Below, in pieces: positions 1-64,000 of a DNA stretch of 64,000 bases (position 1 is its first letter; every line of letters starts with the position of its first letter). Source of the stretch: Tridacna crocea (taxonomy: Eukaryota; Mollusca; Bivalvia; Cardiida; Cardiidae); NCBI GenBank assembly GCA_943736015.1, contig OX031071.1, forward strand, positions 38,100,619-38,164,618. The letters run 5' to 3'. The position numbers were made by a program, and so were the translations under genes. Under the pieces are notes generated by a model that was given only the letters and a program-made list of their open reading frames with translations, made no database searches and was not told the DNA's origin.

Positions 1-740
1 AAGCCCATGTAAAACTCGTGACCACAAGGATGGGGCCAATTTTCATCCGAGTGCTACAACTTTAAGAAACTTGGTAGAGGTCTATTACATTAAGTTACAT
101 GGAAAATTTGTAAGAACTAGGCCATACTGCCTGGTACAAGAATATTTTTAAAAGTTTACCTCTGAGAGCCAATGTAGATGTACCGGTAAAACTTGTGCCC
201 CCTTCCCCCCCGGGCAGGACCTTATTTAACCCTAGGGCTATAATATTGGCACACTTGGTAGAGGTCAATTAGATAAAGCTACAAACACTATATGCTAGTC
301 CTAAGCCTTATGGCTACGTACAGGAAGAATTTCAGTTTTCATGAGACAAACCCTTGGAAAACTTGTGATCTCCTAGGCAGAGCCAATTTTGACCCCAAGG
401 CTATAATTGATTTAAAACCTCGTAGAGTTCTATCAGAAAAATCTACATGCCGAATCTGGAAACCATGGGACTTATGGCTTCAGATAAGACGATTTTCAAA
501 GATTTTCAGTATCTTTTTCTTTTTTGTTGCTATGGCAACCAAAGTTTTCGAAGGAATCATTTTTTCTACAAATTCTGTAGATTACCATGTCAGGATCTTT
601 TTTGGGAAATTTCACCAAAATTGGGAGAAGGAGATGTTTGAAGTAAAAGTTAACACATGCACGCACGGACGGATGAATGCACACACACGACAGACACCAG
701 GCCATGACATAAGACTGCAGGCATTTGACCAATGGAGATA
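1..740 (+). repeat. 3' part of a bivalve tandem-repeat element (CCCAGGG family)
   Basis: Diverged tandem units of roughly 130-190 bp share phrases such as 'aagcccatgtaaaact', 'ggggccaattt' and 'aagctacatgc', with the motif 'ttgctatggcaacca' near the end. The tail (about 640-700) is rich in ACGCACGGACGG, as in other bivalve elements of this type. The 5' end lies outside the window. The 149-residue open frame here is repeat read-through, not a gene. A paralogous copy lies at 17740-18600. Confidence 0.7.
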
Positions 741-811
741 GAAATTAAATGTTCAGCATACTAAGGATTAAAGTATCTCAAAACAACAAATTGACACAAA
801 AAACAGGTTCA

Positions 812-1022
812 TTAACTCTCTACCAAAAGGTAAAGCTTTGAACTTTTTTGTACAAAATTAAATGCATTTGTAGACAAAAAATGAAATGTATCTTAAAACA
901 TGACTTCTGTTCTTGATTAGTCAGAAAATATTGTGAAAAAGAAGAAATCATGTTTACCAGCATTTACTCTTTTTATCCAAATTGCTTTGAAAAGCCTTTC
1001 CTCAATAGTGGTAAAAGGTTGA
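812..1022 (-). mobile_element. TTAA hairpin MITE, diverged
   Basis: It starts TTAACTCTCTACCAAAAG and ends near GTGGTAAAAGGTT. It contains the family phrase 'gcatttgtagaca' and a decayed hairpin core (AATATTGTGAAAAAG with CTCTTTTTATCC). The family is described at 33704-33936. Paralogue at 18667-18877. Confidence 0.65.
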
Positions 1023-1236
1023 AAAACATTGGTGTCGGGCGATATCTCAATTTTACAACTAACTTTATATTCTCACAAGTATGTAAATACAACTCATTAA
1101 ATATCATGAAAATCTAAGACATTATTTGAATAAAATAAGCCAATAAAAATGATCCTGCTTTTGCAATGTCTAGCTAGTTTTAGTTAGGATCTCAAACTAT
1201 AAAGCAAAATGGATCGAATACCAGACTGTAAATATT

Positions 1237-1444
1237 TTAACCTGTACCAAACAATTCCTGGTTTTTAGGACCCTGAGATAGACATCACCTAAAAACAGTG
1301 CGGGAAAAGGAGAAATGCTGGTTACCAGTATTTTCCCCTTTTCTCACAATGTTTTCTACAATTTTTGAGTCACATTTATTTTGTCATCTACAAATGCTTT
1401 CAATTCCGACGTGACTAGAATTTTCTCTTTTGGTAAAAAGGTAA
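1237..1444 (+). mobile_element. TTAA hairpin MITE
   Basis: TTAACCTGTACCAAACAATT opens the element and TTGGTAAAAAGGTAA closes it. The core hairpin is GGGAAAAGGAGAAATGCTGG facing CCAGTATTTTCCCCTTTTC. The ortholog in the duplicated block is 19762-19988. Confidence 0.8.
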
Positions 1445-1744
1445 TGGCTCATCTTGCATCCCATTTCCTTAGAATAACAAAATTGTCGAATCAGGCTTTG
1501 TAAAAAGGGGGCTTAATGTGTCTGCATAAAAGTTTTGGCTCGTGTTGGACTGCCCAGTTTGCACAGGCTGACATTGGTCGAAACCTTTACTATTTATAAA
1601 TGTTCATGTATGTCCATGCACCATTCTATACCAGGCTTCAATCAATGAGTGAAGAAAACTTTTCCATTGTTTTCAATGTTTTACTCGGTATAATACATTA
1701 GAGAGATATATTAAACCCTTAGTTATCAGAGCATGGCTCAACTA

Positions 1745-2075
1745 TAGTAATTGTTAGTTTTCAAATGAAAAATGGCTGATACTTAACATTGACTACATTA
1801 AATCATACAAGGTCCTTTGTGGGCCAGTTGTGAAGATAAAGGATTAAGTAGTAGGAATTGTTAGTGCTCTAATGGTAAATGACTGATACTTAACATTGAC
1901 TCAATAAATCATAAAAGGTCCCGTGTGACTCAGTGATGAAGATACAGGATTAAATAATAGGAATTGTAAGTGTTCAAATGGTAAATAACTGATACTTAAT
2001 ATTTAATACAATTAATCATACAAGGTTTTTTGTGACTCAGTGATGAAGATATAGAATTAAACTAGAGGCACTGAA
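1745..2075 (+). repeat. Tandem array, ~107-bp unit, about 3 copies
   Basis: Successive units carry 'gactgatacttaacattga', then 'aatcatacaaggtcc', then 'cagtgatgaagata'. The unit recurs near 1770, 1872 and 1980. The paralogous array at 20295-20835 has five or more units, so array length changed after the duplication. Confidence 0.75.
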
Positions 2076-2379
2076 ACGCCTAAAATTGCCATACTGTATA
2101 GATTCTTACTCGATACTTTGGTCATTTCACAGGAGTGTTCTTTAATTAGCAAGACACCTCAGAGCCCCAGGCAGGTACTATTTAAAACAATGGCACACAT
2201 GAATAAGTAAGCTATCACTGTAATTTGATTGAAAAAAAGGTGAAAATGACATAAAACACGAATAAGAATATATGTCATAAAAAAACTTACAAATAAAAAC
2301 TCATCAAAATGAAGCTAAAGTAAGTATATAGGTTGTTTCTTGTCTTCTTCTACATTTAAATTATGTTTACTTACAATTG

Positions 2380-2520
2380 AAAACATAAGATCTATACCTA
2401 CATGTACATATATAAATGTACATATAATACAATAAGTACAATATTACAAACATAAGATCTGTATATACATACATTTAAATACAATTCATACATATGTGCA
2501 CATAACATGGAAAATGATAT
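2380..2520. repeat. AT-rich low-complexity tract
   Basis: Runs of 'acatatataaatgtacatat' and 'catacatttaaatac' make a simple, locally self-complementary A+T stretch. The paralogous tract is near 21200-21345. Confidence 0.6.
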
Positions 2521-2547
2521 AAAAAACATATTTTACTTTTCCAACGT

Positions 2548-2759
2548 TTAAACCTTTAACAAACAATCCAAAATTCTAACAAGCTCGAGGAAGAAGCCTT
2601 CTGAATACTTTGTTGGACAAAGTAGTTAATGCTAATGACCAGCAATTCCACTTTTCCTACCATGTTTTCTACCCTTCCACAAACAAAATTCACTTTTGAG
2701 GTCACATTCATTTTGTTGCCTGAAAATGTTTTCAGTACTTGCCTCCCGAAAAACTTAAT
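2548..2759 (+). mobile_element. TTAA hairpin MITE, diverged
   Basis: It opens TTAAACCTTTAACAAACAAT and contains 'gaggaagaagcc', a decayed hairpin (TTTGTTGGACAAAGTA with CCACTTTTCC) and the family's downstream 'tcattttgttgcc'. The paralogue is 21388-21603. Confidence 0.65.
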
Positions 2760-3117
2760 CAGTAGTTGCGCTGTGATTGGATGTTTTTAGGATTGACCTT
2801 ATTCATCACGGATATACCAATTATCTCCAAGATGCAAATGATGGGATTTGTGCTTTAACTCTTTACCTAACGACATAAATTTAGATTAGGACGATGCACA
2901 ATGGACAGAATAAATCCAGTCCCATGTATAAAACTTTTGCCTGAGAATGCAAAAAAAAAAGAAATACACACATTGTGAAAAGCAGCTGTCTTAACATAAA
3001 ATATTTAATGTAACAAGTCATTATTTAAAAGTTTCCAATGACAAAGAACTTTCATGAGAAAAGGAAAACGTAAGTCACCGATTAAAAAAACCAGTCTTTT
3101 CAAGTTTTCCTATTTCA

Positions 3118-3612
3118 CATATGTTTTTCCAAGGTATCATGGGTAGAGTTCCTCATTTCTCCTCACCAATAAGTTGTCCCATTTTACACATAGTTTTCCA
3201 AAGTATTATGAGTAGAATTCCTCATTTCTCCCCGGCAATAAGTTGTCCTATGTTACAATTTTACAAATGTTTTTCCAAGGTATCATGGATAGAATTTCTT
3301 CTCATATTTCCTCACCAATATGTTGTGCTGTTTCACACATATTTTCCAAGGTATCATGGGTAGATTTTTTCCTCGTTTCTCCTCACCAGTATGTTGTCCT
3401 GTTTCACACATATTTTCCAAGATATCATGGGTAGATTTTCTCCTCGTTTCTCCTCACCAATATGTTGTCCTGTTTCACACATATTTTTCAAGGTATCAGG
3501 GATAGAATTTCTAATTTCTCCTCACCAATAAGTTGTCCTGTTCTACACATAGTTTTCCAAAGTATCATGGGTAGGATTTCTCCTCATTTCTCCTCAACAA
3601 TTCTATATGGCA
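3118..3612 (+). repeat. 69-bp minisatellite, ~7 units
   Basis: The unit contains 'ttttccaaggtatcatgggt', 'agaatttctcctc' and 'caccaatatgttgtcctgtt'. Because the period is close to 69 nt, several frames stay open across units and read as repeats containing QGIMGR and HFSSPI; this is a by-product of periodicity. Paralogous array at 21955-22525. Confidence 0.85.
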
Positions 3613-4224
3613 TCTCTTCAAACATCTACCCTCATCTGAAAATACAGCAATAACAATAATAATAAAAAAGTTTAAAACTTTCTCACAAGAGCATTACCAA
3701 TTCTTGAATAACTTGAACAAAGAAAATGAAAATCAAGATATTGAGAGTTCAAAGCCCCATTCATTAGTAAAAAATAACCATGTTTTGCTATGATCCATTG
3801 TTAGACTGAACATGAGGTGCAATCTGATCTTAACATTGTATGACTGTGCAAAAAACTTTATAATAAAGAACATTAAATCACGGAACTTTGTCATAAAGAC
3901 CTGCATGTACATCAGTATGCCATGGATCATTCATGGCAGTGTAGATCCTTATCAGCATACTGCCATGGATTATTCCTAGATGTTACAATTATCCAGCAGA
4001 TATTAATAAATGTACGAAACATTTCAAGCTCTGTGCATCATAATGCATCTTCAAAAAGTAGCCATCCATGTCAGCCTTTGCAGTCTGCTATTGTTCGGTT
4101 GTCTGCATGTCAAAGGACCAGTGTACTTCATGATTCAGTAGGTCATTTGACAAAATGGATTTTATGGATCCATGTTCAGAATAATTATAATGACTTGCCT
4201 GGTATGATAGATAACAGAGATGTA
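3613..4224. other. Non-repetitive filler, conserved in copy B
   Basis: No gene or clear element is visible. The stretch holds a short (AAT)n run near 3648 and a weak member of the GATCAGACTGC palindrome family near 3795-3850. It matches 22560-23297 with many indels, consistent with neutral divergence. The 119-residue open frame starting at 3922 is matched in copy B only as a broken, shifted frame. Confidence 0.5.
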
Positions 4225-4490
4225 TTAACCCTTTACCAAACAATCCTTGGTTTTTACGATCCAGAGGAAGAAGCCGTCTGAAAATATTGTTGGAAAAGGA
4301 GAAAATGCTGGTAACCAGCATTTTCTCCTTTCCTAACAATATTTTCTACTCTTCTAAAGACATGATTCAATGTATGAGTCACCTACTTTTTTGTTTTTGT
4401 TGTTTTGTTTTTTTTTTTTTTTTTTTTTGTCGTCTGCAAATTCTTTTAATTTGTACAAGTCTAAAATGTTGTTATTTGGGAAAGAAGTAA
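4225..4490 (+). mobile_element. TTAA hairpin MITE, well preserved
   Basis: TTAACCCTTTACCAAACAAT forms the left end and TTATTTGGGAAAGAAGTAA the right. The core is GGAAAAGGAGAAAATGCTGG / CCAGCATTTTCTCCTTTCC, almost a perfect hairpin. A poly-T run (about 4407-4428) has expanded inside the right half. Confidence 0.85.
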
Positions 4491-4689
4491 GCCCCATCTT
4501 GCCAGAGCAAAGCTCATTAATATAATTTTCATGTCTAAAATCACTGCAGATTCACAAACACAAGTTTTTATAGCCCTGTAACAGACAGCTTTGCAAAAAA
4601 AAAACCAATTGAGCATTACTACTACTTCTGCTTTGCTGTTAAATAATAGTTCGCTGTAGAGATTTATCATTGAAGTGTAGACAAGACTG

Positions 4690-4730
4690 AGGGTAAAGGA
4701 GAAAATGCTAGTTACCCCAATGTTTTGAGA
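4690..4730. mobile_element. MITE core fragment
   Basis: Only 'gggtaaaggagaaaatgct', 'agttacc' and a short piece of the opposite arm remain. Confidence 0.45.
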
Positions 4731-4765
4731 TTTAAAAAAAACTGAGAGCAATTACTCATGGCAAA

Positions 4766-4987
4766 TTAACCATTTCTTAAATAGTCCCTTTTATTCACGA
4801 CCCTGAGAAGGAAGCATTCTGAAAAATCATAGGAAATAGAGAGTTCTGGTAACTAGCATTTTCTCCATTTCCCACAATGTTTTCTTCCCTTCCCAGAAGA
4901 AAGTTTTTGAGTCATATATAATTTTGTCGTCTGCAAATGCTTCCACGTTGGACTCGTCTAGAATTATGTGTTTTCATGAAAACTTAA
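4766..4987 (+). mobile_element. TTAA hairpin MITE
   Basis: It starts TTAACCATTTCTTAAATAGT, contains 'cacgaccctgagaaggaagc', the core 'ggtaactagcattttctcc' and 'ttttgtcgtctgcaaatgc', and ends near a TTAA at 4984. Confidence 0.65.
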
Positions 4988-5146
4988 ATATAGCTAAAAT
5001 AATTATTCCTGTCTTTGTTCTAGCATTGTCTTCTTTTTCCACATTGCCTTAAATATTGTTCTTCTACAGGGCTGTAACAACAGGGCTGTATTGTTTGTTT
5101 AACGTTTAGAAACACAAAACAGTGTGGTGCAAGGTTAGATAGACTT

Positions 5147-5149
5147 ACC
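5147..5149 (-). other. 5' splice donor after the stop codon (copy 1)
   Basis: On the minus strand the sequence reads CTGAAAAG|GTAAGTCTA about 30 nt after the TAG stop, a strong donor. Its paralogue at 51508-51510 is equally good. This implies a spliced 3' UTR. Confidence 0.55.
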
Positions 5150-5180
5150 TTTTCAGCAGGTCACCAGTATGTATTGTTTT

Positions 5181-6937
5181 CTACGGTAGTTGATAAAATG
5201 ACAAAACATTTCGTTTGGATTTTGAAATCCAACTGTGGCTGATATAAAGTTTATTTTCTGTTTCACAATATGTCATAGACTGTGGAGATTCCATTCCTTG
5301 TGTTTGATCCAGTAATATTTGTATGGGTCTACACTGTGTAGATACCTGGTGTATGTTGTGTGAATCACGTCCAGCTATATAAATATTATCATATTTATCT
5401 ACAATCAGACCACGTGGAGACTTCAGGTTAGTATCTCTATAAACATTTTGAACTCTACCCTGTAAATCGACACTTGTCACAGTGTTGGTCTGAATGTCGC
5501 TAACAAACAGTGTAGGTTTGGAATTACTAAGACAAACATATCTGGGACAATTAAATAGAGGTTGTCCATTTTGATCTGTAGAAAATGATTTCAGTATTTC
5601 TCCATGTAGACTGACTAATTTAACAGCAGATTCTGGTTCATCAAATGACACAAATAATTTATTATCATGAAAAATAATTCCACTACAGTCCCCATTAACT
5701 TGAAGCTCATTATTTACAGTCAAAGTTTGGCCAACATTTACAAAAACTAATTTATTTTTACATGTAATGACAATTTGACTTCTATCAATACAAGTAACAT
5801 CCCATGGTGACGTGGAAAGTTTTAGATAAGATAGTATACTCTTACTGTCAACATTTACAAGTTTTACACTGTCGTTGTTAAAATCTGTAAGAGCAATTCT
5901 GTATGGATCTATCATTACACTGCCTGTAATCTTACAGACATCTTTATCTTTTGAATGTTTAACATTGATTTGTCCTACATATCTGGCTCTAACAGATTTG
6001 GGATATTTATTGACCAGCTTTATGTTTTCTTTCTGCTTTCTCTCCATTTCTATTTTTCCTTCCTCCTCCTCTCTATCCACTTATGTACCAAGATTGCACA
6101 TAGATTGAAGTGAATGTAGCATTTCCTCATTTTTGTGAAATTTATAATTTCTAATTTTGTTTTGACTGTATATGTCTGCCATTTTCTTTTCTAAGTCAGA
6201 AATTAGGGTTTCAGCTTTCTTTGCTGAGATTACCAACTGTCGCTGTTGTTTGTATTGTTTATGTTTGTCTAAGCTAGAGACAATTTCATTGATGTTAGTG
6301 GTCATTGTTTCACACGTTGTAGACACAGTTTGAGCCTCTTTCGTATCAAACTCCTTCACATCCTGGGCTTCCTTCAAAATGGTTGCTTCCATAGAATCTA
6401 GAAGGTTGTTGATTTCTGTTCGAAATGATTTCACATCTGATACAAACCGAGTGTACACTGTTTGTACGTCTTGGCTGTATCTTGTTGAAGTTCTCTTTAT
6501 ATCTTTTAGCTGCTGTAGAAGACTTGTAATTTTCTCTGTTAAATATATGTATTCTGGACTTGTCTCAAAGTCTTGCACAATATCGTCGATGTATTCTATA
6601 GAACAAGTTTTGTGTTCAACAGTCAAACAAACACCACAAAAAAAATTTTTATGACTCTTACAATAGTACCGTAATACTTTCTCTTTGTGTAAAGAGCAAA
6701 CATTTTCTTCTGTTGAAACAAGTTTTTGTTGCGGCATTTCATCTCCGATTAAATTTTGTGATTTCTTGATAACTTTGACATCTTATGTACTGAACAACAA
6801 TTATTGCAGAAAAACTCGTCCCAGTCTACACAATACTGTTTAGCATTTTCATTTTTGTTCAATAATAAACAGGGATCACATTGAACACCTGTTGTGGTGT
6901 CGGCACTCCTTCTCTGATTTATACCTGACACTTCCAT
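5181..6937 (-). pseudogene. B-box / coiled-coil / NHL-like propeller gene (TRIM-like), copy 1, broken
   Basis: Three pieces form one TRIM-like reading path. Piece one (6937-6749) holds B-box 1 (CDPC...FFCNNC...H). Piece two (6737-6081) holds B-box 2 (CSLH...YYC.SH...FFCGVC...EHKTC) and a coiled coil. Piece three (to 5181) is a propeller-like domain ending in YQLP. Compared with copy 2 there is a 1-nt deletion near 6750-6756 between the B-boxes and an in-frame TAA at 6081-6083 where copy 2 has TTA (Leu). A B-box 1 zinc cysteine is also replaced by tryptophan (VDWDEFF, near 6815). No RING is present. Family members are cytoplasmic, often ubiquitin-related or RNA-binding and often immune-linked; the specific role here is unknown. 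Three independent lesions favour a pseudogene, though the two indel/nonsense lesions could in principle be assembly errors. Confidence 0.85.
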
Positions 6938-6960
6938 AATGCCAGGTGCAAAGTGTCACG

Positions 6961-6984
6961 TCTATAAATAGAAAGAAACAAACA
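6961..6984 (-). other. 3' splice acceptor and pyrimidine tract (copy 1)
   Basis: Reading the minus strand, GTTTCTTTCTATTTATAG precedes ACGTGACAC, 24 nt before the ATG. A pyrimidine-rich tract ending in AG is typical of an acceptor. It is conserved at 53316-53340, implying a non-coding upstream exon. Confidence 0.55.
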
Positions 6985-7203
6985 TAAACCCTTTACCACA
7001 TAACCCTTAGATTTACCCACCAAATGAAATTGCCATTTTTAAAAATATTGTGGAAAAAGCTGAATATGCAGGTACATGTAATTAGAATTTTTTCCCTTTC
7101 TCACAATGTTTTCCATCATATCAAAGACAGAATCATGTCAGCCAAACTGAAATTGCAGTCTTTAACTGCTTTGAAGTTGGATCAGTCTAAAAGTTTAATC
7201 GAG
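6985..7203 (+). mobile_element. TTAA hairpin MITE, split by an insertion
   Basis: Left end AAACCCTTTACCACATAACC, decayed core 'attgtggaaaaagctgaata', and the right half up to 'aagtttaatcgag'. Its final TTAA appears at 8449-8452 on the far side of the 15-mer foldback insertion. The uninterrupted paralogue is 53338-53564. Confidence 0.75.
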
Positions 7204-7379
7204 GTAAAAAGGCAAAAGATAAAAAAGCCATAGGTAAAAAAGCCATTGGTAAAAAAGCCAGAAGTAAAACGGTAAAATTGCCAAATGTTGTAAGGCCAGA
7301 GGTAAAAAAGCCAAAGCTAATTTAGTAGTATATGATCTAGAGAAAGCTTTTCAGAAAATCTTTAGTCTTTAGAAGTATT

Positions 7380-7730
7380 TTGGGAACAGGAGAAGCCAAT
7401 TTTTCCTATTACCACAATGTTTTATATCCTATCTTGATGTGTTGTGTGCAGATTATTTCAATATGTAAGACTCTGAAATTAGCTGTTTGATAAGGGGAAC
7501 TAGTCGTAATTAAAACTTCTCCAGTCTTCAGCTGCTGACTTTTGAAAACATTTAAGGAATAGGAGAAACTGCCCTTAACAAACAATTTCTCCTTTTCCCA
7601 TATTTCTCTATATTGATGTGTTGTATGCAGATTCTTTCGATATTTTCCCATATTTCCCTATCTCGATGTGTTATGCATGCTCTTTCAATATAGAACAGTC
7701 TAAAATTAGTCGTTTGATAAGTGAAACTGG
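7380..7730. mobile_element. Two decayed MITE copies inside the foldback insertion
   Basis: Hairpin remnants are 'gggaacaggagaagcc' with 'taccacaatgtttta', and 'ggaataggagaaactgcc' with 'caatttctccttttccc'. Flanking text repeats 'ttgatgtgttgtatgcaga' two or three times, suggesting local duplication. Confidence 0.5.
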
Positions 7731-8168
7731 TCATACTTAACACTTTCGCAGTTACAGCTGATGATACCATTATCTTATACTTCAAAGTTTCTACGGAACA
7801 AACTTTCAATACAAAAACAAACTAATTACAAACATGTGCAAACTGTTATTTTACAAGTCAAAGTCTTAATCATAATTGTGCAATTGGTCAATAACAGTTT
7901 GAAATAATACTGTTAATTTATGTATAAGGGCATTTCCTGCTCCCACTATTGGGTTCAATTAATTTATCAACAAGTACTTATAATAAACAAACAAATATAA
8001 TTCCTATTAAATACAAATTATTTTATTGTCCATCCTTTTTGATAATATAAAATTAATTTCTATTTAGATACCACATAGGCTTTACATAGAGTATGGTTAA
8101 TTCCTCTAATTTATAAAATAAATGTTAAAATGTTTAAATGCACAAATCATTATAAATCATTTTTATTA

Positions 8169-8174
8169 TCTCTT

Positions 8175-8216
<42 letters not shown>
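8169..8216. repeat. (CT)n microsatellite
   Basis: About 20 consecutive CT dinucleotides preceded by CTTTCCCT. Confidence 0.95.
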
Positions 8217-8218
<2 letters not shown>

Positions 8219-8577
8219 ATTTTCTTAATAACCCATATATTATTATACTAAACTAGCTCTGGCTTTTTTACCTATAGCCTTATTACCTATGGCTTTTTTA
8301 CCATTTTAGTTCTGGCTTTTTTTTCCTATGGCCTTATTACATATGGCCTTTTTAACCATTTTACTCCTGGCTTTTTTACCTATGGCCTTTTTACCTATGG
8401 CCTTTGTACCTTTGGTTTTTTTACCTCTGGCTTTTTTACCTAGATTCGTTAAACATACAAACTTTCTAGTTACTTCATAAATTTGGCTTTGTATCCCACT
8501 GCTTGCTGCAAGCTAATCATACTTTTTCAAAACGTTTTATTCTCACTAAACTATTATCCAGTATCCTAGATAGTTTT

Positions 8578-9330
8578 CAGCTTACCCAAGTTTGTTTGAA
8601 ATATCCTCATAAATCCTGAGAATGCCAAACTAATGAAATGCAACTTTTCTGTTAGTCAATACAGTCTAAATATTTGTATTTCAAGATTCTTTGGGCCAGG
8701 TTATATTACAAGATCAGACTGCATGTTCTGTGCGGTGCGTGGTAAAAATGTCAGAGGTAAGTTGAAAAGGTTAACAACTCATCCGTAATATACTGAGGGC
8801 TATCTTCTTTTATGTACTCCTCTAGATACATGTATTTTATAGCTTACCAAATTTTTGCATGAAATATCCTCAAAAATCCTTGGAATAACAAATTTTCTGT
8901 GAGTCAATACAGCCCAAATATTTGTATTTCAAGATTCTTTGGGCCGGATTATATTACAAGGTAGTGGATAGGGTTGATCCATGATCAGACTGCATGTTTT
9001 GTGCGGTGTGTGGTAAAAATGTCAGATGTAAGTTGAAAAGGTTAAGAACGCATCAATATCGTCTTTTGTGTAGCCCTCTAGATACATGTAGTTTATAGCT
9101 TACCCAAGTTTGAACGAAATATCCTTCTTACCCATTAGAATGCCAAATTAATGAAATGGGCCTTTTTTCTGAGTCAAAACAGCCTAAATATTTGTATTTC
9201 TAGTTTTTATGGGCCGGATTACATGTATATTACAAGGTAGTGGATCGAGTAGATCCGACATCAGACTGCGAGTTCTGTGCAGTTTGATCTTGATCCACAC
9301 TATCCACAAAAACAACCCTAGTGGGGTTCA
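8578..9330 (+). repeat. Triplicated ~260-bp unit
   Basis: Three successive units carry 'tatttgtatttcaagattc' followed by 'tttgggcc' and 'atattacaag', then a GATCAGACTGC palindrome and 'ctctagatacatgta'. Unit starts lie near 8578, 8841 and 9096. The copy 2 region (54240-54695) holds about one full unit plus a different short duplication, so unit number changed after the gene duplication. Confidence 0.75.
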
Positions 9331-9374
9331 TCATTCTAGTTCATTGATATGTTTTCAAATTAAATATTGATTTT

Positions 9375-9640
9375 CGAAACTTATATTTTTTCCACGTAAT
9401 CAGCAGAATATATTTCATTCATTTACTTCCGGGTTGTGAAAACCCAAAAGCTGTGCAAAACTAGACTCATTTTAGATAGATACCTAATTCATAGCTTTCA
9501 AGCCGATTATTATGTTCAAATTGCGTTATTAGTTCCAACCTTTTTATTGCAGACTGTGTTGTAAGAATAATCATCTAATAAAAGATACTCGTATAAGTCT
9601 TCATATTTGTGACAGGAATGCGTCATCTACAGTGGAGAGG
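9375..9640 (-). promoter_or_regulatory. Conserved candidate promoter / first-exon zone, copy 1
   Basis: This matches 61665-61930: 'ttcattcatttacttccggg', 'gcagactgtgttg', 'ataatcatctaataaaa' and 'gacaggaatg..atctacag' recur in order. On the minus strand it contains CCGGAAGT, an ETS-type core common in promoters. It lies upstream of B-box gene copy 1. A role as promoter or 5' non-coding exon is inference. Confidence 0.35.
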
Positions 9641-9849
9641 AAGTATTGAACTTCCGTTAAATGGATGCTGATTACCGGCTTTTCGTTCTTTCGCTTCTGA
9701 ATAGTATCCAGCTATTACTTGCGATCGGAGCATTCGCCACTGAATAAATTCGCTATCATAGTCGAGGATCCAGACTAGACATGAGCAAGCACCTTTCTTA
9801 TGGTCCACTTTTCTTCTTTAATGCCGGGTTCGTATATATGAATATGATC

Positions 9850-10240
9850 TACGATCCCTTTTTGATTATAACACTGGTTCATATATTTCACATAGGTGTA
9901 GAGGCTTGATGCACATGTCCCAGTAGAGAAACTTTAAGCTTTTAGTGGCCCTTTTTAATCCTGATTTTGTCTGTTATTTTTTAGGATTTATGCCCATTAA
10001 GCACTATTATTCACGATCAGTAATGATGAGGTAAATTTTCCCTCGACAATTTGAATCACAATTATCATTGTTTTGAACTTTTTTACTTATGTACACTATT
10101 GCTTTTATATTGCATTATTCACAATCACAAAAGATAGGGTAAATTATCCCCCACCCCCCACAATTTCGAACACAATAATCACCATCTTCAACTTATTCAC
10201 CCTATTAATATACCCTAATATGGGTATATTAGTTATAACT
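9850..10240. repeat. Paralogous segment shared with 26320-26840
   Basis: 'gcttgatgcacatgtcccag', 'cccattaagcactattatt' and 'atatgggtatattagttata' recur in the same order at 26333-26840, where a foldback separates the two halves. A local near-duplication in this copy (around 10010 and 10120) repeats 'gaggtaaattttccc'-type text. No gene is seen. Confidence 0.65.
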
Positions 10241-10329
10241 GGCATGCACTGGTACGTTACGGAGGATGCTGAGTTTTCACATATTGTTTTGGTTATGACC
10301 TTTTGAAACTGACCGTACATATTACTTAT

Positions 10330-10434
10330 CCTTTTATCACACAGTCACGACGTTTTACGACCATAAAAAAGCCTCTTGAAAACATTTCGGGAAAAGTAGA
10401 AAATGCTGGTAACCACTGTTTTCTCCATTTCCTA
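10330..10434 (+). mobile_element. TTAA hairpin MITE, left part (split by LTR element)
   Basis: 'ttttatcacacagtcacgac' and the arm 'gggaaaagtagaaaatgctg' are visible. The opposite arm is cut at 'ttctccatttccta', and the element resumes at 10865 with 'cctacaatgttttct'. Confidence 0.8.
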
Positions 10435-10592
10435 TGCCATGGAGAGAGGTTAGATACATAAGCACTTGAAACCTGCCTTACTGTTGAGCTAGCATTTACA
10501 GCGATGCGGTTTGTTGTATTTCTCTCCGTGATAGTTAAGCAACGTGCATTAAGTTAGTGCTTGGATGGGTGACCACGTCGATGCACGTTACA
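10435..10592 (+). repeat. 5' LTR of the mini-retrotransposon
   Basis: 158 bp, TG...CA. It contains 'ggttagatacataagc', matching the TATA-like 'ggttagatatataagc' of the other LTR, and an extra ~20 bp ('acttgaaacctgccttac') that the 3' LTR lacks. The two LTRs differ at enough sites that the insertion is not very recent. Confidence 0.8.
10505..10592 (+). other. 5S rRNA-like internal promoter segment, LTR 1
   Basis: GTTAGTGCTTGGATGGGTGACC here matches the animal 5S phrase GTTAGTACTTGGATGGGAGACC at 20 of 22 positions. Upstream, AGTTAAGCA corresponds to the 5S box A region (AGCTAAGCA). These are the pol III internal control regions of 5S genes. The 5' third of 5S is not recognisable, so this is not a 5S gene. 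Confidence 0.75.
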
Positions 10593-10594
10593 TT

Positions 10595-10612
10595 TGGTGG
10601 CAGCGGTGGGAT
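10595..10612 (+). other. Primer-binding-site-like sequence
   Basis: TGGTGGCAGCGGTGGGAT starts 2 nt after the 5' LTR, the expected place for annealing of a tRNA 3' end (which ends CCA). Which tRNA cannot be settled by eye. Confidence 0.6.
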
Positions 10613-10711
10613 AATGACAACTGCCGCACTTGAGTCGCCTTACCCATGCAGATTCCCCTGTTTTTTTGTTTATACATGCTTGTATATCAGCCTCGAAGTC
10701 GAGACTTGTCG

Positions 10712-10724
10712 AAGGGGGAACTAA
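10712..10724 (+). other. Polypurine tract
   Basis: AAGGGGGAACTAA lies directly upstream of the 3' LTR, as needed for plus-strand priming in LTR retroelements. Confidence 0.6.
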
Positions 10725-10864
10725 TGTCACGGAGAGAGGTTAGATATATAAGCTGTCGAGCTAGCTTTTATAGCGATGCGGTTTGGTGTATTTCTCTCCG
10801 TGATAGTTAAGCAACGTGCATGAGGTAAGTGCCTGGATGGGTGACCAGGTCGTGGCACGTTACA
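10725..10864 (+). repeat. 3' LTR of the mini-retrotransposon, with 5S-like end
   Basis: 140 bp, TGTCAC...GTTACA. The TATA-like GATATATAAGC sits near the start. The 5S-like part (about 10776-10864) carries AGTTAAGCAACGTGC and GTGCCTGGATGGGTGACC. Both a pol II-type TATA and pol III-type boxes may therefore be present. Confidence 0.8.
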
Positions 10865-10985
10865 CCTACAATGTTTTCTAACGTATCTAAGATAATTACT
10901 GTCATTTGAGGCTGACTTCAATTGCCATCTACACTTGTTTTCAATTTGGACAAGTATAAACTAATATTTCCAGTGTGGTATATAG
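10865..10985 (+). mobile_element. TTAA hairpin MITE, right part
   Basis: It resumes with 'cctacaatgttttctaacg' and includes 'ttttcaatttggacaagta', the family's right-half signature. It pairs with 10330-10434. Confidence 0.8.
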
Positions 10986-11810
10986 GGTTATGGTATCGGC
11001 AAATTATACTCTCACATCATTTCTATCTATGCAACTAGCACGCAAATACCCGTATGTTACGAGGTAACAAAATACTATTGATTCTTTTTGGAGTTAGTTG
11101 CCCCGTTTGCCACCCGTGATTTGAGGGTAGTTATGTTACCAAGTATTGATTTTAAGATCTTAACCTTGTAAATAAATATTTCATCCCCGCAAGTTGTACA
11201 AGTACTAATGCACCCATATTTTATTATTACTTCGTTTTGTCAAAATACATACAATAACGGCTGCATTAGAGAAGTCCCATTCATATACTTAGAATACAAA
11301 ACTTTTAACACGAAATGTTTTATATACACAACCGTAAAAACTACAACATGGCGCATTGTCTATTCATACATACAGGTCACCAAAATATCGCTCAAATGTG
11401 TTTTTTATCTATTTGATTAAATCATGTAAAGTGTAGATAAAAAATAAAATGCAATATTTCTTTCAATTTCATGTTATTTTTTTCAGTTTCAAAGTGCGGG
11501 CACGTAATCTATAATTTTAGCTTTGCGTTTTCCCATTAAGAAAGATCTAACCGTAAGGTAAGTAAGCAGTACCAAAGTAGATTGAGTAAGCTTGAGTTAC
11601 TTCCCATAGATCACACGCAAACGATCGAGTGAGCCGCAATGTACGTTTACGTTACTTCAATTATGTTCGAATTAGGTTTTGTACTAACATTACGTAAGCA
11701 ACAACCTGCAAAGAGTATTATGCAAGATCTAATGGCCGATAGCGATTAATTATACGGCATTTTACGCCGTTTTCAGCTTTATTTCAGTTATATCACAGCG
11801 GCCATCGCAC
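10986..11810. other. Unique AT-rich sequence, no feature seen
   Basis: Short open frames only, none with recognisable composition or repeats. A pyrimidine tract 'catgttatttttttcagttt' near 11470 looks like an acceptor but has no supporting coding exon. Confidence 0.4.
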
Positions 11811-11814
11811 ATAT

Positions 11815-11990
11815 CCATGCTTTCCCGGAGTTTCTCTTACCAGTGCTAAGCACAATTTTCTTTCCAAGCCATTGACTGCTTCCTGACATAACCATTGTCG
11901 ATACACCGATCAGCGGTGAGAGAGGAATGAATCCCATGGCAATGACTATCAGCAGTCCTCGAACGACCCACTTCCTGTCCTGTGTGCTCC
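11815..11990 (-). mobile_element. SINE-like fragment related to 38110-38310
   Basis: 'accagtgctaagcacaattt' and 'ctttccaagccattgactgc' match 38136-38180 ('actggtactagcacaac', 'ctttccaaagccaccgac'), including the following 'gcggtgagag' / 'gaggtgagag'. The tRNA-like part is decayed here. Confidence 0.5.
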
Positions 11991-12134
11991 TGACTAAGCT
12001 ATTGTAGCTAAGCGATTGCTTGACGGATTCATTGATTGCTATTGTTTACCGATTTCTGTCATATCACGGCAACACTTCACTTACCTATGTGCATGTAGGT
12101 CCTGGATCAGAATGCATTACGCGGACGATGTTAT

Positions 12135-13042
12135 TCAAGATCGGACTGCACAAAATGTGCAGTGTGATCTTGGATCTTCACTGTCCATTTTTTTAAAATA
12201 TATTTTGTTACAAAACAGCTTTGAAGTTCCTCTTTCCCACTCACTGAGAACGTCAATTTCTCTATTGAAGCTACTGACTAGCGCAGCTTGAATCTTTATC
12301 AAATCACAAAATTCAGGACTGGACCAAATTGAAAACATTTGCAGACGAAAAACTAAACCCAGATCAGATGGTTGTTTCTGTCCTTTAAAGGGTAGTAGAT
12401 ATTGTGGGAAAAAAAACACAATACTTGTTAATCAAGGTCATACTGAACTGAATGTGCAGTTTGACCTTGGATCTGCACTGTCCATTTTTATAAAATATGC
12501 TGTTACAAAAAAGCTTTGAGGTTCCTCTTTCCCACTCACTGAGAAAGTCAATTTATCTATTGAAGCTATTGAATAGCGCAGCTTGAATCTTTATCAAATC
12601 ACAAAATTCAGGACTGGACCAAATTGAAAACCTTTACAGACGAATAACTAAACGAAGTTGAGATCGATCATTTCTGTCTAATATAGGATAGTAGATATTG
12701 TGGGGGAAAAGCACAATACTTCTTAACCAAGGTCAGACTGAACTGAACGTGTACTGTAATCTTGGATCTGCACTGTCCATTTTTCTTTTTCTTTTTTTTT
12801 TTTTTTTTTTTTTCTTGATAGAAAATTTCTTTAAGGCTGCAATTTTCCACTTACTGAGAATGTCAGCTTCTTTATTTAGCCCTTCAGTAGTGCAGCTTGA
12901 ATCTAAATATCAAAAATTTTAATAACAAAAATTTCGGAACCGGACCAGATTGAAAACCAATGCAGACGCCTAACTAAATGCAGTTCAAATGGTGATTTCT
13001 GTCTTAGCTAGGGTAGACTATATTGTGGGAAAAGAGCAAACT
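12135..13042 (+). repeat. Three tandem ~296-bp units
   Basis: Units start near 12135, 12433 and 12729 with 'aaggtcagactgaactgaa'-type text and 'ggatctgcactgtccattt'. They end with a MITE-derived half: 'ggaccaaattgaaaac', 'gcagacg', 'gggtagtagatattgtggg'. A poly-T run (12776-12816) has grown in unit 3. The array arose by duplication of a GATCAGACTGC palindrome plus a half-MITE. Confidence 0.8.
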
Positions 13043-13185
13043 GCTTTTTACAACGGAGTATGTCTCTTTTTTTCTACAACATCAATGATACCCTTCTTTT
13101 TCACGGTCGTTAAAACTCTAGATTTGATTAATTTTCCATTTATCTATCATGAATACTGGTTGTCTGTGTCCGCGCAGGTTGACCT

Positions 13186-13382
13186 GGGTCTGTATTCACC
13201 AACCATGCTTAAGAACATTCTTATTCCATTCTTCAAAATTTTGTCAATGTAAAAGTAACAGAACTTCTGATTGGCTAAACCATTTGGTCTAGCCAATCGA
13301 AAGTTCTCTTACTTTCAAAATCAGGAAATCTTGAAGAACAAGACAAAGAACGTTCTAAAGAAAGGTGGGTGAATACAGACCC
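13186..13382. mobile_element. ~197-bp palindromic MITE, distinct family
   Basis: GGGTCTGTATTCACCAACC at the left is inverted at the right as GGTGGGTGAATACAGACCC. The arms continue inwards ('aagaacattcttattcc' versus 'caaagaacgttctaaag') and meet in a centre 'gattggctaaaccatttggt' with an inverted 'ctagccaatc'. Target duplication is unclear. Confidence 0.75.
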
Positions 13383-14800
13383 TTGTTTGAAAAGTATTGC
13401 TAATTTCACTTTATCTGCGTGTTTAAGGATCTTTCTACCAATGATTAATTTGGTTCTTTTACAAGATAAAATCTATGAATACATATGAATCAATTCCATG
13501 ACTCTCTTGGTATAATGCTTTACAGTGACGCATTCAACCCTATTTTGTCAGAGCTTATTGTTATATCATGGCAACAATTCGCTTATCCATGTATCCATAC
13601 AAAAAGCATGCGGAAGGTGGAAATAATGCCGGTAAGTCAAAACTTTGTTTGCAGAGCAAAAAATTTTCAAGCATACGGCTCGAGGCAGCCCTTTGCTACG
13701 TAAACACAAGGACGATCGCAGAATGCTTGAATAAAGGTGCTTATGCGGCTTTGAACACCTTTTCTGTAATATCGCGATAGTTCATATTTTTATTTGCTTC
13801 ATGTATAGAACGAAGGGAGCAGTAAAGATTAATTCTAACATAAAAATAGTACTGAACTTTTAAACTAGATGCACGGCGTGTATTTGCCAGCGGATAGGCA
13901 GGACCCTTAGAATAAAGTCTTTATTTTTTACCAATCACAAATGTCTGTTTATTCATTTTATATCAGTACCAAAAAGTAGATCAAAAGCCAACACATTCAG
14001 TTACGCCAAAAACTAACATCACTGAGGATAAGGATGCTCAAAGAAATCGCCGCACGGTAGGCAAAGCGTGCTATCCCAACTGTAGGCAATATGTAAGGGT
14101 ATTGTTCGTTTTATCATTTATGTACTATGCCTGCATTAAGGTCACGCGTAGTTCGATCTATAATGGTAGAAAAATCTGGAAAGGACAAATTTATCCTACT
14201 GAAAGAACTCCTGATGAAACTGAAAATGCCGTCACTGTAACGGAAGGAAATGCAGTAACTGAAAATGTCTCCCCCGTTATTTTCTAGTTTCCGAGTTTTT
14301 CGCGTTTGTGATCGGTTCATCATTTTACTGATTAGTCTTCAAGGGTGCACAGGATCCCCTCCGGTAAACATAATTCTGTAGAACTTCTCGATCCTTTTTG
14401 GACCTTTCTTGTATGTTAGCCTAATACATGTCCCAGTTTGTACTACAATTCCGTTTTAAACTTTACGTATTTCTCTGCATGTAGGGATATAATGCATGCA
14501 AAACTTTAACAGATGCGATATGCATATTACAAGATAACCAACTGAAATGCATTTGCATACATTATTGCAAAAAGTCTTTATTCTTCTGATTTATAAATTT
14601 GTCTTTTGTAAAAATAAAGTTTTGCAAAATGCTCCGCCGTCTCGTTGTTGGCACTTCCTCTGAATCTGAATCTTTACAATGGTTCGTGAAAATTAAACAG
14701 TAAAAAAATTCGTCTGGCCTTAAATTTTCCTCGACAAATATGCTGAGATAACCCCCTGAAATAGTCACCGGCCGTCTCCGTCTGTCGTGAACCGTAAAAG
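13383..14800. other. No gene or repeat recognised
   Basis: Several short open frames (up to about 72 residues) lack known motifs, splice-flanked structure or paralogous support. One C-containing frame near 14060-14110 is too short to call. Confidence 0.4.
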
Positions 14801-14812
14801 CTAGAAATCTCT

Positions 14813-15093
14813 ATTAAGAGGAAAATGCTGGTATCCAACAGTTTCTTAATTTTTCACAATGATTTTTAGCCTTTTAAAAACTTAATCATTTAAGCTATAA
14901 CTGTTGTCCGCAAATGGTCTCAATTTGAACAGGTCTGTAACACTGTAGAATAGCCAAAATTGCTCGTATCCAACAATTTCTCCACTTGCCCCAATATGTT
15001 CACCCTATCAAAAGACAAATTCAATCATTCAAGCCAAAATTGTTGTCTGAAAATGCTCTCAATGTGGACAGGTCCAAATTTTAGGTGTCTAAT
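14813..15093 (+). mobile_element. Two truncated hairpin MITEs in tandem
   Basis: The first has 'gaggaaaatgctggta', 'ttcacaatgatttt' and 'ctgttgtccgcaaatgg'. The second (from about 14953) has 'attgctcgtatccaacaatt', 'tctccacttgcccc' and 'ttgttgtctgaaaatgctc'. Both lack TTAA ends. Confidence 0.6.
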
Positions 15094-15216
15094 AAGGCTA
15101 TCTGTATTATACCTTTTATTTTATCATTATGATCTATCGAATTGTGCTTGAAAAAACACAATGTGTTAATAGGTGGCTGTCCAAAACTGTCCTTGTAAAA
15201 ATTCATCTTTATTTTC

Positions 15217-15742
15217 TTACGAACAAAGTCCGTAACAAAGAAACAAATGAATAAATGCATGGCAGAAATAAGGATCGGAGCGGGATTCGAACTCCGAACT
15301 CCCGGACGCAAAGCCAATACCCTAACCACTGAGCCAAAGAGATATCTCCCTGACGCAGTAGCCAGGTATTGTATTTAAATCGGGAGTATATGCCATGCAG
15401 GAAGGAGTGGTCGCCCGTAACACACCCCCTCTTAAAGTCATCATTTATTGATGACTCAAAGCCTTATTAGGCAGGAAGTCCGATTTTGGACAACAAATGG
15501 GATTAATGGCTCAATGGCCAATCCCGGACGAGCCCCCATCTTACGAACAAAGTCCGTAACAAAGAAACAAATGAATAAATGCATGGCAGAAATAAGGATC
15601 GGAGCGGGATTCGAACTCCGAACTCCCGGACGCAAAGCCAATACCCTAACCACTGAGCCAAAGAAATATCTCCCTGACGCAGTAGCCAGGTATTGTATTT
15701 AAATCGGGAGTATATGCCATGCAGGAAGGAGTGGTCGCCCGT
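15217..15742 (-). mobile_element. tRNA-derived SINE-like unit, duplicated in tandem (324-bp period)
   Basis: 15217-15425 and 15541-15742 are near-identical. On the minus strand each has an A-box-like TGGCTCAGTGGTTAG and a B-box-like GAGTTCGAATCCC (about 15274-15346 and 15596-15666). T- and acceptor-stem pairing is poor, so these are not functional tRNAs. Each copy ends 'gtggtcgcccgtaac'. Confidence 0.7.
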
Positions 15743-15844
15743 AACAATTTCATTTTTATTGATCGAGGGATACAACCTAATGGATTTATGTATAAGTATG
15801 CATCCTTCGTTGTATTATAGGCCGGTGAACTTTATTTACCAATA

Positions 15845-15900
15845 GATAACAATAATAATAATTATTATAATTATTATTATTATCATTATTATTTCTTAAT
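15845..15900. repeat. (AAT)n/(ATT)n self-complementary microsatellite
   Basis: AAT repeats switch to ATT repeats part-way, so the run can fold on itself. Confidence 0.85.
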
Positions 15901-15944
15901 TAGTAAAAAGGCGGGATATCCAATGAGCTAAATGTGGTCTATTT

Positions 15945-16415
15945 TTAAATTACGAGTGAGTAAAGGTTATGAGACTGAGTACAGTGGCTGATGAATCGAT
16001 CATGGATGAGTACATGTTGTGAGCACCTTTGCCCATATTTAAATCATGGGTGAGTGTTGTGAGCACCGTGGCCAATATTTAAATCATGGGTGAGTGTTGT
16101 GAGCACATTTCCCAATATTGAAATTATGGGTGAGTGTTGTGAGCTCCGTGGACAATATTTAAATCATGGGTGACTGTTTTGAGCACCGTGGCCAATATTC
16201 AAATCACGGGTGAGTACATGTTGTGAGTAAAGTGGCTATTGAATCAATCATGGGTGAGCACATGTTGTGAGTACAGTGGGTCATATTTAAAACGTGGATG
16301 TGTACATGTTTTGAGTACAGTGGCTCATTATTTAAATCATGGGTGTGCACATGTTGTGAGAACAGTCGTTCATATTTCATTCTAGGGTAAGTACATGTTG
16401 TGGGTATAATCGAAA
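15945..16415 (+). repeat. Minisatellite, ~50-60-bp unit, about 9 copies
   Basis: Units share 'aatcatgggtgagt', 'gttgtgagcac' or 'acatgttgtgagtac', and 'gtggccaatattta'. Two subtypes are visible: a shorter one at 16020-16200 and a longer one with 'acatgttgtgag' after that. Confidence 0.85.
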
Positions 16416-16799
16416 CAAGATCATCATATGTAACCCGAGATACCAGAGATCAATTCTTTACAACAGCATTATTTTTCTGGATCAGCACGTCAGAATAATT
16501 ATTTCGTCTGCCATTTATTTGTCCTCTAGAGATGCTACATCCTCGTAAATCCTCTGGTACTATTTATAGACCAATGATCACACTTTTGGTTGCATTCCTG
16601 CTTTCTAAAGCCTTTACTGCACAATTCCGACTTTGTAATTCTAAATTCTTGCATTTGTGGAGTAACTAAAATATTGTAACATAAAGGCTATTTCAGTATT
16701 TAATCTGAAATGTGTTGTGAACAGAAAATGTCACAATAATATGAATTAAACGGTTTATCTATATAGTGTTTGATATATCCTACCATCAAATTTTAACCT

Positions 16800-17105
16800 G
16801 CCCTAGATGTAATTAAGAAACACATTCTGACCAAGTTTTATTGGTATCATACCTGAACTATGGTCTCAATGTTTTCATAAGATTTGTCCCAGAGACATAA
16901 ATTTTGAACCAACATGACCCAATTTCAACCCTGCCGAGATACCTTCCGGACAAACATTCTATCCTAGTTTCATATGTATTCAAATTTTTAATCTGGCCTC
17001 TAGAGTGCAGACAAGGTGACAAGCGCAGGACGCTTGAGAGACGTAGGACACGACACGATCACCTAAGTCCACCAAAAAGAGCTTTTTATGCTGTGGTGAG
17101 CTGAT
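16800..17105 (+). repeat. 3' end fragment of a bivalve tandem-repeat element
   Basis: 'cacattctgaccaagtttta', 'cgggacaaacattct'-type text and 'tctggcctctagagtgcaga' match units at 38.6-39.8 kb. The end 'aggacgcttgagagacg' resembles degraded terminal tails. Confidence 0.6.
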
Positions 17106-17739
17106 AAAAAAGGCGTAGTCTTTAGGCGGTTAAAGTATATTACTGATGAAATAAAACAATTAAAGAACATGATATTATCCTACAGCTACTAACTGTCTCA
17201 TATTCAATAACACATTCCAAATAATCTAAACACTCCAATAACAATGTCTCTTTATCTAATTTGAAAATGATGATTCTCTGTATTCAGTACAACACAAAAA
17301 AAAAATGCTTATCACAAACTGCCAATTTAGTGGGCTATGCGGATCAAAATCTGACTGTAAAGTAAAGAATCAGCAGCCTGATCCGCTATTGCACAACCTA
17401 TCTCTCCTCAAACAAGATTAAAATAGTTTGTCTTTCCTATTGAGAAGGTTTATTTCATGATTTGACAACTTTAGGGCAGAATTGTCCAATACATTACAGC
17501 AGAATAAACAAGAGTCATGAAGGCCCTAAATCACTTACAAGTAACAAATCCTTCATGTTAAACACTGCAATACCTGGTCTATTGGGTTCAACTAGAAGAC
17601 TTACAAATTTGAGCCAAGGGCAGTTGTGTACAAGAGAGCAGTAATTACTTGAATCCATGTAGAGTTTAACACGATGAAGCCCCAATATCCGTACTAAGGC
17701 CTTATGGTAAGCACCAATATGATTTATCAAGTTTTCATT
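17106..17739. other. No feature recognised
   Basis: AT-rich sequence without repeats seen elsewhere in the window and without a credible coding exon. Confidence 0.4.
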
Positions 17740-18600
17740 TTATACGCCCATGTAAAACTTTGCTGGAGCTAAACTTGATTACAGGACTCTGAAATTGGCT
17801 CTCTTGGAAGATGGCCGCTAGATAAAGCTAAAAGCAAAATTTGACTGACCTAGGCCTTATGGCTCGGTGCAGGAAGATTTCTTAAGTTTGCAATATGTAT
17901 GCCCATGTAAAACTCGTGACCGCAAGGATGGGGCCAATTCTAATCCGAGGGCTACAACTTCAAGAAACTTCGTAGATGCCTATTACATTAAGTTACAAGC
18001 AAACTTTGTAAGCCCTAGGACATACTGCCTGGTACAAGATGGTTTTTAAAAGTTAACCTATGTAACCCATTGTAGATGTACCGGTAAAACTGGTGCCCCC
18101 GGTAAGGTAAATTTTGACCCCAGGGCTATAACGTTGACACTAGATAAAGCTACAAGCACGATATGCTAGTCCTAAGCCTTATGGCTATGTACAGGGAGAA
18201 TTTCAGTTTTCACGAGACAAACCCTTGTAAAACTTGTGATCCCCAGGGCAGAGCCAATTTTGACCCCAGGGCTATAATTGAAATAAAACTTGGTACAGTT
18301 CTATTAGATAAAGCTACATGCTAAATTTGGAAACCATTGGACTTATAGCTTCAGATAAGAAGATTTTCAAAGATTTTCAGTACTTTTTCTTTGTTGTTGC
18401 TATGACAACCAAAGTTTTTGAGGGAATCATTTTTTTTCTACAAATTCTGTAGAGTACCGTGGCAGGATCTTTTCTGGGAAGTTTCAACAAAATTAGAAGA
18501 AGAAGGAGATGTTTGAAGTAAAAGTTAACACATGCACGCACGCACGGACACCAAAAAAAAGTCATAAGACTGCAGGCCTTTGGCCAATGGAGATAGAAAT
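17740..18600 (+). repeat. CCCAGGG-family tandem element, copy B of 1-740
   Basis: 'atgcccatgtaaaactcgtg', 'ggggccaatt', 'aagctacaagcacgatatgc' and the 'ttgttgctatgacaacca' end motif align with 1-740. The tail is shorter, keeping 'gcacgcacgcacggac'. Confidence 0.75.
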
Positions 18601-18666
18601 TAATTATTCAGCATACAAAGGATAAAAGTATCCAATAAAACACAATTTTACATAAAAATAGGTTCA

Positions 18667-18877
18667 TTAACTCCCTGCCAAAGGATAAAACTTTGAACTT
18701 TACAAAATGAAATGAATGCATTTGCAGAAAAAAAAATGAAATGTATCTCAACATATGATTTCTGTCCTTGATAAGTCAGAAAATATTGTGAAAGAGAAGA
18801 AATCATGTTTACAAGCATTTTCTCTTTTCATCCAAGTTGCTTTGAAAAGCCTTCACCAGATAGTGGTAAAGGGTTGA
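18667..18877 (-). mobile_element. TTAA hairpin MITE, diverged (paralogue of 812)
   Basis: TTAACTCCCTGCCAAAGG at the left and GTGGTAAAGGGTTGAAAA at the right, with 'gcatttgcagaaa' and a decayed core. Confidence 0.65.
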
Positions 18878-19321
18878 AAATCTTGAAATACATTGATGAA
18901 GGGTGATATCATAATTTTACAATTTGTTTTACATTCTCACAAGTACGTAAGTAAAGCTCGTTGGATTTCATGAGAATCTAAGACATACTTTGAATGAATT
19001 ATGTCAATGAAAATGACCCTGCTATTGCGATGTCTAGCCAACTTTAGTTAGGATCTCAAACTATACCTCCTGTTTACAAGCATTTTCTCTTTTTATCCAA
19101 AAAAGCCTTCACCAGATAGTAGTAAAGGGATGAAAATCTTGAAATACATTGTTGAAGGGTGATATCTAAATTTTACAATTTGCTTTACATTCTCACAAGT
19201 ATGTAAGTACAGCTCATTGGATATCATGAGAATCTAAAACATAATTTGAATAAATTATGTCAATGAAAATGACCCTGCTATTGCGATGTCTAGCCAGCTT
19301 TAGTTAGGATCTCAAACTATA
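18797..19321 (+). repeat. ~260-bp tandem duplication specific to copy B
   Basis: 'catgtttacaagcattttc' through 'gttaggatctcaaactata' occurs twice (ending near 19066 and 19321). Copy A has it once (about 945-1200). Confidence 0.8.
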
Positions 19322-19479
19322 CTACTCAAAATTTGCTAGGGATCACCTTAAATCTAAATGGGGCATGTATCATGTATGGTTTTACAATATGTTACATTGC
19401 TAAACTGATCAATAAACCAGTGGAAATGAGTCTTCATGCCTATACCTCACAATGCCGACTGCTAAAGACACCGAGAAAA

Positions 19480-19645
19480 AGACTTTGGAAAACATTGTTG
19501 GAAAAGAAGAAAATGCTGGATACCAGCATTTTCTCCTTTTCTAACGTTGTTTTCTACCCCATGACAGACAACGTAGTGCATATACTTTTTAGTCAGCAAA
19601 TGCTTTGAAACTTGGCCACATCTGAAATTTTACAGTGTAGTAAAG
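19480..19645 (+). mobile_element. TTAA hairpin MITE, truncated
   Basis: Core GGAAAAGAAGAAAATGCTGG / CCAGCATTTTCTCC is well preserved, with 'aaagactttggaaaacattg' before and 'gtcagcaaatgctttgaaac' after. It lies in the copy-B-only segment. Confidence 0.7.
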
Positions 19646-19761
19646 AGCTTATTCAAAACCGTTGTAAAATATAAACCCATACAGAAATATATAAGTGATC
19701 CCTATCAAAGTGTGAGTAGTATATGAAACAATATAGATCGAATACCATACTATAAATATTT

Positions 19762-19988
19762 TAACCTGTACCAAACAATTTCTGGTTTTTACGACCCTGT
19801 GGAAGACATCATCTAAAAACATCGTGGGGAAAGGAGAAATGCTGGTTACCAGCATTTTTTTCCCTTTTCCACAATGTTTTCCACTCTTCAAAAATCAAGT
19901 TTCAATTTTTGAGTGACATATATTTTGTCATCTGCAAATACTTTCAATTTGGACCAGACTAGGATTTTCTCTTTTGGTAAAGAGGTAA
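19762..19988 (+). mobile_element. TTAA hairpin MITE (paralogue of 1237)
   Basis: TTAACCTGTACCAAACAATT to TTTTGGTAAAGAGGTAA. The core is GGGGAAAGGAGAAATGCTGG / CCAGCATTTTTTTCCC. Confidence 0.8.
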
Positions 19989-20070
19989 TGGCTGATCTTG
20001 GATCCCATTTCCTTAAAACAACAAAATTGTCGAATCATGCTCTGTAAAAAGGGGGCTTAATGTGTCTGCA

Positions 20071-20090
20071 AAAAAAAAAAAAAAAAAAAA
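20071..20090 (+). repeat. Poly-A run
   Basis: About 20 A's in copy B where copy A (near 1530) has ordinary sequence. Confidence 0.85.
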
Positions 20091-20294
20091 CGGCTCGTGT
20101 TGGACTGCTCAGGCTCACATTAGTCAAAACTTTTGCCATTCGTAAATTTTCATGTATGTCAAAGCGCCATACTAGCCCAGGCTTCAGTCAATCAATAACG
20201 AAAATGGCTTTTCCTTTTCTTTAGTGATGACTTGCTTGGTTAAATAGCGATACATGAAACCTTCATTTGCCAGTGTATGGGTCGACTTTATTCA

Positions 20295-20835
20295 TCGTTA
20301 GTGTTCAACTGGTAAATGACTCATTCTTAACATCAACTAAATTTAATCACACAAGATCATCTGTGGTCCATTGATAAAGATAAAGGATTACATTATAGGA
20401 AATGTTAGTATTCAAATGGTAAATGACTGATACTTAACATTAACTACATTGAATCATACAGAGTCCTCTGTGGCTCAGTGGTGAAGATAAAGGATTAAAT
20501 TAGGAATTGTTAGTGCTCTAATGGTAAATGACTGATACATAACATTAACAACTTTGAATCATACAAGGTCCTCTGTGGGTCAGTGGTGAAGAAAAAGGAT
20601 TAAATGATAGGAATTGTTACTGTTCAAATGGTTAATTGATGGTACTTAACATTAAGTATATTTAATCATACAAGGTCCTCTGTGGCCCATTGGTGAAGAT
20701 AAATGATTAAATTGAAGGAATTTTCAGTGTTGAGATGGTAAATGACTGAAACTTAACATTAACTACATTAAATCATACAAGATCCTTTGTGACCCTGTGA
20801 TAAAGATATAGAATTAAATTAGAGGCCCTGAAAGG
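20295..20835 (+). repeat. ~107-bp tandem array, 5 or more units (paralogue of 1745)
   Basis: 'aaatgactgatacttaacat' and 'aatcatacaaggtcctctgt' recur near 20418, 20522, 20630 and 20737, with flanking partial units. Confidence 0.8.
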
Positions 20836-21387
20836 CCTAAAATTAGTTTACTGGCAGTCATTTTGCATTGTGGCTCAGTGGGGAAGATATAGGACTAAAC
20901 AATCTTGAAACCCCTGTATGTATTCTTACTCGAGGCTTTGGTCATTTTACAGGAGTCTTCTTTAATTAACAAGACACCTCAGAGCCCCAGGCAGGTACAG
21001 TTTAAAACCATGACACACATGAATAAGTAAGCTATCACTGTAATATAATTGAAATAAAGTTGAAAATGACATAAACCACGATAAATAATACATATGTCAT
21101 ACAAAAACTTACAAATAACAACTCATCAAAATGAAGCTAAAATAAGTATGTAAGTTGTTTCTTGTAGACTTTGTCTTCTTCTACATTATATTCACATGTA
21201 TATACAATTACAATCATAAGATCTGTACTTATATATATACATGTACAAACAATATATACAATTACAATAAGTACAATTACTGTATATACATATACATTTA
21301 AATACAATTACATACATAAAATCTGTTCATAATCATATATGCATATAACATGGAAAATGATATAAGAACACATTTTACTTTTCCAAC

Positions 21388-21603
21388 GTTTGACCCTTTA
21401 ACACACAATCCCAAATTTTAACAAGCTCGAGGAAGAAGCCTTCTGAATACTTTGTTGGACAAAGTAGTAAATGCTGGTAACCAGCAATTCCACCTTTTCC
21501 TACAATGTTTTCTACCCTTCCAAAAACAAAATTCTATTTTGAGATCACATTCATTTTGTTGTCTGAAAATGTTGTCAGTGCTTGCTTCCTGAAAAACTTA
21601 ATC
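21388..21603 (+). mobile_element. TTAA hairpin MITE, diverged (paralogue of 2548)
   Basis: 'gaccctttaacacacaatcc', 'gaggaagaagccttctgaa' and 'cctacaatgttttctaccc' are visible. Ends are eroded. Confidence 0.65.
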
Positions 21604-21954
21604 AGTAGTTACGCTGTGATTGGATGTTTTTAAGATCGACCTCACTTATCACGGATATACCAATTATCTCTAAGATGCAAATGATGGGATTTGTGCTTTA
21701 ACTTTACAGAAAGACTAAAATTTAGATGCGTCCTGATGCACAATGGACAGAATAAATGCAGCTAAATGTATAAAACTTTTGCCTGGGAATACCAAAAAAA
21801 CACATTGTGAAAAGCAGCTGTCACAATATAAAATATTTAATGTAAAAAGTCACTATTTAGAAGTTTCCAGTGACAAAGAGCTTTCATGAAAAACAATGAA
21901 AAAAGGTTAGTCACCGATTTAAAAAACCATGTCTTTTCAAGTTTTCCTATTTCA

Positions 21955-22525
21955 CACATGTTTGTCCTATGTACTTTTCCAAGGGTAGAATTTCTCCTTT
22001 CTCCTTAACAATAAGTCATCCTATGCTACAATGTTACAAGTGTTTTTCCAGGGTATAATGGGTGGAATTTATTCTCATATTTCCTCACCAATATGTTGTG
22101 CTGTTTCACACATATTTTCAATGGTATTACGGGTAGAATTTCTCCTCGTTTCTCCTCACCAATATGTTGTCCTATTGCACACATGTTTTTTCGAGCTATC
22201 GTGGGTAGAATTTCTCCCCATTTCTCCTCACCAATACGTTGTCCTGTTTCGCACATGTTTTTCCAAGGTATCACGGGTAGAATTTCTGCTAATTAATTCT
22301 CACCAATACGTTTTCCTGTTTCACACATGTTTTTCCAAGGTATCACGGGTACAATTTTCCCCATTTCTCCTCACCAATATGTTTTCCTGCTTCACATGTT
22401 TTCCACTGTATCACGGGTAGAATTTCTCCTCATTTCTTCTCACCAATATGTTTTCCTGTTCTACACATAGTTTTCCAAGGTATCATGGATAAAATTTCTC
22501 TTCATTTCTTCTCAACACTTCTACC
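21955..22525 (+). repeat. 69-bp minisatellite, ~8 units (paralogue of 3118)
   Basis: Units contain 'tttttccaaggtatcacggg', 'tagaatttctcc' and 'caccaatatgttttcctgtt'. The 129-residue open frame across it is a by-product of a period divisible by three. Confidence 0.85.
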
Positions 22526-23297
22526 TGTCATCTTCTCAAACATCTACCCTCATCTGAAAATACAGCAATAATAATAATAATAATAAGTCTAAATTTTTTT
22601 CACAAGAGCATTACCAATTCCTGAGTAACATGAACTCTAATTTGCCAAAGAAAATGAAAATCAAGATATTGAGAGTTCAAAGCCCCATTCATTGGTAAAA
22701 AAAAATAACCATGATATGCTATGATCCATGGTTAGACTGGACAGTAGGTGCTGTCTGATCTTGACAATCTCTGACTGCGCAGGAAAACTTTATAATGAAG
22801 AATGCGGTAATGTTTATAATGAAAAAGGTAATGCTCTGGACATTAGAGAGCGACATTAAATCACGGAAGTTTATACTTCTTCATAAAGACCTGCAGGTAT
22901 ATCAGTATGTCATGGTTTATTTATGGCAGTGTAGATCTTTATTAGGACAATACCATGAATTATTCCTAGATGTAACAACTGTCCAGCAGGTATTAACAAA
23001 ATATGTAAAAAAATCTCAATTCTCTGTAAAAAAGGGGCTTAATGCATCTTCAAAAAGTAGCCATCCATGTCATTCTTTGCAGTCTGCCATTGTTCAATTG
23101 TCTGCATGCCAAAGGACCAGTGTACTTTATGATTCAGTAAGTCATTAGACAAAATGGATTTTATTATTCAATTGTCTGCATGCCACAGGACCAGTGTACT
23201 TTATGATTCAGTAAGTCAGTAGACAAAATGGATTTTATGGATCCATGATTAGAATAATTATGATGATTGGCGTGGTATGTTAGGTTACAGAGATGTA

Positions 23298-23523
23298 TTA
23301 ACCTGTTACCAAACAATCCCTGGTTTTATGACTCAGAGGAAGAACGCTTCTGGAAAGATTGTCGGAAAAGGAGAAAATGCTGGTAACCAGCCTTTTCTCT
23401 TTCATCCAGAATGTTTTCTGCTCCCCTGAAGTCAAAGTTCAATTTTTGAGTAATGTTTTTCTTTGTCTCACTCAGCTTTTAATTCGGAAAGTTCTAAAAT
23501 TGTGTTATTTGTTCAAGAATTAA
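23298..23523 (+). mobile_element. TTAA hairpin MITE (paralogue of 4225)
   Basis: TTAACCTGTTACCAAACAAT to TTTGTTCAAGAATTAAG. The left arm GGAAAAGGAGAAAATGCTGG is intact; the right arm is 'ccagccttttctctttcatcc'-like. Confidence 0.8.
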
Positions 23524-23639
23524 GCATAACTCTTAAATATAATTTTCAAGTCTAAAATTACTGTAGATTCACAAACATAAGTTTATATACCCTTGTAACA
23601 GACAACCTTTCAAAAACATTTATAGAATTACAAAAAAAT

Positions 23640-23880
23640 ATACTAGCCTTCATTGAAAGCTTTTGCCAACTAAACAAAATTGACCAAAAATGTAAAAAAT
23701 GTTTTTAAATGGTAGAGATCATTGTTGAAAATGAAGAGAAAATGCTGGTTAACACCTTTTTTCTCGTTTTCTCAGGATGTTTACAAAACCACTTCAATTA
23801 CAGCATCTTTAAAACTACGGATTGATGGGTAAAAACTTAGTAATCAGTCTAAAAATTAGTCACCACATATTTATGGATCT
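23640..23880. mobile_element. MITE remnant
   Basis: 'gaagagaaaatgctggttaa' faces 'ttttttctcgttttctcagg' around 23740. Outer parts are not recognisable with confidence. Confidence 0.45.
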
Positions 23881-24137
23881 ATAACAGGCACTTTTTTAAA
23901 TGACGGACTTAATCATGAGGTAGACTGGTCCTTTTCAAAGAGCATGACTCATAATATATTCCATACTAAAGACCGATTTGACAAAAGCATGTCACAAACA
24001 CTATCCGATCATTCAAATATATTGAAGATTAGTTTGCGCTGTCTGTGCAGTCTGATCTGGGGCTGCAGAGTCTATAGAATTGCATAACACTGCATTGTGT
24101 ATATATAATTAATTCTTGACTGGACGACAAAATGCTA

Positions 24138-24520
24138 ACCTCAATTAAACTGAAAGCATTCGCAAACAACAAATTTAACGTTCCATGAATGACAATTTAT
24201 GTTTCTGGTATGAGAGAAAACACTGAGAGAAAACTGAACTCAATTTTGACCTCAATTAAACTGAAAGCATTCGCAAACGACAAATTTAACGTTCCATGAA
24301 TGACAATTTATGTTTCTGGTATGAGAGAAAACACTGAGAGAAAACTGAACTCAATTTTGACCTCAATTAAACTGAAAGCATTCGCAAACGACAAATTTAA
24401 CGTTCCATGAATGACAATTTATGTTTCTGGTATGAGAGAAAACACTGCGGGAAAACTTTGAACTCAATTTTGATCTCAATTAAACTGAAAGCATTCGTAG
24501 ACGACAAATTAAATGTAATG
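24138..24520 (+). repeat. 111-bp tandem array, ~3.4 units
   Basis: 'cctcaattaaactgaaagca' starts units near 24139, 24250 and 24361, with a partial one near 24474. The first three are nearly identical. The unit carries MITE-like pieces ('ctgaaagcattcgcaaacga' and 'gagagaaaacactgagag'), so a MITE half probably seeded the array. Confidence 0.85.
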
Positions 24521-24526
24521 ACAAAT

Positions 24527-24580
24527 GGTGTCCGTGGTCGTGGGGTAGAGCGTTGGCCTCATAACCTAAAGGTCCTGAGT
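24527..24580 (+). other. tRNA-like fragment
   Basis: 'ggggtagagcgttggcctca' followed by 'aaggtcctgagtt' resembles D and anticodon arms. The T arm is degraded. Probably a SINE remnant. Confidence 0.35.
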
Positions 24581-26140
24581 TTCTGATGATTTCTGTCTCT
24601 GATTGGGTAGCCATCATGTATATATCATTCAGATTTTGGTGAATTGATGATTTTCATTTTATCTTTTGTGAAATGAGTAAGTTGTACAATAAACAAACAT
24701 TGGTAACGGGTATTTGTAGTAAAATATCAGTTTTCTTACTGGATGTTTCATGGATTGAAATGAAAAGGAAGTAAGGTAAATGGGCAGGTAAATTCAAGAA
24801 AAATGAAATTAGCATTTAGATCTACATAATCCGGTTTCATCTAATGATTCGAAGATAGGTCTTTTTTAAGCTTGTTTTACGTTTGTCTAGATATTTTTAG
24901 GTTCGTTAATGAAGTATGCCATTTTCTTTAAAAGGAGTCAAAGGTGTCCGGTAGAATGAAGTCACATATAAACATGATTGTGTACACTTGCAATTTATCA
25001 GCATTTAAACCTGTGTAGTTCTTCAAAAAGACTCTTAGCTCTAACCAATCAATTGCATGGTTTTACGAGGAATAAGATTTATATAAAAATTGATGGAAAA
25101 GGAGTATATGATTACAACCGGTTCTTTATTATATAATATTAAAAGAAGAAATCTAAGTCTTTTAATTCTGATGGATCCAAATAGTGCTGAGTTGCTAAAT
25201 ACCACCCTGTGTGAGATAGCTTCTGAAAATGTTGTTTGAAATAACAGTGAGGATGCTGAATGTATAACCAACATTTTCTTATTTTCCCACTATTTTTTCC
25301 ACCCTTTCAGTCTAATGAATAAATACGTCTGTACCAAACATGAATTTGTTGTATGCAGATATATACAATTTTGAAGAGACCATGAGTTCACATATAGCAA
25401 TATTTGCATTTTCTCTCGCTCTCTGTCTCTCTCTCATTTTCATTGCACAGTCCTCTTCTATGTTTTCTGAGTCGTTTACTTCACGAACTCGAGTTTCAAC
25501 CACACCAAAGAAGTAACCATTGTGGGAAAAAGTGTAAAATCAAATAACCAACACGGTCTCCTTTTCCCACGTGTTTTCTCACTATTTCAAACAATTTTGA
25601 AAGCTTCTTCAGAGGCTTATATGTAACTTTCAACTTACAAGCGATTCTACGAGGGCATTTTTGTATCGCTGAAACATTGTGGACAAATGATGTGACTGAC
25701 TTTTCCAATCATTATCCTCTGTGCTTAACGCTTTAAGCGCCAAAAGTATACAGGGGACTTCATCAAGGACTTGCTAAAATTCAGGAATTATTTTTTCTAA
25801 AAGGTTTTGCAGAGAGTCTTGATGGTGTAAATCCAAGCTCAGACTGCATTTTTTGCATATTGATCTTGTTCTTTACCATCAGTTTCGATTCTAGCATTAA
25901 GTGAATTACGGGTTTAATATTGAATATTGCAATTATGTTACAATAAATTGATCATTGTGAAAATCACACCTTTCTTGCTCTCTTTGTTCAGGAAATTTGC
26001 CTTTTCACCAGGTGTGAAAATTTGATTAATTCTGTGTTCATTTTATCAACTTCTTCCATTTAACAAATATCTAATCCAGTCAAATACTCTTTTACGGACC
26101 GTTCTTACAGAAAACAACATCAATCATCAATTAAAATTAT
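24581..26140. other. No gene; scattered MITE cores
   Basis: Remnant hairpins lie near 25217-25300 ('cttattttcccactatttt') and 25514-25578 ('cattgtgggaaaaagtgtaa' with 'tctccttttcccacgtgttt'). A GATCAGACTGC palindrome is near 25838. Nothing else is recognised. Confidence 0.45.
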
Positions 26141-26214
26141 ATCACAATAACAGCAAAAAATAAAAGTTGACAGCATACTGGTAAACTAACATTGTATATA
26201 TTAGTGGGCAAACA

Positions 26215-26313
26215 AGTTCTCCAGAGAACTCGTACCCAGGGTACGATTTCTCAAGAGAACTCGTACCCTTGAGGTTGGGATACGAGTTCTCCAAGGTACG
26301 GGTTCTCCTGATA
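26215..26313. repeat. Cluster of inverted GAGAACTCGTACCC motifs
   Basis: Within 100 bp, 'gagaactcgtaccc' occurs twice directly and its complement type ('gggatacgagttctcc', 'caaggtacgggttctcc') twice inverted, plus a central 'cccagggtacg'. The tract can fold into alternative hairpins. No protein-coding meaning is seen. Confidence 0.7.
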
Positions 26314-26319
26314 CCGTTC

Positions 26320-26840
26320 ATATTGGAGTAGAGGATTGATGCACATGTCCCAGTACATGCTTTAAAAGCTTCTAGCGGCACTTTTAAATCCTGATTTAAT
26401 CGGTTGTTATTGGGGATTTACCCCATTAAGCATTATTATTATATACCTAGCAGTGAAATCATGGAATTTCCCAATGTAATAAATGTTGATATCATCACTA
26501 GTGACAATATCAACTTTCACTTTCACTTCCTTCCGTAATTTAGGAACTAATGATATCACAAAGGTATATAATAAATAGAATAATCAACTGATTATTTTGA
26601 TATGAAATAATATCTCACTTGGATGCGTCGTAATGCGTTAAAAAGCTGCGCACTCGTTTTTTCCCATCCTCGTGAGATATTTTCCATATCAAAGGTAACC
26701 AGTTAATTATCCTCTATTTATTCACGATCACTAATGATGAGGTGAATTGTCCCTCCATAATTTCAATCACAATAATCACATTCTTGAATTTATTCACACT
26801 ATTGCTTTCAATATGGGTATATTAGTTATAACTTGTACAA
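26320..26840. repeat. Paralogue of 9880-10240, split by a foldback
   Basis: 'gattgatgcacatgtcccag' to 'cattattatt' matches 9908-10012. After ~270 bp of unrelated sequence the match resumes at 'ttcacgatcactaatgatga' (26713) and runs to 'gggtatattagttata'. Confidence 0.65.
26560..26712. mobile_element. Foldback element with CACTCG-type loop
   Basis: 'ttgatatgaaataatatctc' faces 'gagatattttccatatcaa' around a loop with 'tgcgcactcg' and 'ctcgtgag', with 'aatcaactgatta' facing 'aaccagttaattat' outside. The arrangement matches the style of foldbacks at 32.4, 33.26, 33.4 and 34.9 kb. Confidence 0.6.
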
Positions 26841-26989
26841 CTTGCGAGGTCAAAATATGTAGTTACAAAGTTAAGATCATGACATAACTGCCCTAAAAGT
26901 TAATATCATAACATAACTACTTTCAATTATGTAGTAAAGTGTCAAATATACCCTCAATTATGTAATTTCTTAATATCTTGGACAATCAA

Positions 26990-27353
26990 AGCGTTGAAAA
27001 CGCTGAAGTGGTATTTGTCAAGGAAATCCATGTGTAGAATTAATAGTTTGAAAGAAACAGAGACATATTGTTCAGATATTGGCTTAAAAGTCAACCCACC
27101 AAGCAAATTAATACCTTTTCGGTTGAAGGGAGAGTATTCATGACAAAGTTTGGTTTATTTTTGTATAAGTGGTCTCTTTTTGATCATGAGGAAGAAGCAG
27201 GAGTAATGCCCCTTGACAGTAGGATACATGACGAATAGAGAGAAAAATCCTGTTGATACATGTATATCGAATAAAATTAAGTTTGTTCCTGAAAACTATA
27301 ATTATGAAATATCTCTAGCCTTTTACATTCAATTTCCAACATTACAATTAATA
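26990..27353. repeat. Segmental duplication 3, block a
   Basis: 'caaagcgttgaaaacgctga' to 'aatttccaacattacaa' matches 62315-62535, with ~160 bp (27125-27290) missing in the latter. No coding signal is conserved. Confidence 0.75.
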
Positions 27354-28290
27354 GACGGTAAGCGATATTTCCATTTTATCGTAAGTGGCGCACCAGCAGT
27401 ATCACGTGACACCGTACAATCAAAGCATTATTTAAGTAACAAATGCCGTATGTCCCGTTCGCGAATCCTTTAAATTTGGACAAATTCATAACTGAAAAGA
27501 AAATGACATAGCAAGAAATCTATGGAAATCAATTCTAACACAATTCAAACATATTTCATGATATTGCCTTTGAAAGAGAAAATCACAAACAGACAAAATA
27601 TGCATTTTATGAAATCGTATTTAAATAAAGAGCATGTAGAGACTAAGAACGGACTTAGCCTCTGAAACCTGTATAAAATTCATAATCCTGACCATTAATG
27701 ATAACCAAAGGGGTAAATTAATATGAAACAAAAGATAAGAAGAGTCAATTTAATGTGACACGTGTGTGCTAATCTGTAAGAAGCAAGTACATTACAGCTG
27801 TTCTAAAGGTCACCCACTCTGCAGTGCGATACCGAGGTCAAAGGAACACCGATTTAACCTTTCACACATTTTTTTTTGGTAAGACTTCATTAGATACATA
27901 TTTTTTATACTCAAAATGAAGCTTAAAAGAAGTTATGGAAGGTCTGAATTTTGATCTGAAGCCACGTTTCTTTTGTTCATGATCGATAACATAAGTTATT
28001 CGTCAATAGGTACATGCCTGAAAGTGCAACAAGGATGTTTGATAATAGTACTTTAAAATCACTAAATGGACTGTCCCTGTCTTTCTGAAGACACTAAACA
28101 GCTAATCAACCTTTTACCAAAGTAATAAGCGACCAGTGTAAAAAGGGGGCAGACGTGCTGATTTGTCCCACTGTCTGTTATTTGTCTCACTTTCTCAACC
28201 TTAACACATCCCCCCCCCCACACACACACACTTTCAAAAAACCGAAAACTGAAAGTAATCAATATGTAGTTCATAAACATTTGTGAAAAA
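27354..28290. other. Unique segment absent from the compact paralogue
   Basis: Part of the ~2.7 kb between blocks a and b (27354-30071) that is missing at 62535. No transposon termini, ORF or domain is recognised. Confidence 0.4.
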
Positions 28291-28299
28291 AAAAAACGA

Positions 28300-28490
28300 A
28301 TTTTCAAAGTGTGAGCGAAAATATTTGAGGAAAAAAGGAAGGGCTTGCAACATGCATTTCCTCCTTTTTCAACCATAGTTTTTTTTTTTTTTACTTTTTC
28401 AAAGACAATTACAAACATTTGACCCACGTTTATTCAATTGTCTCCATATGCTAAGTATCTGGACGAGTCCAAAGTGTTGTCGTCGGGTGA
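28300..28490. mobile_element. Diverged hairpin MITE
   Basis: 'tttgaggaaaaaaggaaggg' faces 'catttcctcctttttcaacc', followed by right-half traces ('tccatatgctaagtatctgg', 'agtgttgtcgtcgggtgaaa'). Confidence 0.5.
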
Positions 28491-28508
28491 AAACATTCGC
28501 ATTAACTA

Positions 28509-28730
28509 TTTAAAACCCTATGCCACATAACCCAAGTTTTTTACGACCCTTAGAAATATAGTTTTTTAAAAATGTTGTTGAAAAGGGTTAAAGTTCTAGT
28601 AACCAACCTTTTCTCCTTTTCCCTTGCTATCCTTCCTAAAGAAAATTTCATTTTTAAGCCACATTCAAATTGTTATCTGCAAAGACTTCCAATTTGGGCA
28701 AGTCTCAAATTTTTGTTTCGTAAAGAGTTG
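28509..28730 (+). mobile_element. TTAA hairpin MITE, diverged
   Basis: 'aaaccctatgccacataacc' to 'ttttgtttcgtaaagagttg', with 'ttatctgcaaagacttccaa' and a decayed core ('agttctagtaaccaacc', 'ttttctccttttccc'). Confidence 0.65.
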
Positions 28731-30060
28731 GTGAAAGATTCAGTGTTATGAAAAATGGGGTGTAGGGGGATAACATCAATATACCTGCAATAGACCTTTC
28801 CTAATTTTATGTCTGATTATTCAACCAGTTTGCGTAATTCTGTAGCTAAGTTTGTAACGTACAGGCTCGAAGTCCAGGAATCTGTGGTTTGATTTATTTA
28901 AACTATTAATGTGATAATTTTTCCAAAAAATCGTTCCAGTATCTGCTAAAAGACAGAGACAGTCTACTAACAAAAAACTGGGACATCAACATTTTGAATT
29001 TATAGCAAAAATCTTAACTTTGAAATAACATTTTTAAAAATCTGTATAGTTGCATGTTTGCCATGTTCCTGTTTGAACTACAAGTTATAAGTTGACTATC
29101 TTAATAACAAAGTTTAATTCAAATTTCAAACCTTCCATTCCCTCTAGAAGAAAAGATGTTACAGATTCATTTTCAGGAAGCGAATACGTGCTATACTTAT
29201 TTTCATTGAAAAGCTAGTCAAGGGTTAGCTGGGTGTACGTTTGATCTCAGTGTTTCACCGTCAAAGTGGATGATCTATTTGAAAAGCTGTTGTGTTCTTT
29301 TTAGGCACCGACTAGTTAACACACACATGTCATAATTAAGTGTTAGTCTTACGTTGATCACTTGTAAAGGTTTGGAATTGTTAAAAGCTGTGACGGAGGG
29401 TAAGTCTGTTCTAATTACTGGCGCCAAAAGATGCATTTTTCTGCCTGAACATTTTTTTTTAAATGGATTATGTAACCTTGGTTAACAGGTCCCACTTTAA
29501 ACGGTATATTTGCACTAATTTCTTTAGGAATGGAGGGGGGTATTTGTTTAAGTTAAACCTTATCTTACTAAATATATTAAATGTCACTTTTAAAGTCAAT
29601 AGTAAAACCTCAAAAGTTATTTCAAAGGAATATCTCAAGGAAAAATATCTCCGTATCGGATAGTGTAGATCTAGGATCAGACTGCACGTTCTTCCTGGTG
29701 TGATCTGAATCTATATTGTCTGCAAAAGGTCATTGAGTCGCACTTGGCCAAAGGGTTAATGCAGTCTGCATACAAAAAGCTCTATCAACACGCCCGGCAG
29801 GAGACAGCGCTTATAAATGATACCGCTTTACTCTCTGAAATCTACCGAAAAATTGATAAAACAACAGTACTTTTTTGTGTGTGTCTTCGAAAAAGATAAT
29901 TGATAAAACTAACGGCACGGCCGTTTTAGGTTGTTTATTTATCGCGTTTAGTGTGTAATCCATTTAAAAAATATGACACTTTCACTATTCGGGTATATAC
30001 AGGATTGTGAAAAATTGTTGGGTGGAAAGGGAAGTAACTCGTGGTGACGCGTCAGTAACG
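28731..30060. other. No gene recognised
   Basis: Contains one GATCAGACTGC palindrome (29665-29725) and otherwise unique AT-rich sequence. Short frames lack motifs. Confidence 0.4.
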
Positions 30061-30071
30061 GTATTTGGCAA

Positions 30072-30985
30072 ATGGTCTATTACCTCGATCTATAAATATT
30101 CATGAGCAATCAAATGGAGTAACGTGCAATCATAGGACCAACAAACCATGGAACGAATTGGTTTTGGAACGAAAAAGCCCAAGGTCAGTTGCTAAATTTG
30201 TATCATTTCGCGAGAAGCTAGTTTCAATCAAAAATAATTATCTCAACGATCGATAGCCTCGCCCAATGTATTTTAATATGCCATTTCAAATTACATATTT
30301 GAGTGACACCGTAAAAGTCATTTGCCTGAGAAAAAACTGGGTTTATTTCCTTCGGTTTTGCACAAAATGGTTGAACTAAAAACTCTACAAAGTTTGGGTA
30401 CGTTGTCTCGGTATAGACTCTAAAGAGTTTGGGTACGCTATGACGAAATGGCTACGCTGGCATATGTAGAAATATGTATCATATAGAAGATCTGCAAATC
30501 AAGATTGAAATTGAAATGTCGTCCTAGATAGCTGCAAATTATGAAGAAAATGGCAATATTCATGTATTTAAATTGAACTACTTTATGCCAAGTTTTATAT
30601 TCTTGCCACCTAAAGCCCGGGACCTTTCGGAGGTTGATTAATTTATCAGTGTCATTGACGACCGACTTTTTTTGAAAAGGGCCGAGTTATTACACTTGAA
30701 ATTACGTTTTTCAGCCCGTCTGGCTTTTTTGCGATAAAAGAGCATGTAATCATTGCTTTGTCTGTTTGTATGTGGTTAGGAGAGAGAACGTAGTAATGAT
30801 ATTCCAAAGCGTTTGAAGCATTTTCAAGCTACAAACATCCGGGATATTCCGGCAAAATTTAAGCGTGAACTACTTGAACTCAATCTCTTTCTACTGCTGT
30901 GTACCTAAACGCGATGGAGTATTAGATTCACGGTACAAAATAAGATACATGGTTATCAAAATTCAATCTTGAACTCATTGTGGTA
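30072..30985. repeat. Segmental duplication 3, blocks b and c
   Basis: 30072-30368 and 30938-30985 match contiguous 62536-62885. The shared part includes 'tcgatctataaatattcatg' (a TATA-like TATAAATA) and 'cctcgcccaatgtat'. The 569 bp between (30369-30937) is extra here, bounded by 'cacaaaa' and 'tacaaaa'. An open frame (30065-30256) is not conserved: the paralogue has a 1-nt change in register. Confidence 0.75.
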
Positions 30986-31104
30986 TTGTCTTCGACAAAT
31001 ACCACAAAAACCAAGTTGTTGTTATGAGCAATTGGTCATTTTATTTACCAAATGAGTATTAGATCTTTTAAAATTGATAAAGAAACGAGATTCTCCATTA
31101 CAAA

Positions 31105-31190
31105 CTTAGCTGAGCACCAGTAGCTCTGTTGGTAGTGTGCAGGATTTGAGAACAGGAGGTTTGGGTTGATTCCTGGCTCGGCCAATTTCT
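31105..31190 (+). other. tRNA-like sequence (SINE or tRNA pseudogene)
   Basis: 'gtagctctgttggtagtgtg' and 'ggtttgggttgattcctgg' resemble A and B boxes at tRNA-like spacing. Stem pairing is poor. Confidence 0.45.
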
Positions 31191-31494
31191 TTTCAAGGAT
31201 TGATGAGTCATTCTGACAGAATATAGAGGATATTTGGTTTTTTTTTGTGAAAGATCGAAAATCATTTCAAACTTTCACTGAAAAAAAAAAAACACAACTA
31301 ATATTCTATTTATTTCATGCTTTAAACCCTTTCTCGGAGGAACTTTATCAAAATCTAGTACAGTTCTTTTCAGTTATTCCCTGAGGTGTATCCCCTCTGT
31401 ATAGAAACGCATTATTCTAACATGACACGCGACTTCGGCTCTATAAACACAGTGCAAGGAAAACGTGGTAAAATCTGCGACAATCCATGTAGAG

Positions 31495-31522
31495 TGACGT
31501 CATCCTATATCGAGTGACGTCA
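31495..31522. promoter_or_regulatory. Two consensus CRE sites, 20 bp apart
   Basis: TGACGTCA occurs at 31495-31502 and 31515-31522. It is the CREB/ATF palindrome. No gene start is identified nearby, so function is open. A third TGACGTCA is at 34816-34823. Confidence 0.5.
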
Positions 31523-32384
31523 TTCAATAAGTGAGTTATTCAATGGAACATCATCTTCATCCGCGTTTTCACTCTTAAGTTTGAACTTGTTTTCCTTTCA
31601 CTGAGAATTGGCCACGTTAGAATCGAAATAATCTTCTTTCTATCGTGGTTTATCGTTCATTATTGCATAAAACGTGCCTTTTCGGGCCGTTATAAGCATG
31701 TATTAACGGGTAAAAATCGGGCGATTAACGGGAGAAAACGTGTATTAATCAGTAAATTCACGCGCCGTTAACGCCCGGGTTTGCACTATCAATATCCTCG
31801 ATTCGGGCCTACCTTGTAAACAGCGTTTGTCCTTGTCAGATTTTCCCTAGACTCCGACCATCAAACTGTAGGAATTCGTACCATATTCGATCCTTTCCAT
31901 GGCATGTCTTTGATGATATTAGTACACCACAAACAAACCTTTGCACAGAATCTCAGTTTAGTCGAGATCTGAACAAAAATTCACCCGTGAAATGTACTCT
32001 AAATCAACTACATCCCACCCACTTTTTAACGTGATCGGTCCGCCTCGCTTGATGTATATCGAACCCTCTGTCGCCTTCAGTTACAGAAATTTATTTCCAC
32101 GCATTCATCCTAGTTGTAATCGTCCAAATGTGTGCAAGTTTATTCCACATAAGTCCAGTGTGTATTAAAAATCAATAAAAGTGTATTTACAGCGAGAGAA
32201 TCAAAACTGGCATACAGGACTAATGGCCCTTTCCTAATCGTAACAAAAACTTCTTCGCCGACTTCCGGTTTTGACCCATTTGCGTACAGTACATTTGAAA
32301 TTCGCTTATTTGCATTTCTATGGAAATATTTTTGCTATCTGTGCAAATTATTGTTAGAATACCTTTACTTTATGCAATAATAGC

Positions 32385-32520
32385 GTTAATTCACGTTTTT
32401 TTCGGCCGTTAACATTCGCAGAGGCCCTCAAAATACTTAAACACCCTCGTGCTTCGCACTCGGGCGTTAAAGCATTTTTCGGGCCTCTGCGAATGTTAAC
32501 GACCTCAAAAACGTGTATTA
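32385..32520. repeat. Foldback, unit 1 of the duplication
   Basis: GTTAACATTCGCAGAGGCCC faces GGGCCTCTGCGAATGTTAAC. The loop contains its own small hairpin 'cgtgcttcgcactcg', and outer arms continue as 'attcacgttttt' / 'aaaaacgtgtatt'. Confidence 0.85.
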
Positions 32521-33253
32521 ACCCTATATTATTGCATAAAACGTGCCTTTTCGGGCCGTTATAAGCATGTATTAACGGGTAAAAATCGGGCGGTTAACGG
32601 GAGAAAACGTGTATTAATCAGTAAATTCACGCGCCGTTAACGCCCGGGTTTGTACTATCAATATCCTCGATTCGGGCCTACCTTGTAAACAACGTTTGTC
32701 CTTGTCAGATTTTCCCTAGACTCCGTCCATCAAACTGTAGGAATTCGTACCATATCCGATCCTTTTCATGGCATGTCTTTGATGATATTAATACACCACA
32801 AACAAACCTTTGCACAGAATCTCACTTTAATCGAGATCTGAACAAAAATTCACCCGTGAAATGTACTCTAAAGCAGCTACATCCCACCTACTTTTTAACG
32901 TGATCGGTCCGCCTCGCTTGATGTATATCGAACCCTCTGTCGCCTTCAGTTACAGAAATTTATATCTACGCATTCATCCTAGTTGTAATCGTCCAAATGT
33001 GTGCAAGTTTATTCCACATTAGTCCAGTGTGTATTAAAAATCAATAAAAGTGTATTTACAGCGAGAGAATCAAAACTGGCATACAGGACTAACGGCCCTT
33101 TCCTAATCGTAACAAAAACTTCTTCGCCGACTTCCGGTTTTGACCCATTTGCGTACAGTACATTTGAAATTCGCTTATTTGCATTTCTATGGAAATATTT
33201 TTGCTATCTGTGCAAATTATTGTTGCAATACCTTTACTTTATGCAATAATAGC

Positions 33254-33390
33254 GTTAATTCACGTTTTTTTCGGTCGTTAACATTCGCAGAGGCCCTCAA
33301 AATACTTAAACACCCTCGTGCTTCGCACTCGGGCGTTAAAGCATTTTTCGGGCCTCTGCAAATGTTAACGACCTCAAAAACGTGAATTAA
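33254..33390. repeat. Foldback, unit 2 of the duplication
   Basis: Same structure as at 32385. The right arm differs by one base (GCCTCTGCAAATG), so one arm has mutated since the duplication. Confidence 0.85.
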
Positions 33391-33399
33391 CCCTATAAT

Positions 33400-33500
33400 A
33401 AACAACGTTGTGAGTTATGAGGCACAATGAATAACTCACTCGGGCTATCGCCCTCGTGGATTATTTATTGTGCCTCATAACTCACAACTGTGGTTTATTG
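33400..33500. repeat. Foldback with 'cactcgggctatcgccctcg' centre
   Basis: 'gtgagttatgaggcacaat' is inverted as 'attgtgcctcataactcac', with outer 'aataaac' / 'gtttatt' and a GC-rich central hairpin GGGCTATCGCCC. Confidence 0.85.
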
Positions 33501-33703
33501 AACGTTAGTCTTTGTCCTACTTTTCTATACAATCAGAACACTCATATTTGAAAATTTTTGACCGTCTATTTTCCATAAACTACCCAAAGCAGGTTTATTT
33601 TGATCATTTATCCATTTAAACGTCGCAGTTTATCTGGAGTTTATCTGGATTTACTGCGCATGCGTACCTAAACCCTACCCCCTCATTAATATTCAACAAT
33701 TAC

Positions 33704-33936
33704 TTAACCCTTTCCCAAACAAGCCTTTCTTTTTACGTGTTTGCAGTAGTCTACAAGTCTTTTGAAAACATTGTGGGAAAAGGAGATATTGCTTGTAACG
33801 AGCAATTTCTCCTTTTCCCACGGTGTTTTCTGTCCGTTCGGATAATTTTCTGCCATTGTTATGAAAGTTATAATTGTCGTCTGTAAACTCTTTCAGTTTG
33901 GAAGAGTCTGAAATTTGTCGTTTGGGAAAGGGTTAA
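33704..33936 (+). mobile_element. TTAA hairpin MITE, reference-quality copy
   Basis: The ends are TTAACCCTTTCCCAAAC and GTTTGGGAAAGGGTTAA, a perfect 17-bp inverted repeat including TTAA. The centre (33766-33829) is a long hairpin: GTGGGAAAAGGAGATATTGC, loop, GCAATTTCTCCTTTTCCCAC. Other copies have ATGCTGG...CCAGCAT where this one has TTGCTTG...CGAGCAA, so the two arms change together. TTAA sites and CCC(T)-type termini are piggyBac hallmarks; the element has no coding capacity, so assignment is by termini only. Confidence 0.9.
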
Positions 33937-34309
33937 ATTAGGTCTAGCACATGCCAAGTAGATCTACAAGTTACGCCGTTGAAAAAAAGAAAGGTAGATC
34001 TAAAACACAGATGCAATCTATGTTATAAAAGCCGATCAATCTAGATCTATATGGTCGGTTGTCCTCTGAAACATACCACCTGAAGCTTGAAATAAGCTGT
34101 TCTTACAGGGTTTAAGAAGTAAATCGACGATATGTTGAAATGTTAAGAAAAAATAATGCTGTAGATCTGGTAAATCTGTAGAAATTTTCATATGCTGAGT
34201 GTAGTCGTTACTTCCTCAAAATCTTGGTCAAATTCTGCCATATTGCACATTGTTTAACACTGGCGATAGTCAAGCGTGAACTGGAAATGAAGCTGATAAT
34301 GACGGTTCT

Positions 34310-34515
34310 TTAACCCTTTCCCATATGACAAATTTTAGACCATTCCAAATTGAAAGCATTGGCAGATATCTAATTTTGAAAGTGGAACAAATGAAGTTGA
34401 GTTTATTGACAGGTTAGAAAAAATTGTAGTAAAAGGAGAAAATGCCAATAACGGGAATTTTCTCCTTTTCCAAAACTAAACTTCCTTCCCAATTGATTGT
34501 TTGGTAAAGCGTTAA
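34310..34515 (-). mobile_element. TTAA hairpin MITE
   Basis: TTAACCCTTTCCCATATGAC to TTTGGTAAAGCGTTAA. Core AAAAGGAGAAAATGCC / GGGAATTTTCTCCTTTTCC. It has 'ccaaattgaaagcattggca' in the left half, so it is reverse to the copy at 33704. Confidence 0.85.
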
Positions 34516-34879
34516 ATACCACGTGGTCGTGTACGCGGTTTAGCCGGGCCGGTAAATTACGTCATATTTAGCGATGATGCAATGATGACCTTTCTTTAGC
34601 GAATCAGGCAACTCCATATATGGGTGAAAGGGCGTTTCTTTGTGAATAGTGGATTCCTTATATGGAACATTATTTTGTCAATGATGTAATGTGGGCGAAA
34701 AAAGACTAAGGCAGTTAAACGCTAAGAAGTTCAAAATTAAACCAGTGAAAATACCGATTTTTAACTTCAAATTACCAAGGTAAAATGCGCGTGACTTCAC
34801 AACCAGATGGAAATATGACGTCATTTACCTTACATTTCTCGCGATTGACGTAATATATTTAAGAAATAATCTTCTTTCT

Positions 34880-34990
34880 ACCATGGTATATGTAATACTT
34901 AAACGCTAAGAAGTCAAAATTAAACGATTTAAACAGCCACAGTCGCTACGCTCCCTCCTTTTGGCCGTTTAAATCGTTTAATTTTGACTT
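34880..34990. repeat. Foldback with 'gtcgctacgctcc' loop
   Basis: AAGTCAAAATTAAACGATTT faces AAATCGTTTAATTTTGACTT. The loop contains 'cagtcgctacgctccctcc'. A weaker outer copy of one arm ('aagttcaaaattaaacc') is near 34727. Confidence 0.8.
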
Positions 34991-35172
34991 ACTTCCTTAC
35001 CAGACAACAAAATATCTTACTTCCTTACCAGACAACAAAATATCTTCACCGATATTTCTCGATATCCTAATGGAAAACATGAAATAATACAAGTTGATAC
35101 ATAGTTACGGTTAAGTTCGACTTTTTTTATCACGTAAGAGGCATTCATCTGTCTTGTGTTCATAAATTTACC

Positions 35173-35312
35173 TTACTTCCTTACCAGACAACAAATTTTA
35201 GATCAGTTCAAATTGAAAGTATTTGTTGCTCATAAAGTAAACATTTGTCTAGAAAGGGTAAAAAACAGTGGGGAAAAAGGAGAAAATGTAGGTCCAACAA
35301 AAGATCTTTGAA
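35173..35312 (-). mobile_element. Truncated hairpin MITE
   Basis: 'ccttaccagacaacaaattt' to 'gggaaaaaggagaaaatgta'. It stops at the hairpin centre. Two shorter copies of 'cttccttaccagacaacaaa' precede it at 34991 and 35019. Confidence 0.6.
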
Positions 35313-35315
35313 AGC

Positions 35316-35528
35316 TTAACACTTTACCACAGAAGGTGAGGAAGAAGCCTTTTGAAAACATTGTGAGAAAAGGAGAAAATGCTGGCAACTAGCATTTTTC
35401 TCCTTTTCCCACAAAGTTGTATATCCTATCAAAGCAAAATTGCACCAATTGAGCCCCCACAAAATGGTCGTCTGCAAATGCTTTTAATTTGGACAGTTCT
35501 AAAATTTTGCTATGAGGTAACGGGTTAA
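35316..35528 (+). mobile_element. TTAA hairpin MITE
   Basis: TTAACACTTTACCACAG to GAGGTAACGGGTTAA. Core GAAAAGGAGAAAATGCTGGC / GCATTTTTCTCCTTTTCCC; 'ggtcgtctgcaaatgctttt' in the right half. Confidence 0.85.
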
Positions 35529-35529
35529 C

Positions 35530-36080
35530 ACAAGGGTTTTGGTTTATTTTTTAAAAGCATGCTGGAAATTTTCGTTTCATATACATAGCAGTTTAAACAC
35601 TTAGTCAGGCCCGCTAACAGATATGTAACAGAGGAAGAACAGACATAAACATGCAGAATTTGGTTTATCTGATGACAAAATTTATCTCCTCTGCCGTTCG
35701 AGGCACACGTGATCAGTATTAGGACTGAAGAAGCCACACAATGTCCGCACGAGTACAGCACATGTAATGAAAAAAACGGATGTTTACTGGGTATGTTTTG
35801 AATAACAAACGGGTCCATTAAAGGATATCACCGTACGAAAAATGGACTTGTACTGGATAAAATGGAAGTGCAATGCATAAGAACAGGACAAGACGTTCCT
35901 CCAACATATGTTGAACGGAAACATACCAAGCACCAACATACGAGGAAAGTATCGGTCACGTGACATACTGAGGCTATAAATAGTCAGATGCACCCAAAGT
36001 ATGTAATTTGCACATCTCTGTCCATTTTGTCCGGTGGAAATTTTGAACATTCTCAAAACTTCCCACAGGACGGAACGGAC
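35530..36080. other. Unique sequence with two ~100-residue open frames
   Basis: Overlapping minus-strand open frames (36092-35784 and 35818-35525) show no domain, signal peptide or paralogue. They are recorded as unassigned and probably chance. Confidence 0.3.
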
Positions 36081-36211
36081 ATCACCGGACATCGCTGGAA
36101 AAGTAGTGGAGTCATCGGATAAGAAACGGACATAAAACGGATAAGAACGGACGCAACCGGATAAAATTATTTTTATCCGGTACTCGTCCGTAACCTTGGT
36201 GTGACCAAGGC
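36080..36211. repeat. Short 'cggataagaacggac' repeats and palindrome
   Basis: Imperfect 12-15-bp repeats (cggacatcaccggacatc, cggataagaaacggac, cggataagaacggacg) lead into the palindrome ACCGGATAAAATTATTTTTATCCGGT (in two arms of about 11 bp) and 'aaccttggtgtgaccaaggct'. It may be the end of an unrecognised transposon. Confidence 0.55.
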
Positions 36212-36437
36212 TTAACCCTTTCCAACATGCTATTTATTTACTCTCACAAATCTGAACGCATATGCCGTTAAAAAAAATTTGAGTGTTACAAGTGAACTTA
36301 ATTTTCTGTGAAAGGGTAGAATATGCCTGGAAAAGGAGAAAATGCTAGTTACCAGCATTTTCTCCTTTTCCCATGATGTTTTCAAAAGCCAGATTTTCTA
36401 TTGTCGTTAAAAGTCTGGATTAAGGGGTAACATATTA
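36212..36437 (-). mobile_element. TTAA hairpin MITE
   Basis: TTAACCCTTTCCAACATGC to GGATTAAGGGGTAAC. Core GGAAAAGGAGAAAATGCTAG / CCAGCATTTTCTCCTTTTCC. Confidence 0.8.
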
Positions 36438-36670
36438 AAGTTTTTTTCACTTCAAGAAAAAAATGGTCTTTTAACATTGGATAGAATGAGTGAATGAAAG
36501 AATGGGATGGAGTAGTTAAGAAGTTCAGATGTTTTTTTGTATTTTTCTTTTGAATGAATAAATCATGTTTAGTGAATTTATACCCAAATACTTGTTCTAG
36601 TTAGTTATTTTGAGAGATTAGAATAAGTTGTAAGAACTTGTTTCTCAATCGATGTAAAATAAGTATGCTG

Positions 36671-36891
36671 AACTCATTACCAAACGACAAAATTTTAGAC
36701 TGGTCCAAATTGAAAGCATTAGTAGACTACAAAATAAACGTGATTGAAAAGTTGAAGTTTGTTTTGAGAAAGGTAGAAAACATTGTGGGAAAATGAGTAA
36801 CTAGCATTTTTTCTTTTTCCCACAATGTTTTCTTTTTTTCTCTCTCTCTCTCTGGGTTGTTAAAAGTCGTAATTGTTTGGTAAATAGTTAA
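36671..36891 (-). mobile_element. TTAA hairpin MITE with shortened loop
   Basis: 'actcattaccaaacgacaaa' to TTTGGTAAATAGTTAA. One arm has lost the GGAGAAAATGCT section. A (CT)n run (36838-36853) has grown in the right half. Confidence 0.8.
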
Positions 36892-37141
36892 ACTAAATGT
36901 AAACTATATTTTCTTCTTTAACCGCTATGTATAAAATAGAAACTTCCTTGATGCGGACAAGGTTAGATGTAGTTATGGAATCGCCTAAGTTGTGACGAGT
37001 GCCCTTTTAGTGTGGTTTCCGTTTTAAACTAGGCCGCCATTGGTTTTGTAAGAATAATGTGTGGAGTAAATAAAAAGAAACTCCAAGAAAGCATGGCGCA
37101 CAAGCTGTCGTGATATAACTGAAATAGTGTTGAAAACGGCA

Positions 37142-37371
37142 TTAACACGTTACCACACAGCAAAATTTTAGACCTATCCAGATTGAAAACATTTTGTAGG
37201 TATCAATTTCATAGTGGCTAAAATGACTAAATTTTTCTTTGATAGGGTAGAAAACCTTGTGGGAAAAGGAGAAAATACTAGTTACCCGAATGTTCTCCTT
37301 TATCCACAAGGTTTTCAAAAGGCTTATTCCTCAGGGTCATTAAAAGTCGTCATTGTGTGGTAAAGGGTTAA
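37142..37371 (-). mobile_element. TTAA hairpin MITE, complete
   Basis: TTAACACGTTACCACACAGC to GTGTGGTAAAGGGTTAA. Core TTGTGGGAAAAGGAGAAAAT / TCTCCTTTATCCACAA. Confidence 0.85.
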
Positions 37372-37615
37372 ACACTTTACAGACTATCGATAAACTATTT
37401 TGAGCTACCAGTCACATGATCTTAAACATGGCGGTGCCCATGTAAATAGATTAGCAACGAGATGAACAACGACTTTATTCACATCTATCAATCTGTCGGT
37501 GAAAACTGCCAATTAGTTGATAAATCACGTTGACAACTGAGTGTACAAACCGTTTGCCAACAGTACTATATTTACTAAGATTTCGATAGAAACTTGTGAC
37601 GCCTGTTTTCTTTTT

Positions 37616-37838
37616 TTAACCCATTACCAGACAGTTCCCTGCTTTTGACTACTCTGAGAAAGAACTTTGAAGTCGTTAGAAAAACATTGTGGGAAAAGGA
37701 GAAAATGCTGATTCTTTTTCTCCCAATGTTTTCTACCCTTCACAAAACAAATTTCAATTTTTCAGGGCATTTTATTTTGTTGCCTAAAAATGCTTTCAAT
37801 TTGGACAAACCTAAAATATTGTTGTTTGATAAATGAAT
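37616..37838 (+). mobile_element. TTAA hairpin MITE with centre deletion
   Basis: TTAACCCATTACCAGACAGT to TTGTTTGATAAATGAATT. The left arm GGGAAAAGGAGAAAATGCTG is present; the right arm keeps only 'ttctttttctcccaatgttt'. Confidence 0.8.
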
Positions 37839-38109
37839 TGAGAGAAGGTTTATAAATTTCCGGTGAAGAAATATTCCATGAAGGTGTACAATTATCATGC
37901 TGCGTGATATTATCTTCTACTAGATGACAAACTTCAAATACAAATCTGATTTTGGCATTCTGGGTACGCAACCGGACTATTTTTCAAGACAAAAAGTGTT
38001 ACATAAAGGTGGTCCTCAAGATTTTGGGACGACAATTTTTGGTTGGTTGGTTGTAGTGGGGTTTACCGGTAATGCCACTTTAACAGATAGGGTCATATCC
38101 TGGGGTCGG

Positions 38110-38310
38110 TGACGCAAATGTGTTTCCTTGCTTTTTTACACTGGTACTAGCACAACTTTCTTTCCAAAGCCACCGACTACTTTTCTCACATGCTTCAGCA
38201 GAGGTGAGAGGCAAAAATACGCCTGAAAGAAAGGTCACCTCAACCGGATATCGAACTTACAACCACCAAGTCATGAGTCCGACACGCTCACCATTGAGCC
38301 ACCCGGGCTG
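38110..38310 (-). mobile_element. tRNA-derived SINE-like element
   Basis: On the minus strand GGGTGGCTCAATGGTGAGCG (A-box-like) and GTAAGTTCGATATCC (B-box-like) lie at the head (38235-38310). The body continues to 38110 with sequence shared with 11815-11990. T-stem pairing is imperfect, so it is not a working tRNA. Confidence 0.6.
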
Positions 38311-38589
38311 GCCTGACGACAATTTTACAACAATAAAAACAAGTATTTGTATTGTTATTGTTTATTGACGGCAATTTTACAATACAAACAAGAGGGCCAT
38401 GGTGGCCCCTGGATAGCTCACCTGAGTCAATAAGCAACATTTCACTCCACGTGCATAATTCAATTGTCTGATCAACTAAGCTTAAAATGTGGCATCAAAA
38501 GGGTACTTTATCACCATAGGTGTTCCAATTTAGAACTCATGAAAAATTTATCAAGAAAAACATTCTGGACAATTTTCAAGTTAATTGAG

Positions 38590-39760
38590 CAATAAATGTG
38601 TCATTTAAAGTGCCCGCAAGGTATTTCTTTAATTTGACCCGGTGACCTACAGTATGACCCCACGTTAAAAGTGGCCTTTACCACACAATCGCGACGTTTA
38701 ACGATCCAGAGAAAGAAGCCTTTTGAAAACATTGCGGGAAAGGAGAAAATGCTGGTTACCAAATTAATATTTTTCAGTCACAGTTATTTTGTTGTCTGCA
38801 AATGCTTACAATTTGGACCAGTCTATAACTTTGTCGTTTGGTAAAGGTATTTCTTTAATTTGACCACGTGATCTAAAATATGGCCCTAGGTCACCCATTT
38901 TTTTTAACTAATTTCATATTTCATTAAGACAAATATTTCACTTAATTCTTAAATCAAATGAACAATAAATATGGCCCCAAGAGTACACAGAGATATTTCT
39001 TTAAATTGACCTGCTAACTGTTTAAGACCCCAGTTAACCCAAATTCAAACTCTTGTGAAATTTTATCAAGACCAAAACTCTTTCCAATTTTCAATATTAA
39101 TTGAGCAAACAATGTGGCCTCTAGAGTGCCCACAAGATATTTCTTTCATTTTACATAGTAACCTAGTTTATTACCCTAGTTGAGCCAAATCCAAACTCAT
39201 ATCAGATTTCATCCAGACAAACATTCTGAACAAATATATGGTCATTTGAGCGAAAAATGTGGCATCTAAAGTGCCCACAAGGTATTTATTTAATTTGACT
39301 TTGTGACCTAGTTTATGACAGCAGGTGACTCAATTTTACATTTATTTTATAAAGACAAACATCCTGACCAATTTTCAAGTCAGTTGGGTAAGAAACGTGG
39401 CCACTAAAGTGCGAAAGGTATTTCTTTAATTTGACCTAGTGACCTATGTTATGAACTCAGGAGACCAAATTTTGAACTCATGTTAGATTACATCAAGACA
39501 AATATCTGAAGTCAAAAGAACATATTGTGGCCTCTAGAGTGCTCTAGATTTAAATTTCTTCAATTTGTCCTAGTGACCCAGCTTATGGTCCCAGTAGACA
39601 CAAATTCAGAATCCGGTGAGAGTCTATCAAGACAAATATTGAGACCAATTTTCAAGTTAATTGAGCAAAACATATGGCCTCTAGAGTGCCCAAAAGGTAT
39701 TTCTTTTAACTAACCTGGTGACCTAGTTTCAGACCCAATGTTGAACTCACTAAACATGTG
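38590..39760 (+). repeat. Tandem array 1: ~140-bp units, about 8
   Basis: 'atttctttaatttgacc' recurs near 38630, 38866, 39008, 39150, 39293, 39430, 39567 and 39705, each followed by 'tggcctctagagtgcc'-type text one unit later. Confidence 0.85.
38664..38848 (+). mobile_element. Hairpin MITE, right arm deleted
   Basis: 'cctttaccacacaatcgcga', the arm 'gggaaaggagaaaatgctgg', then directly 'ttgttgtctgcaaatgctta' and 'ttgtcgtttggtaaagg'. Confidence 0.75.
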
Positions 39761-39799
39761 CTGATGTGGCCAATCAAATTTAGAAACTTCACAACATAG

Positions 39800-41650
39800 C
39801 AATTATCAAAGCTATGCTTTCCAGCTTCAGAAAAAAAAATAAAAGTTTTCCTACTTTGTTTCTTTGTTTGAATTTGTGACCCCCCCCCCCGAGGCGGGGC
39901 CAGTTGTGGCTCAAGGTGCATCAAATGAACAAACGTGGTAGAGGTCCACCAGGAGATGCAACATACAAACTATCAAAGGTCTACGCCTTCTACTTTCTGA
40001 GAAAAAAAAATAAAGTTTTCCTTTTTTGTTCCCATATTCAAATTGTGATCCCCGGGGCGGGGCCAGTTTAGATCCCAAGGCATCATATGAACAAACTAGG
40101 TAGAGGTCCACTGAGAGACATTACATACCAAATAGCACAGCTCTATGCCTTCTTGTTTCAGAGAAGAATTTTAAAGTTTTCCATTTAAGTTCCTATGTTT
40201 CGAACTTGTGACCTCTGGTGCGGGGCCAGTATTGACCCCAGGAGCATCATATGAACACTACATACCAAATATCAAAGCTCATTGCCTTCTTGTTCCAGAG
40301 AAGAATTTTAAAGTTTTCCTTTTAAGTTCCTATGTTTCGAACTTTTGACCTCTGATGCGGGGCCAGTTTTGACCCTGGGAGCATCATATAAACAAACTTG
40401 GTAAAGGTCCACTAGGTGATGCAACACATAAAATATCAAAGCTCTGTGCCGTTTAGTTTCAGAGAAGAAAAAATTCAAAGATTTCCTTCTTTGTTTCTAT
40501 GTTTTGAACTTGTGACCCCCGGGGCAGGGCCAGTTTTGACCCCTGGGGCATCATATGAACAAACTTGGTAGAGGTCCACTAGGAGACACTACATACCAAA
40601 TATCAAAGCTCTATGCCTTCTTGTTTCAGGGAAGAATTTTAAAGTTTTCTTTTTAAGTTCCTATGTTTCGAACTTGTGACCTCCGGGGCGGGGCCAGTTT
40701 TCACCCCAGGGGCATCATATGAGCAATCTCTGTATAGGTCCACTAGGAGATGCTTCATACCAAATTTTAAGGCTCTACGCGGTATAGTTTCAGAGAAGAA
40801 GGATTTCAAAGTTCTCCTTCTAAGTTCCTGTGTTTGAACTTGTAACCGCCCCAGAGTGGGGTGAGTTTTGACCCCAGGGGCATCTTATGAATAAATTTGG
40901 GAAAAGTCAAGTAGGAGATGCTACATACTAAATATCAAAGCTCTACACCATCTAGTTTCACAGAAGAAGAATTTTAAAAGTGTTCCTTTCTTGTTCCCAT
41001 ATTCAAATTTATGACTCCTGGGGTGGGGCCAGTTTAGACCCCAGGAGCATTGTATGAACGAACTTGGTAGAGGTATACTAGGAGATGGTAAATACCAAGT
41101 ATGAAAAAATATAAAAGCACTACTCTTTTTAGTTTCAGACAAGAAGAATTTTGAGGTTTTTCTTTTTTGTTCCAATATTTAGAAATTATGACCCCCAGGG
41201 CTGAGCCAGTTCTGACCCCAGGGACATCATATAAACACATTTTGTAGAGGTCTACTAGGAGTTGCTACATACCAAATATCAAAGCCCTACAACTTCTAGT
41301 TTCAAAGAAGAATTTTAAAGTTTTCATTTTTGTTCCTATGTTCAAACTTGTGTCTCCCGGGACGGGGCCAGTTTGGATCCCAGGGGCATCGAATGAACAA
41401 ACTTAGTAGAGGTCCATTAGGAGATGCTACATACAAAATATCAAAGCTCTAAGCCTTCCAGTTTCAGAGTATTTATTTTAGGTTTTCCATCTTTGTTCCT
41501 ATGTTTCGAACTTGTGACTCCAGGGGCGGGGCCAGTTTTGACCTCAGGGGCATCATATAAACAGTTTTGGTAGAGGTCCACTAGGATGCTTCATTCCAAA
41601 TATCAAAACTCTTTGCCTTCTAGCTTTAGAAAATAAGATTTTTAAATATT
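39800..41650 (+). repeat. Tandem array 2: ~163-bp units, about 11
   Basis: 'ggggcggggccagttttgac' variants occur near 39893, 40055, 40216, 40356, 40520, 40685, 40852, 41021, 41198, 41359 and 41524. Each unit also has 'aacaaacttggtagaggtcc' and 'catcatatg'. The open frames across it are by-products. Confidence 0.9.
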
Positions 41651-41960
41651 TTGTGTTTTTTTTTTTTTTCTTTCTTTTGGTTGCCATAGCAACCGGAGTT
41701 ACAGGTTGAATTAAATCTATTGAACAACTTTGGAAGAGTTTCACCCAAGGAACATCCGTGCCAAGTGTCATCAAGACTGGTCCAGCAGCTAAGGTGGAGA
41801 AGACGTTTAAAGAAATTGTGGGCGGTGTACAACGGACATTGGGCGATCTCAAAAGCTCACCTTGAGCAATTCATGCTCAGGTAATGCAAAACGATAATGC
41901 AAGTGTAATTAGATCAATATCTTACATGGATACTACATAATTGTATTGATTTGTTTTGTT

Positions 41961-42193
41961 AAATTATCTCTTTACTAAAAGACAAAATCTTAGCCTTGCT
42001 CACACTGAAAACATTTGCAGATGACAAATTAAAAGTTACATGTAGCCTGAATTTTGGAAATTCGTAAGATAGAAAACATTAAGGAAAAAGGAGAAAATGC
42101 TGGTAACAGCATTTTACTCCTTTTTGACGCGCTTCTTTATCTTTTTTGCAATTAATTCCAAAGTTGTCATTAAGACTTTTTTTTAAAAGTTTA
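41961..42193 (-). mobile_element. Hairpin MITE, diverged
   Basis: 'ctctttactaaaagacaaaa', 'gaaaacatttgcagatgaca', core AAAGGAGAAAATGCTGGTAA / CAGCATTTTACTCC. The right end is eroded. Confidence 0.7.
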
Positions 42194-42243
42194 ATTTCAT
42201 ACATAGACATTTTTTATTGAAAGAAATATATATTAGTAAAATA

Positions 42244-43195
42244 ACAAGAGGGCCACGATGGCCCTGTATCGCTCCACTGGCTAATAAGTAATAACAAACA
42301 AAACATTACAATTTTTGACCAATTTGTTTCAAATCTGAAGACATACTGAATTTTTTCTATAAAATTTGAGAGAGTTATGACTCCCAGGCAAAGCTATTTT
42401 TTACCATAAAACTATAGTTACTTGAATCCTGTCAGAGGTCCTCAGGATATAGGTCCATATCAAATAATACTAGTCTAGAATGTGTAGTTATAAACAAGAT
42501 CTTCAAAGGTTTCTCAATAAAAGGCCCTGCTGGCGGGACAAACTTGACCCCAATACTTTCATTTAGGCCCTCTTGGTAGAGGCCCACTAGCTAAAGCTAC
42601 ATGCAAAATTTGGTGGTCCTAGGACTTATGGATGGTAGAAGGAGCTCTTTAAAGTTTTCTCAATATAAGCCCATGTTAAACTTGTGACCCCCTGGGGTGG
42701 GGCCAAATTTGACCTCACCTGCTAGATAAAGCTACATGCCAGATTTGGTAGCTCTAGGCCTTATTGCTACGTAATAGAAGATTTTTAAAGTTTTTCCTAT
42801 ATAAGCCCACCTAAAAATTGTGACCCTCGGGGCCAGGCACAATTTGAGTTCAGAGCTATTACTTTGGGCATTCTTGGTAGATACCGACTTGATAAAGATA
42901 TATGCCGTTTGGTGGCCCTAAGCCCTATGGCTAGGTACCATAGGGATTTTTCCCTATATAAGCCCATATAAAACTTGTGACTCCCAGGGTGATGCCAATT
43001 TTGACCCCAGGCCTATCATTTGAAGGAACTTGGTAGAGGTCCACTAGATAAAGCTACATGCTAAATTTGGTAGCCTTAGTACTTATCATTTCTGGCAAAT
43101 CATTTCTGGCAAGAAGATTTTCAAAGATTCTCAATATTTTTCAGTTTTGTCGCCATGGAAACAAGAGTTTTTAAATTGTTTTTCCTTGAGAGACA
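42244..43195 (+). mobile_element. Bivalve tandem-repeat element, CCCAGGG family
   Basis: It begins 'caagagggccacgatggccc' and 'tgtatcgctccactggctaa', then has ~5 units with 'aagctacatgc' and 'ggggccaaatttgacc', ending at 'tcgccatggaaacaagagt'. It is the same family as 1-740 and 46401-47500. Confidence 0.8.
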
Positions 43196-43206
43196 CTATC
43201 ATTACT

Positions 43207-43435
43207 TTTATCCCATTACGACACAAATGTTACTTTTGACGACCCTTAAAAAGAAGCATCTAGAAAAATTTGTGAGAAAAGGACAAAATGCTGGTAACCA
43301 GTATTTTCTTCTTTTTCCACAATGTTTTCTACCCTTCACAAAACAAATTTCAAAGTTAAAGAACTTTCATTTTGTCATCTGCAAATACTTTCAATTTGAA
43401 CAAGCCTAAAACTTTGTTGTTTGATAATGAGTTAA
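43207..43435 (+). mobile_element. Hairpin MITE
   Basis: 'atcccattacgacacaaatg' to GTTTGATAATGAGTTAA. Core GAGAAAAGGACAAAATGCTG / CAGTATTTTCTTC. Confidence 0.8.
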
Positions 43436-43578
43436 GTCATATCTTCTCTTTCTATTAACTGTTACTATACAAATTAAAGTCTTCTCTTATTTCTCTCTTG
43501 TGCTAAACGAAAAAACAAAAATACATAAATGGGTGTGGCTATTATTTATAAATAACACAGGTATATACACATGATTTG

Positions 43579-43795
43579 TTAACCATTTTTCCCACATGAC
43601 AAAACTTTAGACCCATACAAGTTGAAAACATTTGCAGATGAAAAGTTCTGTGGCTAAAATGAAGGACATTTTCTTTGCTTGAGAAGGAAAGATTGTGGAC
43701 AAAAGGAGAAAATACTGTTATCAGCATGTTCTCTTCTTCTCACAATGTTCTCGAAAGATGTGTTGAAACTCGGAATTGTGTGGCACAGAGGTTAA
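43579..43795 (-). mobile_element. TTAA hairpin MITE, complete
   Basis: TTAACCATTTTTCCCACATG to TGTGGCACAGAGGTTAA. Core GGACAAAAGGAGAAAATACT / AGCATGTTCTCTTCTTCTC. Confidence 0.8.
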
Positions 43796-43799
43796 AGGT

Positions 43800-44690
43800 G
43801 GGTACTTAGAATTTTCACATCACACCAAATCAAAAAATATATATATCACTAAAATTTATATGACAAAACAATACAAATCATCAATAATTAAGAATCATAA
43901 AATTACAAAAAAAAACTTTTTTTGATGGTATTCCCTTAAAAGGCTACATAGCCTCTTTAGCTATTTTTAGATTTCGCGCCAAAAAAAGAAAAATGCATTG
44001 TGGGAATGTTAAATGACCAGCACGTGACTAATGACGCTTAAATTCCATTACATAACAAACATGTAATCATTTTTCATAATATCTTCTTCGGATGCTATGT
44101 TTGAAGCTTCATCTGTGTATTTGCAGTATGTAAATAAGCGAGTTGTCCATGTAAAAACAGAACATGTTTCCCGTCGATGTTGACCTTGGTCGTAGTAAAT
44201 CTCTAATTTCTCGTGTTGTCGGATGTTTTTCGACTACTGGGGTAATATGAATGACGATTATAAGGCTTTGGGAGCTTAAACATGATATTTTTATATTTTT
44301 GTAAACTTTTCGTCCCTAATTCTGAAGGGCCACCTTTAAGCCCTTTTTTTCTTTTACAATCCTTATCTAACTCATCTGAAACATTTTTTCAATCTTTTTT
44401 TGAAATTTCGATTAAATCAACAAATAAATAAAGTCCAACACAAAGATGTATCAGTAACTATTGTCCTGGAAAACATTTAAGGAAAAGTAGGCATCACTCA
44501 TAATGAGCAACCGCTCCATTACCCACGACACATTCTTCTCTGCGATTTAATATGACTATCATTTCTGTACATCTTTTCCGTCAGTGCTTTTAAAAATCAA
44601 CAGATTAAATTCTAATACAGCAGCACAATATACAGAAACTTTTCAAAAATAGTCTACAACTTTTACAAATTTAACAAGTTTACAAATTTA
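43800..44690. other. No feature recognised
   Basis: AT-rich unique sequence without gene, repeat or terminal structure seen. Confidence 0.4.
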
Positions 44691-44695
44691 AAATA

Positions 44696-45920
44696 AACTA
44701 GAGCTATCACTCAACGTGATCATACCCCCACCAGCTCCTTGCCACCAAACAGGTCTTTGTCACAGAATGCAGAATGGTTGAGTACAAAAGTAAGAGTTGA
44801 ACAAGAGCGGCAAATTGTCGCATGATACGCCCGTCTTACCCCAAGTTGTTAAGCTGGGGCATGCACCGGACAAAATTCAAGTATGAAACACGACAAAGGG
44901 CAATAACTCAAAAATAAGCGAGCAAGAGTTATGATTCCTGTGCTCTGTACTCCCCTTGATGAGATCTATCCACCCATGAAATTTCATAACCCCAGCTAGT
45001 ATAGTTTTGGAGATACGCTCCGGACAAAATTCAAGTATGAAAAACAACGCTCCGGACAAAATTCAAGTATTAAAAACAACAAAGGGCAATAACTCAAAAA
45101 TTACGGGAGCAGGAGTTATGATTCCTATGCACTGCAATCCCCCTTGATGAGATCTATCCACCCATGAAATTTCATAACCCTAGCTAGTATAGTTTTGGAG
45201 ATATTCACCGGACCAAATCCAAGTATTAAAAACGACAAAGGGCAATAACTCAAAAATTAAGCAAGCAAGAGTTATGATTCCTGTGCACTGCACTCCCCCT
45301 TGGTGAGATCTATCCAGCCATGAAATTTCATAACCCTAGCTAGTATATTTTTGGAGATATGCTCCGGACAAAATTCAAGTATGGAAAACGACAAAGGGCA
45401 ATAACTCAAAAATTAAGCCAGCAAGAGTTATACTTCCTGTGCACTGCACTCCCCCTTGGTGAGATCTATCCAGCCATGAAATTTCATAACCCTAGCTAGT
45501 ATGGTTTTGGAGATATGCTCCGGACAAAATTCAAGTATGAAAAAGAGATTTGTCCAGAATCATGAAAGGGCCATAACTCCATGAAACCTGAATAAACCAT
45601 AACCAAAATACGATATGCACATCTCTGCTTGATACTGAGTCTATTTGTGTAGTTTGAATCAAATCTGTCCAATAGTTGATGAGAAAAAGAGCGGACAAGA
45701 AATTTCATGAAAGGGCCTAACTCAGTGAAAAATCAATGAACCATAACCAACATTTCATATGCACATCTCTGCTTAATACTGAGTTTACCTGTGAAGTTTG
45801 AATAAAATTCGTCCTGTAGTTTATGAGAAATAGAGCGGACGAAAAGCTACAGACCGACGGACGGATCGACCGACAAGCTGACTCCTATATATCCCCCCAA
45901 ACAGAGTTTTGGGGGGTATA
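44696..45920 (+). mobile_element. Bivalve tandem-repeat element with CTAGAGCTATCAC start and GGGGGGTATAAT end
   Basis: It opens 'aaactagagctatcactcaa'. Internal ~160-180-bp units carry 'aaagggcaataactcaaaaa' near 44894, 45074, 45236 and 45395, plus two diverged units. It closes with 'gaccgacggacggatcgacc' and a terminal hairpin, CCCCCCAAA / TTTTGGGGGG. No ORF of note. Confidence 0.8.
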
Positions 45921-46400
45921 ATTTTTGTAACTCTTATCAAGTAGAGACCATTCAAAAAATGTTTGCAGTGGTGAAATCTCTCAAATTCAATATTTTGCGT
46001 TTTTAAGTAACTAGCAGTGCTAGAGACCAGTTTTGGACACTTTAGCTGACTGTGTAGGTCAAGATCAGACTGCATAGAATATGCATTCTAATGCAGAATA
46101 ATATGACTCTGATTTCATGATTTTGGCATAATTGATATCAAGGTCTTGTTTCTTGATTGCTTGATAACTGTTTACAAATATGTATCAGATTTTTTCATAT
46201 ATTTGGAAATGGTCAAGTGTACTACATAACATAAGCACTTTGTAAATATCTGGCATATTTCTAGTCCCAAATCTGCATTCATTTTCATTTCAGAGTTGTA
46301 TTAACTGATTTTATTCTGAATGTTTGACGAACATTGTTTATTACCTCATTATCATTAGGTTCAGGTTCAGTGTGTTGAAAAATGGCAATAGTGTTGAAAA
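45921..46400. other. Filler with one GATCAGACTGC palindrome
   Basis: 'gtcaagatcagactgcatag' near 46048 is the only recognised motif. Confidence 0.45.
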
Positions 46401-47500
46401 CAAGAGGACCGTGATAGCCCTGTATCGTTCCACTGGTTAATAAGTAAACACACTACTAGCCAAACATTACAATACTTGGTAAATTGGTTTCAAACTGAAA
46501 GACATAAAGAGGTTTTTTTTTCTATAAAACCCCTTGAGAAAGTTATGAACCCAGGGCAACGCTTTCTTTTACCACAAATCTATAACAACTTGAATCCTGG
46601 TGGACGTCCACAAGATAAAACCCTAGCCCAAACAATACACGTCTGGAATATGTGGTTATAAACTTAAACATTTTTAAATCTTCCTCAAAAAAAGGCCCTA
46701 TAATATATAAGGGTCCTGATCAGGGCTAATTTTGGTAGTCGTAGGCCTTATGGCTAGCGAGGTGAAGATTTATAACGTTTTCACAATGAATGCCATTGTA
46801 AAACTTGAGAACCCGGTGTATGAACAAACTTGACCCCATGGCCATAATCTGAGTCCTCCTGGTAGATGTCCACTAGACAAAGCTACATGCAAAATTTGGT
46901 AGCCCTAGGCTTCATGCAAATAAAATTGGATTTTTGAAGTGTTTCCTACACAAACCCATGTAAAACTTGTGACCTCTGGGATTGGGCCAAATTAGACCCA
47001 AGGGCTATAAATTGGGCCCCTTTGGTAGACATCCACTACATAAAGCTACATGCCAAGTTGATGGTTAGATACGAGAACCCATATAAAACTTCTGATCCCC
47101 CAGAGCGGGGCTAAATATGACCCCAGGGCTATAATTTGGGCAGTCTTTTTTAGATAAAGCTACAAGTCAAATTTGGTAACCCAGCGCCTTATGGCTAGAT
47201 ACCAGAAGGATTTTAAAGTTTTTTCTGTATAAGCCCCAAGGGTGTCCCTGGGACTGGGTCAGTTTTGATCCCAGGGCCAATAATTGAATGAACTTGGAAG
47301 AGGTCTACCAGATAAAGCTACATGCCAAATTTAGTTGCTCAAAGCCTTATGGTTTCAAACCTGAAGAGCTCCAAAGATTTTCAATATTTTTTCAGCCGTG
47401 TTGCCATGACAGCCACAGGTTTTGAAGGAATCACATTCAAGAAATTCTGAAGACAACTATGCCAGGATCATTTCTATAAAGTTTCATCAAAATTCACACC
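46401..47500 (+). mobile_element. Bivalve tandem-repeat element, CCCAGGG family
   Basis: It begins 'caagaggaccgtgatagccc', followed by ~6 units with 'aagctacatgc' and 'gaccccagggctataatttg', and ends at 'ttgccatgacagccacaggt' plus 'gccaggatcatttctataaa'. Paralogous in structure to 42244-43195. Confidence 0.8.
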
Positions 47501-47680
47501 AGATAATGAGTTAAACGAGAAATCGATCATAAGGAATAATATCTCCTCAAATCCACGCTTCTTATAAACTCCCAGGAAGTGTGGACGTAGCTCTGGCAAT
47601 GCAAATGCATTAGCTGATCTATGTCCACACTTACTGCAAAGGTGAGCTGTTGTCGTGGGTGACATGTTAAAAGTTGACAA
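47474..47680 (-). other. Unassigned open frame with CxxC motif
   Basis: 68 residues beginning MSTFNMSPTT and containing HLCSKCGHRSANAF. It could be an exon or a transposon fragment, but no family is recognised, there is no paralogue in the window, and it overlaps a repeat tail. Probably chance. Confidence 0.2.
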
Positions 47681-48140
47681 AGTACACAGATTTTTTTAAC
47701 AAATAAATAATCAAAGACAGTTCATAAATAAAGTGCATTCTGATCTAGAATAGAGTTAAAAATAAACAAAGATAGTAAAAGAAAAAGCACAATTAATGAT
47801 AATGGTGATTACAATAATAAGGTTTGGTGATAAACAAATTCAACATATACTATGTACAGCTATTCAAAATTTACATACTACACTGCATACAACAACAAAC
47901 TTATACAATACACAATTCATGAGATCCGTATAACAGATACTGTAGTTAATTTTCCATTGGGTACCATGATATATTAAGGCTGATCAGGGACTTTCATGCG
48001 CTGCACGCTTTTGTTCTGGTTGCGTCAGTCAATGAAGACATTCAATTCGTTTGTAAAGAACAACCTGTAAAACATGTAAAGAACACCTAACATGACCCAT
48101 TTTCCAGCTAATCCTAGATATCATCAAGACATTCTGACCC
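47681..48140. other. No feature recognised
   Basis: AT-rich unique sequence; the last part (48060-48140) resembles the 'acattctgacc' repeat family. Confidence 0.4.
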
Positions 48141-48143
48141 TCT

Positions 48144-48316
48144 TTAATTCTTTACCAAAGGATAAAATTTTAGACTATTCCAAATTAGAAGCAGTTACAG
48201 ACGACTCAATAATTGCTAAAATGCCAGTGACCAGCATTTTTTTCTTTTTCCACAATGTTTTTATAAGGTTTTTTCTCAGGGTCATTAAAAGTTGGAATTG
48301 TGTGGTAAAGGGTTAA
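48144..48316 (-). mobile_element. TTAA hairpin MITE, left arm deleted
   Basis: TTAATTCTTTACCAAAGG to GTGTGGTAAAGGGTTAA. It jumps from 'aattgctaaaatgcc' into 'agtgaccagcattttt', so most of one arm is gone. Confidence 0.8.
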
Positions 48317-48640
48317 AAGTTTTGGACTGAAAATGTGGCTTCTAGAGCATACACACGGTTCTTTCAAGATTCTGACATAGTGCCCTAGTTTTTCACCAAA
48401 CATACACAAGGTTCTTTCAAGATTTTGACATAGTGCCCTAGTTTTTCACCAAACATAACCCATTTTCAAATTCGTCCAAGATATAATCAAGACTCACATT
48501 CTGACAAAGTTTCATAGGTAGAGAAAGAAGATGTGGTCTCTAGAACGTACACAAAGTAAAAGTTGATGACGAAACACGCATGTCGCATGACACACGCCGA
48601 AAACCCAACACTACACAATCACAAAGTACAAAAAACTAGA
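48317..48640 (+). repeat. Fragment of ~140-bp tandem family with terminal tail
   Basis: 'tgtggcttctagagcataca' and 'acatagtgccctagttttt' occur twice (48325 and 48400). The tail 'gatgacgaaacacgcatgtc' precedes 'caatcacaaagtac'. Confidence 0.65.
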
Positions 48641-48734
48641 GGTGCTTGAGTGCCTGTATCGCTCCACAGGCCTGATTTTTCTGTAAAGGTGAAGAGAAGT
48701 TTTTAACAATTACCATTCATTCCAGCATTTTAGG

Positions 48735-48930
48735 TCACTGAAGAAAAAAAGCTATGAAAAACATTGTGAGAAAAGAAGAAAATAACAGTAACCTACATTT
48801 TCTTAGTTTTACACAATAATATCTACCCTTTTTGATAAAAGTTTTACTAATTTGAAGATTTATGTTCTCTGCAACATCTTTCAATTATGACCAGTTATAA
48901 AAATTCTGTCTTCTGGTTATAGTTAAAGAG
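48735..48930. mobile_element. Diverged hairpin MITE
   Basis: 'aacattgtgagaaaagaaga' faces 'acattttcttagttttacac'. The downstream 'ttctctgcaacatctttcaa' is the decayed right half. Confidence 0.55.
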
Positions 48931-49116
48931 GGTATTGTTACAAACCATTTTGGCTGGGGAAATATAAAAATACAGAAAAAAATATGCATTGTGGCAACCG
49001 TTTTATTGAAGTTGCAGGATCAGTTTGATTGGATAACAAAATGCCTTATCACAATAGTAAAGCCCTGTCCCTCTTTGTACTAGGTCACCAGTAGGTCAAC
49101 AAACCTTTACCAGAAC

Positions 49117-50246
49117 TAACAAGAGCTTCGCAGAGCGGCACATATACGCCCCAAGGGGCTTGTCAGTAAAATGAGTTGCATTGATGGATGGGCCATGAAT
49201 GAAGAGTAGTTATTCTCCATGATATGTGAAAAATATTAAAGGGCAATAACTAAAAAAATAAGGGTGGCAAAGTTACAAATTTTGTGAATTGCTCTTATCC
49301 ACATGGTGTTCTATCTGTCTTTGAAGGTCCCGGATCATATCTTTTATATTTTAGAAGTTATGGCCTAGACGAAAATTCAAAGTTAAAATGGCAATAACTC
49401 AGAAGGAAGGATGGCAGAGTTATGGTTCTTGTGCAATGCACTTCTTCATAATGTGTTCTATTAGTCTTTGAAGTTTCAAGATGATGGATTTTGAAGTTTG
49501 GAAGTTATGGTCTTCACAAAAATTTAAACTGAAAATTAACTAAGGGCAATAACTCAAAAAATAAAAGTGGCAGAGTTATGGTTCATGTGCAATGCACTTC
49601 TCCATAATAAGTTCTATCAGTGTATGAAGTTCTAAGTTAATAGCTTTTATAGTTTAGAAGTTATGGCCTGGACAAAAATTCAAACTGAAAATTAACAAAG
49701 GGCAGTAACTCAAAAAAAATAACGGTGGCAGAGTTATGGTTCATGTGCACTGCACTTTTCCATAATGTGTTCTATCAGTGTATGTAGTTTCAAGTTGATA
49801 CCTTTTACAGTTTGGAAGTTATGGCCTGAACAAAAATTCAAAGTGAAAATTAACAAAGGCAATAACTCAAAAAATATAAGTGGCAGAGTTATGGTTCATG
49901 TGCACTGCACTTCTCCATAATGTGTTCTATCAGTGTATGCAGTTTCAAGTGAAACCTTTCATAGTATGGTAGTTATAGCCTGAACAAAAATTCAAAGTGA
50001 AAAGTTGGTTATTCCAGAAATCAGGGGCAGATAATTTTAGAACCCAAACAGCTATCCAAATTTTAAGACCCAGGTGCACAACTAGGCATCATGGAGATTC
50101 ATTGTGGTAAGTTTCAAATAATTCCGATGGAAACTGTAGGAGGAGTTGCACACACAAGAAATTGCTAACGGTCGGACGGACGGACTGACGGACGACGGAA
50201 ACCAAGCCGTGACATAAGCTCTGCTGGCTGAAAGCCAGTAGAGCTA
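49117..50246 (+). mobile_element. Bivalve tandem-repeat element with 'aagagcttcgcagagc' start
   Basis: Starts 'taacaagagcttcgcagagc'. About five ~150-bp units contain 'gggcaataactcaaaaaat', 'ggcagagttatggttcatgt' and 'agttatggcctg'. The end has 'ggtcggacggacggactgac' and the hairpin AGCTCTGCTGGCT / AGCCAGTAGAGCT. The 'gggcaataactcaaaaa' unit core is shared with 44696-45920. Confidence 0.8.
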
Positions 50247-50330
50247 AAAATGTTGGTTACCATAATTTTCTCTTTTTCCCTCAATGGTTTCTATTTTCTT
50301 TAACAGCATCATAATAACTAGGGAATGCCC
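50247..50330. mobile_element. MITE fragment
   Basis: 'aaaatgttggttaccataat' and 'tttctctttttccctcaatg' only. Confidence 0.45.
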
Positions 50331-50549
50331 GGTAAGGATATACAGTAAATTTACTTAGAATGAATAATTAAGTACAATTAAATAAATTTCTGCTTTCACT
50401 ACACTGTTTTCAAAAGTGATCTGTTGTGGAACAAACAGAGGCCTTCAATGTGTTAGATTTGGTTAAACAAATGACGGCTAATACAAAAAAAGACAATTGA
50501 AAGCCGTCTCTTTCAATTCTATTAAAATTCCAAATTGTAAAGCAAAGGT

Positions 50550-50784
50550 TTAACCATTTACAACACAACAACATTTTAGACCTTTCCAAATTGAAAGCAT
50601 TTGCAGACAACACATTCATAGTGGCCCAAATGACACACATGTTCATTAATCGGTCAGAAAACTTTGTGGGAAAAGGAAAGGAAAAAAAGCTTGTTACCAG
50701 CATTTTCTCCTTTTCTCCACAATGTTTTCAAAAGACTTATTTCTCAGGGTCGTTAAAATTCAAGAATGTGTAGTAAAGGGTTAA
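50550..50784 (-). mobile_element. TTAA hairpin MITE, complete
   Basis: TTAACCATTTACAACACAAC to GTGTAGTAAAGGGTTAA; 'ccaaattgaaagcatttgca'. Core TTGTGGGAAAAGGAAAGG / CCTTTTCTCCACAA. Confidence 0.85.
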
Positions 50785-51033
50785 ATATCATTCCTGCTAC
50801 TACTACAGTAAAAAATTGATGATGAAAATAGACATATCCATACAACATGTCAACAGTATAAGTTGTTTTCTACTGTAGTTGATTATTAAAAGACAAAACA
50901 TTTCTATTTTATACAACTATTTATATCTAGGATCAAACTTTATGTTCTGTGCAGGCTGATCTTGATCTACACAATGTACAGTAATACATAAACGTTGCTG
51001 GGAAATGAGGACACTCCTGTGAAAAAGAAAATT

Positions 51034-51105
51034 GGAGCCAGCGAGGCTCGAACCTGGGACCTCCAGATCACGAGTCCTACACTTAACCACTGAGCCACAC
51101 AGGAC
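51034..51105 (-). other. tRNA-like sequence (likely SINE head)
   Basis: The minus strand gives TGTGTGGCTCAGTGGTTAAG (A box), ACTCGTGATCT as a possible anticodon loop, and AGGTTCGAGCC (B box). The acceptor and T stems do not pair well, so a functional tRNA is unlikely. Confidence 0.5.
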
Positions 51106-51179
51106 ACTGCTGGAACTTGCACAAATCTAATATTTTCTCAATTTCTCCTATTAAATGTTGCTCAATTCACAAAATTTTT

Positions 51180-51313
51180 CATTGAATGGAGATACAATAT
51201 TGTGAGAGAAAGAGATATTGCTAGTTAGAACATTTTCTCCTTTTCCCACAGTGTTTTCAAAATCTTTCTCTATTAGGATAGTGAAAAGTCGGGATTGTGT
51301 GGTAAAGAATTAA
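51180..51313 (-). mobile_element. Hairpin MITE, left-truncated
   Basis: 'attgtgagagaaagagatat' / 'acattttctccttttcccac' core, ending GTGTGGTAAAGAATTAA. Confidence 0.75.
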
Positions 51314-51470
51314 ACAAAGTTCAAATGATAAATTCTGTCTTTGATATTGTAGAAAACATTGTGGGAAAAGAAGAAAATGCTGGTAACCAGCATTTTCTTC
51401 TTTTTCCACAATGTTTCACAAACAATTCTTCATGGTCTTTAAAAGTCAAGGTGGTGTAGTAAAGGGTTAA
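51314..51470 (-). mobile_element. Hairpin MITE, left-truncated
   Basis: Core TTGTGGGAAAAGAAGAAAAT / ATTTTCTTCTTTTTCCACAA is near-perfect. Ends GTGTAGTAAAGGGTTAA. It abuts the preceding MITE and the gene-bearing duplication. Confidence 0.8.
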
Positions 51471-51507
51471 AAACTCAAAACAGTGTGGTACAAGGTTAAA
51501 TAGACTT

Positions 51508-51510
51508 ACC
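51508..51510 (-). other. 5' splice donor after the stop codon (copy 2)
   Basis: The minus strand reads CTGTAAGG|GTAAGTCTA about 32 nt beyond the TAG stop, close enough that a spliced 3' UTR would not normally trigger nonsense-mediated decay. Confidence 0.55.
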
Positions 51511-51541
51511 CTTACAGCAGGTCACCAGTATGTGTTGTTTT

Positions 51542-53292
51542 CTACTGTAGTTGATAAACTGACAAAACCTTTCCTTTAGATAAACTAGCATGACTGATAT
51601 AAAGTTTGTTTTCTGTTTCACAATATGTCACTGACTGTGGATCTTCCATTCCTTGTGTTTGATCCAGTAATATTTGTATGGGTCTACACTGTGTAGATAT
51701 CTGGTGTATGTTGTGTGAATCACATCCAGCTATATAAGTAGTATCATATCTATCTACAGTCAGACCACATGGATACTCCAGGTTAGTATCTCTGTAAACA
51801 TTTTGAACTTTACCCTTGAAATCCACACTTGTCACAGTGTTTGTCCCACAGTCACTAACAAATAGTGTAGACTTGGAATTACTAAGACAAATATACAATG
51901 GACATTTAAACAGAGGTTGTCCATTTTGGTCTGTAGAAAATGTTTTCAATATTTCTCCATGTAGACTGATTAATTTAACTGCAGGTTCTGGTGTAACAAA
52001 TGACACAAATAATTGATTATCATTAAAAATAATTCCACTACAGTCTCCATTAACTTGAAGTTCTTTGTTTACAGTCAAAGTCTGTCCAACATTTACAAAA
52101 ACTAATTTATTGTTACATGTAATGACAAGCTGACTTTTATCAATACAAGTAACATCCCATGGTTGTGGGGAAAGTTTTAGATAAGATAGAATACTCTTGC
52201 TGTCAACATTTACAAGTTTTACACTGAAGTTGTAACGATCTGTAAGAACTATTCTGTCTGGATCTATCATGACACTGCCTGTAATCCAACAGTCATCTTC
52301 ATCTTCTGAATGTTCAACATCGATTTGTCCTACATAACTGGCTCTAACAGATTTGGGATCTTTGTTGACCAGCTTTACATGTTTTTTCTCTTTTCTCTCC
52401 ATCTCTGTTTTTCCTCCCTCCTTCTCTCTATCCAATAATGTACCAAGATTGAACATAGATTGAAGTAATGTAGTATTTCCTCATTTTTGTGAAATTGATA
52501 ATTTCTAATTTTGTTTTGACTGGATATGTCAGCCATTTTGTGTTCTAAGTCAGAAATCAGAGTTTCAGTTTTCTTTGCAGAGATCACCAACTGTCGCTGT
52601 TGTTTGTATTGTTTATGTTTGTCTAAGTTAGAGACAATTTCATTGATGTCTGTGGTCATTGTATCACACGCTGTAGACACAGTTTGAGCAGCTTTTGTAT
52701 CTAACTCCTTCACATCCTGGGCTTCTTTCAAAATGGTTGTTTCCATGGAATCTAGAAGTTTGTTGATTTCAGCACGAAATGATTTCACATCCGATATAAA
52801 CTGGGTGTGCACTGTTTGTAAATCTTGGTTGTGTCTTGTGGAAGCTTTCTTCATATCTTTTAACTGCTGTAGAAGACTTGTAATTTTCTCTGTTAAAGAT
52901 ATGTAATCTGGACTTGTGTCAAAGTCTTGCGCAATGTCGTCTATGTATTCTATAGAACAAGTTTTGTGTTCAACAGTCAAACAAACACCGCAAAAAAAGT
53001 TTTTATGCATCTTACAATAGTACTCCAATATTTTTCCTTTGTGTAACGAACAGACATTTTCTTCTGTTGAGACAAGTTTTTGTTGCGGCATTTCATCTCC
53101 GTTAAAAAAATTGTGATTTCTTGATAACTTTGACATCTTATGTACCGAACAACAATTATTACAGAAAAATTCGTCACAGTCCACACAGTAATGTTTAGCA
53201 TTTATAGTTTTGTTCAATAATAAACAGGGATCACATTGAACACCTGTTGTTGTGTTGGCACTCCCTGTCTGATTTCGCCCATACACTTCCAT
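51542..53292 (-). CDS. B-box / coiled-coil / NHL-like propeller protein (TRIM-like), copy 2, one frameshift
   Basis: The path starts at the ATG (MEVYGRNQTG) 24 nt after a splice acceptor. Domains by residue: B-box 1 about 20-60 (CDPC...CVDCDEFFCNNC...H), B-box 2 about 75-110 (CSLH...YYCKMH...FFCGVC...EHKTC, all ligands present), coiled coil about 125-270, propeller-like C-terminal half ending SVYQLQ and a TAG at 51542-51544. The full path is about 583 residues, but one base is missing near 52466 relative to copy 1, shifting frame at the coil/propeller junction. Piece one is open to 52375, piece two from 52456. No RING, so a classical RING-type ligase activity is not expected. It could be a recent pseudogene or a live gene with a sequence error; the conserved splice signals and B-box ligands lean to the latter. 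Immune or RNA-related function is family-level inference only. Confidence 0.85.
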
Positions 53293-53315
53293 TATACCAG
53301 GTGCAAGGTGTCACG

Positions 53316-53340
53316 TCTATAAATAGAAAAGAAACAAATA
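53316..53340 (-). other. 3' splice acceptor and pyrimidine tract (copy 2)
   Basis: The minus strand shows TTTGTTTCTTTTCTATTTATAG before ACGTGACACC, matching copy 1 (6961-6984). Confidence 0.55.
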
Positions 53341-53564
53341 TAAACCATTTACCACATAACCTTCAGATTTACCAATAATAAAAAAAAAATTGAAAACATT
53401 GTAGGAAAAGCAGGAAATACAGGTACATGCAATTAGATTTTTTCCCTTTCTCACAATGTTTTCCATCATATCAAGGACAGTTCTATCATCCAAATTGAAA
53501 GTGCAGTCCTCAACTGCTTTGAATTTGGATTAGTCTAAAATTTTATATTTTGGTCAAGGGTTAA
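53338..53564 (+). mobile_element. TTAA hairpin MITE, uninterrupted paralogue of 6985
   Basis: 'taaaccatttaccacataac' to TTTGGTCAAGGGTTAA. It shows the empty-site state for the 7203-8443 insertion. Confidence 0.8.
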
Positions 53565-53785
53565 ACATACAAACTTTCTAATTACTTCATAAACATGTTT
53601 TTTTATCCCACTGTTATAAAGGATGTTCCATTATGTAGAACAGAACATTTTGCTTGCCGCCAAAAAAAAATCTTTTCCCACAATGGTTCACTGTCACTAA
53701 ACTATTATCCAGCATCCTTTGATACACATTGCTATATAGTTGATAATATTTTTAGAATAGTCTGAAAAGTTGAAGGAGTAAGAAA

Positions 53786-54012
53786 TTAACTTTTTACAAT
53801 ACAATCCTGTGTTCTCATAGTCCTAAAGAAAACAACTTTTGAAAACATTGCAGGAAAATGAGAAAATGCTCTTAACAATCAATTTCTTCTTTTCCTTCAA
53901 CATTCTCTACCCGTACAGAGACAAATCTTACAATGTTATCCAAATTCAAGTTATTTGCCACTAGTGCTTTCAAACTGGACAAGTCTAAATTTTGTAATTT
54001 AGTACAATGTTA
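53786..54012 (+). mobile_element. TTAA hairpin MITE, diverged
   Basis: TTAACTTTTTACAATACAAT, core GGAAAATGAGAAAATGCTC / CAATTTCTTCTTTTCC, and 'ggacaagtctaaattttgta' at the right. Confidence 0.7.
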
Positions 54013-54215
54013 GCTCTTTACCAATCAGTAAAATTTTAGACTTGTCCAAATTGAAAGCATTTGCAGACGACAAAATAAATGTGACTCAAACATTGAAATT
54101 TAACTTTAGAAGAATATAAAACATTGCTGACATTATTTTCTCCTTTTCTCACAGTGTTTCCAGAAGGCTTCTACTTACAGGTCATAAAAATGGAGGAATG
54201 TTTGGAGAAATGTTA
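54009..54215 (-). mobile_element. Hairpin MITE, left arm deleted, tail-to-tail with the previous
   Basis: 'gctctttaccaatcagtaaa', 'ccaaattgaaagcatttgca', then 'tttctccttttctcacagtg'. Ends near TTAAG at 54212. Confidence 0.7.
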
Positions 54216-54239
54216 AGAAACATAAGCAGCGAAAGGGAT

Positions 54240-54480
54240 GAGAACGCAACGAAGTATTGAAAAGTCTAATTTCAAAAGTTTACAACACATCAATAATAAT
54301 TTGAGGGCTATCTTTCTTTCTGGTTTGTGTATCCCTCTAGAGAGTTTACAACAAAAGGGATGACAACACAACAAAGTATTGAAAAGTCTAAGTTAAAAAA
54401 ATTTAGAACACATCAATAATAATTTGAGGGCTATCTTTCTTTCTGGTTTGTGTATCTCTCTAGATAGTTCACGGCTGACC
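54240..54480 (+). repeat. ~110-bp local duplication
   Basis: 'acacatcaataataatttga' and 'gggctatctttctttctggt' occur twice (54287 and 54408). It lies within the region homologous to 8452-9330. Confidence 0.75.
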
Positions 54481-54737
54481 CAAGTTTGCATGAAATATCC
54501 TCATTAATTCTTAAAATGCCAAATTAATGAAATGGACCTTTTCTGGAAGTCAAAACTGCCCAAATATTGGTATTTCAAGATTCTTTGGGCCAGAGTATGT
54601 TACAAAGTAGAGGACAGAGTAATCCAAGATCAGACTGTGAGTTCTGTGCAGTTTGATCTTGATCTACACTATCCACAAAAACAACTCTAATGGGGTTCAG
54701 CACTTTAAGATTTAAAGTCAGGGGTACATAATACATA

Positions 54738-54771
54738 TATCGAGGGTTCAACGCAAGACTGTAGTAACTCT
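54738..54771 (+). repeat. Left terminal inverted repeat of the 4.4-kb element
   Basis: About 34 bp match the complement of 59122-59155. Confidence 0.85.
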
Positions 54772-54987
54772 GTTTTAGGAAATTTTACAGGAGAGGGAAA
54801 AAACGTTCTCTTTTTATCATTTTCAATATTTGAAAAAACAAATTTTCAACATATTCTTATTTTCACATACAAAGGTTACAGAAAACAAAAGAAATAGGAA
54901 ACAAGTTGTATTTTATGAGATACAGGGAAATATATGAGTTACTACTCTATTGCACTGGAATTGCAATATTTTTCAGAAAAAAATTAG

Positions 54988-55028
54988 TGCATGACTGTAG
55001 TAACTTGAGTTACTACAGTCTTGCACAT
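54988..55028. repeat. Left subterminal palindrome
   Basis: TGACTGTAGTAACTTGAG followed by TTACTACAGTCTTGC. Confidence 0.85.
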
Positions 55029-55749
55029 TAAAAGTGGTATATCTAGGAAAAAGTATCTTTGCAATAATGTAGTAAAAGTTAAAATTCTTTTGATGAAATT
55101 GGGATTACAGAGTCAAATAACTTGTATTCTTTATGATTAGTAATAGATGAACTTCAGAATTTTTTTTTTCAACCCTTGCCCTACCATAACCATAAAACCA
55201 TTACTTCCATTAATCGTCATACCAGTCTTGTATTTCATCCTTCAGATTAAACCTCAAATTATACGAGTAAATCATGGTCAGTTTGCAAAATGACAACAGC
55301 ACATCTTTATGATTAATCACAAATTGTGATCTACAAAATGGGATAAATACTGCATTGCCAAAACTTGAACAGGTGGCTAGAGGGTCATTCTGAAACACTA
55401 CTGATCAGAAAGAAAACCCAAATATAAAAGACAGTTACAAGGAATAGTAACTCATAGTAACTAAGGCAACAAAAGGCAATCTCTAAATGGGGCAAATTAG
55501 CATCATTTCATTTATCCAGCTTTGTATGCCTATGATAGACTTTCATCAAAAAGTTAAATTTGTAATTATGTTAATTTGTTCACTAATCTATAACTACATC
55601 ACATTCTTATGTGCCATGTCTGTATTATAGTCATCTTTTTCATGGACATAATTATGCAAAAATACACACACACAGAGCCAAAGGAGCAATATTTAATGAA
55701 TTTGAGCTAAATTCAAAGCACTAACAGGGATGAATCTTCACAGAAGTGG

Positions 55750-55965
55750 TAACTTTCTTCCTGACAACAAAATCTGAGACTTACTCAAATTGAAAACATT
55801 TCAAATTGGCATATTGTTAAAAATTGTGGTATTTGTATTAGATAATACAGAAAGCATTGTATAGAAAAAAGAAATGATGATTACCAGCATTCTTTTTACC
55901 AAAATGTTTTCAAACGCTCAGTATTTTTATAGTGGTTAAATTTTTATTGTTTTGTAAAATTTTAC
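55750..55965 (-). mobile_element. Diverged hairpin MITE inside the 4.4-kb element
   Basis: 'cctgacaacaaaatctgaga', 'caaattgaaaacatttcaaa', core 'gaaatgatgattaccagcat', right 'tcagtatttttatagtggtt'. Confidence 0.6.
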
Positions 55966-55969
55966 ATAG

Positions 55970-57880
55970 TTGTATTCTGATTAAGTTAACCATATTAATT
56001 TGAATAATTCAAATTTTGAACAATGTATAAAGATAAAGAAGGACTGAAACAGTTTAGTTTTATGCTTATGAAAGGTGCATTATATTAATTCAGAATCATT
56101 TTCACACATGTTGTTCCAGAATCCATGAATTACTAAAATTTTGTTGTAGGGTCCAGCTAGTCCCGTTTTCAATATGTCAACAGTAGTAGACAGAATGACA
56201 TTAATGTAATTTCTTAATGAATACTCATGTAACAGATATTTTATAATTCTTAAATTCTATCAGCTGTTGCTAGAACTATTTCCACAGACATCAAATATTA
56301 TAGAAACTATTGTAGACAGGTAACAAAACCAGCAACAAGATACAGTTTAATTCTTGGCTGCCAAAATTGGCTCTGTCAGCCATCTGAATAAAAATTTGCA
56401 AGTCTAGTAAGTTACTTTGTAAATTGTACTTCATTGTCAAGACTTTGGCTATATGAAGTGACAGAATATTATTTCATTAAGAAGAAAATGTTATATGAAA
56501 TAAATTTATATTCCTGTATGCTCAAATAAGCAGTATGTGACAACTCATCACGCCACTCACACTAAGCTGGCTGTATATAGGTAATGATACTTTTGGTTTT
56601 CAATATTGGATAATAACAAATCCATATCACAATGTCTTTTTCAAGTGTACAGGACTAAAATTGGCCATTTCATTAAATGAGTCTTATTTCAAACTATGTG
56701 AGCATGGATATTTTTATATCATTTGTGGGTATTAAAATCTACAGTGTTATACCTAGATTATCTTGTTATTCTCAAACACAATAACTGTAAAAAAACAGCA
56801 TGTTACAGCATTAAATAATTAATAAGAGAGCAGGGCTTCCCTGTAAACATAAACTGAGATCAGTTAGAATGAATGTTTTCATTTGTGAATATATTGGTTA
56901 TAAAATATTTTTATGTAATAGAAATAGGATTTCCTTATTTCCATTTAAAAAAAAAGGAAATATAAATTAACAGAATATAATGACATTGTAACTGAAACTA
57001 TTATCCTATTAAGTTAAAGAAAGAAATTGTTGGTTACTTTGACATTCAAGATGTTTAATAAGAGAACAGCAGACCTCGACTTATATAACTGATAAGGCAA
57101 TAAGACAAAGAAGAAATAATAAACTCTAAGGATAATACATGTACTTTTTTGACATAAGTAAAGGAAATCATGATATTTTTCTTTGCTTATTGCGAAACCA
57201 ACTGCTGCAAGATATTTTAATTTAATGTTTTGAGGGAGAGGGATATCTTTTGATCTCAACTTATAACAACTCTACTTCAATTACAGATATAACCAGCATC
57301 TATCATCACCCTCACTTGTTATTGAAAGACCAGTCAGAACACTTTCAGAATCATCAGACTCATGAATTTGTGTATTATCTGGACAGGGATATAAGATGGA
57401 CATAAGATCCCTGATCTGGCAAATTCATAGATGGTGTTGCCATGTAGACTTAATCAAAATGCAAGTTTCTCATAAAATTACAAAGCAGTTCTCATAATGA
57501 TCAGCTTTGTCATTGTCACCATACCATCAGATGTAACAAAACCATCATTATTTCTGCTATGATGCCAGAGTGTTTTATAATGGCACTGCATAAGCATCTT
57601 CCTTTGACTTACATGTACCATTTAAAGTATGAAATGTATCAACTAGCTTACAAAAAGACATTTACAAGTGTTTCTGCTAAATTCATCTGTCCATAGCATA
57701 GAGGTGGTTTTCAAAGTAAGTAACTGATATCATTGGCAATGCCATCAGTAGTTAGGTATAACATACCAGCGCTGGTAAAGACTGTCACTAGTATGTAAGA
57801 TACTGACAAAGAATTGTGGGATCCTAAGTTGATAGACAACTTTTAATGGAGTACTTTATTGCAGCAACAGAATTTGAAAG
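55970..57880. other. Interior of the 4.4-kb element, no gene
   Basis: AT-rich sequence without coding domains. Two short minus-strand frames (55398-55210, 57259-57014) have no motifs. Confidence 0.5.
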
Positions 57881-57892
57881 GCACTGCTTGCC

Positions 57893-58096
57893 ATACTCTT
57901 TACTGAAAGACAAAATATAAGACTGGTCCAAATTGAAAACATTTGCAGATGACAAATTAGATGTTATTCAAATGATCAAACTTAGATGATAAAGGATTAA
58001 GATCATTATAGAAAAACTATAAACTGCTGGATTCATGTTTTCAAAAGTCCTTTTCCTTTGGATCATTAAAATTTGGGACTGTGTGGTCAAGAGTTA
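57893..58096 (-). mobile_element. Hairpin MITE inside the 4.4-kb element
   Basis: 'ctctttactgaaagacaaaa', 'gaaaacatttgcagatgaca' to GTGTGGTCAAGAGTTAA. Most of the core is deleted. Confidence 0.75.
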
Positions 58097-58330
58097 AACT
58101 TTGAATGTAGTATTGCCTTGATGGCACCAGGCTTTTAGGGCCATGATTCAACCTTCAATAAGAAAGCCGGCCTGTTTGATTATAATTTAGCAAAACAGAG
58201 CATTTTTTGTGTGTGCTTTGATTAAGTGATTAATCATTATTAAAAACCTTCACATAGCTTATTTTATAAATTTTGTCTAACTTTTTGACAAGAATAATAC
58301 TTAAAACCATAAGCATAAACATGTAATTTA

Positions 58331-58675
58331 AACTTTTAAAAATCCTGAGGAGGGAGGATTTTGAAAACAGTGTGGTAAAGGAGAAAATCCTGGGAACCAG
58401 CATTTCTCCCTTTTCCCACAGAATTTTCTATCCTATCAAAAGCATATTTCTTCATTTTGGCCACCTCACAGTTTGCTGTATGAAAATGCTTTCAGCTACT
58501 ATCTAAAATCTAGCCATTGTCAAGCTGGACCTGAAAGTTAGCTTTGCAGACATTCGAAGCAAAATCACCCTGAAGGGGTAGAAATGGAAAAGAGGAGAAA
58601 ATGCAGGTTTCCAGCATTTGTTCTTTTTCCATAGTGTTTTCAAGAGCCTTCTTCCTAAAAGGGGGGCTGGGGAGG
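58331..58675. mobile_element. Two abutting hairpin MITEs
   Basis: The first (to about 58500, +) has GTGGTAAAGGAGAAAATCCT / AGCATTTCTCCCTTTTCCCA. The second (58501-58675, -) has 'gaaaagaggagaaaatgcag' / 'ccagcatttgttctttttcc'. Outer ends are incomplete. Confidence 0.7.
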
Positions 58676-58935
58676 GGCTATTTCTGTTATTTTTTTGTTC
58701 TCTAATACATGTTAACAATAATAAATATAGCTTAATTTGGAAGGTGAAATATATTTTCAATGCTTGTCCAGTGTCTGATGTTGGTGCATCTGGTGATTTC
58801 TAATAGTTAGTCTGATGTCATAATGAAAAAAAAATTGATGCTGTCATAAAGAGATGATGTCATTTCAATACATTTTATTGAGATACTACTTTATTGCATG
58901 AATTCAACAGTATAATATTATATCTTTTTTATTTG

Positions 58936-58972
58936 CAAGACTGTAGTAACTAGAGATACTACAGTCTTGCAA
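58936..58972. repeat. Right subterminal palindrome of the 4.4-kb element
   Basis: GCAAGACTGTAGTAACTAG followed by AGATACTACAGTCTTGC. Confidence 0.85.
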
Positions 58973-59121
58973 TGACAGATTTTGTTAATTTGACTTACTA
59001 CTATATGGCAATTATAAAATATCTCCTAAAATTGTTTGATTTGAAGGCTAATATTTTTACAGGACATGTATTGTGGATTAAGTTGTACAAAAATGTAAAA
59101 ACATGAATTTTAGAAAAAAAG

Positions 59122-59155
59122 GTAGTTACTACAGTCTTGCGTTGAACCCTCGATA
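59122..59155 (-). repeat. Right terminal inverted repeat of the 4.4-kb element
   Basis: TAGTTACTACAGTCTTGCGT through TTGAACCCTCGATA. Confidence 0.85.
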
Positions 59156-59454
59156 TTAGAAAACAGAGGTACGTCGTATTAGAATGTATCAGGTTTTTAT
59201 TCACGACATCAAGACATCAATGACAATTACATCAAGAGAGAGCAATGACATCAGCCTTGAATTCTCTTCTAAATTATCAAAGCTAAAACTTTTAATTGTT
59301 GCGGTTAAAATTGAAATTCAAAATTCTTATCCCCAGGATTTACAATGTAAAGATAGATATTAATTTTGAGCTTCGTATCTTGCTTCTTACATTGTAGATT
59401 ATAGCCTTATAACACTACACACTCAATCTCCCGTAAATGTGACAAAGTCAATGA

Positions 59455-59673
59455 AAAATAAATGATTTTTGAAGTTTCGAACTATGAAGGTTTTTTTAAG
59501 ATTTGACCAGGTGACATAGTTATATGACCCATTTTCAAACTCATTCAAAGTATCATCGAGACATATATTCTGATCAAGTTTCAAGAGTATCAAACTGAAA
59601 ATGTGTCCTTAAGAGCAGAGCTTTGGACTGAAAATGTGGCCTTGAAAGAGTACAAAAGATTTTCCTAAGATTT
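59455..59673 (+). repeat. Tandem-family fragment, left of an insertion
   Basis: 'gatttgaccaggtgacatag', 'tctgatcaagtttcaagag' and 'ctgaaaatgtggccttgaaa' match the ~140-bp family. It is interrupted at 'cctaagattt' and resumes at 60945. Confidence 0.75.
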
Positions 59674-60944
59674 CAGGGGATTTTCTTCCTTTCCTGCGGG
59701 GCCGAATTTCGGCCCCATTCCTTATTGCAAAGAGTGTATTTTTTTCCCAATTCCATCAAATAAAATTCCCAAATCGACGCTAGAAAAAGAAAATAGTCTG
59801 ATGTATCAGCCAGGGTTTTACCCAACACACATATTTGCGGGCACTGACCGCAGTTCAAGCAGGAAATCGACAGACGTCGTACTGTAGGTATGAAAATATT
59901 TGGGGGCGAATTAACGATAGACTGCGTCCGTATAATTTCAACCGATTCATGTATTGACTGGATTATCTGGCTGTAAACCGTTCTTGCTTTCACATACAAC
60001 GTACAGACGACAGTTAATTTCTCGGCGTCCGTATAATTTCAACCGATTCATGCGTTGACTGGATTATCTGGCTGTAAACCGTTCTTGCTTTCACATACAA
60101 CGTACAGACGACAGTTAATTTCTCGGCAACTGCCACGCATATATTGCAGCAAAGCGGAGTTTCGTGGGGCAAAAATGAAGAACCCAGCTCCAAAATTGAC
60201 AGTCCTGAATTAGGAATAAGTTATGAAAAATACCAGGCCGAATCTAGAGTAAGACCACGAGATTTTTTACCTCTCTCAAATTTCGATCGGTTACTTGTCT
60301 CGAGCGGTTCGTAGAAGCAAATTTTAAGTATGAAGTTTCCTCTCTCCAGTTGACTTTTAACAATTTCTTTTCAATACTGTAATAGGTCTTCCACAGAAAA
60401 TGACGATTTTTCCATCTTTCTTTATATATGTCAAAGCACTCAAAAAATCAACTTCAAAGATAAATCGTAACAGGAAAAAACCACGAAAACCAATGACAAA
60501 ACTCTGCTGATCAGAGGCTCCTAAATCTGACGTATCAACCCTTGATAAGGACCTTTATCAGCTGACTTGCATGCACACAATATAAGAAATAAAACGGGAA
60601 ATAATTCCTCTATTCATTCGCCAGAAAAAAAAATCTTTATTTAAATATCCTACCTAAAAGGGGGGGGGGAATCCATACAGCTTAAACGCTTGAACTAGCA
60701 GTATGAAAGACAAAAGAGAGCAAATCCATCCAAAAAGAAAGAAGTTTGACAAAAGAAGCGGTATTGAATCAGTATTAGATTTAATGTCTGAATAAGTTCA
60801 TTGTAAGATTAATTGTGTTTCAAACTTTATATTTATTTATATTTTGTCAATTGATATTATTTTCCCAATTTTGACATTTTGTCGATGATTTTTTTTCCCA
60901 ATTTGGCCAGGGGCCTTTTCCCAAAATGCTTGGATAAAGCCCTG
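59674..60944. mobile_element. 1.27-kb insertion, CAGGG...CCCTG ends, 5-bp GATTT duplication
   Basis: Starts CAGGGGATTTTC and ends GGATAAAGCCCTG, so the terminal 5 bp are inverted. GATTT flanks both sides (59669-59673 and 60945-60949). Removing the block rejoins 'cctaagatttgacctag', which matches the family phrase 'ttaagatttgacctgg'. It holds a 101-bp tandem duplication (59925-60125). A 108-residue minus-strand frame (59999-59673) ends WGRNSAPQERKKIP with no recognised domain. Superfamily unassigned. Confidence 0.75.
59925..60125 (+). repeat. 101-bp tandem duplication inside the insertion
   Basis: 'cgtccgtataatttcaaccg' through 'acagttaatttctcgg' occurs twice, almost identical ('catgtattgact' versus 'catgcgttgact'). 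Confidence 0.9.
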
Positions 60945-61290
60945 GATTTGACCTAGTTTTAGACTCCACATGGCCCATTATCAAGCTCATCCGAGATATC
61001 ATCAAGACAAACATCCTGACCGTCTTTCAAAAGTCTTGGACTGAAAATGTGGCCTCTAAAGCGTACACAAGGTTTTTTTTAAGATTTGACCTGGTGGCCT
61101 AAATTTTTACCCTACTTGACCCATTTTGGTTTCATCCGAGATTTTATCGAGACAAACATTCTGACCAAGTTTAATGAATATCAGATGGAAAATGTAGCCT
61201 CTAAGGCGTTACAGTACGCAAGGTAAAAGTTGACGACTGACAATGAAACGAAGGACACAGCACAATCACAAAAGCTCATGCTTAGGCATG
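60945..61290 (+). repeat. Tandem-family fragment, right of the insertion
   Basis: 'gacctagttttagactccac', 'tcatcaagacaaacatcctg' and 'tgtggcctctaaagcgtaca', with a terminal tail 'gttgacgactgacaatg'. Confidence 0.75.
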
Positions 61291-61299
61291 CTAATAAAT

Positions 61300-61450
61300 T
61301 AAAATGGTCTAACTTGAAAACAGCTACAGATGGCAAAATAATTCTCCGCTACAGCTTACAGACAGCATAATAAACCCAACTCAAAAATTAAAATATTTCG
61401 GGCAGGGAAGAAAACATTGTGGACACTATTTCTATGAGGCTTGTGTGGTA
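61300..61450 (-). mobile_element. MITE remnant
   Basis: 'tctaacttgaaaacagctac', 'gaaaacattgtggacactat' and 'tgaggcttgtgtggtattc'. Confidence 0.4.
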
Positions 61451-61664
61451 TTCTTCAAATCTTGCTCCTATTCTTTAATACATCAAGCCACATGTAACGT
61501 TATCTGTAGAGTAACGAAGTAACAAAACCTAAGGTACCAAACAACCTGGGTACGAAATGACCAGAAAATCATTAGCATTATCCCTTATGGATAAATAAAT
61601 ACCTTAGTTACCGTTTAAGGCTCATTTTAGTGCATTCTATATCTTGTTCAGATAAAAAAATGAT

Positions 61665-61930
61665 TTAGAACTTATCATTTTTTTCCAATTTATCAGCAGC
61701 ATATTTATTTCATTCAATTTACTTCCGGGTTTGGAAAATCCATTATTTGTGCAGAACCTTTTAAGCCTATATTCTATTGTTTATGTTAAAATTACCTGAT
61801 CACTTCCAACTTTTGTTTATCGCAGACTGTGTTGGCAGGATAATCATCTAATAAAAAGCCGAATCGATTATGCCAAGACTCGTTTATTTCCTAGATCTTA
61901 TTATTTTTGACAGGGATGTTATCTACAGCG
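61665..61930 (-). promoter_or_regulatory. Conserved candidate promoter / first-exon zone, copy 2
   Basis: Homologous to 9375-9640, keeping 'caatttacttccgggttt' (CCGGAAGT on the minus strand), 'gcagactgtgttgg' and 'ataatcatctaataaaa'. It lies upstream of gene copy 2, pushed ~8 kb away by transposons. Function is inference. Confidence 0.35.
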
Positions 61931-62084
61931 TGAAAATAAAACTCCACAGCATTTGGGTTGAATGCACTCTAAAGCGTTTGGGTTAAAGTAGTTCCAGCTT
62001 AGATTGTGCCGGAATATCCCGGCTGTTTGCGACTTGAAAAAGCACTTTCAAACGCTTTGGAATTTTAGTTTCAACTCACACGAA
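61931..62084. other. Short filler with 'aaagcgtttggg' repeats
   Basis: 'tttgggttgaatgcactcta' then 'aagcgtttgggttaaagtag'; otherwise unremarkable. Confidence 0.4.
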
Positions 62085-62175
62085 AATGCTAGACTTGTTC
62101 AAATCCAAGGGATTTGCAGACGGCAATTTAATTCAGGCTAAAATGACAGAATTTGTGTTGCAGGGTCGTTTCCTT
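62085..62175 (-). mobile_element. MITE left-half fragment
   Basis: 'gctagacttgttcaaatcca', 'gatttgcagacggcaattta' and 'ctaaaatgacagaattt'. Confidence 0.5.
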
Positions 62176-62309
62176 CCCTTTAAAGTTGATATGGGTGGGT
62201 TCTTTATTTTTGGGGAACTCCAGGAAAGTGATACATGTACATTAAAGTTTCTTTCTATCCCTTAATCATTTTACTTCAGAGTCCGAACATCTCTACCCTG
62301 AAAAGTTAT

Positions 62310-62889
62310 ATAATCAAAGCGTTGAGAACGCTGAAGTGGTATTTGTCAAGGAAACCCATTGTGTGGAATTAACAGTTTGAAAGAAAGAGACATATTGTTC
62401 AAATATTGGCATAAAAGTCAACCCACTAAGTAAATGTATAACTTTTCGGCTGAAGGGACAGTGCTCATGTACCTTAAATCTATAATTTTGAAATATCTTT
62501 AGCCTTTTACATTTAATTTCCAACATTACAACCAATTACTTCGATCTATAAATATTCATGAGCAATCACATGGAGAAGCGCGCAATCATAGGACGAACAA
62601 GCCATGGAACGAATTGGTTTGGAACAAAAAAGTAGTCAAATTTGTATCATTGCGCCAATAAAAGGCTATGAGCGATAGAAGCTATTTTCAATAAAAAATA
62701 AGTATCCCAACGATCGATGGCCTCGCCCAATGTATCTTAATATGCCATTTCAAATTGCATATCTGAGTGCTACCGAAAAACTCATTTGCCTGAGAAAAAA
62801 AGAGTTTATCACGGATTATTTCCTTCGGCTTTGCACAAAATAAGATACATGGTTGTCAAAATTCAATCTTGAACTCATAATCATTTTGA
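62310..62889. repeat. Segmental duplication 3, compact copy
   Basis: It joins in 580 bp what is spread over ~4 kb at 26990-30985: block a to about 62535, block b from 'acttcgatctataaatattc' and block c from 'aaataagatacatggttgtc'. Confidence 0.75.
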
Positions 62890-62984
62890 ACAAATTTTGA
62901 ATTGTATCTTTACACTTCTGATTTGTGGATATTCCCTGTTCCTCTCCATACTATGTCTTCTAGACAGGCTACTGAGAGAAATCT

Positions 62985-63179
62985 TTTGTTTTTACAACCC
63001 TTGTAAAGATAGAAATAACTTTCGAAAACATTGTAGGTAAAAGAGAAATGTTGCTGACCAGTATTTTCTCCTTTTTCTACAATCTTTTTTACCCATCAAA
63101 AACAAGTCCAAACATGCAATTTGATTTGTTGACTCTAATTGCTTTCAATTCAATAAATTTGATGTTGGTTACAATTTAA
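62985..63179 (+). mobile_element. Hairpin MITE, abutting the next
   Basis: 'tttacaacccttgtaaagat', core 'ttgtaggtaaaagagaaatg' / 'cagtattttctcctttttct', ending at the TTAA shared with the next element (63176-63179). Confidence 0.7.
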
Positions 63180-63404
63180 CCCTTTCCCAAACGGCAAATT
63201 TCGGACCAGACCAAATTCAAAGCATTGTGCCGATGACAAATTAACAGTTGCTTAAAAGATGATTTTTCTATATGATAGGGTAGAAAGCATTGTGGGAAAA
63301 GGAGAAATTGCTTGTTACCAGCATTTTCTCCTTTTCCCACAATGTTTCCAAAAGGCTTCTATTCCTTTCCCGTAAAACCCAGGGATTGTTTTGGAAAGGG
63401 TTAA
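63176..63404 (-). mobile_element. TTAA hairpin MITE, complete
   Basis: TTAACCCTTTCCCAAACGGC to TTTTGGAAAGGGTTAA. Core TTGTGGGAAAAGGAGAAATT / TTTTCTCCTTTTCCCACAA, nearly perfect. Confidence 0.9.
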
Positions 63405-63517
63405 ACATGTATTTTACATCTCTTGAGGAACAAGTCCATACAACTCGTACTAATCTCTTCGGATACTGCTCCCTGTGAACTTAACAACAACTTGTGCCCA
63501 ATGTGTGGGATTTATAT

Positions 63518-63766
63518 TTAACCCTTTACCAATCAATCCGTAATTTTTACGACCCTGAAGACAGAAGACTTTTTAAAACATTGTAAGAAAGTAACCAGCT
63601 ACCTAGTAGAAAGTAACCTAGTAACCAGCATATTCTCCTGTTAACACAGTGTTTTACTCTGCTGGAAAAAAAAATTCAATTTTTGAAATATATAACTTTA
63701 TTTTGTCGTCTGCAAGCTATTTCAGTTTTTACCTGTTTAATATTTTGTCGTATGGTAAAGAGTTAA
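63518..63766 (+). mobile_element. TTAA hairpin MITE with enlarged loop
   Basis: TTAACCCTTTACCAATCAAT to CGTATGGTAAAGAGTTAA. The centre has the tandem 'gaaagtaacc'/'agctacctagta' insertion in place of the usual left arm. Confidence 0.85.
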
Positions 63767-64000
63767 AAGTAGAAAATATTGTGGATAAAGGATCAATTGA
63801 TACAAATGTGGTAACCCAGAATATAAATAGTTTGATGATTGTCTTAATGATCTCGGAACATATTATTTTCTCAAATTTCACGCTCGTTAACAGCATTTCA
63901 AACTATTCTTATTCTCATGAAAATCGCGATTTATTGTGTAACCCTTCACCCATGAGAGAACAAATTTTGTACCTGTCAATGTTTACAGAATTCTTTACAA

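Follow-up and report, generated by a model that had tools for sequence, protein, structure and literature searches.

A miniature LTR retrotransposon of Tridacna crocea whose LTRs match the internal promoter of a 5S rRNA gene

At positions 10435–10864 of the window, by which we mean the whole 64,000-nt stretch of Tridacna crocea DNA that was analysed, lies a complete miniature LTR retrotransposon (TRIM) of 430 bp. We read the family to which it belongs as a non-autonomous TRIM of the Ty3 type with a 5S promoter in its LTR, which would be transcribed by pol III into an RNA with a short terminal repeat (R) and ends that pair as a panhandle, and which would depend on Ty3 helpers acting in trans. 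We put the probability of this combined reading at roughly 0.6. A preliminary description of the same DNA had proposed an animal counterpart of the plant Cassandra elements; the design itself stands, but it is not new to animals, having been published as Ajax (Kojima 2024, PMC10886601, as far as its account of that family goes), and the use of pol III is a matter of inference from the anatomy of the element. The TRIM described here is of a recently recognised kind, TRIMp3, apparently in a new host group: among the articles covered by a literature search, none described a 5S TRIM from a mollusc.

The element has the ordinary layout of an LTR retrotransposon, and every feature named here is on the forward strand unless stated otherwise. 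Two direct repeats, each beginning with TG and ending with CA, form the 5' LTR (LTR1, 10435–10592, with 158 bp the usual length in the family) and the 3' LTR (LTR2, 10725–10864, 140 bp after one 18-bp deletion), and the two are 90% identical across their last 112 bp. Between them lies an internal region of 132 bp (10593–10724), which opens with a primer-binding site (PBS, 10595–10612) that begins 2 nt past LTR1 and closes with a polypurine tract (PPT, 10711–10720) separated from LTR2 by CTAA (tract and CTAA together, 10711–10724). The sequence CCTA stands immediately outside on either side (10431–10434 and 10865–10868) as a target site duplication (TSD). The insertion splits a host MITE-like repeat of about 220 bp, now spread over 10326–10980, whose empty form is present at 37151–37371 on the minus strand, where the repeat reads through the matching junction with no TRIM inside. 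The preliminary description had noted the unequal TG...CA repeats, the primer-like site, the purine tract, the CCTA duplication and the rejoining of the MITE halves, and the element is confirmed at the position that it gave. The MITE-like repeat itself is common, with dozens of full or partial matches within the 64-kb window. No reading frame of at least 110 aa occurs in the element. Elsewhere in the window, at 5181–6737 and 51542–53292 on the minus strand, are two similar pairs of reading frames that look like B-box/NHL protein genes; three of the four public matches to one such frame carry PF00643, which we take to be the B-box zinc finger.

Within each LTR we find further landmarks. A TATA-like motif, TACATAAG, occupies 10455–10462 of the 5' LTR (family columns 21–28), and its counterpart in the 3' LTR, TATATAAG at 10745–10752, is also the form found at these columns in at least 47 of 77 LTRs of the family. 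The two arms of an inverted repeat lie at 10437–10447 (columns 3–13) and 10521–10531 (columns 87–97). The box A and box C regions of a 5S promoter follow, at 10533–10545 and 10553–10574 in the 5' LTR and at 10805–10817 and 10825–10846 in the 3' LTR.

We then consider the element as one copy among many in the genome (1,048,827,098 bases, or 1.05 Gb, in 31 contigs). A 426-bp query taken from the element yields at least 48 matches (with the best 40 of 689 candidates scored), and 43 of the 48 matches listed span the query from position 13 or earlier to position 415 or later. The exact junction of LTR end and PBS occurs 46 times, compared with no occurrence of the same letters written backward; two of these occurrences (L048 and L049) belong to Ty3 elements that have no TRIM match, and one (C18:36749184) was left out of the loci read. 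From 72 loci (L001–L050, L063–L082, L092 and L097) we obtain 69 distinct chains of parts: 45 are LTR–internal–LTR, six LTR–internal and six a single LTR, four have three tandem LTRs, two have four, and six are of other composition. Tandem arrays with shared LTRs are thus part of the family and reach about 1 kb. A single element usually measures 158+133+158 bp, within a size class of 430–449 bp, and the internal region is 133 bp long in 28 of 42 cases, its commonest ending being GAAGGGGGGAGTAA (15/42). The element has the anatomy that defines a TRIM: two LTRs within the 100–250 bp bracket, a length below 1 kb, no coding capacity, and an internal region bounded by a PBS and a PPT. One exact 22-mer, used to look for relatives in viral contigs, had no match there. 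The mitochondrial contig of the genome (L098; G000:C31), of 29,009 bp, has frames resembling nad1 and cox1 on one strand, cox1 being identified by PF00115 and nad1 being our name for an open frame.

How these copies were inserted can be judged from 35 elements with both ends intact (30 single elements and five arrays, drawn from L001–L050 and L063–L082, the others being dropped). All 35 start with TG and 34 end with CA. A perfect 4-bp TSD flanks 26 of them and a 5-bp TSD none, and when left and right flanks are deliberately mismatched, agreement across 4 bp is found in only 18 of 1190 pairs; this is insertion of the integrase type, with duplication of the target. The family has been active recently, because the LTR pairs of the 30 single elements differ by a median of 4.1% (range 0.6%, or 1/158, to 14%). 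With 15 differences in 140 positions, the window copy is an older member. These values describe copies that were selected because they resemble the window copy or contain the exact LTR-end/PBS junction, which is not a random sample. A decayed LTR relative (L097; G000:C2:9376000–9377900, with its LTR end near 1113) retains box C (TTAGTACCTGGATGGGTGACT) together with most of the LTR end but has lost box A, which points to older members of this family.

The primer site connects the TRIM to larger elements of the same genome. The PBS has two main forms, with C or A at one position (TGGTGGCAGCGGTGGGAT or close variants); the exact form of the window copy is present in 20 of 42 internal regions. Both forms match tRNA ends in the same genome, at seven places, and the three tRNA genes read at such matches are all tRNA-Leu(AAG). 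The preliminary description had suggested looking for a Ty3-type partner with the same LTR ends, and two families of candidate helpers emerge, each with a tRNA-Leu(AAG) primer site, a TRIM-like LTR end and part of the leader. In family 1 (L048, L049 and a copy on C10), domains for RT, RNase H and integrase are present within a piece of 2.2 kb; the LTR of L049, 1086 bp long, starts with TGTCACG and ends with ACGTTACA, like the TRIM, and the two copies with both flanks read have 4-bp TSDs, CTAA and ATAT. In family 2 (L094–L096) the LTR starts with TGTAGCG and ends with GCACGTTACA, ten letters of which are as in the TRIM. Both families are small: their LTRs measure about 1086 and 802 bp, and a piece of the LTR has 7 and 17 matches, respectively. 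In a comparison of seven pieces, TRIM and Ty3 junctions agree at 85–87% over 38–41 nt, past the PBS into the leader (E 1.5e-6 to 4.3e-6). The families were found with a query of TTACA plus the primer site, so the 18 primer-site letters of the junction were part of the search itself and only the further letters are independent evidence. Either family, or neither, may be the helper, as family 1 matches the start of the TRIM LTR better and family 2 its end.

Having located the parts of the element, we ask what the 5S-like segment is. The 3' part of the LTR matches nt 50–92 (43 nt) of the host's own 5S gene: box A (AGTTAAGCAACGT in the 5' LTR) agrees at 13/13 positions with 5S nt 50–62 and the box C region (GTTAGTGCTTGGATGGGTGACC) at 21/22 with nt 71–92. 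The two boxes are kept close to 5S spacing, and the intermediate element (IE) between them is mostly replaced. Local-alignment scores against the host 5S are 44 for LTR1, 40 for LTR2 and 44 for a better-preserved copy, L002, beyond the maxima of 23, 30 and 26 from 1000 dinucleotide shuffles of each; the best of 802 other pieces of the window scores 26. The match at the 3' end of the LTR that the preliminary description reported is real, longer than it claimed and most fairly judged against the 5S gene of the host itself, and a TATA-like motif and a 5S promoter segment do share one LTR, as it had said. The upstream part of the L002 LTR has no similarity to 5S nt 1–49 (score 13, with shuffles up to 22). 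On sequence grounds, the LTR appears to have taken up its 5S segment from the internal promoter of a 5S gene, and an LTR that contains the promoter of a small RNA gene is what marks TRIMp3.

A second proposal, alignment with 5S rRNA covariance models, gave the opposite answer to the strongly positive alignment scores. Rfam cmscan finds no 5S (RF00001) match at the gathering score in the whole window, and at E<=10 none in the element stretch or in L002, so the LTR segment has the standing of neither an intact 5S gene nor a 5S pseudogene. The negative is no surprise, given that the 43-nt piece of promoter lacks the rRNA fold, and we set this search aside as a deciding test, only 5S nt 50–92 being present. 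A genome-wide RF00001 search does not test the LTRs, because only the 5S genes themselves received scores (the best 47 of 19100 candidates scored, at 115–119 bits). The exact box A...box C pattern occurs at 77 places in the genome, 76 of them in two 5S arrays and one with the spacer of the TRIM. We looked at SINE3 as a local source of 5S sequence and did not retain it: the exact pattern shows no dispersed 5S SINE, and diverged SINEs would escape it. The arrays lie at about 5.22–5.27 Mb of G000:C1 (L051–L062) and about 72.12–72.17 Mb of G000:C3; the former has two upstream spacer types, and some of its genes have changes in box A (GTTGAGC, GTTTAGC). The 5S sequence of this genome is like that of bivalves.

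If these boxes function as they do in 5S genes, the life cycle of the TRIM could run as follows. The RNA would start near LTR column 50 (10484 in the window copy, a position predicted from the alignment, with box A sitting at nt 50 of 5S), set jointly by the TATA-like motif at -29 to -22, by box A at +50 and by box C some 80 nt from the start, with pol III as the polymerase. Transcription would run through into the 3' LTR as far as TTTT at columns 60–63 (10766–10769, a candidate pol III terminator), so that the RNA would be about 305 nt long and its R about 14 nt. The two ends of this RNA could pair as a panhandle, because the LTR itself can fold as a hairpin, and this pairing would bring the copies of R together for strand transfer. 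tRNA-Leu would prime reverse transcription, and reverse transcriptase and integrase would be supplied in trans by Ty3 families.

The distribution of T runs is the first feature that bears on this model. In 72 of 77 LTRs a run of four Ts (T4) begins at column 60, and five further runs of at least four are scattered over four other columns; the 5' LTR of the window copy has just TTT where columns 60–63 usually carry T4. The longest T run is three in 41 of 42 internal regions, the exception being a T7 in the window (10661–10667), which we dropped as an argument against pol III, this run being private to the window copy. Exactly two runs of four or more are found in 25 of 30 single elements. One such run counts against the model: the 5' LTR also has a T4, 11 nt past the predicted start, which transcription would have to pass. 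Shuffling gives mixed values: L002 has 2 T4 runs compared with a shuffle mean of 2.76, lacking T4 within its 287-nt body has P 0.21, and one T4 in LTR columns 50–75 combined with none in the internal region has P 0.026–0.069 over five copies. The scarcity of T4 runs is suggestive of pol III and is not proof of it. Three of the four candidate helper LTRs are measurable; they have 9, 7 and 8 runs of at least four Ts and no 5S boxes. We give no weight to the lack of AATAAA in the TRIM LTRs (0/77), helper LTRs also being without a usable one (none in the two family 2 LTRs measured; upstream of TATA in the family 1 LTR).

Folding predictions are consistent with the panhandle. The 305-nt RNA of L002 is predicted to pair end to end with an MFE of -121.9 kcal/mol (z -6.4 from 100 shuffles), and the panhandle frame is the best of six tested in four of four copies, in one of them narrowly by z. 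Counting against it, lone LTRs fold strongly on both strands, with z from -0.6 to -6.3 and from -2.2 to -6.8 (13 and 7 copies). The longest perfect inverted repeat of L002, 8 bp, is not unusual, being reached by 32 of 300 shuffles, and we find no covariation for the LTR hairpin, since such double changes as it has resemble the decay of CpG. The TATA-like motif and box C are no more conserved than the remaining LTR, because all copies are recent.

Three other accounts of these data have to be weighed. In one, the same TRIM is transcribed by pol II from the TATA-like motif, and the 5S segment either serves as an enhancer-like site or was captured as a mere passenger. A motif at columns 21–28 is also compatible with pol II starting near column 50, the intermediate element is degraded, the T4 scarcity is weak and AATAAA is missing from the family 2 helpers too; in plants, moreover, there are Cassandra-like TRIMs with a TATA motif and no 5S sequence, according to the part of PMC10853983 that treats them. 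Against this account stand boxes A and C, preserved near their 5S spacing while 5S nt 1–49 show no similarity upstream in L002, and the T4 run just past the predicted start in nearly all LTRs. We consider it unlikely, if still a serious competitor. The account that we can practically dismiss is chance, that is, two unrelated solo repeats with an accidental resemblance to 5S. The negative covariance searches speak for it, and the genome family refutes it: the repeats are not two solo units, because genome copies keep LTR, PBS, PPT and 4-bp TSD together, as the preliminary description had supposed, with 45 of 69 chains complete, TSDs in 26/35 elements compared with 18/1190 control pairs, and alignment scores above all 1000 shuffles.

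The remaining account concerns origin: the TRIM could be Ajax, shared with nemertean families by common descent or horizontal transfer and not captured independently. Ajax, as described in the relevant passages of Kojima (2024, PMC10886601), is a TRIMp3 of two nemerteans, 421 and 434 bp long, with only the promoter of 5S in its LTR, a tRNA-Leu primer and 5-bp TSDs, and is called almost certainly independent of Cassandra. The likeness is considerable: both are animal TRIMs of about 430 bp (430–449 bp here), retain 5S as the internal promoter only and have a tRNA-Leu PBS. In a comparison by description only, the TRIM here differs in having 4-bp TSDs (perfect in 26/35, with 5 bp in 0/35) and a mostly lost IE, where the 5S part of Ajax reportedly spans IE as well as boxes A and C, and in its host group, Ajax being reported in that account from nemerteans only. 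We regard shared ancestry with Ajax as improbable, though well worth considering.

Set against the other known families, the TRIM here is not Cassandra, and it lacks two stated features of Ajax (the 5-bp TSD and the IE) and shares others. It resembles Cassandra, in the sections of PMC7215508, PMC10853983 and PMC10886601 that describe it, in having a 5S promoter in both LTRs, tandem LTR–internal arrays, predicted LTR pairing in the RNA (the LTR strands of Cassandra RNA are described as pairing in stems, PMC7215508) and a predicted short R (18 bp in Cassandra, PMC10886601). By the same partial accounts Cassandra is a plant element of 565–860 bp with 5S sequence, IE included, in the middle of the LTR, and its PBS is given as TGGTATCAGAGC, compared with TGGTGGCAGCGGTGGGAT or close variants here. 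Helenus, as outlined in PMC10886601, is likewise a TRIMp3 with a captured small-RNA promoter, and its families in animals combine TSDs of 4 bp with primer sites like those of Gypsy, but that promoter is derived from a tRNA and not from 5S; ARAGORN finds no tRNA in the window, so the LTRs of the window copy are not tRNA-like. The bivalve family biv-TRIM, from what PMC6934838 gives in its description, also occurs in solo and tandem forms, but has repeats of 202–218 bp, an internal region of 77–80 bp and no unambiguous PBS; its conserved motif TGATCCCAAAGGAC is absent here, with 4–6 mismatches in 35 of 35 elements, and the internal region here is typically 133 bp.

Returning to the preferred reading of a pol III-transcribed Ty3-type TRIM, we tentatively extend it, at rather less than even odds, to a non-nemertean capture of 5S sequence into a Ty3-type TRIM, independent of both Cassandra and Ajax, in which the LTR would work as one unit: the TATA-like motif and boxes A and C setting the start, the TTTT terminator lying in R with few other T runs, and the hairpin becoming the panhandle of the pol III transcript. 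If this is true, 5S promoters would have entered LTR retrotransposons at least three times. In that case the TRIM here has candidate helpers available in its own genome, unlike Cassandra, for which the corresponding text of Kojima (2024, PMC10886601) gives no indication of an autonomous partner. Such candidate helpers may make two questions accessible to test: which features an LTR element transcribed by pol III has to have in common with its helper, and how strand transfer can work with so short an R.
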